Virus record (IMG/VR): IMGVR_UViG_3300049259_000011
Span: 1-43,631 of that record
Length of the DNA: 43,631 nt
Reading direction: 5' to 3' (one strand)
Origin: a virus
The notes under the pieces are model-generated. The model saw only the letters and a list, made by a program, of their open reading frames with translations, made no database searches and was not told the origin of the DNA. This document shows positions 1 through 43,631 of this stretch, one piece after another. Position 1 is the stretch's first letter. Each line of letters begins with the position of its first letter. Position numbers and translations under genes: made by a program.

Positions 1-127
1 GCGGTGTGGCCCCCATGGGGTCATCTTTATATTCTTGGATGGAGTTTAGAACGGGGGTTGGATTGGGAAGCTGCTATCAATCCCTATGAACCCCTAATGC
101 GCCGTAAGCGTTTACTTGACAACACAC
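1..127. repeat. Left copy of 127-bp terminal repeat
   Basis: These 127 bases are identical to the last 127 bases of the window (43505 to 43631). The sequence therefore closes on itself into a circle of 43,504 bp. A repeat of exactly 127 bases fits the k-mer overlap of an assembler better than a biological terminal repeat, so the physical ends of the packaged DNA stay unknown. Confidence 0.97.
11..20. promoter_or_regulatory. CCCCATGGGG palindrome, possible operator
   Basis: A perfect 10-bp palindrome centred at 15/16, with TGG on the left and TCA on the right. It lies in the gene-free control region about 125 bp upstream of the first rightward gene and about 10 bp before an AT-rich TTTATATTC stretch. 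This position suits a repressor or activator site for late rightward transcription. No convincing -35/-10 pair was found beside it. Function is inferred. Confidence 0.3.
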
Positions 128-145
128 CCGTGATAGGCTCCGCAG

Positions 146-337
146 ATGCCGCATGACCCCGCCCGCCCATCCATCCGCGACCCGCGCTTCGCGCGTATGT
201 GTGATCTCATCCGCCTTTCCGACATGGCGCGGCTCAATCCCGCCCGCGTCGACGAATTGCTCGATCGATGTGCCGATCCGATCGTTGAAACACGTAACGA
301 TCAACCATGCGAGCCGCGTGATGGCACGCCGGCTTAG
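146..337 (+). CDS. Small hypothetical protein at start of late arm
   Basis: A 63-residue ORF and the first rightward gene after the control region. It is rich in Arg, Asp and Leu, and residues about 10 to 48 look helical (for example RFARMCDLIRLSDMARLNPA), with no membrane segment. The ATG at 146 follows a weak AGG-containing leader. It overlaps the next gene by 17 bases in another frame. The family is not recognised. Its place just before the small-terminase-like gene could suit a packaging or regulatory helper, but this is only a guess. Confidence 0.6.
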   Translation: MPHDPARPSIRDPRFARMCDLIRLSDMARLNPARVDELLDRCADPIVETRNDQPCEPRDGTPA

Positions 338-866
338 CCTGGATCAGATATTCCCGCCGATGGCGCGGGAGGATGATGTTGTCGTGCCGTTGCGGCGGAA
401 TCATCCGAATATGGATGCAAATTTCAAAGGAACCAATCGCGGGTCGGGGCATCGTCGATCAGGCAATCGCCCATCAATCGCTAGGATGCGTACAATCCTA
501 TCTCTCGAAATCCGCGGGGTGCCTCGTGTCCAAATTGCAGATAGTCTAGGCATCACACAAGCAACAGTGTGTCGTCTTGCGCGCCGACCCGAATACGAGA
601 AAATGCGTGAAGACGTAATGATGCATTGGGACGGCGAATTCCTCGCGATGAAGCCGCTTGCATTCACCGCGCTTCGCAACGGGTTAACGTCGAGTGAGGA
701 AAGCGTTGCGCTCAAAGCGTCGGATCAATGGTTCCGCGCCGCCGGGTTCGGGGGATATTCCAAATCCCCGCCGGTTGATAAATCCGTCACGGCTGAAGAT
801 GTCGTCCGTGAACTCATGGGTATTCAAGTCAACATCAGTGTGAATGTGAACAACGATGGCGATTGA
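321..866 (+). CDS. terS: Putative terminase small subunit
   Basis: About 181 residues when started at the ATG at 321. The same frame stays open back to 153, but that stretch overlaps the preceding gene and reads like an out-of-frame shadow. A helix-turn-helix lies around residues 60 to 80, with GVPRVQIADSLGITQATVCR as its core. Beyond it is a helical segment with ALRNGLTSSEESVALKASDQ, the oligomerisation-type region common in small terminases, then a polar tail. Small terminases recognise phage DNA and hand it to the large subunit. Here six or so lysis-like genes lie between this gene and the large terminase. A transcription regulator is the main alternative. Confidence 0.6.
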   Translation: MARRLSLDQIFPPMAREDDVVVPLRRNHPNMDANFKGTNRGSGHRRSGNRPSIARMRTILSLEIRGVPRVQIADSLGITQATVCRLARRPEYEKMREDVMMHWDGEFLAMKPLAFTALRNGLTSSEESVALKASDQWFRAAGFGGYSKSPPVDKSVTAEDVVRELMGIQVNISVNVNNDGD

Positions 867-869
867 GAC

Positions 870-1202
870 GTGGGCACAGCGGAGGATATTCGCCTCGCCG
901 TCGAGATATTCGGTGCGATTCTCATGCCGATTCTCGTTTGGCAAATCACCCGTCAAGACCGCGATCGGCGCGAACGGTTCAAACACCTTGATGAATGTAT
1001 TGATGCGACACGGAAAGAAGTTATCCGCCTCAACAATCAAATCGCCGGCACTGGCGTCACGCGCGCCGATCTCGAACGTATGCAGATCGGCCTCCGCGCC
1101 GAAATCGGCATGGAACGTTTGGAACGTGAACGATCATCCAACGGATTGCATGATCGCCTCATGCGCCTCGAAGACATTCAACTAAGGCATCGTGAACCAT
1201 GA
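870..1202 (+). CDS. Membrane-anchored coiled-coil protein (lysis-type)
   Basis: 110 residues from a GTG start three bases after the small-terminase-like gene. One hydrophobic helix lies near residues 8 to 27 (IRLAVEIFGAILMPILVWQI). A highly charged helical region follows with heptad-like spacing (RRERFKHLDECIDATRKEV and ERMQIGLRAEIGMERLERER). An N-terminal membrane anchor plus a long coiled coil is the shape of an inner-membrane spanin or of DUF2730-like phage proteins. The stop overlaps the start of the holin-like gene (ATGA), so the two are probably co-translated. A role in lysis is inferred from topology and neighbours. Confidence 0.6.
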   Translation: MGTAEDIRLAVEIFGAILMPILVWQITRQDRDRRERFKHLDECIDATRKEVIRLNNQIAGTGVTRADLERMQIGLRAEIGMERLERERSSNGLHDRLMRLEDIQLRHREP

Positions 1203-1519
1203 ACGACATCCATCCGAAGGTATCGATCCCCGTGATGGCGGGGGCATTGGTCGGCGTCGGCATGTATGAATGCAAACGTCATGGGATTGAAATCGATGCC
1301 GTCGAGGGGGGATTCATCACAACTATCGTGATGGGTATGCTCGGCTTTATCGTGCCGTCGAACGATCAACCTGATGTCGTGAGCGTTCCGCCGGGATCGA
1401 CGGCGTTGGTTGAGACACCGGCCGTGGCCGTTGCTCCCCAAACCTCCGTCATCCGTGAACGCGCCGATGACGATCTCGGCATTCCTCCGCAGCCCGTTCC
1501 CCAACATCCAACGGTGTAA
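1199..1519 (+). CDS. Holin-like membrane protein
   Basis: 106 residues. Two hydrophobic stretches near residues 10 to 22 (VSIPVMAGALVGVGMY) and 39 to 52 (FITTIVMGMLGFIVP) are separated by a short charged loop. A long, Pro- and Val-rich, polar C-terminal tail follows. Holins are small proteins with one to three membrane segments that form lesions in the inner membrane at lysis. The start overlaps the previous stop by four bases. Holins are too diverse for a firm call from sequence alone, so this rests on topology and its place between a spanin-like protein and a lipoprotein. Confidence 0.5.
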   Translation: MNDIHPKVSIPVMAGALVGVGMYECKRHGIEIDAVEGGFITTIVMGMLGFIVPSNDQPDVVSVPPGSTALVETPAVAVAPQTSVIRERADDDLGIPPQPVPQHPTV

Positions 1520-1522
1520 CCC

Positions 1523-2218
1523 ATGCCCGACCCGATCATCGTGATTGTGAATGCATCGCATATCGTGACGGATGAAGTCGTCAGCCAATGGGCGATCGAC
1601 ATCCAACGTCAGGTAACTGAGGATTTCGCGCCGGTTTGGGGGCGCGGGGCGCAGATCGAATTCAAACCATGGCAGACGTGGCAAACAGCCACGCGTGAAG
1701 GGGTCTGGCCTGTCTACATCAACAAACATTCAACCGATCCAACGGCGCTTGGCTGGCACGACAACGCCGGCAATCAAATCATGGGGCGCGTGTTTGTCGG
1801 AGATTGTGTGGCAGAGGGGATCGAACCATCCATCGATCTATCACACGAAGTTCTCGAAATCATCGGCGATCCCGACGTGCGACAAACTCAAACCCTCGCC
1901 GACGGGCGGGTTGCCGCTCTCGAAATGTGCGATCCCGTCGAAGACGACATATATGGATATATCAAAGGGCAGACGAAAGTGTCGGATTTCGTTCTGCCGC
2001 AGTATTTCCGATCCATCGCCGGACCAACCAATGTCTCTCGGTTCGATTTCATGGGGCATCTATCCGGCCCGTGCCCCGCCCTCACATCCGGCGGATATCA
2101 ATCTCTCTACGTGAGTGGTGCGTGGACACAAATCATGGCTCGTAACATCCATGGCAACTTCAGCCATCGCGCGTTACGTCATGGCCGTTCATTCCGCCGC
2201 ATCATGGGAAAGGGTTGA
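1523..2218 (+). CDS. Zincin-like conserved protein with SHEVLE motif
   Basis: 231 residues with no signal peptide. The centre carries IDLSHEVLEIIGDPDV (about residues 105 to 120), which resembles a zinc-protease HExxE/H helix, followed by ALEMCDPVEDDIYGY and VSDFVLPQYF. I recognise this motif order (SHE-LE-DP, then CDPVE, then VSDF) from uncharacterised bacterial and phage proteins. I know of no firm function. The last 35 residues are basic. It sits between the holin-like gene and the lipoprotein gene, so a role in cell-wall or envelope breakdown is possible. Equally it could be a host-acting protease. Whether the histidine and glutamates truly bind metal cannot be judged here. Confidence 0.55.
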   Translation: MPDPIIVIVNASHIVTDEVVSQWAIDIQRQVTEDFAPVWGRGAQIEFKPWQTWQTATREGVWPVYINKHSTDPTALGWHDNAGNQIMGRVFVGDCVAEGIEPSIDLSHEVLEIIGDPDVRQTQTLADGRVAALEMCDPVEDDIYGYIKGQTKVSDFVLPQYFRSIAGPTNVSRFDFMGHLSGPCPALTSGGYQSLYVSGAWTQIMARNIHGNFSHRALRHGRSFRRIMGKG

Positions 2219-2221
2219 TCC

Positions 2222-2728
2222 ATGCTTCGCAGACAGTTCCTCGCATCAACGGCGTTGATTCCGCTCGGCGCGTGCGGTGGTATCTCCTTTCCCGCGATTG
2301 TGTCAACCGTCGATCCCGCGCTCGGCAAAGCTATTGGCTATATCGATGCGATCTCCACTGGATTGACCGACCTATTGCCCAGATTGCAGAAATTGATCCC
2401 GTCCGCCGCCGAACTCGCATCGATCGAGAAATGGATCGGAATCGTCGTTGACGGCGGTAAACAAATCGCGTCGGTTTCGAGCCTCAGTGGCGGCGCGTCC
2501 GTCGCGCAAACGATCCTGTCGGCGGTGGGATCGATCCTCAACACCGTGGGTATTGCATTACCCCCGCCATACAATCTTATCATCCCCGCCGTGACTGCGG
2601 TGTTACCCGGTATTGCGACGATCTTCGGCATTCCGATGCCCTCGATGACTCGCCATGTCGCGGCGTCTGTGATCTCTCCCGACGCCGGCGTGGCAATGCT
2701 CCGTGACATCCATGCGCGCCCGCGATAA
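2222..2728 (+). CDS. Putative lipoprotein with lipobox
   Basis: 168 residues. The N-terminus MLRRQFLASTALIPLGACGG is a classic lipoprotein signal: positive start, hydrophobic core and an L-G-A-C lipobox with Cys18 as the acylated residue. The twin arginine before the core also resembles a Tat signal. The mature part is hydrophobic and rich in Ala, Ile, Gly and Pro, with two long apolar segments in the second half (AQTILSAVGSILNTVGIALP and YNLIIPAVTAVLPGIATIFG). In this cluster it could be an outer-membrane spanin partner or a superinfection-exclusion lipoprotein. Normal o-spanins are shorter and Pro-rich, so exclusion fits as well as lysis. Confidence 0.6.
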   Translation: MLRRQFLASTALIPLGACGGISFPAIVSTVDPALGKAIGYIDAISTGLTDLLPRLQKLIPSAAELASIEKWIGIVVDGGKQIASVSSLSGGASVAQTILSAVGSILNTVGIALPPPYNLIIPAVTAVLPGIATIFGIPMPSMTRHVAASVISPDAGVAMLRDIHARPR

Positions 2729-2846
2729 ACGTGGCCGATTCATCCGACGACCGTGGTTCTCTGCCGTTGAGATGTCTGTGGTCTGCGCATTGCTTTTGCT
2801 CGCGGGCATTTTGATCTGGGCATTCTATACATATCCAATGAGGTAA
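2712..2846 (+). CDS. 44-residue single-span membrane protein
   Basis: An ATG at 2712, inside the end of the lipoprotein gene, opens a frame of 44 codons ending at TAA 2844-2846. The first 13 residues are strongly basic (MRARDKRGRFIRR). One clear membrane segment follows near residues 20 to 38 (MSVVCALLLLAGILIWAFY) and a short outer tail. This positive-inside arrangement predicts the N-terminus in the cytoplasm. It fills an otherwise empty gap between coding genes and sits in the lysis-like cluster, so a holin partner or antiholin is possible. Confidence 0.55.
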   Translation: MRARDKRGRFIRRPWFSAVEMSVVCALLLLAGILIWAFYTYPMR

Positions 2847-2852
2847 TGATCT

Positions 2853-3227
2853 ATGGCCGCGGCGATCAAACGTCTCACATCGATCAATCGCAACGACGGC
2901 GTTCAAGTCGCTGGGTTGGTTCAAGCCGCGCAATGGTGCGATGCGCTAGTGCTTGTTGCGGCCACGGCTCAAACCTACAATTTTCCCACGGATGCCAATG
3001 GCAACAAAGCCCGCATGTTTCGTATCAACGCTCTCGGCGGCGATATCTGGATCAACTTCCAAGGTGTGACGGCTGTTGTGCCAGTGGCGAATACAATCAC
3101 GGGGGCCGGGTCGATCTTGTTCAAAACATCCCTCGGCCCAGCCTTCTTCGTCGCGCCGGATGTAATTACATCTATGTCGCTCATCTCCACCCCCGGCACA
3201 ACGATCTCAATCGAAGCGTGGTCGTAA
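2853..3227 (+). CDS. Hypothetical beta-rich protein
   Basis: 124 residues, started at ATG 2853 with GAGG about nine bases upstream. The sequence is rich in Val, Thr, Ala and Gly with alternating polar and apolar residues (FRINALGGDIWINFQGVTA), which suggests a small beta-sandwich. No signal peptide, membrane helix or catalytic motif is seen. It lies directly before the beta-helix protein and may be a virion or fibre-associated protein. Its general look resembles the small beta protein at 12495, but I could not align the two by eye. Confidence 0.65.
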   Translation: MAAAIKRLTSINRNDGVQVAGLVQAAQWCDALVLVAATAQTYNFPTDANGNKARMFRINALGGDIWINFQGVTAVVPVANTITGAGSILFKTSLGPAFFVAPDVITSMSLISTPGTTISIEAWS

Positions 3228-3231
3228 TCCA

Positions 3232-4842
3232 ATGCAGAAGATTGCTTTCCTCGGAGTGTTGATTGGGGCCGCATTATCTGCGACGAATGCGTTTGCCGCT
3301 CCGACCGCAACGACAATCCCATACGTCGCGAACAACGGGGCGTTGAAATCCCTCCCAACAACGCAATACAAATCCGGTGTGATGCGGTTGGGTTTCGTGA
3401 ATCCCGGCGACAGCAATCGCATTCTGTTTATCCCATCGAACTCGCCATGTACATTGCACGGTGGTACGGGAGACAATGGATCGCAAGTTCCTGGCATCAA
3501 TGGCAAGTGTTGGCTTGGCGTCTTTCCGATCGGCATATACGACGTAACAGCGTTCGGCGCGGATAAAACCGGCGGGGTTGATTCAGTCGTCAACATCCAA
3601 GATGCGGTGAATGCAGCTAGCGGCGGCGGCCAAGTCTATTTCCCCGCCGGATTTTACAAGCAATGCGGAGTTGTTAGCAGCACTGCGCCCGTCGATTTGA
3701 GGGGTGCGGGCAGTGGCGCGGGGCCGGGCTTAGTCCTCCCGCGCACGAGTATTCGTCTCTGTGGCGCAACGCAAGGCGGCTACCATATCACGGCGGGCTA
3801 TCGGTCGTTGTTCGACGGCTTCAACATGACTAGCCTCGTGCCGCAAACCGCCGGCGTCGGTATCCTACTCGACACAACCACAACCGTCGTCGCATCTCAA
3901 TCATTGTTCCGTGACTTATCGTTTGGCAACAGCTACACAACAACCAATCTATACAATCCAATCCAAGTCATCACGCCGAATTATCCTGATTTCCACAACA
4001 TATATTGCCAAGGATGGGTACTCGCATGTGTCAGCGAAACAACTGTCTCTGGCACGGAAGGTTCCGGTGGATACTTCGCGCATAATCACTTCTTCGGTGA
4101 TCCGGCCAACACCAGCCAAGGCCCACCGATCTACAGTGAAGTCGGCTACACCGATGTTCACGACAACGAAATCCTCGCCGGTAGCATTGGCGTTCAATTC
4201 GCCATCAAGAACCACGGCGGCGGTTGGATCAAAGTCCACGACAACACAATCGAAAACAGTCGAATCGCATCTATCGACCTGACATCGCAAGATGGCAGCA
4301 CACTCTCGAATATTATGTTACAGAACAACGAACTATCGAACCTTCTCTACACGTCGGCGTTTGCCGGCCATTTCATGATTCATGAATATCTCGTTGGCGG
4401 CGTCGCACAGAAGAACATATTCAATGACATTCACATCGAAGGAAATTCGCTGACTTCGAGCTTGCCCGTTAATGCGAAATATATGTGGATTCAAACGGGC
4501 AACGGCATCAACATTGCGAACAACAATGTCCGTGATATCGGCGTCGCTAATCCAGTCGCATTCCAAATCACGGGTCTTACCAGCAATGCGGGATATTCCG
4601 GCCCAATCGCCGTTAGTGACAACGGAGTTCTCGGTACAACCAACAAATACGCATTGCAAAACACAACGCCGGTGATTGTACGTGATATGATAAATGGATT
4701 GACAGTCGCACAATTGCCCGCGGCTGGCCCTGGATCGCAAATCTATGTATCAAACGGAACATTGGGAAGTTCCCCGTGTGTCGGCGGGGGCGTCGGTACA
4801 GTTGCATTTCTACTCGGTTCCGGCGCTTGGAAGTGTTTCTAA
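3232..4842 (+). CDS. Pectate-lyase-type beta-helix protein with signal peptide
   Basis: 536 residues. Residues 1 to about 23 form a Sec signal peptide (basic start, core AFLGVLIGAALSA, cleavage site near AFA-AP). Residue 100 onwards shows the entry signature of right-handed parallel beta-helix tailspikes: YDVTAFGADKTGGVDS, then NIQDAVNAASGGGQVYFPAG. Many Asn/Asp-rich rungs follow (for example YTDVHDNEILAGSIGV and NGINIANNNVRDIG). The C-terminus GGGVGTVAFLLGSGAWKCF resembles endings of phage fibre proteins. Such proteins usually bind or cleave surface polysaccharide. A signal peptide is unusual for a virion spike, so it may instead be a secreted depolymerase. It lies just upstream of the large terminase rather than with the tail genes. 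Confidence 0.7.
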   Translation: MQKIAFLGVLIGAALSATNAFAAPTATTIPYVANNGALKSLPTTQYKSGVMRLGFVNPGDSNRILFIPSNSPCTLHGGTGDNGSQVPGINGKCWLGVFPIGIYDVTAFGADKTGGVDSVVNIQDAVNAASGGGQVYFPAGFYKQCGVVSSTAPVDLRGAGSGAGPGLVLPRTSIRLCGATQGGYHITAGYRSLFDGFNMTSLVPQTAGVGILLDTTTTVVASQSLFRDLSFGNSYTTTNLYNPIQVITPNYPDFHNIYCQGWVLACVSETTVSGTEGSGGYFAHNHFFGDPANTSQGPPIYSEVGYTDVHDNEILAGSIGVQFAIKNHGGGWIKVHDNTIENSRIASIDLTSQDGSTLSNIMLQNNELSNLLYTSAFAGHFMIHEYLVGGVAQKNIFNDIHIEGNSLTSSLPVNAKYMWIQTGNGINIANNNVRDIGVANPVAFQITGLTSNAGYSGPIAVSDNGVLGTTNKYALQNTTPVIVRDMINGLTVAQLPAAGPGSQIYVSNGTLGSSPCVGGGVGTVAFLLGSGAWKCF

Positions 4843-4846
4843 CCCG

Positions 4847-6421
4847 ATGCCATCTCCGTTTCGCCCTGTCATCGAGAATATGTTTTCCATCGTGAACAAA
4901 GATGGAGTCACGGTTCCGTTCAAGCTGAATGCGATTCAATCCCGTCTGGATCAAGAATGGTCTCGACGCATCATCGTACCAAAAGCCCGTCAAGGCGGTA
5001 TATCAACCTATGTGATCGGTCGATATACGGCCAAATGTCTCGGCGTGGATAATCGTCGATGCGTGATCGTGTCGCACGAAGCCGACGCGACAAAGCGCCT
5101 CCTCGACAAATCACATTTCATCCTCGAACATCTGCGTATCCCTCAACGCCCCGTGCTGAAACGTTCATCCCGGAACGAAATCACGTTCGAGAAAACTAAT
5201 TCCACGATCTGGATTGGAACAGCCGGTGCCCACAACTTTGGACATGGCGACACTATCACCGATCTGCATCTTTCCGAACCTTCAAGATATGATGATCCCG
5301 ATAACATCGTCAAGGGATTGTTTCCCGCCGCCGAGCGTGGCGAGATCATTGCGGAATCTACAGGTAACGGTGTCGGCAATTGGTATCATCGACAGTGCGT
5401 TCGCGCCCGCGAAGGCCACGGATTTAAGTTGTTCTTTGTTCCGTGGACAGATATGCCGGAGTATTCCATGCCGGTTGATGACACGGCCGCTTTCATCCGA
5501 TCTTTGGATCATGACATGGGCGAGCCGGATTTACTGGCCGCCGGCGTCACCGTTCCTCAGCTTGCATGGCGACGCGAACGTCTCAACATCGATTTCGAGC
5601 GCGATCTAATCGCGTTCCGCGAAGCTTATCCATTCACCTTTGACGAATGCTTTCAAACAACCGGATATGGATTCTTCCAATCTGTATTGTATGCGGAAAC
5701 CGATCTATGGGGGCGTGAAGATGCCCATCTCTGGCGACTGGCAGATCATCCTAAGCCTGGGCTGTCGTATGTCTGTGGCGTTGACCCTGCTGGTGGGAAC
5801 GGTGGCAACAACTCGGTCGCGGAAGTGTTCTGCCTCGAAACGCGCGAACAAGTCGCCGAATTCGCCACCAACCGATTCGAACCCCCCGACTTCGCAGATG
5901 CAACTGCCGTTCTGTGTCGACGCTTCAACCACGCCTACGTCAACATCGAACGCAACAACCACGGATTGACATTCATCGCGAGATTCGTTGATCGATACCC
6001 ACGGTGGTTGATTCATCGAAACACAAACACAGCGCATGTCACTCAAGATGTGATGGTGCGGCTGGCGGATTATGGCACGATGACCGGACCGGCGAATCGT
6101 GGCGTCATGCTCGGCATGGCACGAGATATGCTTCGCACGCAATTTACAATCCATTCTCCATTGTTGAAATCTGAACTCGCCACGGTCGTCGAAAAAGCTG
6201 ATGGCAAGATCGAGGCTGAAATTGGATGTCTTGACGATCGAGTGTTCGCCACAATCATGGCGATGATGTGCCTCGAACGCGCCGGCGTAATGTTGACCGA
6301 CCCTGCCACGGCGAAATACGATGATCCAAACGCGCCGGTCGATCCATTCTCATGGGAATCGATCTTCGGCGAACGATACGCCGGGCCGGATGGCATTCCG
6401 ATCTCGGATCGGTTCCGTTGA
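4847..6421 (+). CDS. terL: Terminase large subunit
   Basis: 524 residues from ATG 4847, four bases after the preceding stop. The open frame back to 4745 only overlaps that gene. The N-terminal ATPase shows an adapted Walker A (PKARQGGISTY, about residue 45) and a Walker B-type stretch ending in an acidic residue (TDLHLSEPSRYDD). The C-terminal RNase H-like nuclease keeps its acids: Asp in CGVDPAGGNGGNNSVAE, Glu in VNIERNNHGL and Asp in AEIGCLDDRVFATIMAM. It is the motor that pumps DNA through the portal and cuts the concatemer. The length is normal for the family. Its stop shares one base with the next start (TGATG), so the following ATP-grasp gene is probably translated with it. Confidence 0.92.
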   Translation: MPSPFRPVIENMFSIVNKDGVTVPFKLNAIQSRLDQEWSRRIIVPKARQGGISTYVIGRYTAKCLGVDNRRCVIVSHEADATKRLLDKSHFILEHLRIPQRPVLKRSSRNEITFEKTNSTIWIGTAGAHNFGHGDTITDLHLSEPSRYDDPDNIVKGLFPAAERGEIIAESTGNGVGNWYHRQCVRAREGHGFKLFFVPWTDMPEYSMPVDDTAAFIRSLDHDMGEPDLLAAGVTVPQLAWRRERLNIDFERDLIAFREAYPFTFDECFQTTGYGFFQSVLYAETDLWGREDAHLWRLADHPKPGLSYVCGVDPAGGNGGNNSVAEVFCLETREQVAEFATNRFEPPDFADATAVLCRRFNHAYVNIERNNHGLTFIARFVDRYPRWLIHRNTNTAHVTQDVMVRLADYGTMTGPANRGVMLGMARDMLRTQFTIHSPLLKSELATVVEKADGKIEAEIGCLDDRVFATIMAMMCLERAGVMLTDPATAKYDDPNAPVDPFSWESIFGERYAGPDGIPISDRFR

Positions 6422-7701
6422 TGCGCGTTCTCGTCATGGGCAAAGAAGGCGATGGGTTCGGCATCGCACAACGCATGGCACTCGAAGGACATGATGTGGA
6501 TGTGTTCTGTGCGGATAAGCGATTTCGTCGGGCGTTGCGCGGGATTGTCAATCGCGTGCCGGCGTGGCCCGGCCCCGCGCGTCGGGCGGACCTTATCATA
6601 TGTGATTGCGTCGGAATGGGTCGATACGAATCGATCATGCGCGATCTAGCCAAACCCTCGATCGGATTCAGCGCCATATGCGACAAGATCGAACTTGATC
6701 GCGTGCTTGGTATGGATATGTTCCGCCGGGCGGGCATTTCGATCCCCGAAACACACGAATTCAAATCAGTTGCCGAGGCGGAATCAATCCCCGGCAAAGT
6801 TGGATGGGGCGACGGATGGGTAGTGAAAGCGAGCGGGAACATCTCGACGGCGAAAACGATGGTCGTCAAGGACGAAACATTGTGGCCGTCCGCGATCCGT
6901 CAGTTGCCCTCCCCGTCGAGTGGCATTCTCCAACGGATTATCGATGGAGTGGAAATTTCCACGGAGGGGTGGTTCAATGGCACCCGTTTCATCCTGCCGT
7001 TCAACCACACGTTCGAGGAGAAACGGTTTCTGACGGGGAACCTCGGATGCAACACAGGTTGCATGGGGAACGTGGTGATAGCGAGTCAGTCCAATCGCCT
7101 GACCAAAGCCACGGTCGAACGGATGACCGAGTTCCTTCGCATGATCGATTATCACGGGCCGTTCGACATAAACTGTATTGTCAACGAAAGCGGCGCATAC
7201 GCGCTTGAAGCGACATCGCGGATGGGATACGACGCGGCCGAGGCGATGTTTGAGGGTTTGGATGAACCCGTGGCCGAATTCTTGTATGATGTCGCCGTCG
7301 GCAAGAAGAAAACCATGAACCTGACGGATGATACGATGATTGCCGTGAGGTTGTCAATTCCGCCATGGCCGGCACGCAAACCCGATCACACGTCATTCGG
7401 TGAGCCGATCCGCGGCATCAACGATCGATCGCTTCCACATCTGTTTCTAACCGATGTGATGAAGGATGGCGAAGATTATGTCACGGCTGGAGGCGACGGC
7501 GTGTTGCTCAAAGCCACGGCTATCGGCCGCATGTCTCCCGCCAAAGACGCGAAATACAAAGATGACTACACATACGAAGCCCGGCGGCGCGTGTATCGAA
7601 CGCTGGATGGGATCGACGTCGCATCCAAGCAATATCGCACGGATGTCGGGATGCGTGTGAACGGTGACATCGCGAAGCTGAAATCCTGGGGATGGATTTG
7701 A
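6421..7701 (+). CDS. PurD-like ATP-grasp ligase
   Basis: 426 residues from ATG 6421, overlapping the terminase stop as TGATG. The order matches glycinamide ribonucleotide synthetase (PurD): a Rossmann-like N-terminal domain (MRVLVMGKEGDGFGIAQRM), then an ATP-grasp core with a nucleotide-binding lysine in WVVKASGNIST and a second strand QRIIDGVEISTEGWF. The PurD-type loop reads KRFLTGNLGCNTGCMGN, compared with a normal D-T-G-P-N-T-G-G-M-G. Near the end, where PurD has its N-R-F-G-D-P-E-T-Q motif, this protein has LEATSRMGYDAAEAM, so the metal/substrate end is altered. Purine synthesis genes are absent around it. The substrate is unknown; nucleotide, DNA or protein modification are all possible. 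Confidence 0.8.
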   Translation: MRVLVMGKEGDGFGIAQRMALEGHDVDVFCADKRFRRALRGIVNRVPAWPGPARRADLIICDCVGMGRYESIMRDLAKPSIGFSAICDKIELDRVLGMDMFRRAGISIPETHEFKSVAEAESIPGKVGWGDGWVVKASGNISTAKTMVVKDETLWPSAIRQLPSPSSGILQRIIDGVEISTEGWFNGTRFILPFNHTFEEKRFLTGNLGCNTGCMGNVVIASQSNRLTKATVERMTEFLRMIDYHGPFDINCIVNESGAYALEATSRMGYDAAEAMFEGLDEPVAEFLYDVAVGKKKTMNLTDDTMIAVRLSIPPWPARKPDHTSFGEPIRGINDRSLPHLFLTDVMKDGEDYVTAGGDGVLLKATAIGRMSPAKDAKYKDDYTYEARRRVYRTLDGIDVASKQYRTDVGMRVNGDIAKLKSWGWI

Positions 7702-7716
7702 ATCGGGAGCTGAATC

Positions 7717-7911
7717 GTGAGCAAGCCGAAAGGCCGCGCTATCATCCAACCATACGGATCAAAATTCGCCGTTATCATCGATGGACGGATTCACAACGTA
7801 TATAACTCACTAGATCATGCTCAAGTCGTTCGTGATGATTTGAATCAACGCAATGCGCGTCAAACGGACGACGCAATGCTGCCGCGTAACATTGAGAAGT
7901 TTCATGGTTGA
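7717..7911 (+). CDS. Small hypothetical protein upstream of portal
   Basis: 64 residues from a GTG start with GGGAG seven bases upstream. The sequence has a compact beta-beta-beta-helix look (RAIIQPYGSKFAVIIDGRIH, then NSLDHAQVVRDDLNQRN), similar to small AP2/integrase-type DNA-binding folds, though no family is certain. It overlaps the portal start by eight bases. Because it directly follows an ATP-grasp enzyme, a substrate role for that enzyme is conceivable, but nothing in the sequence shows it. Confidence 0.6.
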   Translation: MSKPKGRAIIQPYGSKFAVIIDGRIHNVYNSLDHAQVVRDDLNQRNARQTDDAMLPRNIEKFHG

Positions 7912-9631
7912 TGGATACACGCGCGGAGGCATCCCGATCCCGGAGTATTGGGTCGGCGAGATCAATCGGGGTAAAGCCTTCCGCAAGGAAAAAGCATTCG
8001 AGACGAAGTGGGCGGATTGGCGCCGATATTATCGCGGGGAATGGAAAGCCGGGATTCTGCCGTCGAATATCTTCTTCAAGATGATGCGGACGATGGTGCC
8101 GCGTATATACTATCGTAATCCGTCTGTGAGTCTAACGCCGACGCGTCCGGGGGTCGAGAATATGGTTCTGACCAAGCTCATGGAACGTGCGGACAACAAA
8201 CTCCACGATATCATGGGCACGAAAGGTCAGATGAAGCGTGCCGTGCAACAAGCGATCATGTTCGGCACGGGTGGCGTGCGGCTTGGCTATGGCGCGGAGT
8301 TCAGTCCGACTCCGGATGATCTTGGCACATCCGAACCCGACGCGGGCGGATCAAAATTCGCGCATCACGTCGAATACAACGATCTCGTGCATCCAAACAT
8401 GCCATGGTTGATGGCGGCGCATCCGGGGTCCGTGATTGTGCCAGTCGGCGCACCAGACATTCATGCCGCACGATGGGTATGTTTCGAGACGTGGCGATCC
8501 GCCGCCGATCTCAAAGCCGATCCACGGTTCAGACACACAGATTCGCTCGGCGATGGCACACACGCCGGTTCCGGCGGTATGCTGCTCGCAAAATCCAGCG
8601 GACAGAAAAGCCAGCCCGGCGTTCAACTGTGGGAAATCCGTGATAAGAAAACCGGCATGGTTTTCGTGATGGCGCCGAACGCGAACGATCAACGCTCATC
8701 ACAGCAGAAAACCCTGTATTGTGAGACGGATGATTTACTATACAACAAACGTCTGAACTATTATCCGCTCATCTTCAACATGGACGACGAGGCGTTCTGG
8801 GGGATTCCCGACAGTCAGATCATGGAACCCCAACAAATCGAGAAGAACGAAGTCCGCACACAGATGATGTATCATCGACGCGTCGCTCTCGCCAAGTTTC
8901 TGTATGAAACGGGATCAATCGCCCCCGACGAACTTGCCAAACTCGTCGATGGCAACATCTTCAACGGCATTCAGGTTAAATCAATCAACGGCGTGAAGGA
9001 ATTCAATCCTCCCGCCATCCCACCGGCATTGCTCCAAATGGAAGCTGATATCGATCGCGAGACGCAGGAAATCATCGGCCTCGGCGTCAATCAATTCGGC
9101 GAATACGCGCCGGGATCGGCGGACCGATCCGCGACCGAAAGCCAAATCGTCAATCAAGCCACACAAATCCGCATGGACGAACGCCGTGATGCGTGCGCCG
9201 ACCTGCTCACGGATGTAACCTCCCATATCAATCATATCATCCTCGAACATTGGACGGGCGACATCGTGCTTGATGTTATGGGGCCGGAAGGTGTGCCGAT
9301 CTGGATTAAGTTCCAAGCACATGAACTCAAGGATGCGTTGTATGATATCAAGATCGATCCAGATACATCCATCCCTCAAACCCGTCAACTTCGCGAACAA
9401 CGCGCGTTCGCATTGTACGCCCAACTGAAACAGAATCCGCTCATCGATCCGATGCAGTTGACGCGATATCTCACAAATGAGATTGATGGCGTGTGGGCGG
9501 ACAGTTTAATCAAGATGCAAAACACATCGCCGCAGAATCCCGCACCGTTGAGTGCCGTGATACAATCAGCTGGGGCTGGTGGCCCCGGCGGCCAAGGCGG
9601 CGGCACGCCCCCGCAACTTCCAGGAACTTGA
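7904..9631 (+). CDS. Portal protein
   Basis: 575 residues from ATG 7904, which lies inside the previous gene's end. The earlier in-frame region from 7853 is a shadow. The protein has the make-up of podovirus portals: an N-terminal polar region (WRRYYRGEWKAGILPSN, VPRIYYRNPSVSLTP), a helical AVQQAIMFGTGGVRLGYG segment, and a stem/clip-like segment (DDEAFWGIPDSQIMEPQQIE). A long helix containing NRETQ/DRETQEIIGLG follows, then a Gly/Pro-rich tail. The portal forms the dodecameric ring at one capsid vertex, docking the terminase during packaging and the tail afterwards. Its place after the large terminase and before the scaffold and capsid genes supports the call. Confidence 0.88.
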   Translation: MVDGYTRGGIPIPEYWVGEINRGKAFRKEKAFETKWADWRRYYRGEWKAGILPSNIFFKMMRTMVPRIYYRNPSVSLTPTRPGVENMVLTKLMERADNKLHDIMGTKGQMKRAVQQAIMFGTGGVRLGYGAEFSPTPDDLGTSEPDAGGSKFAHHVEYNDLVHPNMPWLMAAHPGSVIVPVGAPDIHAARWVCFETWRSAADLKADPRFRHTDSLGDGTHAGSGGMLLAKSSGQKSQPGVQLWEIRDKKTGMVFVMAPNANDQRSSQQKTLYCETDDLLYNKRLNYYPLIFNMDDEAFWGIPDSQIMEPQQIEKNEVRTQMMYHRRVALAKFLYETGSIAPDELAKLVDGNIFNGIQVKSINGVKEFNPPAIPPALLQMEADIDRETQEIIGLGVNQFGEYAPGSADRSATESQIVNQATQIRMDERRDACADLLTDVTSHINHIILEHWTGDIVLDVMGPEGVPIWIKFQAHELKDALYDIKIDPDTSIPQTRQLREQRAFALYAQLKQNPLIDPMQLTRYLTNEIDGVWADSLIKMQNTSPQNPAPLSAVIQSAGAGGPGGQGGGTPPQLPGT

Positions 9632-9632
9632 C

Positions 9633-9905
9633 ATGACCTTTCGCATCCGATCAAACGCGGGTTGCGATCATTGGAACACCGAATCATGTGATCGTTGCGA
9701 TGCGGATATGCTCGCCGAACCCCGAACCCCGTTCATCCAATTCTTCGACGAACGAACCTATGAACATATGTATGATCCATGGGAAACGCCGCGACCGATA
9801 TCATCTCGCGAAGAACTCAGGGTCGAATGCGAGCGGCGGGGAGTGTATTCGCATGATCTGCGAGATTCGATCGTTTGGAAATCGGGGCCGACCCGGTGGG
9901 TTTGA
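9633..9905 (+). CDS. Small Cys-containing hypothetical protein
   Basis: 90 residues from ATG 9633, one base after the portal stop. Near the start it has CDHWNTESCDRCDADML, a cluster of three Cys and one His that may bind zinc. The second half carries SREELRVECERRGVYSHDL, a helical segment of a kind often seen in small proteins encoded beside phage portals. No membrane segment is seen. The function is unknown; the position suggests head assembly. Confidence 0.65.
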   Translation: MTFRIRSNAGCDHWNTESCDRCDADMLAEPRTPFIQFFDERTYEHMYDPWETPRPISSREELRVECERRGVYSHDLRDSIVWKSGPTRWV

Positions 9906-9946
9906 TAGCTTCTTGACTTAACCCCTTGCACGTGAAAGGCTCCTTC

Positions 9947-10243
9947 ATGCCAAAGCCCCGCGTCATTGGCCGTATGATCGTCGAACTCATCGACAACGGC
10001 ACGTCGCGACCAGCACCATCCGTATCGTTCGATCCGGTCGGTCGGTTCACGCCGGGATGGCTCGATTCACATTCATTGTATATCTGTGGTGAAATCCAAC
10101 GCGCTCAAATGCGCGCACGAACCGGCCTCAATCACACGCGAGGATCGGAAGATGACGCAAACCCGAATGCCGCCGTTCTCATCAATGATCCCGAAAACCC
10201 AGACGCGCGGCGCGCCGCCGTCGCAGCCAATGGTGAAGTCTGA
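9947..10243 (+). CDS. Hypothetical protein before scaffold
   Basis: 98 residues from ATG 9947, preceded by GAAAGG with good spacing. A TTG at 9926 in the same frame is less likely. The protein is polar, with a short strand-rich middle (RMIVELIDNGTSRPAPSVSF, then RFTPGWLDSHSLYICGE) and an acidic, Asn-rich tail. The stop overlaps the scaffold start as TGATG, so translation of the two is probably linked. No family is recognised. A minor head or assembly function is inferred from position only. Confidence 0.6.
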   Translation: MPKPRVIGRMIVELIDNGTSRPAPSVSFDPVGRFTPGWLDSHSLYICGEIQRAQMRARTGLNHTRGSEDDANPNAAVLINDPENPDARRAAVAANGEV

Positions 10244-11031
10244 TGCATCCGAAGATATATTCCACGATGATGTCGAGCGTGGCTCGCTTCCCGATCATGT
10301 GCCAGATCGACGGCGCGGGGGATGGTGGCGGCGACGCGGGTGCAAACGGCGGCGGTACGTCCGGCGATGGGTCCGGGGATGGTGCCGGGAATGCCGGCGG
10401 AACGCCTGCACCGGATTGGAATAACTTCATCGGCGCAATCGACAAACTCAACTCGAATCTTGGCGGGAAGCTCGACGCTGTGCTTGGTGCGGCGCAATCC
10501 GCGCAACCATCCAGCGAACCCGACGATGGCGAAGGCGACGATCCTCCGCCGCCAAACTTCGATGAAATGACGAACGCCGAACTCGTCGCGTTCCTTTCAT
10601 CGAACACGAATCGTACAATGAAAGCGATCATGAGCGAGGCCCTTGCCCCGTTGATCGATCGGGTTAACGGCCTAACGACATCATTCACGCAGAATTCCGT
10701 GAACGCGGACGTGGAAAAAGTCCGCGCCGACAACAAAGACTTTGGCGAATGGCATGATGAGATGATCGATCTCGCGAAGGAGAACCCGACTCTCAATGTC
10801 AAGCGTCTGTATGCGCTCGCGAAAGCGGAGAATCCGGCAAAGGCGGAGAAACTCGCGGCGAAGTACGCACCACCACCGAAACCGAAGCCGAATGCGTTCG
10901 GCGGGTTCACGCCCGCGCCGAATGGCAAGGCTTCTTCCACGGCGGTTGTGAGTGCGCTCGAAGCCTCGCGTGAGGCTTATCGCGAAGTTGCGGAACGCCA
11001 TCCTGGCGTTCTGCCAAATCTGTCGGAGTAG
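10243..11031 (+). CDS. Putative capsid scaffolding protein
   Basis: 262 residues. The N-terminal third is a Gly/Asp/Ala-rich low-complexity linker. The rest is strongly helical and charged (EMTNAELVAFLSSNTNRTM, VDEK-type segments, then DFGEWHDEMIDLAKENPTLN). It ends in a basic Lys/Pro-rich part (PPPKPKPNAFGGFTP) and a helical tail. Acidic disordered N-terminus, helical core and basic capsid-binding C-terminus, placed directly before the major capsid gene, is the normal pattern for scaffolds. These fill the procapsid and leave before or during packaging. No protease domain is seen, so the scaffold probably leaves intact. Confidence 0.75.
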   Translation: MHPKIYSTMMSSVARFPIMCQIDGAGDGGGDAGANGGGTSGDGSGDGAGNAGGTPAPDWNNFIGAIDKLNSNLGGKLDAVLGAAQSAQPSSEPDDGEGDDPPPPNFDEMTNAELVAFLSSNTNRTMKAIMSEALAPLIDRVNGLTTSFTQNSVNADVEKVRADNKDFGEWHDEMIDLAKENPTLNVKRLYALAKAENPAKAEKLAAKYAPPPKPKPNAFGGFTPAPNGKASSTAVVSALEASREAYREVAERHPGVLPNLSE

Positions 11032-11037
11032 CCATTC

Positions 11038-12018
11038 ATGGTTAATTCATTCACCCAAGCCCTCGATGATCTCTACACAACCACGTGGCAGAAACGCCTT
11101 CCCGGCGTCTATGACAACATCTTTCAATCCGCGGCGTTCTGGTATTGGATGAAAGATAAAGGCAAGCTGAAGCCAGTGCGTGGCGGTCGGTTCCTCGAAG
11201 TCAACCTCCAATACGGCAAGAACACGACCGTTCAATGGATCACACGCGGCGGCACGGTCCAGATGAACGACTTCAAGTTCCTGACCGTGGCACAGTACAA
11301 CTGGCGATACCTCGTCGCGAACATCCTGCGGTTCTGGGTTGATGAACAGCAGAACTCGGGCGACAGCCGCATCCTTGATTGGGTGAACAGCAAGCTCGAC
11401 AACACCGAGGAATCGCTCGTTGACAACCTCGAAGTCGCGCTCGCAGGTGGTGCGGGATCAGCAACCAACCAAATCGACGGATTGCAGTTTCTCGTCCCTG
11501 ACACGGCGAACGTGGCTTCCGCATCGTTCAACGCCGGCGGTATCGATCCATCGGTGTACACGTGGTGGCAGAGCCAAGGCATCAATATGACGGGTTCGTC
11601 GTTCGCGGTGAATGGCATCCCGAACATGCGGCACATGCTGAATCTGTGCATGAACAACCGTCGTATGGACGCGCCGGACATTCTGTTGTCCGACATGTCC
11701 ACATACGAATTCTATGAAGATGCCGTGTTGCCCATGCTGCGGATCGGCAACACCAAGCTCGCAGACGCGGGGTTCGACAACCAAACGTACAAACGCATCC
11801 CGATGGTGTGGACGCCGGCCATATCCAATCGGATGTATTTCCTCAACACGCGGTTCATCGAGTTCATCTATGATCCGTCGAGCTTCTTCGACATGACGGA
11901 ATGGAAAGCGATTCCCGATCAAGTTGATGATCGCGCAGCCCAAGTCAAGCTCGCATGTTCGTTCGTCACATCGCGTCGGCGCGTTCTCGGCGTGATTGAC
12001 GGCATCAACACGCCATAA
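11038..12018 (+). CDS. Major capsid protein
   Basis: 326 residues, starting six bases after the scaffold stop. It begins MVNSFTQALDDLYTTTWQKR and continues with a glycine-rich loop (GRFLEVNLQYGKNTTVQWI) comparable to an E-loop. A long spine helix follows (DWVNSKLDNTEESLVDNLEV), then an A-domain-like C-terminal half with NIPNMRHMLNLCMNN and DILLSDMSTYEFYED. The closing part FFDMTEWKAIPDQVDDRAAQ is typical of HK97-fold coats of this non-cleaved type. No N-terminal delta domain or protease partner is seen, in agreement with a separate scaffold. The gene order portal, scaffold, coat, decoration supports the call. Confidence 0.9.
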   Translation: MVNSFTQALDDLYTTTWQKRLPGVYDNIFQSAAFWYWMKDKGKLKPVRGGRFLEVNLQYGKNTTVQWITRGGTVQMNDFKFLTVAQYNWRYLVANILRFWVDEQQNSGDSRILDWVNSKLDNTEESLVDNLEVALAGGAGSATNQIDGLQFLVPDTANVASASFNAGGIDPSVYTWWQSQGINMTGSSFAVNGIPNMRHMLNLCMNNRRMDAPDILLSDMSTYEFYEDAVLPMLRIGNTKLADAGFDNQTYKRIPMVWTPAISNRMYFLNTRFIEFIYDPSSFFDMTEWKAIPDQVDDRAAQVKLACSFVTSRRRVLGVIDGINTP

Positions 12019-12032
12019 CGGAGGCTATCATC

Positions 12033-12485
12033 ATGGGCGCAGGAGTCAAAGGCACGTTCAAATCGTCGATCGGCGACATCGATCCGACGCCAATGGAACC
12101 ACTCGGCAGCATTCGATACGATCAGAACGCTGTGTACAAGTATGTCAAGTTTCCCGGCACGACGACGATCGCGGCGGGAGATTTTCTATGCTACACGGCG
12201 GCGGATTTGCTCGCGCAGACTGTTGACGGGGCGAACACGGCAATGGGCGCGGGCGTCGCCACGGCAGCTGTGCCGTCCGGTGCAATCGCATATGGCTGGA
12301 TTCAGATCGAAGGTCTCGCCACGTTGTCCACGGCGTTGGCTGGATCGCCGGCTGTGGGCGATGGTATGACATCGGCCGGCGCAACGCCTCCCGCCGTGAC
12401 GAAATCCGCCGCCGCCAACTCGATGATTATCGGCAACGTCGTCAATGTCGCCGGTAAGATCATCGCGCTGCGTTGCCCGAAGTAG
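12033..12485 (+). CDS. Putative capsid decoration protein
   Basis: 150 residues, preceded by GGAGG at a suitable distance. It is rich in Ala, Gly, Val and Thr and almost all beta-like (KYVKFPGTTTIAAGDFLCYT, then GAIAYGWIQIEGLATLST). This resembles small capsid-cementing or DUF2190-type proteins encoded right after phage coat genes. There are no charged helices and no signal peptide. Binding to the outside of the shell to stabilise it is inferred from composition and position. Confidence 0.6.
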   Translation: MGAGVKGTFKSSIGDIDPTPMEPLGSIRYDQNAVYKYVKFPGTTTIAAGDFLCYTAADLLAQTVDGANTAMGAGVATAAVPSGAIAYGWIQIEGLATLSTALAGSPAVGDGMTSAGATPPAVTKSAAANSMIIGNVVNVAGKIIALRCPK

Positions 12486-12494
12486 GCCCGGCCG

Positions 12495-12827
12495 ATGGCT
12501 GTTCCTACTCTCACGTTCGACTTTCCGATCCAACAACGCATCGGGAATCGATCATCCGGGTTGATATCCGGATTGGTCAATGTCACATCGTATGACACGG
12601 CGCATCCGGCCGTGACGGCACTGACGGGCAAATTCAAACCCGGCGGTTTGCTGCGTGTTGTGTGCGGTGGTGTGTCGTCCGGCGGGTTCGCCGTAACCTG
12701 GGACAAAACCACATCATCATTCAAAGCATACAACTCGAACGGCGCGTCACCAGCCGCGTTGAACGAAGCGGCGAATGCGGCGGCCGTGGGCACGTTCGAC
12801 TTCATCGCCATGGGCCAGATGGGTTGA
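12495..12827 (+). CDS. Hypothetical structural beta protein
   Basis: 110 residues, starting ten bases after the decoration gene. The composition is again Gly/Ser/Ala/Val-rich and strand-like (FKPGGLLRVVCGGVSSGGFA, then WDKTTSSFKAYNSNGAS), with a short helical NEAANAAAVGTFDFIAMG end. It may be a second head or capsid-stabilising protein. I do not recognise the family. Confidence 0.6.
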   Translation: MAVPTLTFDFPIQQRIGNRSSGLISGLVNVTSYDTAHPAVTALTGKFKPGGLLRVVCGGVSSGGFAVTWDKTTSSFKAYNSNGASPAALNEAANAAAVGTFDFIAMGQMG

Positions 12828-12854
12828 ATCGTGAGTCGAATCGGGAGTTGATCC

Positions 12855-13580
12855 ATGGGCGCGCTTGCCCTTTCAGACTTCCAGAATGAAGTGTTCGCGG
12901 GATTGGGAAATCGCGGTGATATATCCATTGGCCGGATTGTCACCGCGTTGAACCTTGCGCAGAGCCGTATCGCACGATCGTATGATTTTAGCGAACTTGC
13001 AACTACGCAGTTCGCACAGATGAATTTCACACAAAATCCTGCCATCGACAAATATCTCGTTCCGCCGCCAAACATCAAAACGTTGCATTCGTTTGTTGTG
13101 TTGGACACGTCGGCGGGTGCGTCGAGCCTCGGCCAATCCCGCAAAGTGACGGAGAAGCCGTGGCGGTGGTTTGACAAACGCTACCCCGCGCCAGAGTTCA
13201 TTCCACCCGGCTGGCCGGAGATATATGCTCGATGGGGCAACATCATCGTAATGACGCCATCCCCATTTCTGCAATTCACGGCGATGATGCGGCTGACCGT
13301 CTATCCGACGCCGTTTCGATCCGATGCATTGATCCAAGTGTCGGATTTCGAGAACAAAGACGACATTATATTATGCTATGCATTGGGATATTTCTACAAA
13401 ATGCTCGGACGCGCCGATCGCGCGGTGTATTTCGAGGGGCTTGCCAAGGAACAACTCGACGAAGCGATCGAGAAAGACGATTTCCGCCCGGATATCGAAG
13501 TGTCACGCGACAGCGTTGATTTGAAAACCGGAGCTATGGGGCCGTATTGGGCCGATCCTTGGTCGCAGAGGGCGCCATGA
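12855..13580 (+). CDS. Putative head-to-tail connector (gp4-like adaptor)
   Basis: 241 residues with GGGAG seven bases upstream of ATG 12855. The N-terminus has helices typical of portal adaptors (IGRIVTALNLAQSRIARSYD). A beta-rich middle follows with aromatic clusters (WRWFDKRYPAPEFIPPGWPE), then a helical C-terminus ending in an acidic loop. Adaptors of this kind bind under the portal and close the DNA exit after packaging. Its place between decoration and fibre genes fits. The stop overlaps the next start (ATGA). Confidence 0.65.
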   Translation: MGALALSDFQNEVFAGLGNRGDISIGRIVTALNLAQSRIARSYDFSELATTQFAQMNFTQNPAIDKYLVPPPNIKTLHSFVVLDTSAGASSLGQSRKVTEKPWRWFDKRYPAPEFIPPGWPEIYARWGNIIVMTPSPFLQFTAMMRLTVYPTPFRSDALIQVSDFENKDDIILCYALGYFYKMLGRADRAVYFEGLAKEQLDEAIEKDDFRPDIEVSRDSVDLKTGAMGPYWADPWSQRAP

Positions 13581-14203
13581 CCGCACCACCCGTTCCAACG
13601 ACGGCGCCGCAGGATGCGTGGTATACGCTCACGACGGGCAACATCAATCCATCGGCGGCCGACACCGTGCCGAACATCACATTCCTCGGCCCGACAGGCG
13701 AACAGCCGGGACTTGTTGGATCACTCGATGGTGAGATCATCTATCTCGCCGGCACAGTGGCGAAGCTCGATGGCGGCCAGCAATTCTTGATGTGGGAAGC
13801 CACGTCGCTCGCGGTGCAAGATCTCAAAACGGTGTTCAATCCGTGGCCCGTGGATACGCCGGGGGTGCCGGGTCGATGGGTGTCAGTGTCGGTCGGCCAG
13901 ACGTTCGCCGGCGGCCAGATCATCACATCAGGATCGGTGATCGCGATCCTGCCATCATCCGCGCCGGTTGTCAACGTTCTGGTCAACAAAACGATCGGAT
14001 CACTCACCACGTTGCTGCTGCCGATCAATCCCGGCGTGTGGCAGGTTTTCCGCATCAAGGATCGGAAAGGCGACGCGGCGACCAATCCGATCACCATATC
14101 CGGCAACGGATCGACAATCGAAGGCGCGACGACATACGTGATTGCGAACGATGGTGGATCAACTGACCTAACCTGGGATGGAATGGAGTTTATGTTGTCA
14201 TGA
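13577..14203 (+). CDS. Hypothetical tail or fibre-related protein
   Basis: 208 residues from ATG 13577 in an ATGA overlap with the adaptor gene. The frame open from 13547 is only overlap. It is rich in Thr, Pro, Gly and Val and nearly free of long helices (FLGPTGEQPGLVGSLDGEII, ITISGNGSTIEGATTYVI). Repeated beta elements of this kind are common in short fibres and baseplate-like parts. In the C-terminal half, FRIKDRKGDAATNPITI followed by GNGSTIEG resembles a pattern seen in phage fibre stem or head domains. The exact role is unknown. Confidence 0.6.
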   Translation: MTAPPVPTTAPQDAWYTLTTGNINPSAADTVPNITFLGPTGEQPGLVGSLDGEIIYLAGTVAKLDGGQQFLMWEATSLAVQDLKTVFNPWPVDTPGVPGRWVSVSVGQTFAGGQIITSGSVIAILPSSAPVVNVLVNKTIGSLTTLLLPINPGVWQVFRIKDRKGDAATNPITISGNGSTIEGATTYVIANDGGSTDLTWDGMEFMLS

Positions 14204-14352
14204 GAATGCCACACATGCCGAAAGCCGGGATGAAGAAACCGCATCCGTTGAAGAACACGAAGGGATCGAGTGTCAAGCCGAAAGCGATCACACGGAACGT
14301 CGGACGCGGTCTGTCGATGGCTGCCATGCTCGTCAAAGCGTTGAAGGGATAA
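14200..14352 (+). CDS. 50-residue basic protein
   Basis: ATG 14200 overlaps the previous stop as ATGA and the frame ends at TAA 14350-14352, giving 50 residues. It is very basic and rich in Lys, Met, Pro and Gly (MRMPHMPKAGMKKPHPLKNT at the start, ending in a small Ala/Met/Leu helix). The composition suits binding to DNA or to an acidic virion protein. The tight overlap with the upstream gene and the short gap to the next make it a real gene candidate. No family is known to me. Confidence 0.6.
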   Translation: MRMPHMPKAGMKKPHPLKNTKGSSVKPKAITRNVGRGLSMAAMLVKALKG

Positions 14353-14361
14353 TCCGCCCCT

Positions 14362-15207
14362 ATGACGGTGTTCACGGATACATGGGACGCCTCATACGAA
14401 GGCATTCCGGCCGACATTGAGAATGTTGATCTCGGGGCGAATCGTATCCGTGATCTGAAGGTTGCGATTCGGCAGCGATTCGTCGTCGATCATTCGTTTC
14501 TCGGCGATGCAAACGATGGCGCACACACGAAATCCACATATCTATCGCAAGGGGCGGACCCCGCAACGGCCGCAGGCCAAGGTTATGTGTATTCTAAAAC
14601 CATCTCCGGCAACGTCGAGTTATTCTATCGCGACAGCGCGGGGAACGTAATCCAACTGACGACGCTTGGCGCGTTGAACGCAGTCGCGTTTCCGTCCGGC
14701 ACGCGGATGATGTTCGTTCAATCCGCGCCGCCGTTGGGATGGACGCAACTCGCGATCAATGATGTGTTGCCACGGATTGTGAGTGATGGTTCGGGTGGGG
14801 CTGGCGGTGGATCGTGGAACATCACCGGGACAAACGTCTCAACCACAACATCAACCGGCACGACTACAACTACGAGTCCGAGTTTGAGCGGTGGGATCGC
14901 CGTCAATGGGCACGTGCTCACGGCGGCGGAGTTGCCATCTCACACGCACAACTTTGCGATCTCTGCCACGGCTACGGCGTTCGGTTCGGGTGGCAATCCG
15001 GGATACAATACATCCGGGACATTGAATGGCACGACGGATGGAGGGAACGGTCTGTCTGGATCAGCACATTCGCATACTGTGACGAACACGCTCGGCGTAT
15101 CCGCCACATCGGCGTCGGTTTCGACATCGACATCGGCATCCGCATTCACGAATGATGGCACGTGGCGACCGACGTATCTTAATGTCCTCGCCGCATCGAA
15201 GAATTGA
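14362..15207 (+). CDS. Tail-collar-type fibre protein
   Basis: 281 residues. The N-terminal part has a short helical attachment-like region (NVDLGANRIRDLKVAIRQRF). A stem follows, then a tail-collar-like head with a Gly/Ser/Thr-rich loop and the metal-site motifs PSHTHNF and SAHSHTV. It ends in WRPTYLNVLAASKN, close to the conserved R-P-x-Y-x-x-x-x-x-x-I-x-K end of collar domains. His-x-His pairs in such proteins usually hold iron in the trimer. It is likely a receptor-binding or short tail fibre. Three further small genes follow before the tail hub. Confidence 0.75.
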   Translation: MTVFTDTWDASYEGIPADIENVDLGANRIRDLKVAIRQRFVVDHSFLGDANDGAHTKSTYLSQGADPATAAGQGYVYSKTISGNVELFYRDSAGNVIQLTTLGALNAVAFPSGTRMMFVQSAPPLGWTQLAINDVLPRIVSDGSGGAGGGSWNITGTNVSTTTSTGTTTTTSPSLSGGIAVNGHVLTAAELPSHTHNFAISATATAFGSGGNPGYNTSGTLNGTTDGGNGLSGSAHSHTVTNTLGVSATSASVSTSTSASAFTNDGTWRPTYLNVLAASKN

Positions 15208-15210
15208 TTC

Positions 15211-15669
15211 ATGCCATTCAAAGATGCATTCAATTGTGCGAAATGCCCGCGGTCGAACGATGCGACGGCGGACCGTGCGTGTCCGGCGTGGTGGGAAACG
15301 ACATGGACGAACGATGCGGGCGAAACGCGGATCGATCGCTCGTGCGGGTGGACGCAACTCCCGACGTTTCTGAATCATATGGCGCGCCAAACGAATGCCG
15401 CCGCGATCTCCGCCCAACAATGCCGCGATATGAACGCTGAATCCATTCAAACCCTTGCGCTGGCGATCCATCATCATGGCCAAGCTCCCGACAACATATC
15501 CGACTCTCGTATCACCGGACCCACGATTCACGAGCATATTCAGCGAAATCGTGAAGATGTTTCAGCGGATCGCCGGAGTCAACAACAATCCCGACTTCGG
15601 CACGACCCTCAACCGGCCGACACAGCAACTTGTGACCGGACAGACGTATTTCGACACGACGATCGGTAA
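15211..15669 (+). CDS. Cys-rich hypothetical protein with long 3' overlap
   Basis: Up to 152 residues from ATG 15211. The first 60 show a conserved-looking zinc-type layout: CAKC near residue 9, then ACPAWWETTW, then RSCGWTQLP. Helical NHMARQTNAAAISAQQ and HHH-containing segments follow. From about residue 90 on, the frame runs through the whole first part of the next gene in another frame and loses protein character. Either the protein truly ends with this long overlap, or its natural stop near 15480 has been lost. The call of a real gene rests on the N-terminal half. Confidence 0.6.
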   Translation: MPFKDAFNCAKCPRSNDATADRACPAWWETTWTNDAGETRIDRSCGWTQLPTFLNHMARQTNAAAISAQQCRDMNAESIQTLALAIHHHGQAPDNISDSRITGPTIHEHIQRNREDVSADRRSQQQSRLRHDPQPADTATCDRTDVFRHDDR

Positions 15670-15730
15670 GCCGATATGGTGGAACGCTGTTATTCCGCAT
15701 TGGGTTGATGCGACCGGAGCAAACGTGTAA
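15476..15730 (+). CDS. Small fibre-associated protein
   Basis: 84 residues from ATG 15476. It contains TLNRPTQQLVTGQTYFDTTI, then GKPIWWNAVIPHWVDATGAN. This is the short beta-hairpin domain found at ends of phage fibre and structural proteins, where a Y-F-D-T-T-x-G-K-P-I-W-W motif is common. The N-terminal helix SIFSEIVKMFQRIAGVNNN may mediate trimerisation. Its first 194 bases overlap the previous open frame. It ends four bases before the tail hub gene. Confidence 0.7.
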   Translation: MAKLPTTYPTLVSPDPRFTSIFSEIVKMFQRIAGVNNNPDFGTTLNRPTQQLVTGQTYFDTTIGKPIWWNAVIPHWVDATGANV

Positions 15731-15733
15731 CGC

Positions 15734-17551
15734 ATGGCACGGACGAACATCCAACAACAACAAAACCTCGCGGGGCTCGCGCAAGCTGGAACAGCGGATC
15801 GCGAGGAACCCGTTCGGATCGCGTTGCCATTGTTTTCCGGTGGAATGCGGACGGACAAATCCCCGATCGATCTGCAACCGAATGAGACGGTTTCGCTTGA
15901 GAATTTGAACCTCGTTGCGGGCGATTTATCCACCGACACGGGATATACGCCGTTTGGTTCGACGTATCTTGGTCAAGCGCAGCAAACATTCCAGGCATTC
16001 TTCGCGGATGGTACGACGGCTGATTTGCTCGTTACCACGGCGACGATATACAACTATGTCGTGACGGCGCAACAATGGCAACTTGTGTCGTTCGGTGCGG
16101 CGTATTCGATCAGTCACGGTGGTGGGTATCCGATCGGCACGAATGCATTTAATCTTGCATCAGTCACGGGATTAACGAATGGCAAACCTCTCGGCGTGTT
16201 GCAATCCGACGGCACGCAACTCATCGGCACGATCATCAACATCGCCGGCACAATCGTCACGATCAACACAGCATCGACGCAAACCGTGAACAACGGTGCT
16301 TCGGTCGCCCTTGGTACGACATTGAACGGGGATGCCTCCGGCAACAACCAAGTCATTATGACGACGTTCCCAGGCAATGGTTGGGTTATCATATCGAACG
16401 GCATCGATCCGATCATGTATTACTTCGGCGGCGTAGTGCAGTTGTTGCCGGGGTTGCCGACAAATACGACATGCAAAGCGTTGATTGTCACACACGAACA
16501 ACTCATGATCGGCTCGACGATCGAGAACGGCACGGCGCATCCGCAACGCATCCGCACGTCAGATCAAGCTGATCCGACGAATTGGACGACGGGGCTCGCG
16601 GCGATATACGACTTACTCGACACCGAGGATTTCATCCTTTCGCTGAACATTCTCGGCCCATATACGATCGTGTATCGTGAGACCACGATCATGCGCGGAT
16701 CGTATCTCGGGCTGCCGAACCAAACGTGGTTCTGGGAATATATGGTGTATGGCGAAGGCGCGATCAGTCAAGGCGCGGTAGCAGAAGTCGGCGCGGAGCA
16801 TGTATTTGTCGGCAACGCGGGCATATATTATTATCGCGGGGATTACACGATTGAATCTATCGGCGATGCGGTGTATTTCACGTTTCTGTCCGCGCTCGGT
16901 GATCTGAATCCGAAAGCTAAATCGACCCTTTTCTGTCAATATGTCGGCGACTTCGACGAGATTTGGATATTCTATCCCGGCGGCGAAGCCGTGTTTCCGA
17001 ATCGGATGCTGCGCTGCGTGCTTGAGGATAATTCGTGGTATCATCGTACATTCTTCGATCAGTTCGTGTCGTGTCAACCACGACTGTCACTGGCGGAGTT
17101 CACATGGGCCACAATCCCAGGTGCATGGACGGATCACCCCGAACCATGGGATAGCCGTATCTTTCTACAAAACGTGCCGAATTTTCTCCTGTGTTCGATC
17201 ACGGCATCGACATTGATGATATATGACTACACGACGCAGACCGACAATGGCCACACGATCGCGTGGCAGATCATAACCAAACAATACGCGCAAGAACCGG
17301 ACAAGATCACGCGATGGGAACGATTAACGCTTTACGGCGCGGGCAGCATCGATTTGATTGAGTTCTCGATGAATGAAGGAACGACGTGGACCACAATCGG
17401 CGGGCCATACGTGTTCACGGAGACGTTTGATCGGATTGATGTGTATATCGATCGGGTGTTGCCTCGATTGCAGTTTCGGATCAGCGGCGCGGATGCATTC
17501 TTCGTCCTTCGTGGTGGGATGTTGTCCGGCGTGTGGGAGAGTGATTGGTGA
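15734..17551 (+). CDS. Tail hub / nozzle beta-propeller-like protein
   Basis: 605 residues. After a short polar start it shows a series of repeating beta units with aromatic, Gly and Asp turns (IPLF-type start ALPLFSGGMRTDKSPIDLQP, YTPFGSTYLG, NGWVIISNGIDPIMYYF, NLNILGPYTIVYRETTIMRG). This is the look of the gp10-like packaged-DNA stabilisation or nozzle proteins of P22-type tails. SGGMRTDKSPIDL near the start is the usual entry motif in this kind of protein. It probably plugs the tail channel and anchors the fibres. The GNAT gene follows in a GTGA overlap. Confidence 0.7.
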   Translation: MARTNIQQQQNLAGLAQAGTADREEPVRIALPLFSGGMRTDKSPIDLQPNETVSLENLNLVAGDLSTDTGYTPFGSTYLGQAQQTFQAFFADGTTADLLVTTATIYNYVVTAQQWQLVSFGAAYSISHGGGYPIGTNAFNLASVTGLTNGKPLGVLQSDGTQLIGTIINIAGTIVTINTASTQTVNNGASVALGTTLNGDASGNNQVIMTTFPGNGWVIISNGIDPIMYYFGGVVQLLPGLPTNTTCKALIVTHEQLMIGSTIENGTAHPQRIRTSDQADPTNWTTGLAAIYDLLDTEDFILSLNILGPYTIVYRETTIMRGSYLGLPNQTWFWEYMVYGEGAISQGAVAEVGAEHVFVGNAGIYYYRGDYTIESIGDAVYFTFLSALGDLNPKAKSTLFCQYVGDFDEIWIFYPGGEAVFPNRMLRCVLEDNSWYHRTFFDQFVSCQPRLSLAEFTWATIPGAWTDHPEPWDSRIFLQNVPNFLLCSITASTLMIYDYTTQTDNGHTIAWQIITKQYAQEPDKITRWERLTLYGAGSIDLIEFSMNEGTTWTTIGGPYVFTETFDRIDVYIDRVLPRLQFRISGADAFFVLRGGMLSGVWESDW

Positions 17552-18048
17552 AATTCGATATCAGCCCGACGTTGAATGTGCGGGATATGGCGGCGTTTAT
17601 GCGGACGCCGGACATATATTGGTCAGCGAGTGACGCGCTCGCGCCCGCGCCGGAAAACCTCGATCTAGAATCACACCTCGTCTCGCCGTTCGTGTTCACG
17701 TTGACATGTACTTATGGGCCGACGATCGTGGGATATGTGCAGTTCATCCAACGCACGTCGATCGGTGGGGAAATCCACACGGGGTTTCATCAGTCATGTC
17801 GAGGAGCCATTGCGAAAGCCTTCATCCAACATGCGATCGGAATCGCATTCCGCGACAAAGGATTTCTCAAGCTGTGGGCAATCATTCCATCCGATAATCG
17901 GCCGGCGATGATACTCGCCCGACATATCGGGTTCGAGCATGAAGGCAGGTTGACTAAGGCGATTGTGCGCCGAATGCCGGATGGTGATGGCGGCGCGCCG
18001 CTTCGTGATCTGGTGCTTATGTCGATCTCCAAACCGGCGGGGAACTAA
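17548..18048 (+). CDS. GNAT-family N-acetyltransferase
   Basis: 166 residues from GTG 17548, overlapping the hub stop. A TTG at 17545 is one codon earlier. The second half carries the GNAT core: a strand IVGYVQFIQ, a helix after GFHQSCRGAIAKAFIQHAIG that replaces the usual acetyl-CoA loop, then KLWAIIPSDNRPAMILARHI and GFEHEGRLTKAI. The last two are the RimJ/RimL-type motif in which Asn starts a helix before G-F. It should transfer an acetyl group from acetyl-CoA to an amine. The substrate could be a virion protein, given its place between hub and ejection genes. The Q/R-x-x-G-x-G/A loop is degenerate here, so activity is uncertain. Confidence 0.75.
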   Translation: MKFDISPTLNVRDMAAFMRTPDIYWSASDALAPAPENLDLESHLVSPFVFTLTCTYGPTIVGYVQFIQRTSIGGEIHTGFHQSCRGAIAKAFIQHAIGIAFRDKGFLKLWAIIPSDNRPAMILARHIGFEHEGRLTKAIVRRMPDGDGGAPLRDLVLMSISKPAGN

Positions 18049-18051
18049 TCC

Positions 18052-19305
18052 ATGTCATTCCTAACAGGTTCGCAGCCGAAAGCGACATCGACAACACAGC
18101 CCACGATTCTACCGCAACAACAATCGTTGCTGTCGAGTTTGCAGTCGTTGTTGCAAGGTGGGCAACAACCGGCTGGTGTGCAGGCATATACGGGTCAATT
18201 CGCTGCGCCGACATCCGGTTTGCAGAATACATCGTTGCAAGGATTGGAGAATCAAGCGGCGGGGATTAATGGCACGCAGCCATACAATCCGCAGGGTATT
18301 CTTGATGCATTAACCAAGGCATTGAATTATGGTGGACCAGCGCCCGTGTCTGCGCCGAATGTGACCGCGCCGACCGTCAATGCACCGCAAATCGACGCTA
18401 CGCAGGCGTTCGATCAAGGCGTTGTGCAACCGATCACGGATGACTTTCTTAGTCGGACGTTGCCGGCAATCGCGGGGAAGTATGGGGCGGGGGCGGGTGG
18501 TGCGTTCAGTTCCGATTCGCTGCACGCCCGTCAACAAGCTGGCGTCGATACGACGCGGGCGTTAGCCCAAGCCGGATCACAATACAGCCTTGCCGCCGCT
18601 GGCGCGAATCAAAACGCGACACTGGCCGCGAACACGACGAATGCGAATCTTGGATATGGCGCCTCCGCCGCCAATGCGGGCAATGCGTTGACGGCGGGCA
18701 ACATCAACACGAATGCGAATCTGTCGACGGAAGATGCGTTGCTCAAGGCGTTGGGGATTGCACCATCTACAGCTGCCGCGCCCGCCACGATTGCCGGCGC
18801 GAGCATTCAAGATTTGATCGCCACGCTCGGCGGCGGGGCCGTCCCGCAACAAACGGCTCAGACCCAACTGACGGGCCAGTATTCCGACTTTCTGAATCAG
18901 ATCAGCCAAGGCAATACGCGATTGTCGGATTTCATTGCGGGATTCTCGCCCAACACACAACAAACAACCACAGTCGCGAACCAAGGCTCGACGGGGTTGT
19001 TGTCGGGATTGTTGACGGGTCTTGCCGGGAATTCCGGGATTGGGAATGCAATTGGCCCGGCGTTGTTGTCATTCATTGGCGGATCGGATGAACGCGTGAA
19101 AGATGATCTTGTTCAAGTCGGTGATGTCGAAGGCTTCCCGGTGTATACGTTCCGATACAAAGGCGATCCTTTGAATGTTTCGCGTATCGGGTTCAAGGCA
19201 CAAGACGTTGAGAAACGCGTGCCTGAAGCCGTGGGGAACGTTGGCGGCGTCAAAACCGTGAACTACGCGATGGCTCTAAGCCACGCATTTAAGAAGGCTG
19301 CGTAA
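18052..19305 (+). CDS. Internal/ejection protein with C-terminal S74-type chaperone domain
   Basis: 417 residues. The first 340 are Gln/Ala/Gly/Asn-rich and low in charge with many short repeats (NANLGYGASAANAGNAL), as in virion proteins that are ejected with DNA. Near residue 345 starts a Peptidase_S74-like intramolecular chaperone: SDERVKDDLVQVGDVEGFPV, FRYKGD, IGFKAQDVEKRVPEAV and VNYAMALSHAFKKAA. In this family the chain is cut just before the Ser of S-D-E-R after folding, releasing the chaperone. If that holds here, a fragment of about 70 residues is released. It is unusual to find the domain on a long non-fibrous protein, although phage annotations do contain such cases. Confidence 0.75.
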   Translation: MSFLTGSQPKATSTTQPTILPQQQSLLSSLQSLLQGGQQPAGVQAYTGQFAAPTSGLQNTSLQGLENQAAGINGTQPYNPQGILDALTKALNYGGPAPVSAPNVTAPTVNAPQIDATQAFDQGVVQPITDDFLSRTLPAIAGKYGAGAGGAFSSDSLHARQQAGVDTTRALAQAGSQYSLAAAGANQNATLAANTTNANLGYGASAANAGNALTAGNINTNANLSTEDALLKALGIAPSTAAAPATIAGASIQDLIATLGGGAVPQQTAQTQLTGQYSDFLNQISQGNTRLSDFIAGFSPNTQQTTTVANQGSTGLLSGLLTGLAGNSGIGNAIGPALLSFIGGSDERVKDDLVQVGDVEGFPVYTFRYKGDPLNVSRIGFKAQDVEKRVPEAVGNVGGVKTVNYAMALSHAFKKAA

Positions 19306-19306
19306 C

Positions 19307-20758
19307 ATGCCGGTTGTGAATTTGCAACATGACAATCGTTGGGGCGACATCGGTCAGGGGCTTGGTGTGATCGGTGGGCAGATCGTTGATGCCGTGCGGA
19401 AGAAGCAAATGGCCGCCGATGTGGCGCAAACCCTGCAAGACCCGAATATCGCCGAGGCGAAGAAAGGCGTGAAGATTCTCGAACAACACGGAAACGAAGG
19501 ATACGAGTTATATAAGCAACAAATCGCGACGCAGGCGTTACAAACGAAGATGAAGGAGGCAGAAGCACAAACAAGATTGACGGATACGCAAAACCAACTT
19601 GCGTCGGAGAAATTGAAAAATTCGCCGGCAGAGTTCGCGGCGAATCTCGCACTCACACGACAAACCGCGCGGAACATCGGCTCCCAAGCATCGGCGCGGG
19701 ATACATTGCTGCCGGGGCAAGTCGTGGAGCAAGGTGCTACAACCGCGAATGTCGCGTCGCAGACAAAAGCTCGCGATACGCTGCTTCCGGGTGAAGTTGC
19801 GCAGCAAGGCGCAACCACGGCAGGAACTGTCATCAAAACATCCGGCCAATCAATCGCTAATGAATTGGCTGAAATCAGTCTGAAATCGATCAAAGGCTCG
19901 ATGAATGACGAGGATTTATCGTCGAATTTGGATGGATTGATTAAGAAGTTCGGATATGAGCCGAATTCGTCGCTCGGCCAGATCGCGAAGGCGAAGTTCG
20001 CCGCCGAGAAAGACCCGTTGAAGAAAGCATCGGCATTCGCAGATGTGTTCAAAGGCGTGGCCGAAGCAGACGCACGGACGCAAGTTCCGGCCGATGTTCG
20101 TAAGACAGTTGGACAGTCTAGCGAATCCGCTGTGTCTATGGACAAGTTTGTCGATGCATTCAATTCTGGCGGCGCGCAGAAGATCGGAACGATCGGCGGG
20201 GCGACGGTTCAAGCATTCTTCGAGAAATACGGCTTTCCAACGGGTGATCCTGAATTGCTAAAGATGATGAATTCAAGTATTCAATCAGCGGCGTCAATCG
20301 CCACGCAAGGCGGCGGGTTCTATTCGCAGGGACGGTTTGCATTAGGTAAAGATGTGACGCCGGGTATCCGTGAGACACCACTTCATGCAGCTGTCGCAAT
20401 GGATGAAGTTGTATCGCGTCAAATCGCCAATCTTGAAGGTCAAAAATCTGAAGCGCCGATGCAAGCAAGACCTGGATATGATACGCAAATCGCGAAGTGG
20501 CGTGCAATCGAGAAGAAGATCGATTTCAAGTCGTACGATTTTGATCCACAAGGTAAAGGGAAAACGGTTGTATTCTTCGGCGGGAAAGAAGTCGATGCGA
20601 AATCATTCAAGCCGAAGAACACCATGCTGGATACAGGATCGAAGACGAAAACCAACAGCACGATCTCGGCAACGGATCTACGAGCGGATGCGGAACGCAT
20701 CGGCGTCGCTCCCGAACTTCGGCTAAAAGCCATCCAAGAATACTACCGGACACATTGA
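19307..20758 (+). CDS. Internal virion/ejection protein with tandem repeat
   Basis: 483 residues, two bases after the previous stop. The N-terminal half is a long helical, coiled-coil-like region rich in Ala, Gln and Lys (QTKMKEAEAQTRLTDTQNQL). It holds a repeat of about 25 residues: ARDTLLPGQVVEQGATTANV near residue 130 and ARDTLLPGEVAQQGATTAGT near residue 155, with a weaker earlier copy. The C-terminal half is mixed helix and strand (GGFYSQGRFALGKDVTPGIR). Its size, composition and place between two other ejection-type genes suggest it lines or forms the channel through the cell envelope. This role is inferred. Confidence 0.65.
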   Translation: MPVVNLQHDNRWGDIGQGLGVIGGQIVDAVRKKQMAADVAQTLQDPNIAEAKKGVKILEQHGNEGYELYKQQIATQALQTKMKEAEAQTRLTDTQNQLASEKLKNSPAEFAANLALTRQTARNIGSQASARDTLLPGQVVEQGATTANVASQTKARDTLLPGEVAQQGATTAGTVIKTSGQSIANELAEISLKSIKGSMNDEDLSSNLDGLIKKFGYEPNSSLGQIAKAKFAAEKDPLKKASAFADVFKGVAEADARTQVPADVRKTVGQSSESAVSMDKFVDAFNSGGAQKIGTIGGATVQAFFEKYGFPTGDPELLKMMNSSIQSAASIATQGGGFYSQGRFALGKDVTPGIRETPLHAAVAMDEVVSRQIANLEGQKSEAPMQARPGYDTQIAKWRAIEKKIDFKSYDFDPQGKGKTVVFFGGKEVDAKSFKPKNTMLDTGSKTKTNSTISATDLRADAERIGVAPELRLKAIQEYYRTH

Positions 20759-20759
20759 T

Positions 20760-23393
20760 ATGCCGTTGTCGTTGGATGATTTGAAGGCGATTCCGCAGCC
20801 GGGGGCGTCGCCGCCCCCGACATCAACGGCTGTCCCATCACCGACGACGCCTCCGGTTGAAACTCCAACGTCTTCGCCTGGCGTGCAAGGAGACGGCGCG
20901 CCGATCGGATATTCAGTCAATCAACCACGGCTGCAGGTTCGCCCCGCGCCGCGAGATCGGTCTGCCCTCGACAATATGGCGAATGCCGTCGATCTGTCGG
21001 AAAGTGGTGGGGAACACTTCGATAAGAATGGCAAGATCAAAGCGTCGGCGAAAGGCGCTATGGGGCGCATGGGATTGATGCCGAATACAGCCGCAGAGAT
21101 CGGTGTTGATCCAACGGATGAGAAACAGAATCTCGCAGGAGGCAAGCAATACCTTGGCATGATGTTCGATAGGTATCAGAATTGGGACGATGCACTCGCC
21201 GCATATAATTGGGGACCGGGGAACGTCGATAAGTGGATCACACGCGGCAAAGACCCGGACAAAATGCCGGCCGAGACGCGATCCTACATCGCCAGCACAT
21301 TGCGTCGGGCCGGGATGAGCGTGGATTCACCGACATCGGTTGTTGCGGCGAAGCGTGGACTCACGGCGGCCGATCTCGAAGAAATCCCCCAAGGCGATGT
21401 CAAACCCGACAGCCAGACATCCGTATCGCCTCGTCGCGATGTTCTTGATGATCTGCGCGAACCATTCAAGGACATCCCAGGACTCGGATTCGTTGACGAA
21501 ACCATGCACGCGACGGCTGTGAATATGACGCGGGGGATGCGGAATTTGATGGCCGGGCCGACACAAGCGGCGCTCGAACAAGCCAATCCCGATCTCGCGA
21601 AACAATTCACCGAGGCGATGGATCAATATGACAATCAATTCGAGGAATTAAACGCTAAGCATCCATGGGCGGCGCAGGTCGGGGATGTCGTCGGTACGGT
21701 ACTTGGGATTGCTGTGGGGGCGAAGGCGTTAGCTCCGGCGGGCGCGGCAATCGCGGCGCGGACGGCGTTGCCGGCGACGGTCGGCCGATACATCGGCACC
21801 ATTGGAACGAGTGCGGCTGGCGGCGCGGCGTTATCTGCGACTGCGTTCCATCCCGACGACAATCACATGAACCGGATTGTTGAAGGCGCGCTTGGCGCGA
21901 CGCTCGGTGGATTGTTCGCAACGGCTGGCCGTGCCGTCATGTACGGTGCACGAAATCTCGCCGACACAAACACATACAAAGCATTTATCGAACAAGTTAG
22001 TCAATCCGTGCGTGATTTGACCCCATCAACAACTAAGTTGAAAACCTCGTTCCTCGCGAATTATGATGCGAAATGGACGGAGAAGAATGCAAAATACACC
22101 GTTCGGAACACCTTCGGCGAACAAATCGATGGATTTCCGTATGAGGAAATGGCGCGTTCGGCGAAAGATGCAATCGCCGGATCGCGGGAAGCCGGCGTGG
22201 CGCCATCAAGTCAAACACAAGCGACGGCGCGGAAAGTCGCGGAAGAACTTGGCGTAGCACGACGTGAAGTCGCCAGGGCCGAACATCAGCGCAAGATCGA
22301 CGAATATGACAGTGCCGTGAAGCTGCGGAATGAAGTGCCGATCGGTGGACGCAAGTTATCGGATATGCCAGAAGCCGAACGGGCCGAGATGGCGAGGAGA
22401 TTGGATGAGGCGGATGCATTGCCTCCCGTGCCGGATCATCCGGGCGAATTCGTCGCGGAGCCAATCAAGGCCGAGGAATACTCTGCTGCGCGGACGGCGA
22501 TCAACGCTGCGATCGGTCGGGCGAAGAATGACGTGCGGACGCGGACACAATTGACCGCCATGTTGCGAAACATGGACCGTGCGGCGAAAGATACGGCGAA
22601 CGAGGCCGGCATGTCGGCGGACGCGTATATCCGCGCGCAGACCGAGGCGAACGATTATTACAAACGGAATATCGCCCCGATCCAAAAGATATTCGGCAAG
22701 CCGGAAGATGTGAGAGGCGATCCCACCATCGCAAACACCGGCATCACGAATGCCAAGTTCTTCGATCAAGCGGTGAAGATGATCGAAGGATACGATATGG
22801 AAGCCTTGAGGGCATACAAAGAAATCATGGGCAGAGAAGCCCAGCCGGAGCTGATTCGGATTGGCGCGTATCGAATGTTGACATCCGTGACGGAAGCTGC
22901 TGTGAAGGGAAGTAAAGGGGGCGACGTGACGGGAGCTAAAGCGATGAAATCATGGATCACAGATCATCGCGAGGCGATTCAAGAATTGATGGGGCGCGAA
23001 GGCGTCGAGCAAATGCGCGGGATGGCGGCGATCGCCGAACGTATCGCGGCGCGGCCGCTGTCGAACCGGAACATCATCACGGGGACGCTTGGTCATCATC
23101 CGTGGCTCGGCGGATTGATGATTCTCGAAGGCATTCGACGCGGGGCGATGGGAACGGTTGCGCTCGGCGGCGGTATTCTCGCCCTTCAAAACCCCGCCGT
23201 GCAGCATATCATATTCAACGGGTTGAATGTCATCACGAAGATTCCGACCATGGCACCAATCATCCGGCGGGCGGCAAAGACGAAGCCGGATTCGCCGGAG
23301 ATGGATCGAATCATGCAAGAAATCGATCGGCGCGTGAAGTGGGGATCAGCGGCGACAGCTCGGGCGACGGTTCAGCCAGGTCCAGGGAGATAG
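20760..23393 (+). CDS. Ejection protein with lytic transglycosylase domain
   Basis: 877 residues, last gene of the plus arm. After a Pro-rich start, residues about 70 to 180 form a lytic transglycosylase (SLT) domain. The catalytic Glu is in DLSESGGEHFDKNG, followed by SAKGAMGRMGLMPNTAAEIG and DDALAAYNWGPGNVDKWI, which match the E-S, G-x-M-Q-x-x-P and A-Y-N-x-G motifs (one motif has R-M-G in place of M-Q). The middle has an Ala/Gly-rich membrane-like stretch (VVGTVLGIAVGAKALAPAGA). The rest is helical. It should enter the cell with the DNA and cut peptidoglycan locally. The last 83 bases overlap the convergent helicase gene. Confidence 0.85.
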   Translation: MPLSLDDLKAIPQPGASPPPTSTAVPSPTTPPVETPTSSPGVQGDGAPIGYSVNQPRLQVRPAPRDRSALDNMANAVDLSESGGEHFDKNGKIKASAKGAMGRMGLMPNTAAEIGVDPTDEKQNLAGGKQYLGMMFDRYQNWDDALAAYNWGPGNVDKWITRGKDPDKMPAETRSYIASTLRRAGMSVDSPTSVVAAKRGLTAADLEEIPQGDVKPDSQTSVSPRRDVLDDLREPFKDIPGLGFVDETMHATAVNMTRGMRNLMAGPTQAALEQANPDLAKQFTEAMDQYDNQFEELNAKHPWAAQVGDVVGTVLGIAVGAKALAPAGAAIAARTALPATVGRYIGTIGTSAAGGAALSATAFHPDDNHMNRIVEGALGATLGGLFATAGRAVMYGARNLADTNTYKAFIEQVSQSVRDLTPSTTKLKTSFLANYDAKWTEKNAKYTVRNTFGEQIDGFPYEEMARSAKDAIAGSREAGVAPSSQTQATARKVAEELGVARREVARAEHQRKIDEYDSAVKLRNEVPIGGRKLSDMPEAERAEMARRLDEADALPPVPDHPGEFVAEPIKAEEYSAARTAINAAIGRAKNDVRTRTQLTAMLRNMDRAAKDTANEAGMSADAYIRAQTEANDYYKRNIAPIQKIFGKPEDVRGDPTIANTGITNAKFFDQAVKMIEGYDMEALRAYKEIMGREAQPELIRIGAYRMLTSVTEAAVKGSKGGDVTGAKAMKSWITDHREAIQELMGREGVEQMRGMAAIAERIAARPLSNRNIITGTLGHHPWLGGLMILEGIRRGAMGTVALGGGILALQNPAVQHIIFNGLNVITKIPTMAPIIRRAAKTKPDSPEMDRIMQEIDRRVKWGSAATARATVQPGPGR

Positions 23394-24690
23394 CCTCGCC
23401 GCCGGCTTCGGCCGCAGCTTTGGCTTCGTTCTGGATCGCGGTCGGACCAAGGACGAGTGTAACCCCGGAAATGTCCTGCTCACGCTTCAACCATCCCGCC
23501 GCGAGCAAATGCCCAATCATGTTCTGCGCGTCGCGGAACGTCATAAACGACATCGTGTAGCCATATACAAGGCGTTCGGGCAGCCCATCCGTTTCCTTGA
23601 TCTTGTCGCGGATATAATTCCACACTGACATATTCAATTTGGCTTGACGGCTGGCTTGTTGTTGTGTGCCGAAGACCATAGATAACTCGTTCTCGATTTC
23701 ATCGCATCGTGCGATGGCGTCGCGTAGATCGGTCAACGACACGACGGCGGCATCGCCCCGCGCACACGCCAGCACAAGCGCCAGCTTGTTGATGTGATCC
23801 CATTTCCGCGCGAGATAATACGCCAGCCAGGGGTCCGCGTCGGGATGTTGCGACAACAACGAACATCGATTGCCATGGACAGTGTACCATTTCTCGCCAT
23901 AGGCTTCGGCGTCGGGAGACATGGTGTATTCACCGGAGAGGCGCGAGATTTCGCATAGATCAGCGGTGAATGCCGCGGCTTTGCGGTCATATTCACCCGA
24001 CCATAGCTTATGCGGATATGCGATGAATCGTTCGGGCTTGTCACAATAGATGAAGATGATGCGGGACGATAATCCCCATCCGCCGAAATGGCCGCGGAAG
24101 TTGTCTCTCAACCACATCGGCGTCGTGCCGGCGATGATGTTCACGAATGGATTCATGATCGTGTTGTCGCCCTGGGTTTTGGTTGATTTTTGCCACGGGG
24201 TATCGACTTTGCCATCCCAGAATTCGGTCAATACGTTGACCATTTCCTTGTCGAGTGGGTTGAAGAACGTCCCGAATTCCGACAACGCGACGGTGATCGC
24301 AGATGTGACGGTGTGGTTTTGATTTATCAAATCGATCTTGAATCCGGGCGACGCACCTTCGGCGAATACATCTTTAGCTTCTTCGAGATGTTGAACGAAT
24401 TCTTGCCAGGTTGTGCAGTCTGCGCCGAATTGGATGTTGGGAACATCCCGCAGCATCCGCATTCCGATGTTGATGGTTGAGGATTTCTTCACAGTGCCAG
24501 GTGGGCCGACCAGAATCACATACATATGTGGGAACCATCGAAACGATCCTTGATCGATCCATACGCGACGGCGCAGCACGCCGGCGATGGTTGAGGCCGC
24601 CGTCCAGAAGTGGAATTTCTCCGGCGCCTCGCCGCGTGGCGTCATAATCGCGACGTAGTTCTCAATCCAATCCGAGAAGTTACGAGCCAC
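23311..24690 (-). CDS. DUF3987-type replicative helicase/primase-like ATPase
   Basis: 459 residues from a GTG start. A P-loop GPPGTVKKSSTINIG lies near residue 65 and a Walker B-like strand SAITVALSEFGTFF near residue 130. TIMNPFVNIIAGTTPMWLRD resembles a sensor segment that reports ATP state. The overall order matches DUF3987/YfjI-like phage proteins, which are thought to unwind DNA at the fork. The C-terminal 150 residues include a winged-helix-like part (MTFRDAQNMIGHLLAAGWLK). It follows the polymerase genes in the same operon. It is the terminal gene of the minus arm and shares its last 83 bases with the ejection gene on the other strand. No separate DnaB or primase gene is seen. Confidence 0.7.
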   Translation of the reverse strand: MARNFSDWIENYVAIMTPRGEAPEKFHFWTAASTIAGVLRRRVWIDQGSFRWFPHMYVILVGPPGTVKKSSTINIGMRMLRDVPNIQFGADCTTWQEFVQHLEEAKDVFAEGASPGFKIDLINQNHTVTSAITVALSEFGTFFNPLDKEMVNVLTEFWDGKVDTPWQKSTKTQGDNTIMNPFVNIIAGTTPMWLRDNFRGHFGGWGLSSRIIFIYCDKPERFIAYPHKLWSGEYDRKAAAFTADLCEISRLSGEYTMSPDAEAYGEKWYTVHGNRCSLLSQHPDADPWLAYYLARKWDHINKLALVLACARGDAAVVSLTDLRDAIARCDEIENELSMVFGTQQQASRQAKLNMSVWNYIRDKIKETDGLPERLVYGYTMSFMTFRDAQNMIGHLLAAGWLKREQDISGVTLVLGPTAIQNEAKAAAEAGGEAISLDLAEPSPELSPLIPTSRADRFLA

Positions 24691-24859
24691 GCGATTTCAA
24701 CTCCTTCACCTTGCGGATGGCGTTGCGTTTATATATGAAGCTGTCGATGCGGCGGCCATCTCGAATGACCATATAAAACCGAATCAGACGATAATACACA
24801 CGGCCAGAATCACATTCTCGTAGATCGGACATATATCGTCGTTCTATGCGAATGTCCAT
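24680..24859 (-). CDS. 59-residue basic protein
   Basis: ATG at 24859 and TAA ending at 24680 give 59 residues. The gene is too short for most automatic cut-offs. It is basic and strand-rich (VYYRLIRFYMVIRDGRRIDS, then YKRNAIRKVKELKSRGS). Its start touches the stop of the zinc-ribbon gene upstream and its end overlaps the helicase start by 11 bases, so it fills its slot in the operon exactly. I do not recognise the family. A nucleic-acid-binding role is possible from charge alone. Confidence 0.65.
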   Translation of the reverse strand: MDIRIERRYMSDLRECDSGRVYYRLIRFYMVIRDGRRIDSFIYKRNAIRKVKELKSRGS

Positions 24860-25099
24860 TTATGCGCCTCGAAGATATTGCGTGAGATTACTCAGCCATG
24901 TAGATAGTGGTATAAGCGCATCACACTTCGGACAATACGCATATCCGAATAAATCGGTCCGGCGGATATAAGATTCGAGATGCTTACATTCTGGATCGGT
25001 CCGTTCGATCATATCTCGCCATTCGGCGTTTTGTTCTTTTGATGCCTCAATCACATCCGCATCGATCAGCCAACGATAGAATCGTCTTATCCATGCCAT
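24860..25099 (-). CDS. Small zinc-ribbon-like protein
   Basis: 79 residues from ATG 25099, or 85 from ATG 25117. The first is preferred because it overlaps the polymerase end by only 13 bases. It has an N-terminal helical part (RRFYRWLIDADVIEASKEQN). Near the end, CKHLESYIRRTD is followed by YAYCPKCDALIPLSTW, and the CPKC pair plus an earlier Cys-x-His looks like a zinc ribbon. It lies between the polymerase C-terminal gene and the helicase, so it may help the replication complex. No family is known to me. Confidence 0.6.
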   Translation of the reverse strand: MAWIRRFYRWLIDADVIEASKEQNAEWRDMIERTDPECKHLESYIRRTDLFGYAYCPKCDALIPLSTWLSNLTQYLRGA

Positions 25100-25869
25100 T
25101 TGACCATCGAGCCCCAATCGGTTGCGGAATGTTTGATTTCAATCGGGATAACCAACGGATCAGGGTATGGGACGGTGATTGCCATAGCCACTTTCAGCCG
25201 ATCGACAATTGTGTCGTCGAACAAGTCTGCGCGGATTTGCATGAGCAACGAGTCGTGAATTTGCATGAGGAGTTGAAACTCGGGCAAGGTGCGATGGATA
25301 TTGAGCATGGCATGGTTGATGACAATCGCGACCGTGGATTGACAAACCCAGGCCAAGGCTTGACCGAGAAGATGTGAAGATCGATCGGTGTAAACTCGGC
25401 GGAACCCGAACGCATTTCGGACTTGAGCGATACGGCGAGCGGTGAGTTCATACTCATATCGTTTGTGCCATTCGCCGATTTCGGGATGCCGTTCGCGCGT
25501 CCACCATCGGATCGATCGTTTGACGCGATCTTCCGGCACGACGATGGCTTGGGCGATCGTGCGCGCGCCGCCGGCGTAATCCGTTGCGTGGACCCAACGT
25601 TTCGCATTATCACGGAATGACAGACCGTTGACGTGCATGGCGCGGGGGTTGGGCTTCGCGAGTCCACCATATAGTTCAATCGCGTTCTCGGAATGGATAT
25701 CATCTCCGCGTTGGAAAGCGACTTTCAGATCATCGCATCCGGCATCCCAAGCACAAACTTGAGCATCCGCGCGTTCAAGATCGGCTTCGACGAGGATATA
25801 TCCCGGATCGGGTTGAAAACATGCGCGGATGTTCGGGAGTTTGAGGGCATATAGATCGCCGTCCGGCAT
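25087..25869 (-). CDS. DNA polymerase A, C-terminal half (palm and fingers)
   Basis: 260 residues from ATG 25869, with GGAAG just upstream. It carries the three catalytic motifs of family A polymerases: motif A ILVEADLERADAQVCAW (catalytic Asp), motif B NAKRWVHATDYAGGARTIAQ (Lys and Tyr of the O-helix), and motif C LLMQIHDSLLMQI (HD pair, with Ser instead of the usual Glu after it). It starts at LYALKLPNIRACFQPDPGY, the segment that normally follows N-L-Q-N-I-P in an intact enzyme. The matching first half is encoded 1.5 kb upstream in a separate gene. The two chains must meet to form an active enzyme, unless this half acts alone. Confidence 0.85.
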   Translation of the reverse strand: MPDGDLYALKLPNIRACFQPDPGYILVEADLERADAQVCAWDAGCDDLKVAFQRGDDIHSENAIELYGGLAKPNPRAMHVNGLSFRDNAKRWVHATDYAGGARTIAQAIVVPEDRVKRSIRWWTRERHPEIGEWHKRYEYELTARRIAQVRNAFGFRRVYTDRSSHLLGQALAWVCQSTVAIVINHAMLNIHRTLPEFQLLMQIHDSLLMQIRADLFDDTIVDRLKVAMAITVPYPDPLVIPIEIKHSATDWGSMVKWHG

Positions 25870-25870
25870 T

Positions 25871-26461
25871 TCACTTCCACCATCCCGTTGTGCGGCCGTG
25901 GAAGTAGATTTCACGACATGCGAGGACATCGGCCATGGCGGAATGCGCGTTGTCGAAGTCTCGCCCGAAGCAGAATTGATATGCTTCCATCAACTTCGGC
26001 CATTTGAACTTGCCGTATCGACCGGGCATCTGCATGATGGGCGTGAGGGCTTCCATCGTGCAGAATGGACGCAGAGTATTCATCACGGCGACGGGAATCA
26101 TCGTGCGCGACAGTTCGTTCAACATAATCATCACGTCGAATGAGAAGTTGTGTGCGATGACGAGAGAATCCGGATCAGCGTCGAATGCGGTTTCGATCAT
26201 CTCGACGAATGCGGGCAAGATGAAATCGATTGGCTTCCCGACGTGATGGGCTTTCGCTGTGGTGATGCCGTGGATTTCGGCGACATCATGCGGGATAGTC
26301 CAGCCTTCGGGGAGAATGATATAGTCGAGAGACCGGATGTGTGTGCCGTCCCCCGCGTCGAGAAAAGCACCGAGTTGCACGAGCCGGGGTTGGGATGGAT
26401 GATCCGTGGGGAGCTTTCGATTGATCATGCCGTTGGTTTCGGTGTCGATGAACAGCAACAT
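25871..26461 (-). CDS. DnaQ-like DEDDh 3'-5' exonuclease
   Basis: 196 residues from ATG 26461. The longer frame back to 26896 is a shadow of the neighbouring gene. Exo I is FIDTETNGM (Asp and Glu), Exo II is VIAHNFSFDVMIML (Asp) and Exo III is DNAHSAMADVLACREIY (His and Asp), so it is a DEDDh enzyme with all acids and the His in place. It should trim 3' ends of DNA or RNA in the manner of DNA polymerase III epsilon. It lies inside the block that separates the two polymerase genes and ends one base before the C-terminal polymerase start. The first polymerase gene has its own exonuclease domain, so the phage has two. Confidence 0.85.
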   Translation of the reverse strand: MLLFIDTETNGMINRKLPTDHPSQPRLVQLGAFLDAGDGTHIRSLDYIILPEGWTIPHDVAEIHGITTAKAHHVGKPIDFILPAFVEMIETAFDADPDSLVIAHNFSFDVMIMLNELSRTMIPVAVMNTLRPFCTMEALTPIMQMPGRYGKFKWPKLMEAYQFCFGRDFDNAHSAMADVLACREIYFHGRTTGWWK

Positions 26462-26466
26462 GGGGA

Positions 26467-26784
26467 TCAAACTCCCGCGCCGATGTCTGGGTCTTCGCCG
26501 GGCAATGGATCGCCATCGGTCCCCGGCGCAGGGATGGCGAGATCGATCGACGCATCGACGGCAACGAATCCATCGAGTGAGTCGGGATTCGATCCACGCT
26601 TGACGGCAACGCTCGGACGCATTGCTAGCATGAGCGGGAAGGCTTTGCCATTCACATCGAACACGGTGTCTGCGGATTCCGGTACGACGGGAATGCAGCC
26701 GAGAAGGCGGCCAGATTCGAGTTCTCGAACCTCGGTGAAGCCTTCGGACATGCAACGGATAAACTGTGATGGATCGGACATCAT
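26467..26784 (-). CDS. Hypothetical protein in polymerase gap (105 aa)
   Basis: 105 residues with an ATGA overlap to the previous gene. The N-terminal half may hold a small beta fold (EGFTEVRELESGRLLGCIPV). The tail is Pro-, Asp- and Gly-rich and probably disordered (AIPAPGTDGDPLPGEDPDIG). No catalytic motif is seen. It is one of five genes between the two polymerase halves. Function unknown. Confidence 0.6.
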   Translation of the reverse strand: MMSDPSQFIRCMSEGFTEVRELESGRLLGCIPVVPESADTVFDVNGKAFPLMLAMRPSVAVKRGSNPDSLDGFVAVDASIDLAIPAPGTDGDPLPGEDPDIGAGV

Positions 26785-26969
26785 GCGCTCCAGTTGAATA
26801 GGTGGTACATTGGCGGGTTTTCAAGAAGCTTTTGGAGTCGGAGTTCTGCCTGTCGGGCAGTCTCTCTTGCATCAACAATAGCTTTTCGTGCGTCATTTAG
26901 ATATACTTCATAACGCCAAGCGGTGTCGTTTGCTTGATAACTTGATGCATCGAATGGTCCGTGCGGCAT
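26781..26969 (-). CDS. Small helical protein in polymerase gap
   Basis: 62 residues from ATG 26969. It overlaps the stop of the second reading frame of the broken gene upstream as TGATG and the next gene as ATGA. The centre is a charged helix (DARKAIVDARETARQAELRL) that could form a coiled coil. It probably has no enzymatic role. Its start position supports the view that the upstream gene once ended at 26969. Confidence 0.6.
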   Translation of the reverse strand: MPHGPFDASSYQANDTAWRYEVYLNDARKAIVDARETARQAELRLQKLLENPPMYHLFNWSA

Positions 26970-27162
26970 CAAATCAATCCTTTCCGTTTCGCCCAGCTTT
27001 CGGGTATGGCCATGGTTCGGGATGTGGCGTCGTATTCGCCAACCGATTTAGGAATCCACACATCATCATTCGTGCCGCATCGATCAGCCATGCGCCGTCG
27101 GTTTGATGAATAATTGTGCAGACGATATCGATGATGTCGGAGTTGCCGAGACGGTTTTTCAT
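26969..27162 (-). pseudogene. Frameshifted small protein gene
   Basis: Started at ATG 27162 (ATGA overlap with the previous gene), the frame reads DIVCTIIHQTDGAWLIDA and then runs on as an unlikely Met-rich sequence to 26974. From the next frame, beginning near 27076, comes TNDDVWIPKSVGEYDATS, then MAIPESWAKRKGLI, ending at 26969. Joining them gives WLIDAGTNDDVWIPKSVGEY, a pattern I know from small phage proteins of about 60 residues. One missing G in the GCGG run at about 27075 to 27077 would explain it. It could be an assembly error, a real mutation or recoding; no slippery heptamer is visible. Confidence 0.65.
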
Positions 27163-27410
27163 GGGGGGGACTCCTTCCATCGTTTGAGATCGTATTCAGT
27201 CGGCGATTCATCCGCGATAAATGCCCATTCCCCTTCACGCCAATACCAATATCGATATTGATCGGGGGGAATGAATACTTGACGACGGATTTCGGCTTTC
27301 GGATGAACTTTACGAAATGTTTGTAATGTGTATTTAGCAGATCGCAGAGATGTTGGCGGGCCGAGAGGTTGTGCGCCTTCAATAACTTGATACCGATATC
27401 TATTAGACAT
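27159..27410 (-). CDS. Small hypothetical protein after polymerase N-half
   Basis: 83 residues from ATG 27410, four bases after the stop of the first polymerase gene. It has an N-terminal beta segment (RYRYQVIEGAQPLGPPTS), then a helical, basic part (SAKYTLQTFRKVHPKAEIRR) and several aromatic residues (PPDQYRYWYWREGEWAFIAD). It is not a homing endonuclease, an intein piece or a transposase by any motif that I can see. It is the first gene of the block that separates the two polymerase halves. Confidence 0.65.
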   Translation of the reverse strand: MSNRYRYQVIEGAQPLGPPTSLRSAKYTLQTFRKVHPKAEIRRQVFIPPDQYRYWYWREGEWAFIADESPTEYDLKRWKESPP

Positions 27411-27414
27411 GAAA

Positions 27415-29097
27415 TCAATCCTCATCCGGTTTCTTAAAGTTCTGTAGGTTTCGGCCTTCGCCGAACGCATTCGTATTCGTTGAGAATCTCATCGTCTCGA
27501 CATATGTTACGTTTATGTCGCAATGCAGCCGACCGTCGAATGCGATCATGTCGGGATCGACATCGCCTTTCACCGTATCCAGAGTTCGATAGTGTTGGAT
27601 ATTGCGGACGAGGGGCAACAGCAAAGGGTTCTGCCGTCCGATGACTTCAAGGGTTCCATCGTCAAGCGTAGCGGCACCTGTTTTTCGGTTACGTTGAATG
27701 GACAGCTTAAAGTCGTCATAAAACAATGCCTTACATTGTGGATTGGACAATGGATTGAAATCATGCCCGAGACACGCGGCTAGCCATTGGCCGATTCGGG
27801 CTTTTTCATCTTCAAACTCCGATCGGATAACACGGGCACGCGCCGCGTCGAATCGAATGCCCCGAAACATCATCTCGAATACAGGCGCGAACAAATCCAT
27901 CTCGAATCGATATTGATCCGTGAGGTTCAATCCGGCGAGTATACGCGACAATTCTCGTCGGCATTCCCAAGTCCGCACGCAATCCTCGCAATTGTAGGCC
28001 CATCGTTGGAGCGGAGAGTGTATTGCCGGGTCCCAGAGTTTCCCGTCGTCTTTCCAATAGCGGTAGTATTCGCAGTACATACTTGATATAAAGGACAAAG
28101 AAAGCGACGAACCTTTCTTGTCAACGCGTCCGGTGATGGGATCAATCTTGCCTCCCAGGAGCCCAGGAAAGGCGACGTGTTGCATCGCCATGGTGTCGTC
28201 GATGAGACGCGGCATAATGCCCCATCGATTCGCGATTACTTGAACGTCGTATATGGCGTTGTGGAACGTGATATCTCGCTGAGTAAGCGATGAACTGACA
28301 CATTCAAGCAGATGAATTTCCTCTTGCTCCGTCCAGTATGGCGTACCGTCTGCAAGGAAGAACGGAATGGAAATCGCATCGACAGTGCTTGATGCAAAAC
28401 CAATCGTGTCGATATGGCTCGACATCGTTTCGATGTCCGCGACCAAGGCGTTCGGGTTGTCATGCAGCCAATCCATGACATCGGTGAAGCGGGGTTGAGT
28501 TACAAATCGCCATGCGGGACGGCGGACTTCGGGGAACGCGGATTCGGCTTTCGCCCGGCGGAAATCTTGAACAACGATGGGGCGGTGGGCATATTGACGG
28601 AGAACGTCTGCCGGATGAAACGTCGGGATGACCTTGCCGTGGTCAGTGTCAAGGATTGAACCTCGCCATTTCGTGATGCCCATTTCACCCGCCAAGGCCC
28701 ACATCGGAGTGTTCCCGAGGGCAATGATAAGACGCGGATGGAATGCGCGAATGATTGCATGAAGATGTTCAAGTCCGACGCGGATTTCATTAGTAGGAAA
28801 TCGGCCAGCAATCTCGCTGAGGCCGCGCCGCCGGGCTTCAAGTTTCCCGACGAAGAATTGTTCGATGTCATTCGTGATTGTCTTTCCCTTGGCGTTGGTA
28901 TATGTGGGCGGGCGAATATGACAGACGTTGGTTGCGAAGCAATCGGATCGAGTAATCCCGGCTTCGGCGAGCATTCGATCGAGTTCCATGCCGGATGCAC
29001 CACGGAACGGCAGGGATTGGGCGATCTCAACCTCGCCCGGTGCTTCGCCGACAAGCCAGATCGGCGCGCGGGGATCGCCGGATTCAATCCATGTCAT
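27415..29097 (-). CDS. Uracil-DNA glycosylase / exonuclease / DNA polymerase A N-terminal half
   Basis: 560 residues from ATG 29097 (ATGA overlap; a GTG two codons earlier is possible). Residues about 1 to 190 form a family 4/5-type uracil-DNA glycosylase: LVGEAPGEVEIAQSLPFRGA, NVCHIRPP, and the late motif FHPADVLR. Residues about 215 to 400 are a 3'-5' exonuclease: Exo I ALVADIETMSSH, Exo II ITFHNAIYDVQVIANRWG, Exo III YNCEDCVRTWE. Then comes the start of the polymerase domain, ending TMRFSTNTNAFGEGRNLQNF plus six residues. Intact enzymes continue past N-L-Q-N to catalytic motif A, but here a stop codon follows. Motifs A, B and C are in a separate gene at 25087 to 25869. Confidence 0.85.
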   Translation of the reverse strand: MTWIESGDPRAPIWLVGEAPGEVEIAQSLPFRGASGMELDRMLAEAGITRSDCFATNVCHIRPPTYTNAKGKTITNDIEQFFVGKLEARRRGLSEIAGRFPTNEIRVGLEHLHAIIRAFHPRLIIALGNTPMWALAGEMGITKWRGSILDTDHGKVIPTFHPADVLRQYAHRPIVVQDFRRAKAESAFPEVRRPAWRFVTQPRFTDVMDWLHDNPNALVADIETMSSHIDTIGFASSTVDAISIPFFLADGTPYWTEQEEIHLLECVSSSLTQRDITFHNAIYDVQVIANRWGIMPRLIDDTMAMQHVAFPGLLGGKIDPITGRVDKKGSSLSLSFISSMYCEYYRYWKDDGKLWDPAIHSPLQRWAYNCEDCVRTWECRRELSRILAGLNLTDQYRFEMDLFAPVFEMMFRGIRFDAARARVIRSEFEDEKARIGQWLAACLGHDFNPLSNPQCKALFYDDFKLSIQRNRKTGAATLDDGTLEVIGRQNPLLLPLVRNIQHYRTLDTVKGDVDPDMIAFDGRLHCDINVTYVETMRFSTNTNAFGEGRNLQNFKKPDED

Positions 29098-29351
29098 CGG
29101 CACGAGAATAACTCACAATTCTCGCCATGAAGGCCGCATATGGTAATGGTGAGATCGACGATTTGATACCCGCCGACGCCGAGAATGATCTTCGACATCG
29201 ATGTTTTCGCCGGCTTTTTGTCTGCATCATAGTAAAATATGTTTCCGGTTATCTTTACGTCAGAGAATGATTGCGCCGGCGTGCCTTCGGTGCCGGGGAT
29301 GATGTTGGATGCGATCAATGCAACGGCGGTGGCGATTCCGGTTATGTTCAT
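29094..29351 (-). CDS. Small exported-type hypothetical protein
   Basis: 85 residues from ATG 29351, in ATGA overlap with both neighbours. The first 20 residues look like a weak signal peptide (ITGIATAVALIASNIIPG). Beta-rich mature sequence follows (SDVKITGNIFYYDADKKPA, then SKIILGVGGYQIVDLTITI) with a Cys pair in the last dozen residues. A periplasmic early phage protein would be unusual. The N-terminus could also be a membrane anchor. No family is recognised. Confidence 0.6.
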   Translation of the reverse strand: MNITGIATAVALIASNIIPGTEGTPAQSFSDVKITGNIFYYDADKKPAKTSMSKIILGVGGYQIVDLTITICGLHGENCELFSCR

Positions 29352-30115
29352 TTGACATCTTTCAGTTGATTACGCTGAATAGCGTTGTATATGCGGTCTA
29401 AAGCGTTGGCATGAACCCAATTGGCAGGATGCGCACCGAGGCTTTGTCTTTCTTTGTGGATAATGTCTAAACATGCTTTCCGCTCTTGCATGGTCGCGGC
29501 GGTGATAAGGTGCGCCATACATTTGACGACCGTTTCCCGCATAGCTGGGTGTACAGCAGCCTCGAATGACCGAAACGAACCCCGTGCCATCACCTCCGCA
29601 TCGGGTGGCGCTGCGCTGGGCGGGAGGATGCGGGGTTTTGAGCAGTCACATGGGTATTGCGGCCCTCGACGTGAGTTGCATTTCTTTGTGTGATAAACCC
29701 CCGGCTCCCGTTGCTCAGCCATTGTCGCTTCCTCGTATGGCGGGACTGTCACTTGCCGGTACATCTGCCAATCCGGCTTCACGGCGACGATAGACCCGTG
29801 CATTCCCGCGACCTGTCCCCACGCATCGTTATAGACGTGCCAGCCCTTTTCATTGTCGCCGTCGTGGTCTGGTTGTCGGCCGTAGTCGGCTTCTGCGAGC
29901 CAGCGCCTTGCAAAGTCCGCAGCGGCTTCGGCGTTGCACTTGAATGGGAACGCGACTGTGCCGGACCTCTTTTCATAGAGCGACCATAGAAAGCACAGAC
30001 CGAAGTCACCGATTATGTAGCCTTCGGCGGTTCTGCCATTGAACGCTAGGTCGATCGCTTTGCCGAGCGTCTTATCCCCCTCGGCGGAGATGTCGATGTG
30101 AAAATTGTCACCCAT
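29348..30115 (-). CDS. Conserved phage protein of unknown function
   Basis: 255 residues from ATG 30115, which has a strong AAGGAG nine bases before it. The frame continues to 30241, but that part lacks a good start. The N-terminal 130 residues look like a known phage family: DNFHIDISAEGDKTLGKAID, GDFGLCFLWSLYEKRS, AAADFARRWLAEADYGRQPD, HDGDNEKGWHVYNDAWGQV. The C-terminal part has a Cys/His-containing linker (KKCNSRRGPQYPCDCSK) and a helical end with QERKACLDIIHKE. I do not know a function. It precedes the polymerase operon. Confidence 0.65.
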   Translation of the reverse strand: MGDNFHIDISAEGDKTLGKAIDLAFNGRTAEGYIIGDFGLCFLWSLYEKRSGTVAFPFKCNAEAAADFARRWLAEADYGRQPDHDGDNEKGWHVYNDAWGQVAGMHGSIVAVKPDWQMYRQVTVPPYEEATMAEQREPGVYHTKKCNSRRGPQYPCDCSKPRILPPSAAPPDAEVMARGSFRSFEAAVHPAMRETVVKCMAHLITAATMQERKACLDIIHKERQSLGAHPANWVHANALDRIYNAIQRNQLKDVK

Positions 30116-30117
30116 GC

Positions 30118-30264
30118 TTATCGACTCCTTTTGCTGCCGTTCGCGTCGAGCCTGGGCTTCGGCCACGGCCACCAAACCCCTTCCTGCGAGCGTATCCACT
30201 CGTCTCGTGAGCGCTACGGATACCAGGAGATGCACTGCCATAGGCGTCTCACTGCGCGGCCCAT
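30118..30264 (-). pseudogene. Small gene interrupted by an amber codon
   Basis: After a strong GGAGG, ATG 30264 opens MGRAVRRLWQCISWYP and then meets TAG at 30214-30216. Without the TAG the same frame continues for 31 codons (RSRDEWIRSQEGVWWPWPKP and a basic end) and stops at TAA 30118-30120, two bases before the next start. The Trp-rich, basic character on both sides of the TAG and the exact fit to the gap suggest one gene of about 48 residues. It may be inactivated, or the amber codon may be read through by a host suppressor. The alternative is an untranslated spacer. Confidence 0.4.
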
Positions 30265-30265
30265 A

Positions 30266-30664
30266 TCATTTCCTCCCGGTTGCGCGCCATTCATCGCCGA
30301 ACAATCCGACGGGGAATGTAATTTCGGACGGAATGTGGACAAGGCAACGCCATTCGATTTCACGGCGTTGGAATGCGATGTTGAACAAGATCGGGCCGCC
30401 GTAGCACGCCGTGACGCTGCATCGGCGCGCGACGAGAGCGGATGGATCATGCGGCGGATCGATTAACGCCGCGCGCCGATTTTGACCATATATGCAATAA
30501 TACGACAGGTTGCGGGAATGTGTTTCGAGTTCGGGCAGACGAGATTTGACTTCATGTTCGGGCAACGTGCGGAGATGGCGGGCGAATAGAATCAACGCAT
30601 CAATGGCGGATGCAATGGATGATGGGCGAGGATCATGCGATCGAGGGGGTAGAGCGGATGTCAA
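30266..30664 (-). CDS. Hypothetical protein
   Basis: 132 residues from TTG 30664, whose TTGA overlap with the previous stop fits the coupling style of this operon. There is a helical N-terminal half (IASAIDALILFARHLRTLPE, then SRLPELETHSRNLSYYCIYG). The second half holds a Cys/beta-rich stretch (RRCSVTACYGGPILFNIAFQ and CLVHIPSEITFPVGLFG). No known motif is seen. The unusual start makes the exact N-terminus uncertain. Confidence 0.55.
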   Translation of the reverse strand: MTSALPPRSHDPRPSSIASAIDALILFARHLRTLPEHEVKSRLPELETHSRNLSYYCIYGQNRRAALIDPPHDPSALVARRCSVTACYGGPILFNIAFQRREIEWRCLVHIPSEITFPVGLFGDEWRATGRK

Positions 30665-31035
30665 TTTGCGGCGTCCTTGGCTGGATCACGAGATACGACT
30701 AAATGCCCAGGGATTGAGCCTTTGTGTATGCGTTGGTTTATGCCTAGTTCTTGCATTCGGCGCATTATGATTCGAGCGTCGAATCCCATGTTATCCGCAA
30801 TATACTCGGTGTTGTATCCTTGAGATCGAAGCTGTTTCAAATGATTGTCGAGTTCGGTATTCCAAACGATGATTTGATCTTTTCTTCGTGCCATGGGTCG
30901 GATTCCATGATAGTGACAATGACGGATGTATCGGCATATACGGCACGTGCGTTTGATGCCGCGAGGCGTTTGTGTGACGTGGGCCGATGCGAGATCGTGC
31001 CCACGAACACAAAGATGCTGTCGAGGCCGGGCCAT
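30661..31035 (-). CDS. GcrA-like zinc-finger/HTH regulator
   Basis: 124 residues. The N-terminus has a zinc-finger-type element: CVRGHDLASAHV followed by KRTCRICRYIRHCHYHG (Cys9, His13, Cys31, Cys34 as likely ligands). The second half resembles the DNA-binding domain of GcrA-like regulators: VWNTELDNHLKQLRSQGYNT and EYIADNMGFDARIIMRRMQE, with Trp at the start of the helical unit. GcrA controls transcription in alphaproteobacteria together with DNA methylation. In a phage, it may steer host RNA polymerase or switch early to late genes. It lies in the replication operon, before the polymerase genes. Confidence 0.6.
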   Translation of the reverse strand: MARPRQHLCVRGHDLASAHVTQTPRGIKRTCRICRYIRHCHYHGIRPMARRKDQIIVWNTELDNHLKQLRSQGYNTEYIADNMGFDARIIMRRMQELGINQRIHKGSIPGHLVVSRDPAKDAAN

Positions 31036-31038
31036 GGA

Positions 31039-31677
31039 TCACTCGGATTGACGGATCGATCCCGTGCATCCGGCGTAACCCGCCGCGTCGATATAATCAT
31101 CCGGGTTGTATGAGCCGGAATGTCGGCGGGCGATTTTGGATAACTCCATCAAATCACCAACGTCGCCAGCATCGAAGATCGCCCGGACTTTGTTGTCGTG
31201 GCGTTTCATGTGATCTTCTGTGTCGGTGAAAATCACTGTATACCCCCGCGTTCGACACATGATGCTCCACCATGCATTCCATGCGTCGGCGATGTTTTTG
31301 AAATTGATGAGTTTGTCGCCGTGGAGAGCTTCACGCGTGCCAGCGACAAGTTCGGCCGCTTCGAGGCAGAAATCCGCCGCCGCACGAGCGGGCATGTCGC
31401 CGCCGTCTGTTTCAGCATAGTTCGCATAGGTTGTGCGTTCGACGGCTTCGGACGCTCCTGTCGCAGTCAACCACGGCCGGGTTTCGACCCCATCACGCGG
31501 CGTAACGGCATATATACGCGTGTGGGCGGGGCAGCCTTCGGCGTATTTGATGGCTTCGTTATGGGTACGGAATGCCATCCAAGGCGCGGTGCGATTAGCG
31601 CTAGAGCCGGGAGGATCGACGATCCAAAGCTCGGAAGGGGCCGAAGCCCCTCCCTGCCGGTTCGATCCGCGCTTCAT
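31039..31677 (-). CDS. DUF6378-domain protein
   Basis: 212 residues with an ATGA overlap to the SSB-like gene upstream. The C-terminal 110 residues match a domain I know as DUF6378 from phage genomes: FCLEAAELVAGTREALHGDK, NFKNIADAWNAWWSIM, DLMELSKIARRHSGSYNPDD, YIDAAGYAGC. The conserved Arg, Asp and A-G-Y positions suggest a binding or enzymatic pocket. The function is not established. The N-terminal part (ELWIVDPPGSSANRTAPWMA, then NEAIKYAEGCPAHTRIYAV) looks like a separate beta domain. It lies in the replication module. Confidence 0.7.
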   Translation of the reverse strand: MKRGSNRQGGASAPSELWIVDPPGSSANRTAPWMAFRTHNEAIKYAEGCPAHTRIYAVTPRDGVETRPWLTATGASEAVERTTYANYAETDGGDMPARAAADFCLEAAELVAGTREALHGDKLINFKNIADAWNAWWSIMCRTRGYTVIFTDTEDHMKRHDNKVRAIFDAGDVGDLMELSKIARRHSGSYNPDDYIDAAGYAGCTGSIRQSE

Positions 31678-32180
31678 GCCGCCACCGCCTTACGGTCCTG
31701 CGTTTCGCGGAACTTGTCGAGCGACACGACGCGCGACACTTCGCTGAACGGGGCTTCGGGGTCGTCCGGGTTGTCGCGATGTTTGACGCGAACCCCGCAG
31801 GTTTGGTTTTTTATCATGTTGAGGTTCCAGCCTTTCTTGGAATTCAAGCCACACGCGGCGAGAATCTGGCCGAGACGGATGTTGCGGGCTTCGGCGAGAT
31901 CAAGTTGCGGCGGATCAGACCCTTCAACGAGATCGAGCAGAAAATCCTGACGACACTGTGGGTGATCCATCTTGGTTGCGGCTTTAACGCCGTCGTCGAG
32001 GATTTCCCACATGACATCCAACGCGATGCCGCTCCCGGCGATCTTCTTGAAATCGACTTGACGGAGCTTGATGTCTTTGACTTGGGCGAGATATTCGCCT
32101 TCGGGGATGACCGGGAACTGAGTGGATAACTCAGTCTTAACGGTCGTTTCCATGAACGAGGAAGCATCGAATACTGACAT
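31674..32180 (-). CDS. Putative single-strand DNA-binding protein (DUF669-like)
   Basis: 168 residues from ATG 32180 with AAAGGA ten bases upstream. The frame is open to 32291 but carries no leader-like coding sequence. The sequence GEYLAQVKDIKLRQVDFKKI, then LDVMWEILDD, LDLVEGSDPPQLDLAEARNI and WNLNMIKNQTCGVRVKHRDN resembles DUF669-type phage SSBs with an OB-like fold. The tail ends in basic and alanine residues instead of the usual acidic tip. It should coat single-stranded DNA during replication and recombination, and it follows the recombination genes in the same arm. Confidence 0.65.
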   Translation of the reverse strand: MSVFDASSFMETTVKTELSTQFPVIPEGEYLAQVKDIKLRQVDFKKIAGSGIALDVMWEILDDGVKAATKMDHPQCRQDFLLDLVEGSDPPQLDLAEARNIRLGQILAACGLNSKKGWNLNMIKNQTCGVRVKHRDNPDDPEAPFSEVSRVVSLDKFRETQDRKAVAA

Positions 32181-32254
32181 CGGAGTGTGGTCCTTTGGGC
32201 GGTCAATGATTATGGTGTCGGGGCCAACGACAACGGACGCCCATACGCCGTCGT

Positions 32255-32282
32255 TGAAAACACACCGCGCGGAGCGCGGGGA
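32255..32282 (-). terminator. Probable rho-independent terminator
   Basis: Read on the minus strand, the stem CCGCGC and GCGCGG with a three-base loop is followed by TGTGTTTTC. It lies after the lysozyme-like gene and before the SSB-like gene, in a gap of about 170 bases. It could partly stop or lower transcription entering the SSB and polymerase operon. No clear new promoter was seen below it. Confidence 0.4.
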
Positions 32283-32351
32283 CCACCACATGTGTTGACG
32301 GCTGAACCGTCCCCCGACGCAGATGGTTGTGATGGTCGCATGGGAATGGCT

Positions 32352-32849
32352 CTATGCGACGTGAATGTCGGTCAGCCGCAAGGCGGCGTGGAATGATTCC
32401 GGCGTGGCTGCACCGAGATCAGAGTTCCAATGTTTCTTGTAGTAATGCCAAAGACCGTCGAATGATGTCGGGCCATTCGGCAACGGTTCCTTCACGCGAT
32501 AGTACATCAATCTGCACATCATCGTGGCGAAACCGAGGTTCCACATGATTTGATCGACGGGCTGGATACCGGGAACCATCAGCGAATCAATCGCGGGTTT
32601 GAACCGCGCGTTGCCCGTGACGAAGTTCTTCCACACGTCGTCGAGTGTGGGTTTCTCGAATTGGTAGATCGAGATTGCCGGGCCGGCGCTGGTTTGATGC
32701 AGATGCGTGCCGATGGCGGTTTCTTGGGCGGCTGTCGCGACGATGAGATCGCGCATGAACGGAACATCCGGCACGGAAGATTTCGCCGCGAGGATTTCAC
32801 AAACCGGGGCGACGATGAATTCGCGGAAATCGCGTGGATTGATGCCCAT
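32352..32849 (-). CDS. Lysozyme-like protein, putative endolysin
   Basis: 165 residues from ATG 32849 with AAAGG nine bases upstream. The frame is open to 33041, but that part is a shadow. It resembles a phage family with a lysozyme-like fold: RDLIVATAAQETAIGTHLHQ (Glu in the catalytic helix), GPAISIYQFEKPTLDDVWKN, FATMMCRLMYYRVKEPLP, and YYKKHWNSDLGAATPESFHA. Pieces such as Q-E-T and the G-x-x-Y-Q-F-E-x-x-T element parallel transglycosylase motifs. No signal peptide is present, so a holin would be needed for release. It sits in the early-oriented arm, away from the holin-like genes, which is unusual. Confidence 0.55.
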   Translation of the reverse strand: MGINPRDFREFIVAPVCEILAAKSSVPDVPFMRDLIVATAAQETAIGTHLHQTSAGPAISIYQFEKPTLDDVWKNFVTGNARFKPAIDSLMVPGIQPVDQIMWNLGFATMMCRLMYYRVKEPLPNGPTSFDGLWHYYKKHWNSDLGAATPESFHAALRLTDIHVA

Positions 32850-32854
32850 GGGGA

Positions 32855-33127
32855 TCAGCCTTTCAAGATATCGGGATGTTGAATGTTCGCCGTGGATCGG
32901 CCTTCGAGCGATACGATCCGAGTTTCGAGATCGATGAGCCGATTGTGCAAGCCGATCATTATCACGGCTACGATGATGGCCGGATCGATTGTGCCGAGAG
33001 CGTGGGGAGATATGTCCATCGCGCGACATACATCGGCCCATCCTGCACGATACGTGGAGAAGATGCGATCACGTTCGGCGACGTGGAAGTCTTTGTTGTG
33101 GCCGAGATCGGGATTGTCGGTTTTCAT
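32855..33127 (-). CDS. Small hypothetical protein
   Basis: 90 residues, starting in an ATGA overlap with the pyrophosphohydrolase gene. The start is acidic and polar (NPDLGHNKDFHVAERDRIFS). A moderately hydrophobic helix follows near residues 47 to 62 (IDPAIIVAVIMIGLHNRL), with a short LETRIVSLEGR coiled-coil-like end. It may bind a membrane weakly or form dimers. The short distance to the lysozyme-like gene could link it to lysis control, but this is only position-based. Confidence 0.6.
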   Translation of the reverse strand: MKTDNPDLGHNKDFHVAERDRIFSTYRAGWADVCRAMDISPHALGTIDPAIIVAVIMIGLHNRLIDLETRIVSLEGRSTANIQHPDILKG

Positions 33128-33414
33128 TTGTGGCGTCCTGTTCCGTCAGGTTGAATGTTCCATTGCCTCCGACGATTGATTTCCATCTTGGCATCGACAT
33201 GAGCGAATATGTCGTGACCGTGTTTCCCGGCCCACGCCATCAGCAGAATGATTATGTCCGCACCCTCGCGAAGCATATCGGACAAATGAACCGCGTTGGC
33301 GAATTCGTCGAATTCTTCAAGTAGATGGCGACGATTGCCTTCTGCCGTGGCGTTTGGGAATGTAGCATCTTGCCATGCGCGAATAGACGATACAGTTTCA
33401 CGCATCGATCGCAT
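33124..33414 (-). CDS. MazG/DUF550-like nucleotide pyrophosphohydrolase
   Basis: 96 residues from ATG 33414 (ATG 33405 is also possible). The motif set fits the dATP/dGTP diphosphohydrolase N-terminal family (DUF550) of the MazG group: IRAWQDATFPNATAEGNRRH, LLEEFDEFANAVHLSDMLRE, GADIIILLMAWAGKHG, and a last helix EINRRRQW. The E-E-x-x-E and E-x-x-D-like acids would bind magnesium. It cleaves (d)NTPs to monophosphate and pyrophosphate, and may shape the dNTP pool. It overlaps the ATPase gene upstream. No PurZ or DatZ is seen in the genome, so there is no support for a diaminopurine system. Confidence 0.75.
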   Translation of the reverse strand: MRSMRETVSSIRAWQDATFPNATAEGNRRHLLEEFDEFANAVHLSDMLREGADIIILLMAWAGKHGHDIFAHVDAKMEINRRRQWNIQPDGTGRHK

Positions 33415-34240
33415 CTTTCGACAACAGGGCAAATGTCGGTTCCATGTCGGTTGATCGAGGAAGGCGGCGACGTTTGGTCACTGCGCCGGGGGTGACGTTC
33501 GCCCAGGATATCCGGCCACGATCATCGACAGACGACATGATGATCTCATCCGGCATCTTGACGAGACGCGGGGCGAGTTTCTGGCCGATTGTATGCGCGG
33601 TGATTGATGTCGCACCCGTCAGGGGCGAAACCTCGCGATCGATATGTGCGGTGAGAATGGCCCAACATTTCGTCTTGCCCCAAAACAACATGAGGAAGTT
33701 CTCGATCATGTTCATCACGGGGTTGTATTCCGGCCGCGACAATATGGGTTTACCGCCGACAACGAGTTGACGAGCGACCGTAGTTAGCCCGGTCAACGAA
33801 TCCAACCCGATTGCCATGTTGTCGGACCATTCCGCCACGTCGCCGAGATTTTCCCCGCACAGATCGCACGTGAAATCGGCGAGAGAATCGAACAGTTCGA
33901 GGAACTGACGGTATTTGCCTTTGTCGGGATCAGTCGTCTCCAACACTTTGTCTAGAGACATCGTATTGAGCAACATGGCGTACTTGCGTATGACGGGCCA
34001 ATCGATGTCGAGCGGGGGAATGTTGTGAATGTGGATGCCGGCGGGCAAGTCTTTCGACGTGCAGAGATTCGGGCCGAGAGATGCCTCGATGCCAGGTTCA
34101 AGCGTGATAACAGCAACACGTTCAAGGCCAAGGCCAGACACCATCTCGCCGCGTTCGTCGATGTATGCTTGGAGAAGGGTGCGGAACGATGTAGTTTTGC
34201 CGGAACCGATGTCGCCTTGAAGCAGGATGTTGGCTTTCAT
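33398..34240 (-). CDS. Sak4-like RecA-fold ATPase (recombinase)
   Basis: 280 residues from ATG 34240. This start is fixed by an ATGA overlap with the 35-residue gene and a GGAGG nine bases before. Walker A is ILLQGDIGSGKTTSFRTL near residue 5. A Walker B-like strand DNMAIGLDSLTGLTTVARQL lies near residue 155. FWGKTKCWAILTAHIDREVS follows, typical of RecA-fold phage proteins, and the region carries a Cys pair (CDLCGENLGD) that could bind a metal. Sak4-like proteins anneal or exchange strands with a phage SSB. The Cas4-like nuclease and the SSB-like gene in the same operon fit a recombination set. Confidence 0.75.
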   Translation of the reverse strand: MKANILLQGDIGSGKTTSFRTLLQAYIDERGEMVSGLGLERVAVITLEPGIEASLGPNLCTSKDLPAGIHIHNIPPLDIDWPVIRKYAMLLNTMSLDKVLETTDPDKGKYRQFLELFDSLADFTCDLCGENLGDVAEWSDNMAIGLDSLTGLTTVARQLVVGGKPILSRPEYNPVMNMIENFLMLFWGKTKCWAILTAHIDREVSPLTGATSITAHTIGQKLAPRLVKMPDEIIMSSVDDRGRISWANVTPGAVTKRRRLPRSTDMEPTFALLSKDAIDA

Positions 34241-34344
34241 CTGCATGATCCTCCATTTAGGAAATAGAATAGGATTGAACCGATTACAAATCCTATTACG
34301 ACATAGAAGAAACAAACGCAGAGGATGCTGTCGATTTGAGACAT
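34237..34344 (-). CDS. 35-residue single-span membrane protein
   Basis: ATG 34344 is preceded by a strong GGAGG at nine bases. The frame ends in an ATGA overlap with the ATPase start. The sequence is a short polar N-terminus, then one membrane segment (ILCVCFFYVVIGFVIGSILF) and a small Cys-containing tail. Good ribosome binding and exact junctions on both sides make it a real micro-gene. Its job could be to attach the recombination proteins to the membrane, or it could act alone. Confidence 0.65.
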   Translation of the reverse strand: MSQIDSILCVCFFYVVIGFVIGSILFYFLNGGSCR

Positions 34345-34348
34345 GACA

Positions 34349-35320
34349 TCAATCCTCCGCGCGGACGAGCGGGTTCCATCGAGCGATCGTGAATTCATCC
34401 GTCCATCGTTCGGGATGTTGGGATGAACACAGATCGGCGAACGAACATGGCGATGCGAAGTCGTGACACGCATGGTCGAAGGCTTGGGGGAATGGATGTG
34501 CTTCGCCCATTCCTAGATACGGATGGAGTGGATCGATCAAAGCAGCAAGATATTGACGACACATTTCCGTCACATCGGCTTGTAACTGCCAAAGCCATTG
34601 ATCGATCATCCAATCCGGCCGCGAGACATGGATTTGACCGCAGCGGATTTCGGATGTTAGGATTTGTGTTCCGCGGATCAGAAAATCGGTCAATCGAACG
34701 CCGAAACACTGTGCCAGCCAACAATATCCGGTGAACTGGCCGCGCAAACGCCATTGGTCACTGAACCCCTTGGATGATGGGTCGGATGACGTGGTTTTGT
34801 CGTCGAGGCCCCACACGGATGATCTCGCGTTGAGGATAGCGTCGAACCTACCGGCGTAGAGGATTGGTTCGCCGGTTTCGGGATGGCGTGAACCGGGAAT
34901 CGGCCATGCGCCGGAGAATTCGATGCATGGTTCGTTGTTGTGGTGATGGATGGTGAATTCGTCGTCGTCGAGGGGCCATTTCTTGAAGTATTCGGCGAGG
35001 GCCAGAATGCACGCATCGAGCGTCTTTAGCTTTGCGGTGCGAGAAGCGTCGGGTGGGATGTCGAAATCGCCCCACATGGCGATTGCGGCTTCAATTCCGG
35101 CGAACAACGCCGCGTCGGGAGATTTGCCGGAATGGAATGTACGGCGGGCAATCTCCAATCCGCGTGCCATACATCCGCCGAAATGCAGATGGATCGATTT
35201 GCCGGGCGAGGCTAGTCCTTGAATGTGTCGGCGGAAGAAGCGATGCGGACAGGCTTTCCAATCCGACCGCATGGTGTTATCGATAACTTGGGGGAAGATG
35301 AATTCTGGATCGTCGGGCAT
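34349..35320 (-). CDS. PD-(D/E)XK nuclease, Cas4/RecB-like
   Basis: 323 residues from ATG 35320. N-terminal CPHRFFRRHIQGLAS carries the first Cys of the usual iron-sulfur set. The nuclease core is GRFDAILNARSSVWGLDDKT, where the Asp and the D-D-K group form the D...D-x-K site, followed by a QWRLRGQFTGYCWLAQCFG helix with a Gln typical of RecB-type nucleases. The end has CHDFASPCSFADLC, three Cys that fit the 4Fe-4S cluster found in Cas4/AddB-like enzymes. It would digest DNA ends to give single strands for the Sak4-like protein. It is not linked to any CRISPR array here. Confidence 0.8.
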   Translation of the reverse strand: MPDDPEFIFPQVIDNTMRSDWKACPHRFFRRHIQGLASPGKSIHLHFGGCMARGLEIARRTFHSGKSPDAALFAGIEAAIAMWGDFDIPPDASRTAKLKTLDACILALAEYFKKWPLDDDEFTIHHHNNEPCIEFSGAWPIPGSRHPETGEPILYAGRFDAILNARSSVWGLDDKTTSSDPSSKGFSDQWRLRGQFTGYCWLAQCFGVRLTDFLIRGTQILTSEIRCGQIHVSRPDWMIDQWLWQLQADVTEMCRQYLAALIDPLHPYLGMGEAHPFPQAFDHACHDFASPCSFADLCSSQHPERWTDEFTIARWNPLVRAED

Positions 35321-35373
35321 CGGATGGGCATCCTTTGACGAGTTGATAGGTGGAATGTGCGCTTGGACTAATC

Positions 35374-35544
35374 CTATTGACAATGATAGCTCGCTTCGCT
35401 CGCCTGACCGTCTTTGACACCATCGGAGTAGGCTTGTTCGATAGCATCGATCAATGCTATACGCATTTCATTGGACAGGACATTGGATGGCAAGCCGCGT
35501 TTGCGGAGGGCGCGGTTGATGCGAGCAATCGGGCGAGGTTTCAT
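35374..35544 (-). CDS. 56-residue hypothetical protein
   Basis: ATG 35544 overlaps the previous stop as ATGA and the frame ends at TAG 35374-35376. The first third is basic (MKPRPIARINRALRKRGLPS). A helical part follows (NEMRIALIDAIEQAYSDGVK), then a polar end. It could bind DNA by its basic arm. Its exact fit between two genes supports reality. It was not called by length-based tracks because it is under 60 codons. Confidence 0.65.
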   Translation of the reverse strand: MKPRPIARINRALRKRGLPSNVLSNEMRIALIDAIEQAYSDGVKDGQASEASYHCQ

Positions 35545-35756
35545 TGCGCGGGGAACACTGTGTCGAGGGTGAAATCGGGCGCGGCGGCTTTGGCCGGGCG
35601 CTTGCGCGCGGCGGACGATGATTTCGCGGCGGCGGCATATCCGCGCCGGATGTTCGTGATGAGATCGCGGTATTCTTCGGGGCGGACAAATTCGCCCCGC
35701 GTCACGCGAGAACGAATATCGGCAAGGCGAACCTGAGCGTCAAGATCATTGGTCAT
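35541..35756 (-). CDS. Small hypothetical protein with basic tail
   Basis: 71 residues from ATG 35756 in an ATGA overlap. It has a helical start (DLDAQVRLADIRSRVTRGEF), then PEEYRDLITNIRRGYAAAAK, then an Ala/Lys/Pro-rich stretch similar to histone-like tails. The Arg-rich helices suggest nucleic-acid binding. The longer frame to 35876 is a shadow of the upstream gene. Confidence 0.65.
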   Translation of the reverse strand: MTNDLDAQVRLADIRSRVTRGEFVRPEEYRDLITNIRRGYAAAAKSSSAARKRPAKAAAPDFTLDTVFPAQ

Positions 35757-35944
35757 CGAACATCCCTCATAACCGTCGGCATTATAGCTTTCGCTAGATC
35801 GGTTTTCTCCGGGTATTCCATATCTATCATACCTACTTGACCATGTTCGTGATATAGAGTAGTAGTTTCTTGCCATTCAATATGTTGTGTGCGGACAGTC
35901 TTTGTTATCTTGTATGAGCCGCGCCCTTTCGCGACTTGTTTCAA
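35753..35944 (-). CDS. Small hypothetical protein, possible remnant of a longer gene
   Basis: 63 residues from TTG 35944, whose TTGA overlaps the stop of a 20-codon ORF (MRDASFLLACGTRKGKHMPA, 36003 to 35941, with GGAGG eight bases upstream). The protein is basic at first (KQVAKGRGSYKITKTVRTQH) and acidic later. The same frame reads upstream as a plausible protein (NRDARCIVLTCLRHKKRKTY) without a start codon. That part joins ATG 36035 if one A of the A6 tract at 36018-36023 is removed. It is therefore either a coupled gene with a short leader ORF or the larger part of a frameshifted gene of about 93 residues. Confidence 0.5.
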   Translation of the reverse strand: MKQVAKGRGSYKITKTVRTQHIEWQETTTLYHEHGQVGMIDMEYPEKTDLAKAIMPTVMRDVR

Positions 35945-36090
35945 GCTGGCATATGTTTTCCTTTTCTTGTGCCGCAGGCAAGTAAGAACGATGCATCGCG
36001 CATCACGATTGCCTCCGTTTTTTGCGGATAACCATTTTGTCTGAGTTGGATGAGGTCAAGGATCAAGCGTCCACGTTACTCGCTTCGCCA

Positions 36091-36333
36091 TCAAGATTGA
36101 CGGCGTTCGTTGGTGAGCATGTGCGGCATCGCGTACAGCTTGGCGAATAGTTCGTCAAGCAATCGGCAGATATGAGCCGCACCATGTTTGTGAACGAGAG
36201 CCACAAGCCCGCGACACTCGCCGGGGGATTGAGTTGACGCGATCCCGTAGTTTAGGCGGTCGCGAACATCGCGCGGCAATCGGTCAAATCCGTCCATGAT
36301 CGCCCGCGAATGCGCGTCAGGCGGCGGCATCAT
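36091..36333 (-). CDS. Helical hypothetical protein
   Basis: About 80 residues from ATG 36333 (an earlier frame runs from 36414). The N-terminus is polar and Pro/Asp-rich. The rest is helical: IMDGFDRLPRDVRDRLNYGI, then CRGLVALVHKHGAAHICRLL and DELFAKLYAM. A four-helix type of DNA- or protein-binding domain is possible. The overlap with the gene before it is short with this start, which is why it is preferred. Confidence 0.55.
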   Translation of the reverse strand: MMPPPDAHSRAIMDGFDRLPRDVRDRLNYGIASTQSPGECRGLVALVHKHGAAHICRLLDELFAKLYAMPHMLTNERRQS

Positions 36334-36532
36334 CGTCAGATCGTCGTATAGTGATCCGCTGCCGATCGACATATTCACGGATGATCGACGTGATCGTTGC
36401 TTGCCATTTGCCATGAGGAACCCTGCCGGATCGTGGATTGACGAGAAGAGCGTGGAGATCGGTGTGCAACGTCTCGGGAATGCGGATAACCATCTGAACG
36501 ATGGCGGGATCAGCGGATTTTGGATATGGCAT
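36317..36532 (-). CDS. Ribbon-helix-helix-like small regulator
   Basis: 71 residues from ATG 36532. VQMVIRIPETLHTDLHALLV looks like the strand plus first helix of a ribbon-helix-helix domain, and WQATITSIIREYVDRQRI like its second helix, but the loop between is long. The polar end is Asp/Ala-rich. Such proteins bind DNA as dimers and often repress early phage genes. Confidence in the fold is limited. Confidence 0.55.
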   Translation of the reverse strand: MPYPKSADPAIVQMVIRIPETLHTDLHALLVNPRSGRVPHGKWQATITSIIREYVDRQRITIRRSDDDAAA

Positions 36533-36541
36533 GAATGACGC

Positions 36542-36724
36542 TCACAATGGTTCTAAGCCTTGACGATACAGCATGATATATGCGTGCTGCCAGGATGACG
36601 GCGACATGGTTTCGCGTGTGGATGGATCATTGTGCCGGGCGAGCGCGATTTCACGGAACGAGTCAACGAATGACTTGTGATCCGGCGCGGGTTGGCGCGT
36701 GTTATACATTAGTAGTTCGAGCAT
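36542..36724 (-). CDS. Small hypothetical protein
   Basis: 60 residues from ATG 36724, or 55 from ATG 36709. No clear ribosome site decides between them. The sequence PDHKSFVDSFREIALARHND followed by SPSSWQHAYIMLYRQGLEPL is helical with aromatic residues near the end. It starts about 30 bases below a large stem-loop. Function unknown. Confidence 0.5.
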   Translation of the reverse strand: MLELLMYNTRQPAPDHKSFVDSFREIALARHNDPSTRETMSPSSWQHAYIMLYRQGLEPL

Positions 36725-36753
36725 GGGAATACACAATATGGATGAATATGGAT

Positions 36754-36809
36754 TTGAATGCTGGCGGGTGGAGTTTGGGACCAATCGCACTCCACCCGCC
36801 CCACATTCA
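36754..36809 (-). terminator. Large stem-loop, possible terminator or RNA control element
   Basis: GGCGGGTGGAGT at 36763-36774 is the exact reverse complement of ACTCCACCCGCC at 36789-36800, a 12-bp stem with a 14-base loop. Below it TTGAATG and CATTCAA add a second 7-bp stem, separated by a small internal loop. It lies in the gap of about 110 bases between two minus-strand genes. On the transcript it is not followed by a pure U-run, so it may slow, process or protect the RNA rather than stop transcription. Confidence 0.5.
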
Positions 36810-36831
36810 ACGCGTTCGCAAACCCAGGGGA

Positions 36832-37473
36832 TTAAGGTGTGCGTCGCGTTGTCTGCGGACCTTGGCCGGCAGGCGCGCCCGTGTCAACTTTCGGCGCGCT
36901 TTCGACGGAACCAACGGTGCCGAATGTGCCGGGTCCGGTTCCGGCATCCGGCCGCGTCTCGGCGAGCGTGGCTGACGTGTCGGTCGGCGACGCGCCAGCA
37001 ACCACCATTCCCGTCGTGTCCACGGTGCCGGTTGACGATACTGTGGGCGCAGACGTGATCGACGGGCCGGCGACGGGCGAACTCGTGGCCGCGACGGTGC
37101 CGGTTGTGTCAACCGCGCCGGATTGATCGTTCGCGTCGGCGACCGCGCCTTTCAATGCGGCTGTTGCGTTGCGGAGCTTCTGCGTGAGGGACGCCAAGGC
37201 CCCGTCCTGTTGCACCTGCGGATGCGCGGCCATTTGCTTAACCACGATATCCATTTCGTCGATGGTTTCGCTGACGGCTTTCGTGAGATCATCGAGTGCG
37301 GGCATGATATGATGCATTCCTTGCATGATAGTGTTGCACAAATGTTCGACACGATCCAGCTTGTTCAACACGTGCTGTTGTTGCACGTTCCAATTCTGGC
37401 GGAGAGGATGATCGGCGGGGAGATCGAACAGCCCCGGCACGGTATAGCCGTGATCCATATCAGAAACGGACAT
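36832..37473 (-). CDS. Coiled-coil protein with low-complexity tail
   Basis: 213 residues from ATG 37473 with GGAGG five bases before it. Residues about 25 to 125 are helical (VQQQHVLNKLDRVEHLCNTI, then DLTKAVSETIDEMDIVVKQM and LTQKLRNATAALKGAVADAN) and should form a coiled coil. The second half is Thr/Val/Ser/Gly/Pro-rich and contains near-repeats such as GAVDTTGTVAA and GTVDTTGMVVA. It resembles a structural linker more than an enzyme, yet it is in the early arm. The region also has a long antisense open frame, which is a composition effect. Confidence 0.6.
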   Translation of the reverse strand: MSVSDMDHGYTVPGLFDLPADHPLRQNWNVQQQHVLNKLDRVEHLCNTIMQGMHHIMPALDDLTKAVSETIDEMDIVVKQMAAHPQVQQDGALASLTQKLRNATAALKGAVADANDQSGAVDTTGTVAATSSPVAGPSITSAPTVSSTGTVDTTGMVVAGASPTDTSATLAETRPDAGTGPGTFGTVGSVESAPKVDTGAPAGQGPQTTRRTP

Positions 37474-37579
37474 GATAACCTCCGAGGATGATGGCGAGGA
37501 TGAAGATGAGACATGCGGCGATGATGCCGAGATCAATATGGCGGCATAGTCGCATGATCTCTGCGTGGGGCTTGCTCAC
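37460..37579 (-). CDS. 39-residue single-span membrane protein
   Basis: From GTG 37579 (or ATG at codon 9) to TGA 37460-37462. The start is polar and basic (MSKPHAEIMRLCRHIDLG), then comes a strong membrane segment (IIAACLIFILAIILGGY) and a short tail. It overlaps the coiled-coil gene start by 14 bases. It is one of several single-span micro-proteins in the early arm. Confidence 0.55.
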   Translation of the reverse strand: MSKPHAEIMRLCRHIDLGIIAACLIFILAIILGGYHVRF

Positions 37580-37586
37580 GATACAG

Positions 37587-37859
37587 CTACCGATTGCTGG
37601 TGTGGAATGGCGCGGACATGGGTTTCCATTCCCGCAGATCGGTCTTTGATCGGATGTCGCTGCCGGTTAACGCCGTGACGAGTGCGCGATCCTTGGCTGT
37701 ATAGATCGAGCGCGAACCAATCAACGCACCATCTTGGATCAGATATTCCCGGCTTTCGGGTCGTCGCAGCTTCGCGATGTTCTCGACGTGGCCGATCATG
37801 TGTTGCTGCGCCGCGACGGCTTGCTCCGGCGACAGATCGTCAAACCTCAACCACGGCAT
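37587..37859 (-). CDS. Small hypothetical protein
   Basis: 90 residues from ATG 37859 in a TGATG overlap with the upstream gene. Its helical, charged start is LRFDDLSPEQAVAAQQHMIG. A mixed beta part follows (YLIQDGALIGSRSIYTAKDR) and then a polar end. The Q-rich helix might mediate dimerisation. Unknown function; the tight coupling to the upstream Cys-containing gene suggests that they work together. Confidence 0.6.
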   Translation of the reverse strand: MPWLRFDDLSPEQAVAAQQHMIGHVENIAKLRRPESREYLIQDGALIGSRSIYTAKDRALVTALTGSDIRSKTDLREWKPMSAPFHTSNR

Positions 37860-38212
37860 CAAAAACACCCTTCGCAAAATGGCACGGAGATCGTGTGTTC
37901 TTTGTGTTCGCGTGGCAGTCGCATGAATGCGGGGTTTCCTTCGATGTCGGCGCGGCGGAAGTTGACTGAATTCGACATGCCGGATGTGTCATAACGGACG
38001 AGACAGGATGTGTTCGGCATACGATGGATGCGGCCACATTCGCACGTGGCGACCGTGGTTACGAGGACTACGGCGAGCGGCGGATCGATGCGAGGCGGGG
38101 GCGGGCGGTAGACGCGGGCAGGGTCGGAGGCGGGCAGGGCACGCGGTGTAGGCGTGGCACGGGCGATGAGGGTGTCGAGGGAGATCGGGCCATCGGCGGG
38201 GCGGACTGTCAT
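37859..38212 (-). CDS. Cys-containing hypothetical protein
   Basis: 117 residues, the first gene after the strong terminator at 38404-38435. A Pro/Arg-rich, probably disordered N-terminal half (RATPTPRALPASDPARVYRP) is followed by a short hydrophobic stretch. Then come CECGRIHRMPNTSCLVRYDT and a final FCEGCF, two Cys groups that may bind a metal. A hairpin (GCGAGGG/CCCTCGC at 38243-38261) lies in its leader. Unknown function. Confidence 0.55.
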   Translation of the reverse strand: MTVRPADGPISLDTLIARATPTPRALPASDPARVYRPPPPRIDPPLAVVLVTTVATCECGRIHRMPNTSCLVRYDTSGMSNSVNFRRADIEGNPAFMRLPREHKEHTISVPFCEGCF

Positions 38213-38242
38213 CCTGCGGCGCTCCTACTGCGGGGCTGCGGT

Positions 38243-38261
38243 GCGAGGGCGTTACCCTCGC
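38243..38261 (-). promoter_or_regulatory. Leader hairpin before the 37859 gene
   Basis: A perfect 7-bp inverted repeat, GCGAGGG and CCCTCGC with a five-base loop, lies about 30 bases upstream of the start at 38212. Another imperfect stem (GTCCTGCG with CGCAGGGAC) lies further upstream, near 38360 to 38385. The spacer of about 190 bases between terminator and gene must hold a promoter, but I see no good -35/-10 pair. These stems could control the leader RNA. Confidence 0.35.
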
Positions 38262-38403
38262 TGTCCGCATGGCCGTCTCCGGGGTTAAGGGCAGCGAAGC
38301 TATAGCGCCTCAACAGCGACGGGCGGATGATAGCAGCTTGCCGGGGCAGGCGTCCTGCGGCAGATTGTCGCAGGGACCATGCCGGCTCTTGACGTGGCGG
38401 ATA

Positions 38404-38435
38404 TGACAAACCCCGGCGCAAGGCCGGGGCTGTCA
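38404..38435 (-). terminator. Strong rho-independent-type terminator
   Basis: On the minus strand, GCCCCGGC-like stem halves (CCCCGGC at 38411-38417 with GCCGGGG at 38423-38429, five-base loop) are followed by TTTGTCA. TGACA/TGTCA extend the stem outside a small bulge. It sits 24 bases after the stop of the 216-residue gene. This divides the early arm into an upstream unit (38459 to 42582) and a downstream unit. Confidence 0.75.
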
Positions 38436-38458
38436 TCATGCAACGTGCGATGATCGGG

Positions 38459-39109
38459 TTATGCGGCGGCGGATTGCTCCGTCTCGGTTTCGTCGGACGC
38501 CGGTTCGTCCGTGCCGAACAATCCGTCGAGCTTCGACGTGCCGGATGGTTTCTTGCCGCGCGTGTCTTTCGCCATGCGTTCGGCGCGTTCTTTCGCGAGG
38601 CGAGCCATGATCGGCGCGACTTTCGGGTCTTTGCCCAAGGCTTCCAACATTTTCGCGTCGAAGAACCGCCGCGTGCGGCCACGCTTGTCGCGGATGAGGT
38701 TACCCGCGTTGTCTTTCTTCATGCGGCTTTCAACGTCTTCTTGCACGACATGAATAGGACGGCCCGTAGCTTCGGCCAGTGCCAGCACGATATCATCCGG
38801 TTCATCTTCGCCAACGGCGCGGCCGGGCGTCCATGATCCATCTTTGACGGTTGCGAGCAACTTGTCGAACAGATCGGCCGTGGCGGAGGCATCGACATCT
38901 TCGTCGCGGAAGCGTTGATATGCGGATTGGAATGCGGCGGCGTAGCCCATCGACATAAGGTTGCCGGCGACATCGGGATGAACGTCCGCCGGGTCGAAAT
39001 CGAGTTTCGCGGCGGCGAGTTGTTCGCCATCATCGTTCGGCGCGCCAAAAATCGTGAATGTGGCTTTGCCGTCGGCGATGGTTGAGCGGGCGATCTTACG
39101 CTTTGCCAT
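38459..39109 (-). CDS. Hypothetical early protein
   Basis: 216 residues. The N-terminus is basic and beta-like (RSTIADGKATFTIFGAPNDD). Then come helical regions (AAFQSAYQRFRDEDVDASAT, DIVLALAEATGRPIHVVQED) and a DKRGRTRRFF basic element. The tail is Lys-rich and then acidic. It may bind DNA or a host protein. It is the last gene before the strong terminator, and its size and position would fit an abundant early product. No family is recognised. Confidence 0.6.
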   Translation of the reverse strand: MAKRKIARSTIADGKATFTIFGAPNDDGEQLAAAKLDFDPADVHPDVAGNLMSMGYAAAFQSAYQRFRDEDVDASATADLFDKLLATVKDGSWTPGRAVGEDEPDDIVLALAEATGRPIHVVQEDVESRMKKDNAGNLIRDKRGRTRRFFDAKMLEALGKDPKVAPIMARLAKERAERMAKDTRGKKPSGTSKLDGLFGTDEPASDETETEQSAAA

Positions 39110-39121
39110 GGTCAGGTGATC

Positions 39122-39313
39122 CTATGCCGCCAAGGGAATGGATAGCTCGCGGGCCGGCGGCGGCGATGCCGGCATGCGAGCGGCGTATTCACGGCACAGA
39201 AGTTCCGGGCCGCGAATGAGGGCGTCGCCGTCGATTGTCGCAAGTTCCCATGCGCCAGACGCGAGGCGACGAAGAATGAGATCGGGGCGGAGGCGGTAGG
39301 TCATCGGACGCAT
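39122..39313 (-). CDS. Small hypothetical protein
   Basis: 63 residues from ATG 39313 (or 60 from ATG 39304). The sequence has beta-like parts (YRLRPDLILRRLASGAWELA, then GDALIRGPELLCREYAARM) with a Pro-rich end. The candidate promoter with TATATA lies just upstream, so this gene may lead a small transcript. Unknown family. Confidence 0.55.
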   Translation of the reverse strand: MRPMTYRLRPDLILRRLASGAWELATIDGDALIRGPELLCREYAARMPASPPPARELSIPLAA

Positions 39314-39331
39314 CCCATACACAGAACACTC

Positions 39332-39363
39332 TATATATAGGATACGCCCGATGATGGCAACAA
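39332..39363 (-). promoter_or_regulatory. Putative sigma70-like promoter
   Basis: On the minus strand, TTGTTG at 39363-39358 and TATATA near 39339-39334 are spaced by about 18 bases. They lie 20 to 50 bases before the start at 39313, in an AT-richer gap of about 55 bases that is otherwise empty. This would drive the genes from 39313 to the terminator at 38404. It is a sequence-match call only. Confidence 0.4.
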
Positions 39364-39369
39364 GTTTCG

Positions 39370-39576
39370 TCAAGCGGTGATGATGATTTCTTTGCATCGG
39401 GCAAGGGCGGCGGATGCGCCCGCGATCCATACGAGCCGTAGCTGGCGCGCGTATTCGACCGCGAGATCATCTCGGTCATCGTCTGTCATGGCGTCGATTG
39501 CGTCATCCGGTAGCTTTGCCAGCATGTTGCGCGCGGTTTGGCTCATGTCAGGCGGGATCAGTTCGTCGGCGGGCAT
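39370..39576 (-). CDS. Small acidic helical protein
   Basis: 68 residues from ATG 39576, with GGGAG seven bases upstream. It is acidic and helical (MSQTARNMLAKLPDDAIDAM, then DDDRDDLAVEYARQLRLVWI) with a helical hydrophobic end that repeats Ala. It overlaps the upstream gene by about 19 bases. The acidic helices might mimic DNA or bind a basic partner. No family known. Confidence 0.6.
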   Translation of the reverse strand: MPADELIPPDMSQTARNMLAKLPDDAIDAMTDDDRDDLAVEYARQLRLVWIAGASAALARCKEIIITA

Positions 39577-39755
39577 TGGATATCTCCCAGGATTTGCGTG
39601 ATGGTGGCGGATGGATCGGACAGCGACGGTTGTGGCGTGCGCGTCATGCTGTCCCATACGGCGAGTAGTTCGTGCATGATCTCGACATCAATCGCGATCA
39701 CGCGATGGGCATGTGCGACAAGCCAACCGAGTTCGCGGCGTTGGGCGGATGTCAT
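39558..39755 (-). CDS. Small hypothetical protein
   Basis: 65 residues in an ATGA overlap with the upstream gene. It has a helical start (MTSAQRRELGWLVAHAHRVI), then a helix around EIMHELLAVWDSM, then a Pro/Thr-rich end. It is probably a small helical hairpin. Unknown function. Confidence 0.6.
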   Translation of the reverse strand: MTSAQRRELGWLVAHAHRVIAIDVEIMHELLAVWDSMTRTPQPSLSDPSATITQILGDIQCPPTN

Positions 39756-40147
39756 GGTTCGCCTTCCTTGGTCAATGGTTCCTGCCCGATGCTCTCCCTG
39801 GCCTCAGCCACGGTTGCGGCGTCGGATGCCGCGTCGTCGAACGTGGCGAGGCGCATGGCCGCGACCACGGGGTTTGTGCGAAAGACGACGAAGTGCTCCA
39901 CGTTGTTGATGCTGTCAATCGACAGCGATACGTCGCGCGCCGCGTCGTACATCTCCCGCGCGAAGGTGTCAGCCGGATCGTTCTCGATGGCTGACATCAG
40001 ATACGTGCGGAAGCGATACAACTCGCGCGTGGTGGCTTTCGCGTCTGCGTATGTCATCGGGCCAAGCCTGCCGCGCCGACGAAAGGCTTCGCCGTATTCC
40101 GGCGGGAAGTGGCGATAATCCGCGCGGCGATCAGATCGTTTTGTCAT
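39752..40147 (-). CDS. Hypothetical helical protein
   Basis: 131 residues, joined by ATGA overlaps on both sides. The start is basic and aromatic (MTKRSDRRADYRHFPPEYGE). Long helices follow (DAKATTRELYRFRTYLMSAI, then DTFAREMYDAARDVSLSIDS) and an acidic end. No motif is recognised. The overlap chain 40356-40147-39755 indicates one polycistronic unit. Confidence 0.6.
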   Translation of the reverse strand: MTKRSDRRADYRHFPPEYGEAFRRRGRLGPMTYADAKATTRELYRFRTYLMSAIENDPADTFAREMYDAARDVSLSIDSINNVEHFVVFRTNPVVAAMRLATFDDAASDAATVAEARESIGQEPLTKEGEP

Positions 40148-40356
40148 GCTTTGCTCCTAAGTCCGGGAAGTGTGCCGAGCGCGACGTATTCACTCAACAA
40201 ACGCGCTTCGAGTATCCGCATTGAACCGACGCGGCAAGCCATTTCGCTTGGCCGTTCGTTGTGTTTTGGTTTCGATTGACGCTTGATATACTGACCAAGC
40301 GCGGCGGTGATTGTGACAAGTTCTTCGCGGCTAAGCGAGAGATTGATTGTGGTCAT
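40144..40356 (-). CDS. Small hypothetical protein
   Basis: 70 residues from ATG 40356. LSLSREELVTITAALGQYIK and EARLLSEYVALGTLPGLRSK form two helices with a basic loop between, a shape known from many short phage early proteins. ATGA overlaps the next gene. Unknown function. Confidence 0.6.
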   Translation of the reverse strand: MTTINLSLSREELVTITAALGQYIKRQSKPKHNERPSEMACRVGSMRILEARLLSEYVALGTLPGLRSKA

Positions 40357-40359
40357 GTG

Positions 40360-40473
40360 TCAATGTCCCCATATCATCCAGCCCGTGAATGTGCCGAGGC
40401 TGGCGGCGGTTGAGAGAATGCCTAGGATCAAGCAAACTGATCCTGGGCGATTGAACCATGGCGGGTTATGCAT
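40360..40473 (-). CDS. 37-residue membrane protein
   Basis: ATG 40473 overlaps the previous stop (40466) and the frame ends at TGA 40360-40362, four bases before the next start. After MHNPPWFNRPG there is one membrane segment (SVCLILGILSTAASLGTF) and then TGWMIWGH. The perfect fit between two genes makes it likely real. It is another of the single-span micro-proteins in the early arm. Confidence 0.55.
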   Translation of the reverse strand: MHNPPWFNRPGSVCLILGILSTAASLGTFTGWMIWGH

Positions 40474-40696
40474 CGCGTTTGTTTAATGTAGGCGATGCAT
40501 TCCGCACGGTTGCGGCGAGACGCATCCGCAATGTATCGCCATACAGTTTTTCGACTTCATCGCACGCGGCGAGAAACCTGCCGCGATTGAAACGTTTGTT
40601 GTCTTGCTCCAATGTGTCGGCCAGCAATTTCCGTTGCGTCTCGTCTAGCGTCTCACCTGCGAACGTGGCGAGTAGTTCGTAATCTTTGTGGATCAT
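40466..40696 (-). CDS. Small hypothetical helical protein
   Basis: 76 residues from ATG 40696 with AAAGGA nine bases upstream. It is helical and charged throughout (YELLATFAGETLDETQRKLL, then RFNRGRFLAACDEVEKLYGD). The frame is open to 40795, but the leader there holds the repeats and hairpin instead. Unknown family; possibly a dimer. Confidence 0.6.
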   Translation of the reverse strand: MIHKDYELLATFAGETLDETQRKLLADTLEQDNKRFNRGRFLAACDEVEKLYGDTLRMRLAATVRNASPTLNKRDA

Positions 40697-40719
40697 GTCA
40701 TGCGTTCCTTTCGTGGTGT

Positions 40720-40762
40720 GTGAGCCGGGCCGCTCACGATTGCAGCCCGGCTCACGATTGCA
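40720..40762. promoter_or_regulatory. Perfect inverted repeat with nested direct repeats
   Basis: GTGAGCCGGGC (40720-40730) and GCCCGGCTCAC (40745-40755) form a perfect 11-bp inverted repeat with a 14-base centre. The 13-base GCTCACGATTGCA occurs at 40732-40744 and again at 40750-40762. The element lies in the 130-base gap between the DUF932 gene and the 76-residue gene. It could be a repressor or replication-protein site or an attenuator hairpin. Confidence 0.5.
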
Positions 40763-40830
40763 CTGGTCTATGCGCCGCGAATTGAGGGGATGCATCGTGC
40801 CTCGTGTTGCATTCCCTCTCAGTGTCTCCG

Positions 40831-41934
40831 CTATGCGGCGAGCTTAAGCAATGCGCCCGCTTCGCGTTCGATCTTAACCCGTGCGTCAACATGCTGTAGC
40901 TGTCGGGCGTATGCGGTTGCGCCCGTGATCGCATCCCATAAAAACTCAACGGGACGATCCTCTTCGATCATGTGCGCCGCTTGAATGTTCTGCGCCATGC
41001 CTTTCCCGAACCGCTTCGCGAGAAAGTCTTCGACATCGCCGGCAATCTTGGCCGATTGTGCGGCTTTGATCGTGGCTTCGACCGGCATGGCCGGCGCGTT
41101 CGCATATGTCCGCAGGATTGGCTTTACTTCCTCAATCCATCTATGTGGCGCTCCGGCCGTATGCTTGATGCCGATCTCGGTAAACTGAGACGCACCCCAT
41201 ATGATCCTGTTGCAACACACGTAATCGAACAGGAACATCCCGAGCACGAGTTTGCCGCCTCCAACTTCGCTATTGGAGACGTAAAACCCGCGTGCGAGTG
41301 AGCCGCTTTCGCCATGCCGGCGGTTGGCGATCTCAACGCGGTTTTCTTCGTCCGCGAGAAATATCCAACAATCCCGGTCACTGGCATACAGCGTTGTGTT
41401 TGCCTTTGTCACGCTGTCGAGACGCTTCCCGAATTCGCCGGGAATGCGCCACGATCCGGTGACGCCATCGCCATATTCATGCACAAGCGTCTCGGCTATG
41501 TCCGCATTCCAAACCGGCCCATAATTCGGGCCATTGACAGCGCCGAGATGCAACGTTCCGCCGTCGCGCTTGCGAAGCAACACGGAAACATCCTCGACGT
41601 TGCGGGCATAATGCAGACCCCAGTTTATGCAATCTGCTGCGAGTGCGCCTGGCATCCCACTATCACGTATGTAGGATGACGGAACACCTGCCAAGCTGCA
41701 CAGCTGGCCGAAACTCCAATGTGTGAATTGCGCTGGATGACCGTTCGGGCCAGCCACGGCGATGTCTTTCGGATCGTTGGCGGATGGCACGACAGTCAGC
41801 CCGCGGTTCGGCATGGTGCGCCGCGCCGAGTGTTGACGTTCATATGAACAGAACGCCGCGAGTTCATGTAGGCTGCAAAACCTCTCGTCACTTGGCCGCG
41901 AAGCCCATTGCCTTGAGGCTGTCATAAGTTCCAT
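40831..41934 (-). CDS. DUF932-like phage/plasmid protein
   Basis: 367 residues from ATG 41934 with AGGAG seven bases upstream. The frame back to 41982 covers a palindrome. The layout matches DUF932 (TIGR03299-type) proteins: FTHWSFGQLCSLAGVPSSYI, then VSVLLRKRDGGTLHLGAVNG, then ETLVHEYGDGVTGSWRIPGE, WIFLADEENRVEI, and VLGMFLFDYVCCNRIIWGAS. Such proteins are common in phages and plasmids; their role is not known and has been linked to early replication or host takeover. It is the first large gene of the early arm and has its own promoter and operator-like palindrome. Confidence 0.75.
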   Translation of the reverse strand: MELMTASRQWASRPSDERFCSLHELAAFCSYERQHSARRTMPNRGLTVVPSANDPKDIAVAGPNGHPAQFTHWSFGQLCSLAGVPSSYIRDSGMPGALAADCINWGLHYARNVEDVSVLLRKRDGGTLHLGAVNGPNYGPVWNADIAETLVHEYGDGVTGSWRIPGEFGKRLDSVTKANTTLYASDRDCWIFLADEENRVEIANRRHGESGSLARGFYVSNSEVGGGKLVLGMFLFDYVCCNRIIWGASQFTEIGIKHTAGAPHRWIEEVKPILRTYANAPAMPVEATIKAAQSAKIAGDVEDFLAKRFGKGMAQNIQAAHMIEEDRPVEFLWDAITGATAYARQLQHVDARVKIEREAGALLKLAA

Positions 41935-41969
41935 TTGATCTCTCCTATGTGCGACAAGATTGCCGCCAT

Positions 41970-41995
41970 AAGCATCAAACAATCGCTTGATGCTT
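41970..41995. promoter_or_regulatory. Palindrome, likely operator over the DUF932 start site
   Basis: AAGCATCAA at 41970-41978 and TTGATGCTT at 41987-41995 are perfect inverted repeats with an 8-base centre. They lie 7 to 32 bases downstream of the -10 box of the candidate promoter, where a bound repressor would block RNA polymerase. As RNA it would form a hairpin in the leader before AGGAG. Confidence 0.5.
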
Positions 41996-42001
41996 AAAGC
42001 G

Positions 42002-42031
42002 ATTATCTTGATTGTGCTGCAAACCCCTCAA
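42002..42031 (-). promoter_or_regulatory. Sigma70-like promoter for the DUF932 gene
   Basis: On the minus strand TTGAGG (42031-42026) and GATAAT (42007-42002) are spaced by exactly 18 bases. Both hexamers are close to consensus, and the ATG at 41934 follows at about 65 bases. This is the best -35/-10 match I found in the window. Confidence 0.5.
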
Positions 42032-42052
42032 CCATGCTGCCGGATGTTGATC

Positions 42053-42244
42053 CTAGTAGTTCAGAGCGACGCTTTTTATTTCGTATTTGTGACCGGGCGT
42101 TGTTTCGATCCCGATGAAACGCAATGCGGCAATCGCTGCCGCACCTTCGGACGCGTATGCTTCGGGCATGACGCTGTATGTACTGGCTTCGGGCCAATAA
42201 TGAAGCACGAGCCAAACCGTTTCGAGAACGTTGCGGCGGCTCAT
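42053..42244 (-). CDS. Small early hypothetical protein
   Basis: 63 residues from ATG 42244 with GGAGGG upstream, in an ATGA overlap with the first membrane gene. NVLETVWLVLHYWPEASTYS, then ASEGAAAIAALRFIGIETTP, then KYEIKSVAL suggests a small mixed fold. Longer frames upstream are shadows. No family known. Confidence 0.6.
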   Translation of the reverse strand: MSRRNVLETVWLVLHYWPEASTYSVMPEAYASEGAAAIAALRFIGIETTPGHKYEIKSVALNY

Positions 42245-42582
42245 CGTGCCGCCCTCCGTTGAATTCCGTTCAAGGCGTATTCGATTGTCGAAAGCGGTCG
42301 CACGAAACCCGCATCGCGTGCGAGCTTGCAAAGTTCTAACAGCGACGCGCCGCTCATATACAACAGCCGCAGCGCGTCGATCATGGCGCGACGATCCTCG
42401 GTCATTGCGCGGCCCGCCGTGCGATGTAAACTGAACCGCCAACGCGGGCGATCCGCCAGAACCATAGCCCGCCAACCTAAACGGGCGCGTAAGACTAAAA
42501 CTGCTGCGATGATACACGACAGCGGAAACCACGCGGCCATGACATGCAACACGATGAAAGTCGTTTGATCGATTAGATACAT
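42241..42582 (-). CDS. Early membrane protein with helical C-terminus
   Basis: 113 residues from ATG 42582, with GAGGGG nine bases upstream. One membrane segment lies near residues 8 to 30 (TFIVLHVMAAWFPLSCIIAA, then VLVLRARLG), which could also be a hairpin. The cytoplasmic part is helical (DRRAMIDALRLLYMSGASLL, then ELCKLARDAGFVRPLSTIEY). It is the first gene of the main early unit, downstream of the TATAAT box at 42684-42679. Proteins of this place often interfere with the host envelope or block superinfection. Confidence 0.6.
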   Translation of the reverse strand: MYLIDQTTFIVLHVMAAWFPLSCIIAAVLVLRARLGWRAMVLADRPRWRFSLHRTAGRAMTEDRRAMIDALRLLYMSGASLLELCKLARDAGFVRPLSTIEYALNGIQRRAAR

Positions 42583-42662
42583 GCTCTTGTCCCCTCGATT
42601 GCGGGGCAGCATGGTTGAAAGGTTTGCAGATATGCGCGGCACTCTCCGTCTACCTACCAAAC

Positions 42663-42684
42663 CGCGCCGTGAGGCGCGATTATA
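42663..42684 (-). promoter_or_regulatory. Perfect TATAAT box with overlapping palindrome
   Basis: TATAAT on the minus strand at 42684-42679 is a perfect -10 box about 100 bases before the first early gene. No good -35 lies 16 to 18 bases upstream. Directly downstream, CGCGCC-TCAC-GGCGCG (42678-42663) is a perfect palindrome over the likely start site. An activator-dependent or repressed promoter would fit this. Confidence 0.45.
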
Positions 42685-42722
42685 TCGACGTTAGAGCGAG
42701 TGCCGTTGTGGATGCCGTGGAA

Positions 42723-42787
42723 CCTGGGATGTTTCGCCCTGGGATCGGCGAGCGCAGACCAGAATGACGTTGGCTGGTCTGCTGCGC
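42723..42787. promoter_or_regulatory. Direct repeat and stem in control region
   Basis: CCTGGGAT occurs at 42723-42730 and again at 42738-42745, 15 bases apart. Next to it GCAGACCAG (42754-42762) and CTGGTCTGC (42774-42782) form a 9-bp stem with an 11-base loop. These sites lie 40 to 100 bases upstream of the TATAAT box, where an activator would bind. No gene is supported between 42583 and 43053. Confidence 0.4.
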
Positions 42788-42919
42788 CGTGGCAGCAAGG
42801 GATTGATAGCACGCGCGCGCGAGGGGCGCAAGCCCTCTAGCCCACATTTTTCGCCGACCCGGCTTGCCCTCTTAACGCTCTTGCGTCAAGGCGGATTTGC
42901 CCATCTGTCGGAGGGTGAT

Positions 42920-43046
42920 GACCTACTATATGTAGTGTGTGTAAGGTGTATATATACTATAAGAGAGATATATTGTTACACCAAAATCACTAGATATACC
43001 CCATATTTCCAAAATCATCACAAGATATGGGGAGATATAGAGGGTG
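42920..43046. other. AT-rich segment with CCCCATAT inverted repeat
   Basis: This stretch is visibly much richer in A and T than the rest of the genome. It contains a perfect inverted repeat, CCCCATAT (42999-43006) and ATATGGGG (43025-43032). Further AT elements such as TATATATACTATAAG lie around 42950. It is beside the TGCAAC iterons, as expected for a DNA-unwinding element of an origin. A plus-strand open frame through it (42764 to 43210) has no protein character. Confidence 0.45.
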
Positions 43047-43053
43047 TTTTCGT

Positions 43054-43206
43054 CTATGCGGCTTTGACGTTAGGCGGTAAAGCGATCTCGCGGGCTAGAG
43101 CGCAACGGCCGATTGCCTCACTTGCTATCAATGCCCGTTCAACGCGAAATCGATCCAACGCATTCACCCATGATGCAATCGACGGAACCGACCATGCAAC
43201 GCGCAT
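43054..43206 (-). CDS. 50-residue leftward protein in control region
   Basis: ATG 43206 to TAG 43054-43056. The sequence is helical and balanced (SIASWVNALDRFRVERALIA, then SEAIGRCALAREIALPPNV). It reads better as protein than the plus-strand frame over the same bases. The ribosome site is poor. It would be the first leftward gene after the iterons, so it might encode a small regulator or an origin-binding protein. Confidence 0.45.
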   Translation of the reverse strand: MRVAWSVPSIASWVNALDRFRVERALIASEAIGRCALAREIALPPNVKAA

Positions 43207-43478
43207 CTGATGGGCTGAACGATCCGGCATGCCTACCTAGCTCACGATGTTGTGTGCCCGTGGCGAGGTTGTTTGGTGCCGTGTCGTCGATGTGTTGTTG
43301 CTTAACATTGCGTATCATCCGCGCAATTGCAACATCATTCTCATCGCATTGTTAATGTTGATGACGATGCAACGTGTTCGTTGTATGTATGCATCATGAT
43401 ATCAATGCAACATCTACATGATGATGATGTATGAGTGATCGATTCATCACATGATGCAACATTATCGTCACTGTTGCA
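43195..43478. repeat. TGCAAC iteron cluster, probable replication origin or control site
   Basis: The hexamer TGCAAC occurs at 43195-43200, 43328-43333, 43368-43373, 43406-43411 and 43455-43460, three of them as TGCAACAT. An inverted copy GTTGCA lies at 43473-43478. Near-inverted arms CTTAACATTGCG (about 43301) and CGCATTGTTAATG (about 43345) flank the first dense copies. ATGATG-type repeats fill the rest. The area between the leftward 43206 start and the first rightward gene has no supported protein gene. Iterons with adjoining AT-rich DNA are typical of origins bound by an initiator. Confidence 0.55.
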
Positions 43479-43504
43479 TGGATGTGACGGGTGGGCCGGG
43501 TGGG

Positions 43505-43631
43505 GCGGTGTGGCCCCCATGGGGTCATCTTTATATTCTTGGATGGAGTTTAGAACGGGGGTTGGATTGGGAAGCTGCTATCAATCCCTATGAACCCCTA
43601 ATGCGCCGTAAGCGTTTACTTGACAACACAC
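43505..43631. repeat. Right copy of 127-bp terminal repeat
   Basis: Identical over all 127 bases to positions 1 to 127. When the circle is closed, the control region runs from about 43207 through 43504 and on to position 145, in front of the first rightward gene. Confidence 0.97.

Follow-up and report, generated by a model that had tools for sequence, protein, structure and literature searches.

Two 'extra' PurD-like proteins of haloarchaea, Hlac_1553 and rrnAC0307, were judged in 2011 not to be GAR synthetases, having lost the aspartate of the GDPE motif and the N-terminal motifs and diverged at the Mg-site (PMC3261824). They are the closest prior art to the phage ligase family described here, referred to as T-type. 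By description, they and the T-type proteins are alike in being PurD-like, with a lost GDPE aspartate and a divergent N-terminal region and Mg-site; the haloarchaeal proteins, however, are cellular. Phage-encoded ATP-grasp ligases of unproven function also occur in the amidoligase/glutamine amidotransferase/ATP-grasp sets of LUZ24-like phages (Iyer et al. 2009, cited in PMC10580990; gene set in PMC3890496). The LUZ24-like sets lie in the early region, cluster with partner enzymes and have short ATP-grasp proteins (about 291 aa), whereas the T-type ligase has the full PurD architecture, lies in the late region and has no partners. The R2K/RimK-type phage ATP-grasp peptide ligases (PMC7824862), for which protein modification has been proposed, share the ATP-grasp fold but differ in domain layout, and in the PDB and HMM searches the T-type ligase matched PurD better by many orders of magnitude. 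In the literature, no paper was found that describes the phage T-type family.

The ligase gene and its late operon

The DNA analysed, hereafter the window, is a virus record of 43,631 bases. Its ligase gene, the neighbouring genes and the codons discussed below are listed in Table 1. The TGA of terL (6419-6421) and the ATG of the ligase gene (6421-6423) share a single A, which confirms the placement between terminase and portal with a one-base stop/start overlap reported in the first-pass annotation. Homologues of the ligase start at the same residue as the window protein. The true start of terL is probably the ATG at 4847 and the conserved start of the portal gene probably the ATG at 7904, while the small ORF preceding the latter is a putative gene only. 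The late protein encoded ahead of the major capsid protein gave no family match, and PHROGs contained no match for the ligase at E ≤ 0.1. Among the window proteins searched, neither a purine or nucleotide-synthesis gene nor a Pfam match to an amidoligase or glutamine amidotransferase was detected, in line with the distance from nucleotide metabolism genes that had been noted earlier.

Table 1. Coordinates of the ligase gene, its neighbours and key codons in the window.
Feature	Position	Strand	Basis or remark
terL (terminase large subunit) ORF	4745..6421	+	phrog_2 match, 5.8e-20
PurD-like ATP-grasp ligase (T-type), 426 aa	6421..7701	+	ORF, contains GNLGCNTGCMGN
K136 codon, ATP-binding lysine, equivalent to PurD K145	6826..6828	+	alignment
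E199-E200-K201 codons; PurD D214 replaced by E199, PurD K216 kept as K201	7015..7023	+	alignment
D249-x-N251 codons, in place of PurD Y271-x-G273	7165..7173	+	alignment
E263-x-T265-x-R267-x-G-Y-D-A codons, in place of PurD E-x-N-x-R-x-G-D-P-E	7207..7236	+	alignment
Small GTG-start ORF between ligase and portal, 64 codons	7717..7911	+	ORF list
Portal protein, SU10/P22 type	7853..9631	+	family match
Conserved late protein upstream of capsid gene, scaffold/protease position	10243..11031	+	
Major capsid protein	11038..12018	+	

Two further features of the window were observed. A pectate-lyase-type tail spike gene (3232-4842, + strand) lies directly 5' of terL, an unusual place in the module. On the opposite strand, a family A DNA polymerase is split: its first part (27415-29103) begins with a fused uracil-DNA-glycosylase domain, its remainder is encoded separately (25087-25929), and a gene for a DnaQ-type exonuclease (25871-26896) lies between them; several relatives likewise show two separate matches.

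The order terL-ligase-portal was found in all 42 first-round relatives. A search anchored on the portal, and hence independent of the ligase, yielded 68 loci with terL and portal (near-duplicate contigs included), and in 63 of these the ligase gene lay between the two, so that the terL-ATP-grasp-portal order is conserved in other phages. The gene was absent at two of the portal-anchored loci, L137 and L140. In one virus, represented by two records (L145:3129-3602 and L146:4799-5272), the ORF between terL and portal resembles the ligase in its N-domain only, has WWKFWSRNG as its last residues and may be a reduced version of the enzyme. Given these few relatives without the enzyme or with an N-domain-like ORF only, the ligase is not strictly essential in this lineage.

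Mean identity to the window was 48% for the ligase, 43% for terL, 45.5% for the portal and 57% for the capsid protein; the ligase is thus better conserved than both of its neighbours. In comparable pairs, dN/dS ranged from 0.055 to 0.128. The gene is under purifying selection, and these ratios, taken together with the conservation in relatives, indicate that the ORF did not arise by chance.

The spacing at the terL/ligase junction varied among 41 relatives: the two genes overlapped in 21 (by one base in 4 and by four bases in 13) and were separated by 0-50 bases in 12 and by larger gaps in 8. Overlaps were as frequent at the ligase/portal junction. We therefore abandoned the initial idea of a special translational coupling of the ligase to terL and the packaging motor; the stop/start overlap is ordinary late-operon packing.

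Fold, phylogeny and active-site residues in comparison with PurD

An AF2 model of the ligase, built on 36 relatives, reached a pLDDT of 94 and a pTM of 0.91. In the PDB fold search, the 15 best matches were all PurD (TM about 0.71-0.79; best match 2yw2, TM 0.75), followed by PylC, biotin carboxylase and PurK, and the 545 matches at E ≤ 0.001 identify an ATP-grasp fold. Among the viral models of BFVD no PurD-like model was found (best TM 0.44). Alignment of the family profile with PurD by hhalign covered 392 columns (E 3.8e-29), corresponding to a full-length N-ATP-grasp-C architecture, and nearly all family members matched both GARS_A and GARS_C. The PurD domain order recognised in the first-pass annotation thus extends over the full length of the protein. 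Against the PurD equivalog model TIGR00877, however, the ligase scored 66.9 bits compared to a cut-off of 288 bits, and a genome search agreed with this.

In a phylogenetic tree the phage proteins formed one clade (100/98) and PurD another (100/99), and the two were each other's nearest groups relative to PurK, PurT, biotin carboxylase and Ddl (98/93); placed among ATP-grasp enzymes in this way, the ligase clade falls outside PurD. The T-type/PurD split held in a wider quick tree (SH-aLRT 100), in which three cellular relatives formed a group close to the base of the T-type branch.

We compared the T-type family with 46 genuine PurDs residue by residue. The PurD motifs GGREHA, PGN and GDPE, invariant in the 46 PurDs, are absent from the phage family, and the PE of VGPE and the GLAAGKG ATP loop have likewise been lost. 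Where the pattern PS00184 demands R-[LF]-G-D-P-E, the ligase reads R-M-G-Y-D-A; GDPE itself is present in 46/46 PurDs. The score far below the equivalog cut-off, the separate and supported clade and the missing GGREHA, PGN and GDPE motifs together lead us to conclude that, judged by its sequence, the ligase is not a PurD.

Like PurD (TIGR00877; 2yw2, 1gso), the ligase has the full-length fold, the ATP-site residues, the carboxylate arginine and the C-terminal YRxDIGxR. Residues E102, K145, E194, K216, E286 and R290 of PurD are conserved as E91, K136, E178, K201, E263 and R267, and the position of K105 is kept as R94. In contrast, N288 is replaced by T265, D293-P294-E295 by Y270-D271-A272, D214 by E199, G229 by C214, and Y271 and G273 by D and N. 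The substitutions at N288 and at D293-E295, each near 100% in its own family, bear out the earlier observation of a changed metal- and substrate-binding end. Across 96 aligned T-type members, E91, R94, K136, E199, K201, N251, E263 and R267 never change, and position 265 holds threonine in 93 members and serine in the other 3. A C-terminal tail, LKxWGWL, is specific to the family and often conserved. With numbering carried over by alignment, the PurD residues matching R94, K136, E178 and K201 contact ATP, and those matching E199, R267 and A272 contact glycine (PMC8880213). Since the ATP residues and the carboxylate arginine are kept and the others are lost, the ATP machinery appears to have stayed in place while the amino-group and acceptor sites were rebuilt. 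T265 occupies the position of the second metal ligand, usually the Asn of E-x-N, and in the alignment N251 and D249 lie nearby. N251 would correspond to the place where ATP-grasp enzymes usually have their first metal ligand, and for this reason the metal site looks rearranged rather than lost.

The wider T-type family in viruses and cells

With a profile of divergent members, at least 531 T-type loci were confirmed in viral contigs, compared to 20 loci of true PurD found with a PurD profile. T-type genes are thus far commoner in the viral collection, although both scans rest on peptide patterns and the ratio is rough. Distant members still lie among virion genes, at other places: in L104 the ligase gene follows that of the capsid, in L049 and L261-L269 it is among tail genes, and in L277 and its close relative L048 it comes after a pectate-lyase-type tailspike. 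Some adjoin proteins of 1,100-1,900 residues, one of which (L273) matches an internal virion protein family; Pfam searches of the large flanking proteins mostly gave no match. In L305 and its relatives the ligase gene again lies between terminase and portal, with a four-base overlap with the portal gene, yet the GpA-type terminase (PF05876) and the portal (PF12236) both belong to families different from those of the window. As L305 groups in the tree with members adjacent to internal virion proteins, the position at the terL/portal junction probably arose at least twice.

The only T-type copy found among isolated or assembled phage records (26%) is at 42140-43441 of MW202796.1 (L043:20001-21332), a position without an annotated gene. 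The match in Enterococcus phage Efs 1-1-1 was discarded, as it looks like an ordinary PurD (47% to E. coli PurD). In a distant subgroup, the protein encoded just downstream of the ligase (family 12) did not resemble any obvious enzyme on inspection. In L094-L107, where its gene is directly upstream of the portal gene, this protein varies greatly in length and has a shared (D/E)-E-A-E-A-like motif, which might be a cleavage site; a basic, conserved C-terminal stretch often comes after the motif.

Among about 700 genomes of two phyla, three clear T-type members were detected, with PurDs scoring far lower. Two of the three are on phage-like contigs that were already known; the third is a chromosomal gene (L340/L359) on a contig that also carries genes for FtsX, an S41 peptidase and UDP-glucose dehydrogenase. 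Plasmids of Halarchaeum, Roseomonas and Sphingomonas carry further relatives. The Halarchaeum protein has the T-type signature E199, D249, N251, T265 and R267, and the Roseomonas gene adjoins those for a type III polyketide synthase and an aminotransferase. On the Sphingomonas daechungensis plasmid (L360:9001-10301) the gene, which is convergent with a SET-domain gene, has been divided by the annotation into two neighbouring pieces, probably because of a frameshift. The cellular neighbourhoods differ from case to case and reveal no common pathway. Because these relatives lie outside virion operons, the chemistry of the family need not concern virions. A separate PurD-like gene with an open frame of 517-711 aa and a score of about 140-150 bits was seen in three genomes (L173 at G004:C14:30895-32007, and similar genes in G010 and G048) that have no above-threshold PurD; it is possibly an alternative PurD.

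Possible reactions of the ligase

We consider it rather probable that the ligase, as a sister of PurD adapted to phages, joins a carboxylate to an amine at the expense of ATP and is made along with the virion proteins. In such a reaction, the enzyme would phosphorylate a small carboxylate (most probably an amino acid, with R267, E199 and D271 holding it) and then pass the acyl group to an amine other than phosphoribosylamine, bound in a rebuilt N-domain pocket around S7, D11, R45 and D62. No conserved partner enzyme travels with the ligase, and the substrates would therefore probably be ordinary host metabolites, or one host metabolite and one late product of the phage. As a first and tentative guess, the acceptor may be an amino group carried by a virion or packaging component; our second guess, nearly as likely, is a free small amine, for instance a polyamine. 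The boldest version, in which a PurD-descended ligase dedicated to virion assembly couples an amino acid or a comparable carboxylate to an amine of a terminase, portal, capsid or internal-virion protein in several unrelated phage groups, and was placed twice independently between terminase and portal, is less likely than not. Of the virion-protein C-termini, considered as ligation sites, only that of the capsid protein is strongly conserved, which proves nothing. Against the preferred reading as a ligase stand the missing glycine-rich ATP loop and two replacements, of the glycine-binding E295 by alanine and of the metal-ligand N288 by threonine; with these replacements, catalysis could be altered or weak.

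The characterised relatives of this layout, namely PurD, PurK, PurT, PylC and biotin carboxylase, mostly act on small molecules. This habit, the polyketide synthase and aminotransferase beside the Roseomonas relative and the lack of a conserved partner gene make it quite conceivable, if short of likely, that the product is itself a small molecule, for example an aminoacyl-amine such as an aminoacyl-polyamine, packed with the DNA or altering the infected cell late. A diffusible product, however, would not require a constant place in the virion module of unrelated phages, and there is no candidate for it. That the gene is cargo (a moron), serving for example in superinfection exclusion and inserting at tolerant late-gene junctions, would accord with a position that varies by lineage, tail spikes included, and with the terL/portal site having arisen twice; its near-universal presence in the window lineage (63/68) and its conservation above that of terL and portal render this improbable. 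Still less credence can be given to a catalytically dead PurD fold acting as a scaffold or assembly factor. The single relative with an N-domain-like ORF only at the same locus, the loss of the metal ligand N288 and the family-specific tail would fit such a role, but the ATP-site lysines, the metal glutamate and the substrate arginine are invariant in 96/96 members.

Modification of phage DNA, at ends or bases, as envisaged in the first-pass annotation, is very improbable. The gene is beside terL in two independent lineages, and a ligase that acylates amines could use an amino-modified base as its target. However, many members are not beside terL, and no base-modification or precursor gene was matched among the window proteins searched. 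The early genes conserved in 12 relatives encode polymerase A, a nuclease, a primase and an ATPase, along with one unannotated family in six, and nothing in this early module points to base modification or nucleotide synthesis. Least probable of all is a divergent true PurD acting as an auxiliary metabolic gene (AMG) that boosts purine synthesis for phage DNA. The full-length PurD fold, the GARS_A and GARS_C matches and the retained YRxDIGxR would be compatible with it, 20 genuine PurDs do occur in viral contigs, and surveys list viral 'purD/GART' as an AMG (PMC11097641, PMC12043954, PMC11360552). On the other side are the lost GGREHA, PGN, VGPE and GDPE motifs, the score below the equivalog cut-off, the separate clade, a place in the virion operon where PurD belongs to a purine operon, a bona fide PurD that is also present in two host-bin genomes, and the verdict on the haloarchaeal proteins with the same defects.

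The T-type ligases make up a large family of phage enzymes that is strongly conserved and can be recognised by E199, N251, T265 and GYDA, where PurD has GGREHA and GDPE. They should not be annotated as purine-synthesis genes, and the published counts of viral 'purD/GART' AMGs in the surveys cited above may partly include them. If the ligase does modify a virion component, ATP-driven ligation would here be a regular part of virion assembly, which is uncommon.

Follow-up and report, generated by a model that had tools for sequence, protein, structure and literature searches.

A family A DNA polymerase encoded by two reading frames

The family A DNA polymerase of the window (the whole 43.6 kb stretch that was analysed, from an IMG/VR virus record) is encoded by two ORFs, both of which have a start and a stop codon of their own. 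The first, denoted the N-half (27415-29097, minus strand, 560 aa), carries a UDG domain at aa 6-170 (Pfam, 1.6e-23), a 3'-5' exonuclease, the thumb and the first palm strands, and its C-terminus reads GRNLQNFKKPDED, i.e. it stops 7 residues past the NLQN motif. The second, or C-half (25087-25869, minus strand, 260 aa), begins with MPDGDLYALKLPNIRACFQPDPGY, where 10 residues precede LPN, and supplies the remaining palm and the fingers, including motif A (D30), motif B (R86/K90) and motif C (HDS, 205-207). Motif C reads HDS and not HDE across the family, in fused and split members alike. The gene after the polymerase (23311-24690) matches the DNA primase family PHROG_14296 (9e-60), and in several relatives, too, the polymerase is followed by a similar gene.

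Profile searches divide a single polymerase between the two ORFs. Positions 7-125 of Pfam DNA_pol_A (PF00476) match the N-half at 28.5 bits, under the cut-off of 34.3, while positions 140-371 match the C-half at 69.8 bits, over the cut-off. The PHROG_17 DNA polymerase profile is continuous over the break (479-989 on the N-half, 996-1237 on the C-half). On the chain of the Bst Pol I large fragment, 326 is the last residue reached by the profile of the N-half and 339 the first reached by that of the C-half, so that only a short stretch lies between them. An earlier note on this DNA had described a family A polymerase in two separately translatable ORFs at these positions, with no domain lost, and the coordinates, Pfam, PHROG_17 and the Bst residue numbers are all in agreement with it. 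Its assignment of glycosylase and exonuclease to one subunit also stands, but that of the catalytic site to the other subunit alone does not. Going by the Klenow fold, the break falls within the palm, past NLQN and ahead of motif A, and a break inside the palm means that the catalytic site requires both chains: its residues are on the C-half, and the thumb and first palm strands on the N-half.

The gap between the halves, about 1.5 kb, holds five genes, all on the minus strand: one for a DnaQ-like exonuclease and four small ones. The DnaQ-like 3'-5' exonuclease gene (25871-26461; RNase_T, 1.5e-8) lies directly upstream of the C-half, and is also present in the gap of the window's clade. It is preceded by a 105 aa gene with no assigned function (26467-26784), likewise kept in the gap of this clade (phmmer, 2.5e-15 to locus L001), a 63 aa gene with a TTG start (26781-26972), to which a gene in the L020 gap is homologous (1.9e-11), a small, apparently frame-disrupted gene (about 26969-27162), two frames of which each match one ORF of L117, and an 83 aa gene (27159-27410) that starts 4 nt past the N-half stop codon. 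Packing is tight, with a single nucleotide between the DnaQ stop codon and the ATG of the C-half (TGA-A-ATG). A Shine-Dalgarno-like sequence, GATGAGGAT (27418-27426, minus strand), is formed by the last N-half codons (DED) just upstream of the start codon at 27408-27410, and by inspection the final DnaQ codons provide a similar GGAAG (25874-25878, minus strand) upstream of the C-half ATG. The idea that DnaQ makes up for a dead exonuclease was dropped, since the exonuclease residues of the N-half are conserved. The earlier note had seen no intein ends, intron signs or homing nuclease at the breaks, and this was borne out in the window: Pfam found no HNH or other endonuclease domain among the gap genes, no relevant intron came up when the window and 12 split loci were scanned with Rfam, and inspection revealed neither intein-like ends at either break terminus nor split intein fragments in the 7 residues past NLQN and the 10 before LPN.

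Split and fused relatives

Searching IMG/VR with profiles of both halves retrieved 130 distinct loci whose C-half is near-complete, among which 61 are split at the junction, 65 are joined and four are without the N side. The break is therefore common to 61 of the 126 relatives in which both halves are resolved, beyond what chance would give, and it occurs at the same site, after NLQNxxKGDEE and before LPN[IV]R. The same split, with one gene between the halves, is found in an isolate, Vibrio phage vB_VspS_VS-ABTNL-3. Joined versions of the gene, which the earlier note had proposed to look for as a possible sign of assembly error, do exist, but they belong to more distant relatives; the nearest relatives are all split, and an assembly error is rejected. 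A search of the GTDB genome collection for a host gave three distant matches, all of them metagenome-assembled, and pointed to no particular host.

The gaps of the split loci range from 2 to 2,623 bp, and 14 of the 61 are 60 bp or shorter and without cargo. In cargo-free splits the stop and start codons overlap in different frames, as an ATGA in L056, L112, L114, L062 and L078. Elsewhere the cargo is varied (RNase_T, HNH_3, dUTPase, Lon_C, deoxynucleotide kinase, ThyX, methyltransferase, Acb1 and others), and the majority of it across the relatives is unrelated to endonucleases. Gap content differs even between close relatives: L106 and L109 have near-identical halves, yet gaps of 756 and 574 bp, and the gaps of L078 and L071 are 14 and 202 bp, respectively. 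The Acb1 anti-CBASS domain is in the gap of L018 (1450-1836, assigned by reading). A di-haem oxidoreductase-like ORF in the gap of L024 (4501-5997) could be cargo or the product of a chimeric contig; the gap of its sister L110 is just 330 bp.

Both halves bear signs of function. Among related split loci, pairwise dN is far below dS in both halves (mostly 0.05-0.25), and D30, K90, H205 and D206 show no variation across 55 split C-halves. Both halves are under purifying selection in split relatives, and the earlier view of the split as natural is supported. Predicted alone, the C-half of the window has a mean pLDDT of 95.6, and the model matches Taq, Klenow and Pol theta (Foldseek E 1e-12 and TM by query 0.76 against the Taq large fragment); on this model, the C-half is predicted to adopt a Klenow-type palm and fingers fold by itself. 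In a fused homologue of 791 residues, the two blocks of lowest pLDDT make up residues 541-560, which is the junction. Distances between N-halves and between C-halves are correlated about equally in split (r = 0.48) and fused loci (r = 0.55). Selection, invariant residues, predicted fold and N/C distances are all compatible with two chains making one enzyme.

Recurrence of the break and the junction codons

In quick tree searches, with SH-aLRT as the only support measure, the window falls within an all-split clade in the C-half tree (17 rows; 96, starred) and within an all-split group in the concatenated tree (13 rows; 99, starred). On the latter, eight changes between the fused and split states are needed, at least six of which are forced by starred branches. 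A single-clade origin of the split was rejected by the AU test (p = 1.4e-8, a nominal value that overstates independence because the sequences are related), the constraint costing 557 log-likelihood units on the 54-row set. The distant outgroups examined (a Desulfofustis phage, vir526 and actinobacteriophages) are single-chain, making fission the likelier direction and re-fusion the less likely one. The same gene was thus probably broken several times independently, by repeated fission at one cut site.

The codons after NLQN, which encode (P)KG(D/G)E(E), read, e.g., AAGGGAGATGAGGA-ATGA, and resemble a Shine-Dalgarno (SD) sequence. The median duplex energy of the junction with the anti-SD core is -7.3 where the gene is split and -6.0 where it is fused, compared to about -2.7 elsewhere in the same genes. 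In fused genes the junction energy equals the synonymous expectation under their own codon use (-6.08 vs -6.07), and their SD-like site is a by-product of the peptide. Split genes have a stronger site than expected (-7.13 vs -5.57; Wilcoxon p = 1.6e-7, nominal and overstating independence among related sequences). The match to expectation in fused genes and the excess over it in split ones suggest that the peptide provides a ribosome-binding site by accident, which fission uses and selection then improves. In the window itself the site is modest: its energy of -5.6 lies at the 35th percentile among synonymous variants. ATGA is enriched at the N-half stop, where it occurs in 20 of 49 cases against 133 of 622 in the control (p = 0.0026, likewise nominal).

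Probable gene fission, alternatives and known systems

The explanation we consider likely is recurrent gene fission that yielded a two-chain family A replicase. Both chains would be translated separately from one operon and would most likely join non-covalently, giving a polymerase of the Klenow type that has a UDG domain at its N-terminus. The junction would be a flexible stretch in the palm, and the (P)KG(D/G)E(E) codons, by doubling as an SD sequence, offer a likely reason for repeated fission at this place. A small indel may come first, putting a stop and a start codon together (often as ATGA) right behind the SD-like site; the outcome would be two translationally coupled cistrons with every domain kept. 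The new cistron boundary could then accept cargo genes, in the lineage of the window a DnaQ exonuclease among them. A broader proposal is slightly more likely than not: that a conserved replicase peptide doubling as a ribosome-binding site constitutes a predisposed fission codon, that a large phage lineage repeatedly broke its replicase there, and that the boundary is now a place where genes for nucleotide metabolism, nucleases and anti-defence functions insert.

An alternative, which appears unlikely as a general explanation, is that insertion of a homing endonuclease gene split the polymerase and that the endonuclease gene was afterwards lost by decay or gave way to other cargo. There is precedent in T4-like phages, and in Aeh1 the NrdA gene is split by mobE, an HNH endonuclease gene, with the split enzyme remaining functional (PMC2988022). 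HNH_3 genes do lie in the gaps of three split relatives (L006, L079 and L023), and that of L120 has a similar gene without a Pfam match, so homing may explain some of the splits. However, the gap of the window is without HNH, the fourteen loci with gaps of 60 bp or less are free of any cargo, the cargo of the others is mainly not endonuclease-related, and the SD-like junction sequence is already present in fused genes. Aeh1 NrdA is like the polymerase of the window in being a phage enzyme made as separately translated chains, which in Aeh1 are functional together, but it is a ribonucleotide reductase, and the splitting was done by an HNH endonuclease gene.

It is highly improbable that an undetected self-splicing intron or split intein rejoins the halves as RNA or protein. 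Phage DNA polymerase genes are known to carry introns (PMC3428280), and two members of the family have intein-like insertions: L062 inside exo III of the N-half (ORF 3464-5983; YN|C...HN|CEDAV) and L123 at a catalytic motif of the C-half (ORF 7688-9352; PQ|C...GN|STVA). Against this are the absence of Rfam matches in the window and the 12 scanned split loci, the overlapping stop and start codons in different frames in cargo-free splits, N-halves that stop a few residues past NLQN with no space for an intein fragment, and the selection on SD strength in split genes, which points to independent initiation. Least credible is a polymerase in decay or an assembly artefact: one gap gene is apparently frame-disrupted, but the break is repeated in the isolate Vibrio phage as well as in assemblies made independently, dozens in number, catalytic residues are invariant in split C-halves, and dN/dS is low in both halves.

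Fission into two chains that assemble, our preferred reading, can be set beside other phage polymerases. In the T4-like Aeromonas phages 25 and 44RR the polymerase is split into 43A and 43B, and in phage 25 the two chains co-purify and polymerise (PMC2988022). As in the window, a phage replicative polymerase is made as two chains with DNA between their genes, but 43A/43B belong to family B, and either a seg endonuclease or a spacer that is not translated accompanies them. In the OM43 phages MEP401 and MEP402 a family A polymerase is split and a small ORF separates its parts; the authors suspected an intron (PMC10580990). These share with the window the polymerase family, the two ORFs and a break between NLQN and motif A; they differ in that the N-half is without a UDG domain and the break is further on, just ahead of motif A. 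MEP401/402 were the only other split family A phage polymerases found in the open-access literature searched, which likewise yielded neither a description of fission recurring at one site nor one of a junction ribosome-binding site. The UDG-exonuclease-PolA polymerases of MW202489 and Microcystis phage Mel-JY34 have the domain order and sequence family of the window polymerase (about 35-37% identity), but their halves are joined in a single chain.

Split replicases have so far been known as isolated cases. Here, an essential enzyme has several times switched at one codon between a single-chain and a two-chain form, and relatives of both kinds can be compared, which makes the route from one protein to two subunits directly testable, including the built-in ribosome-binding site. 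Naturally separable polymerase halves also become available for study, and annotation pipelines may list such phages as having truncated polymerases.

Members of this gene family have a second recurrent break, which separates the exonuclease domain from the polymerase domain, in L011, L038, L045, L047, L061 and L173 (MW202554), the isolate Caulobacter phage Kuura being among the cases. In L027 and L088 the gene is broken inside the UDG domain or behind it, a possible third region of fission.
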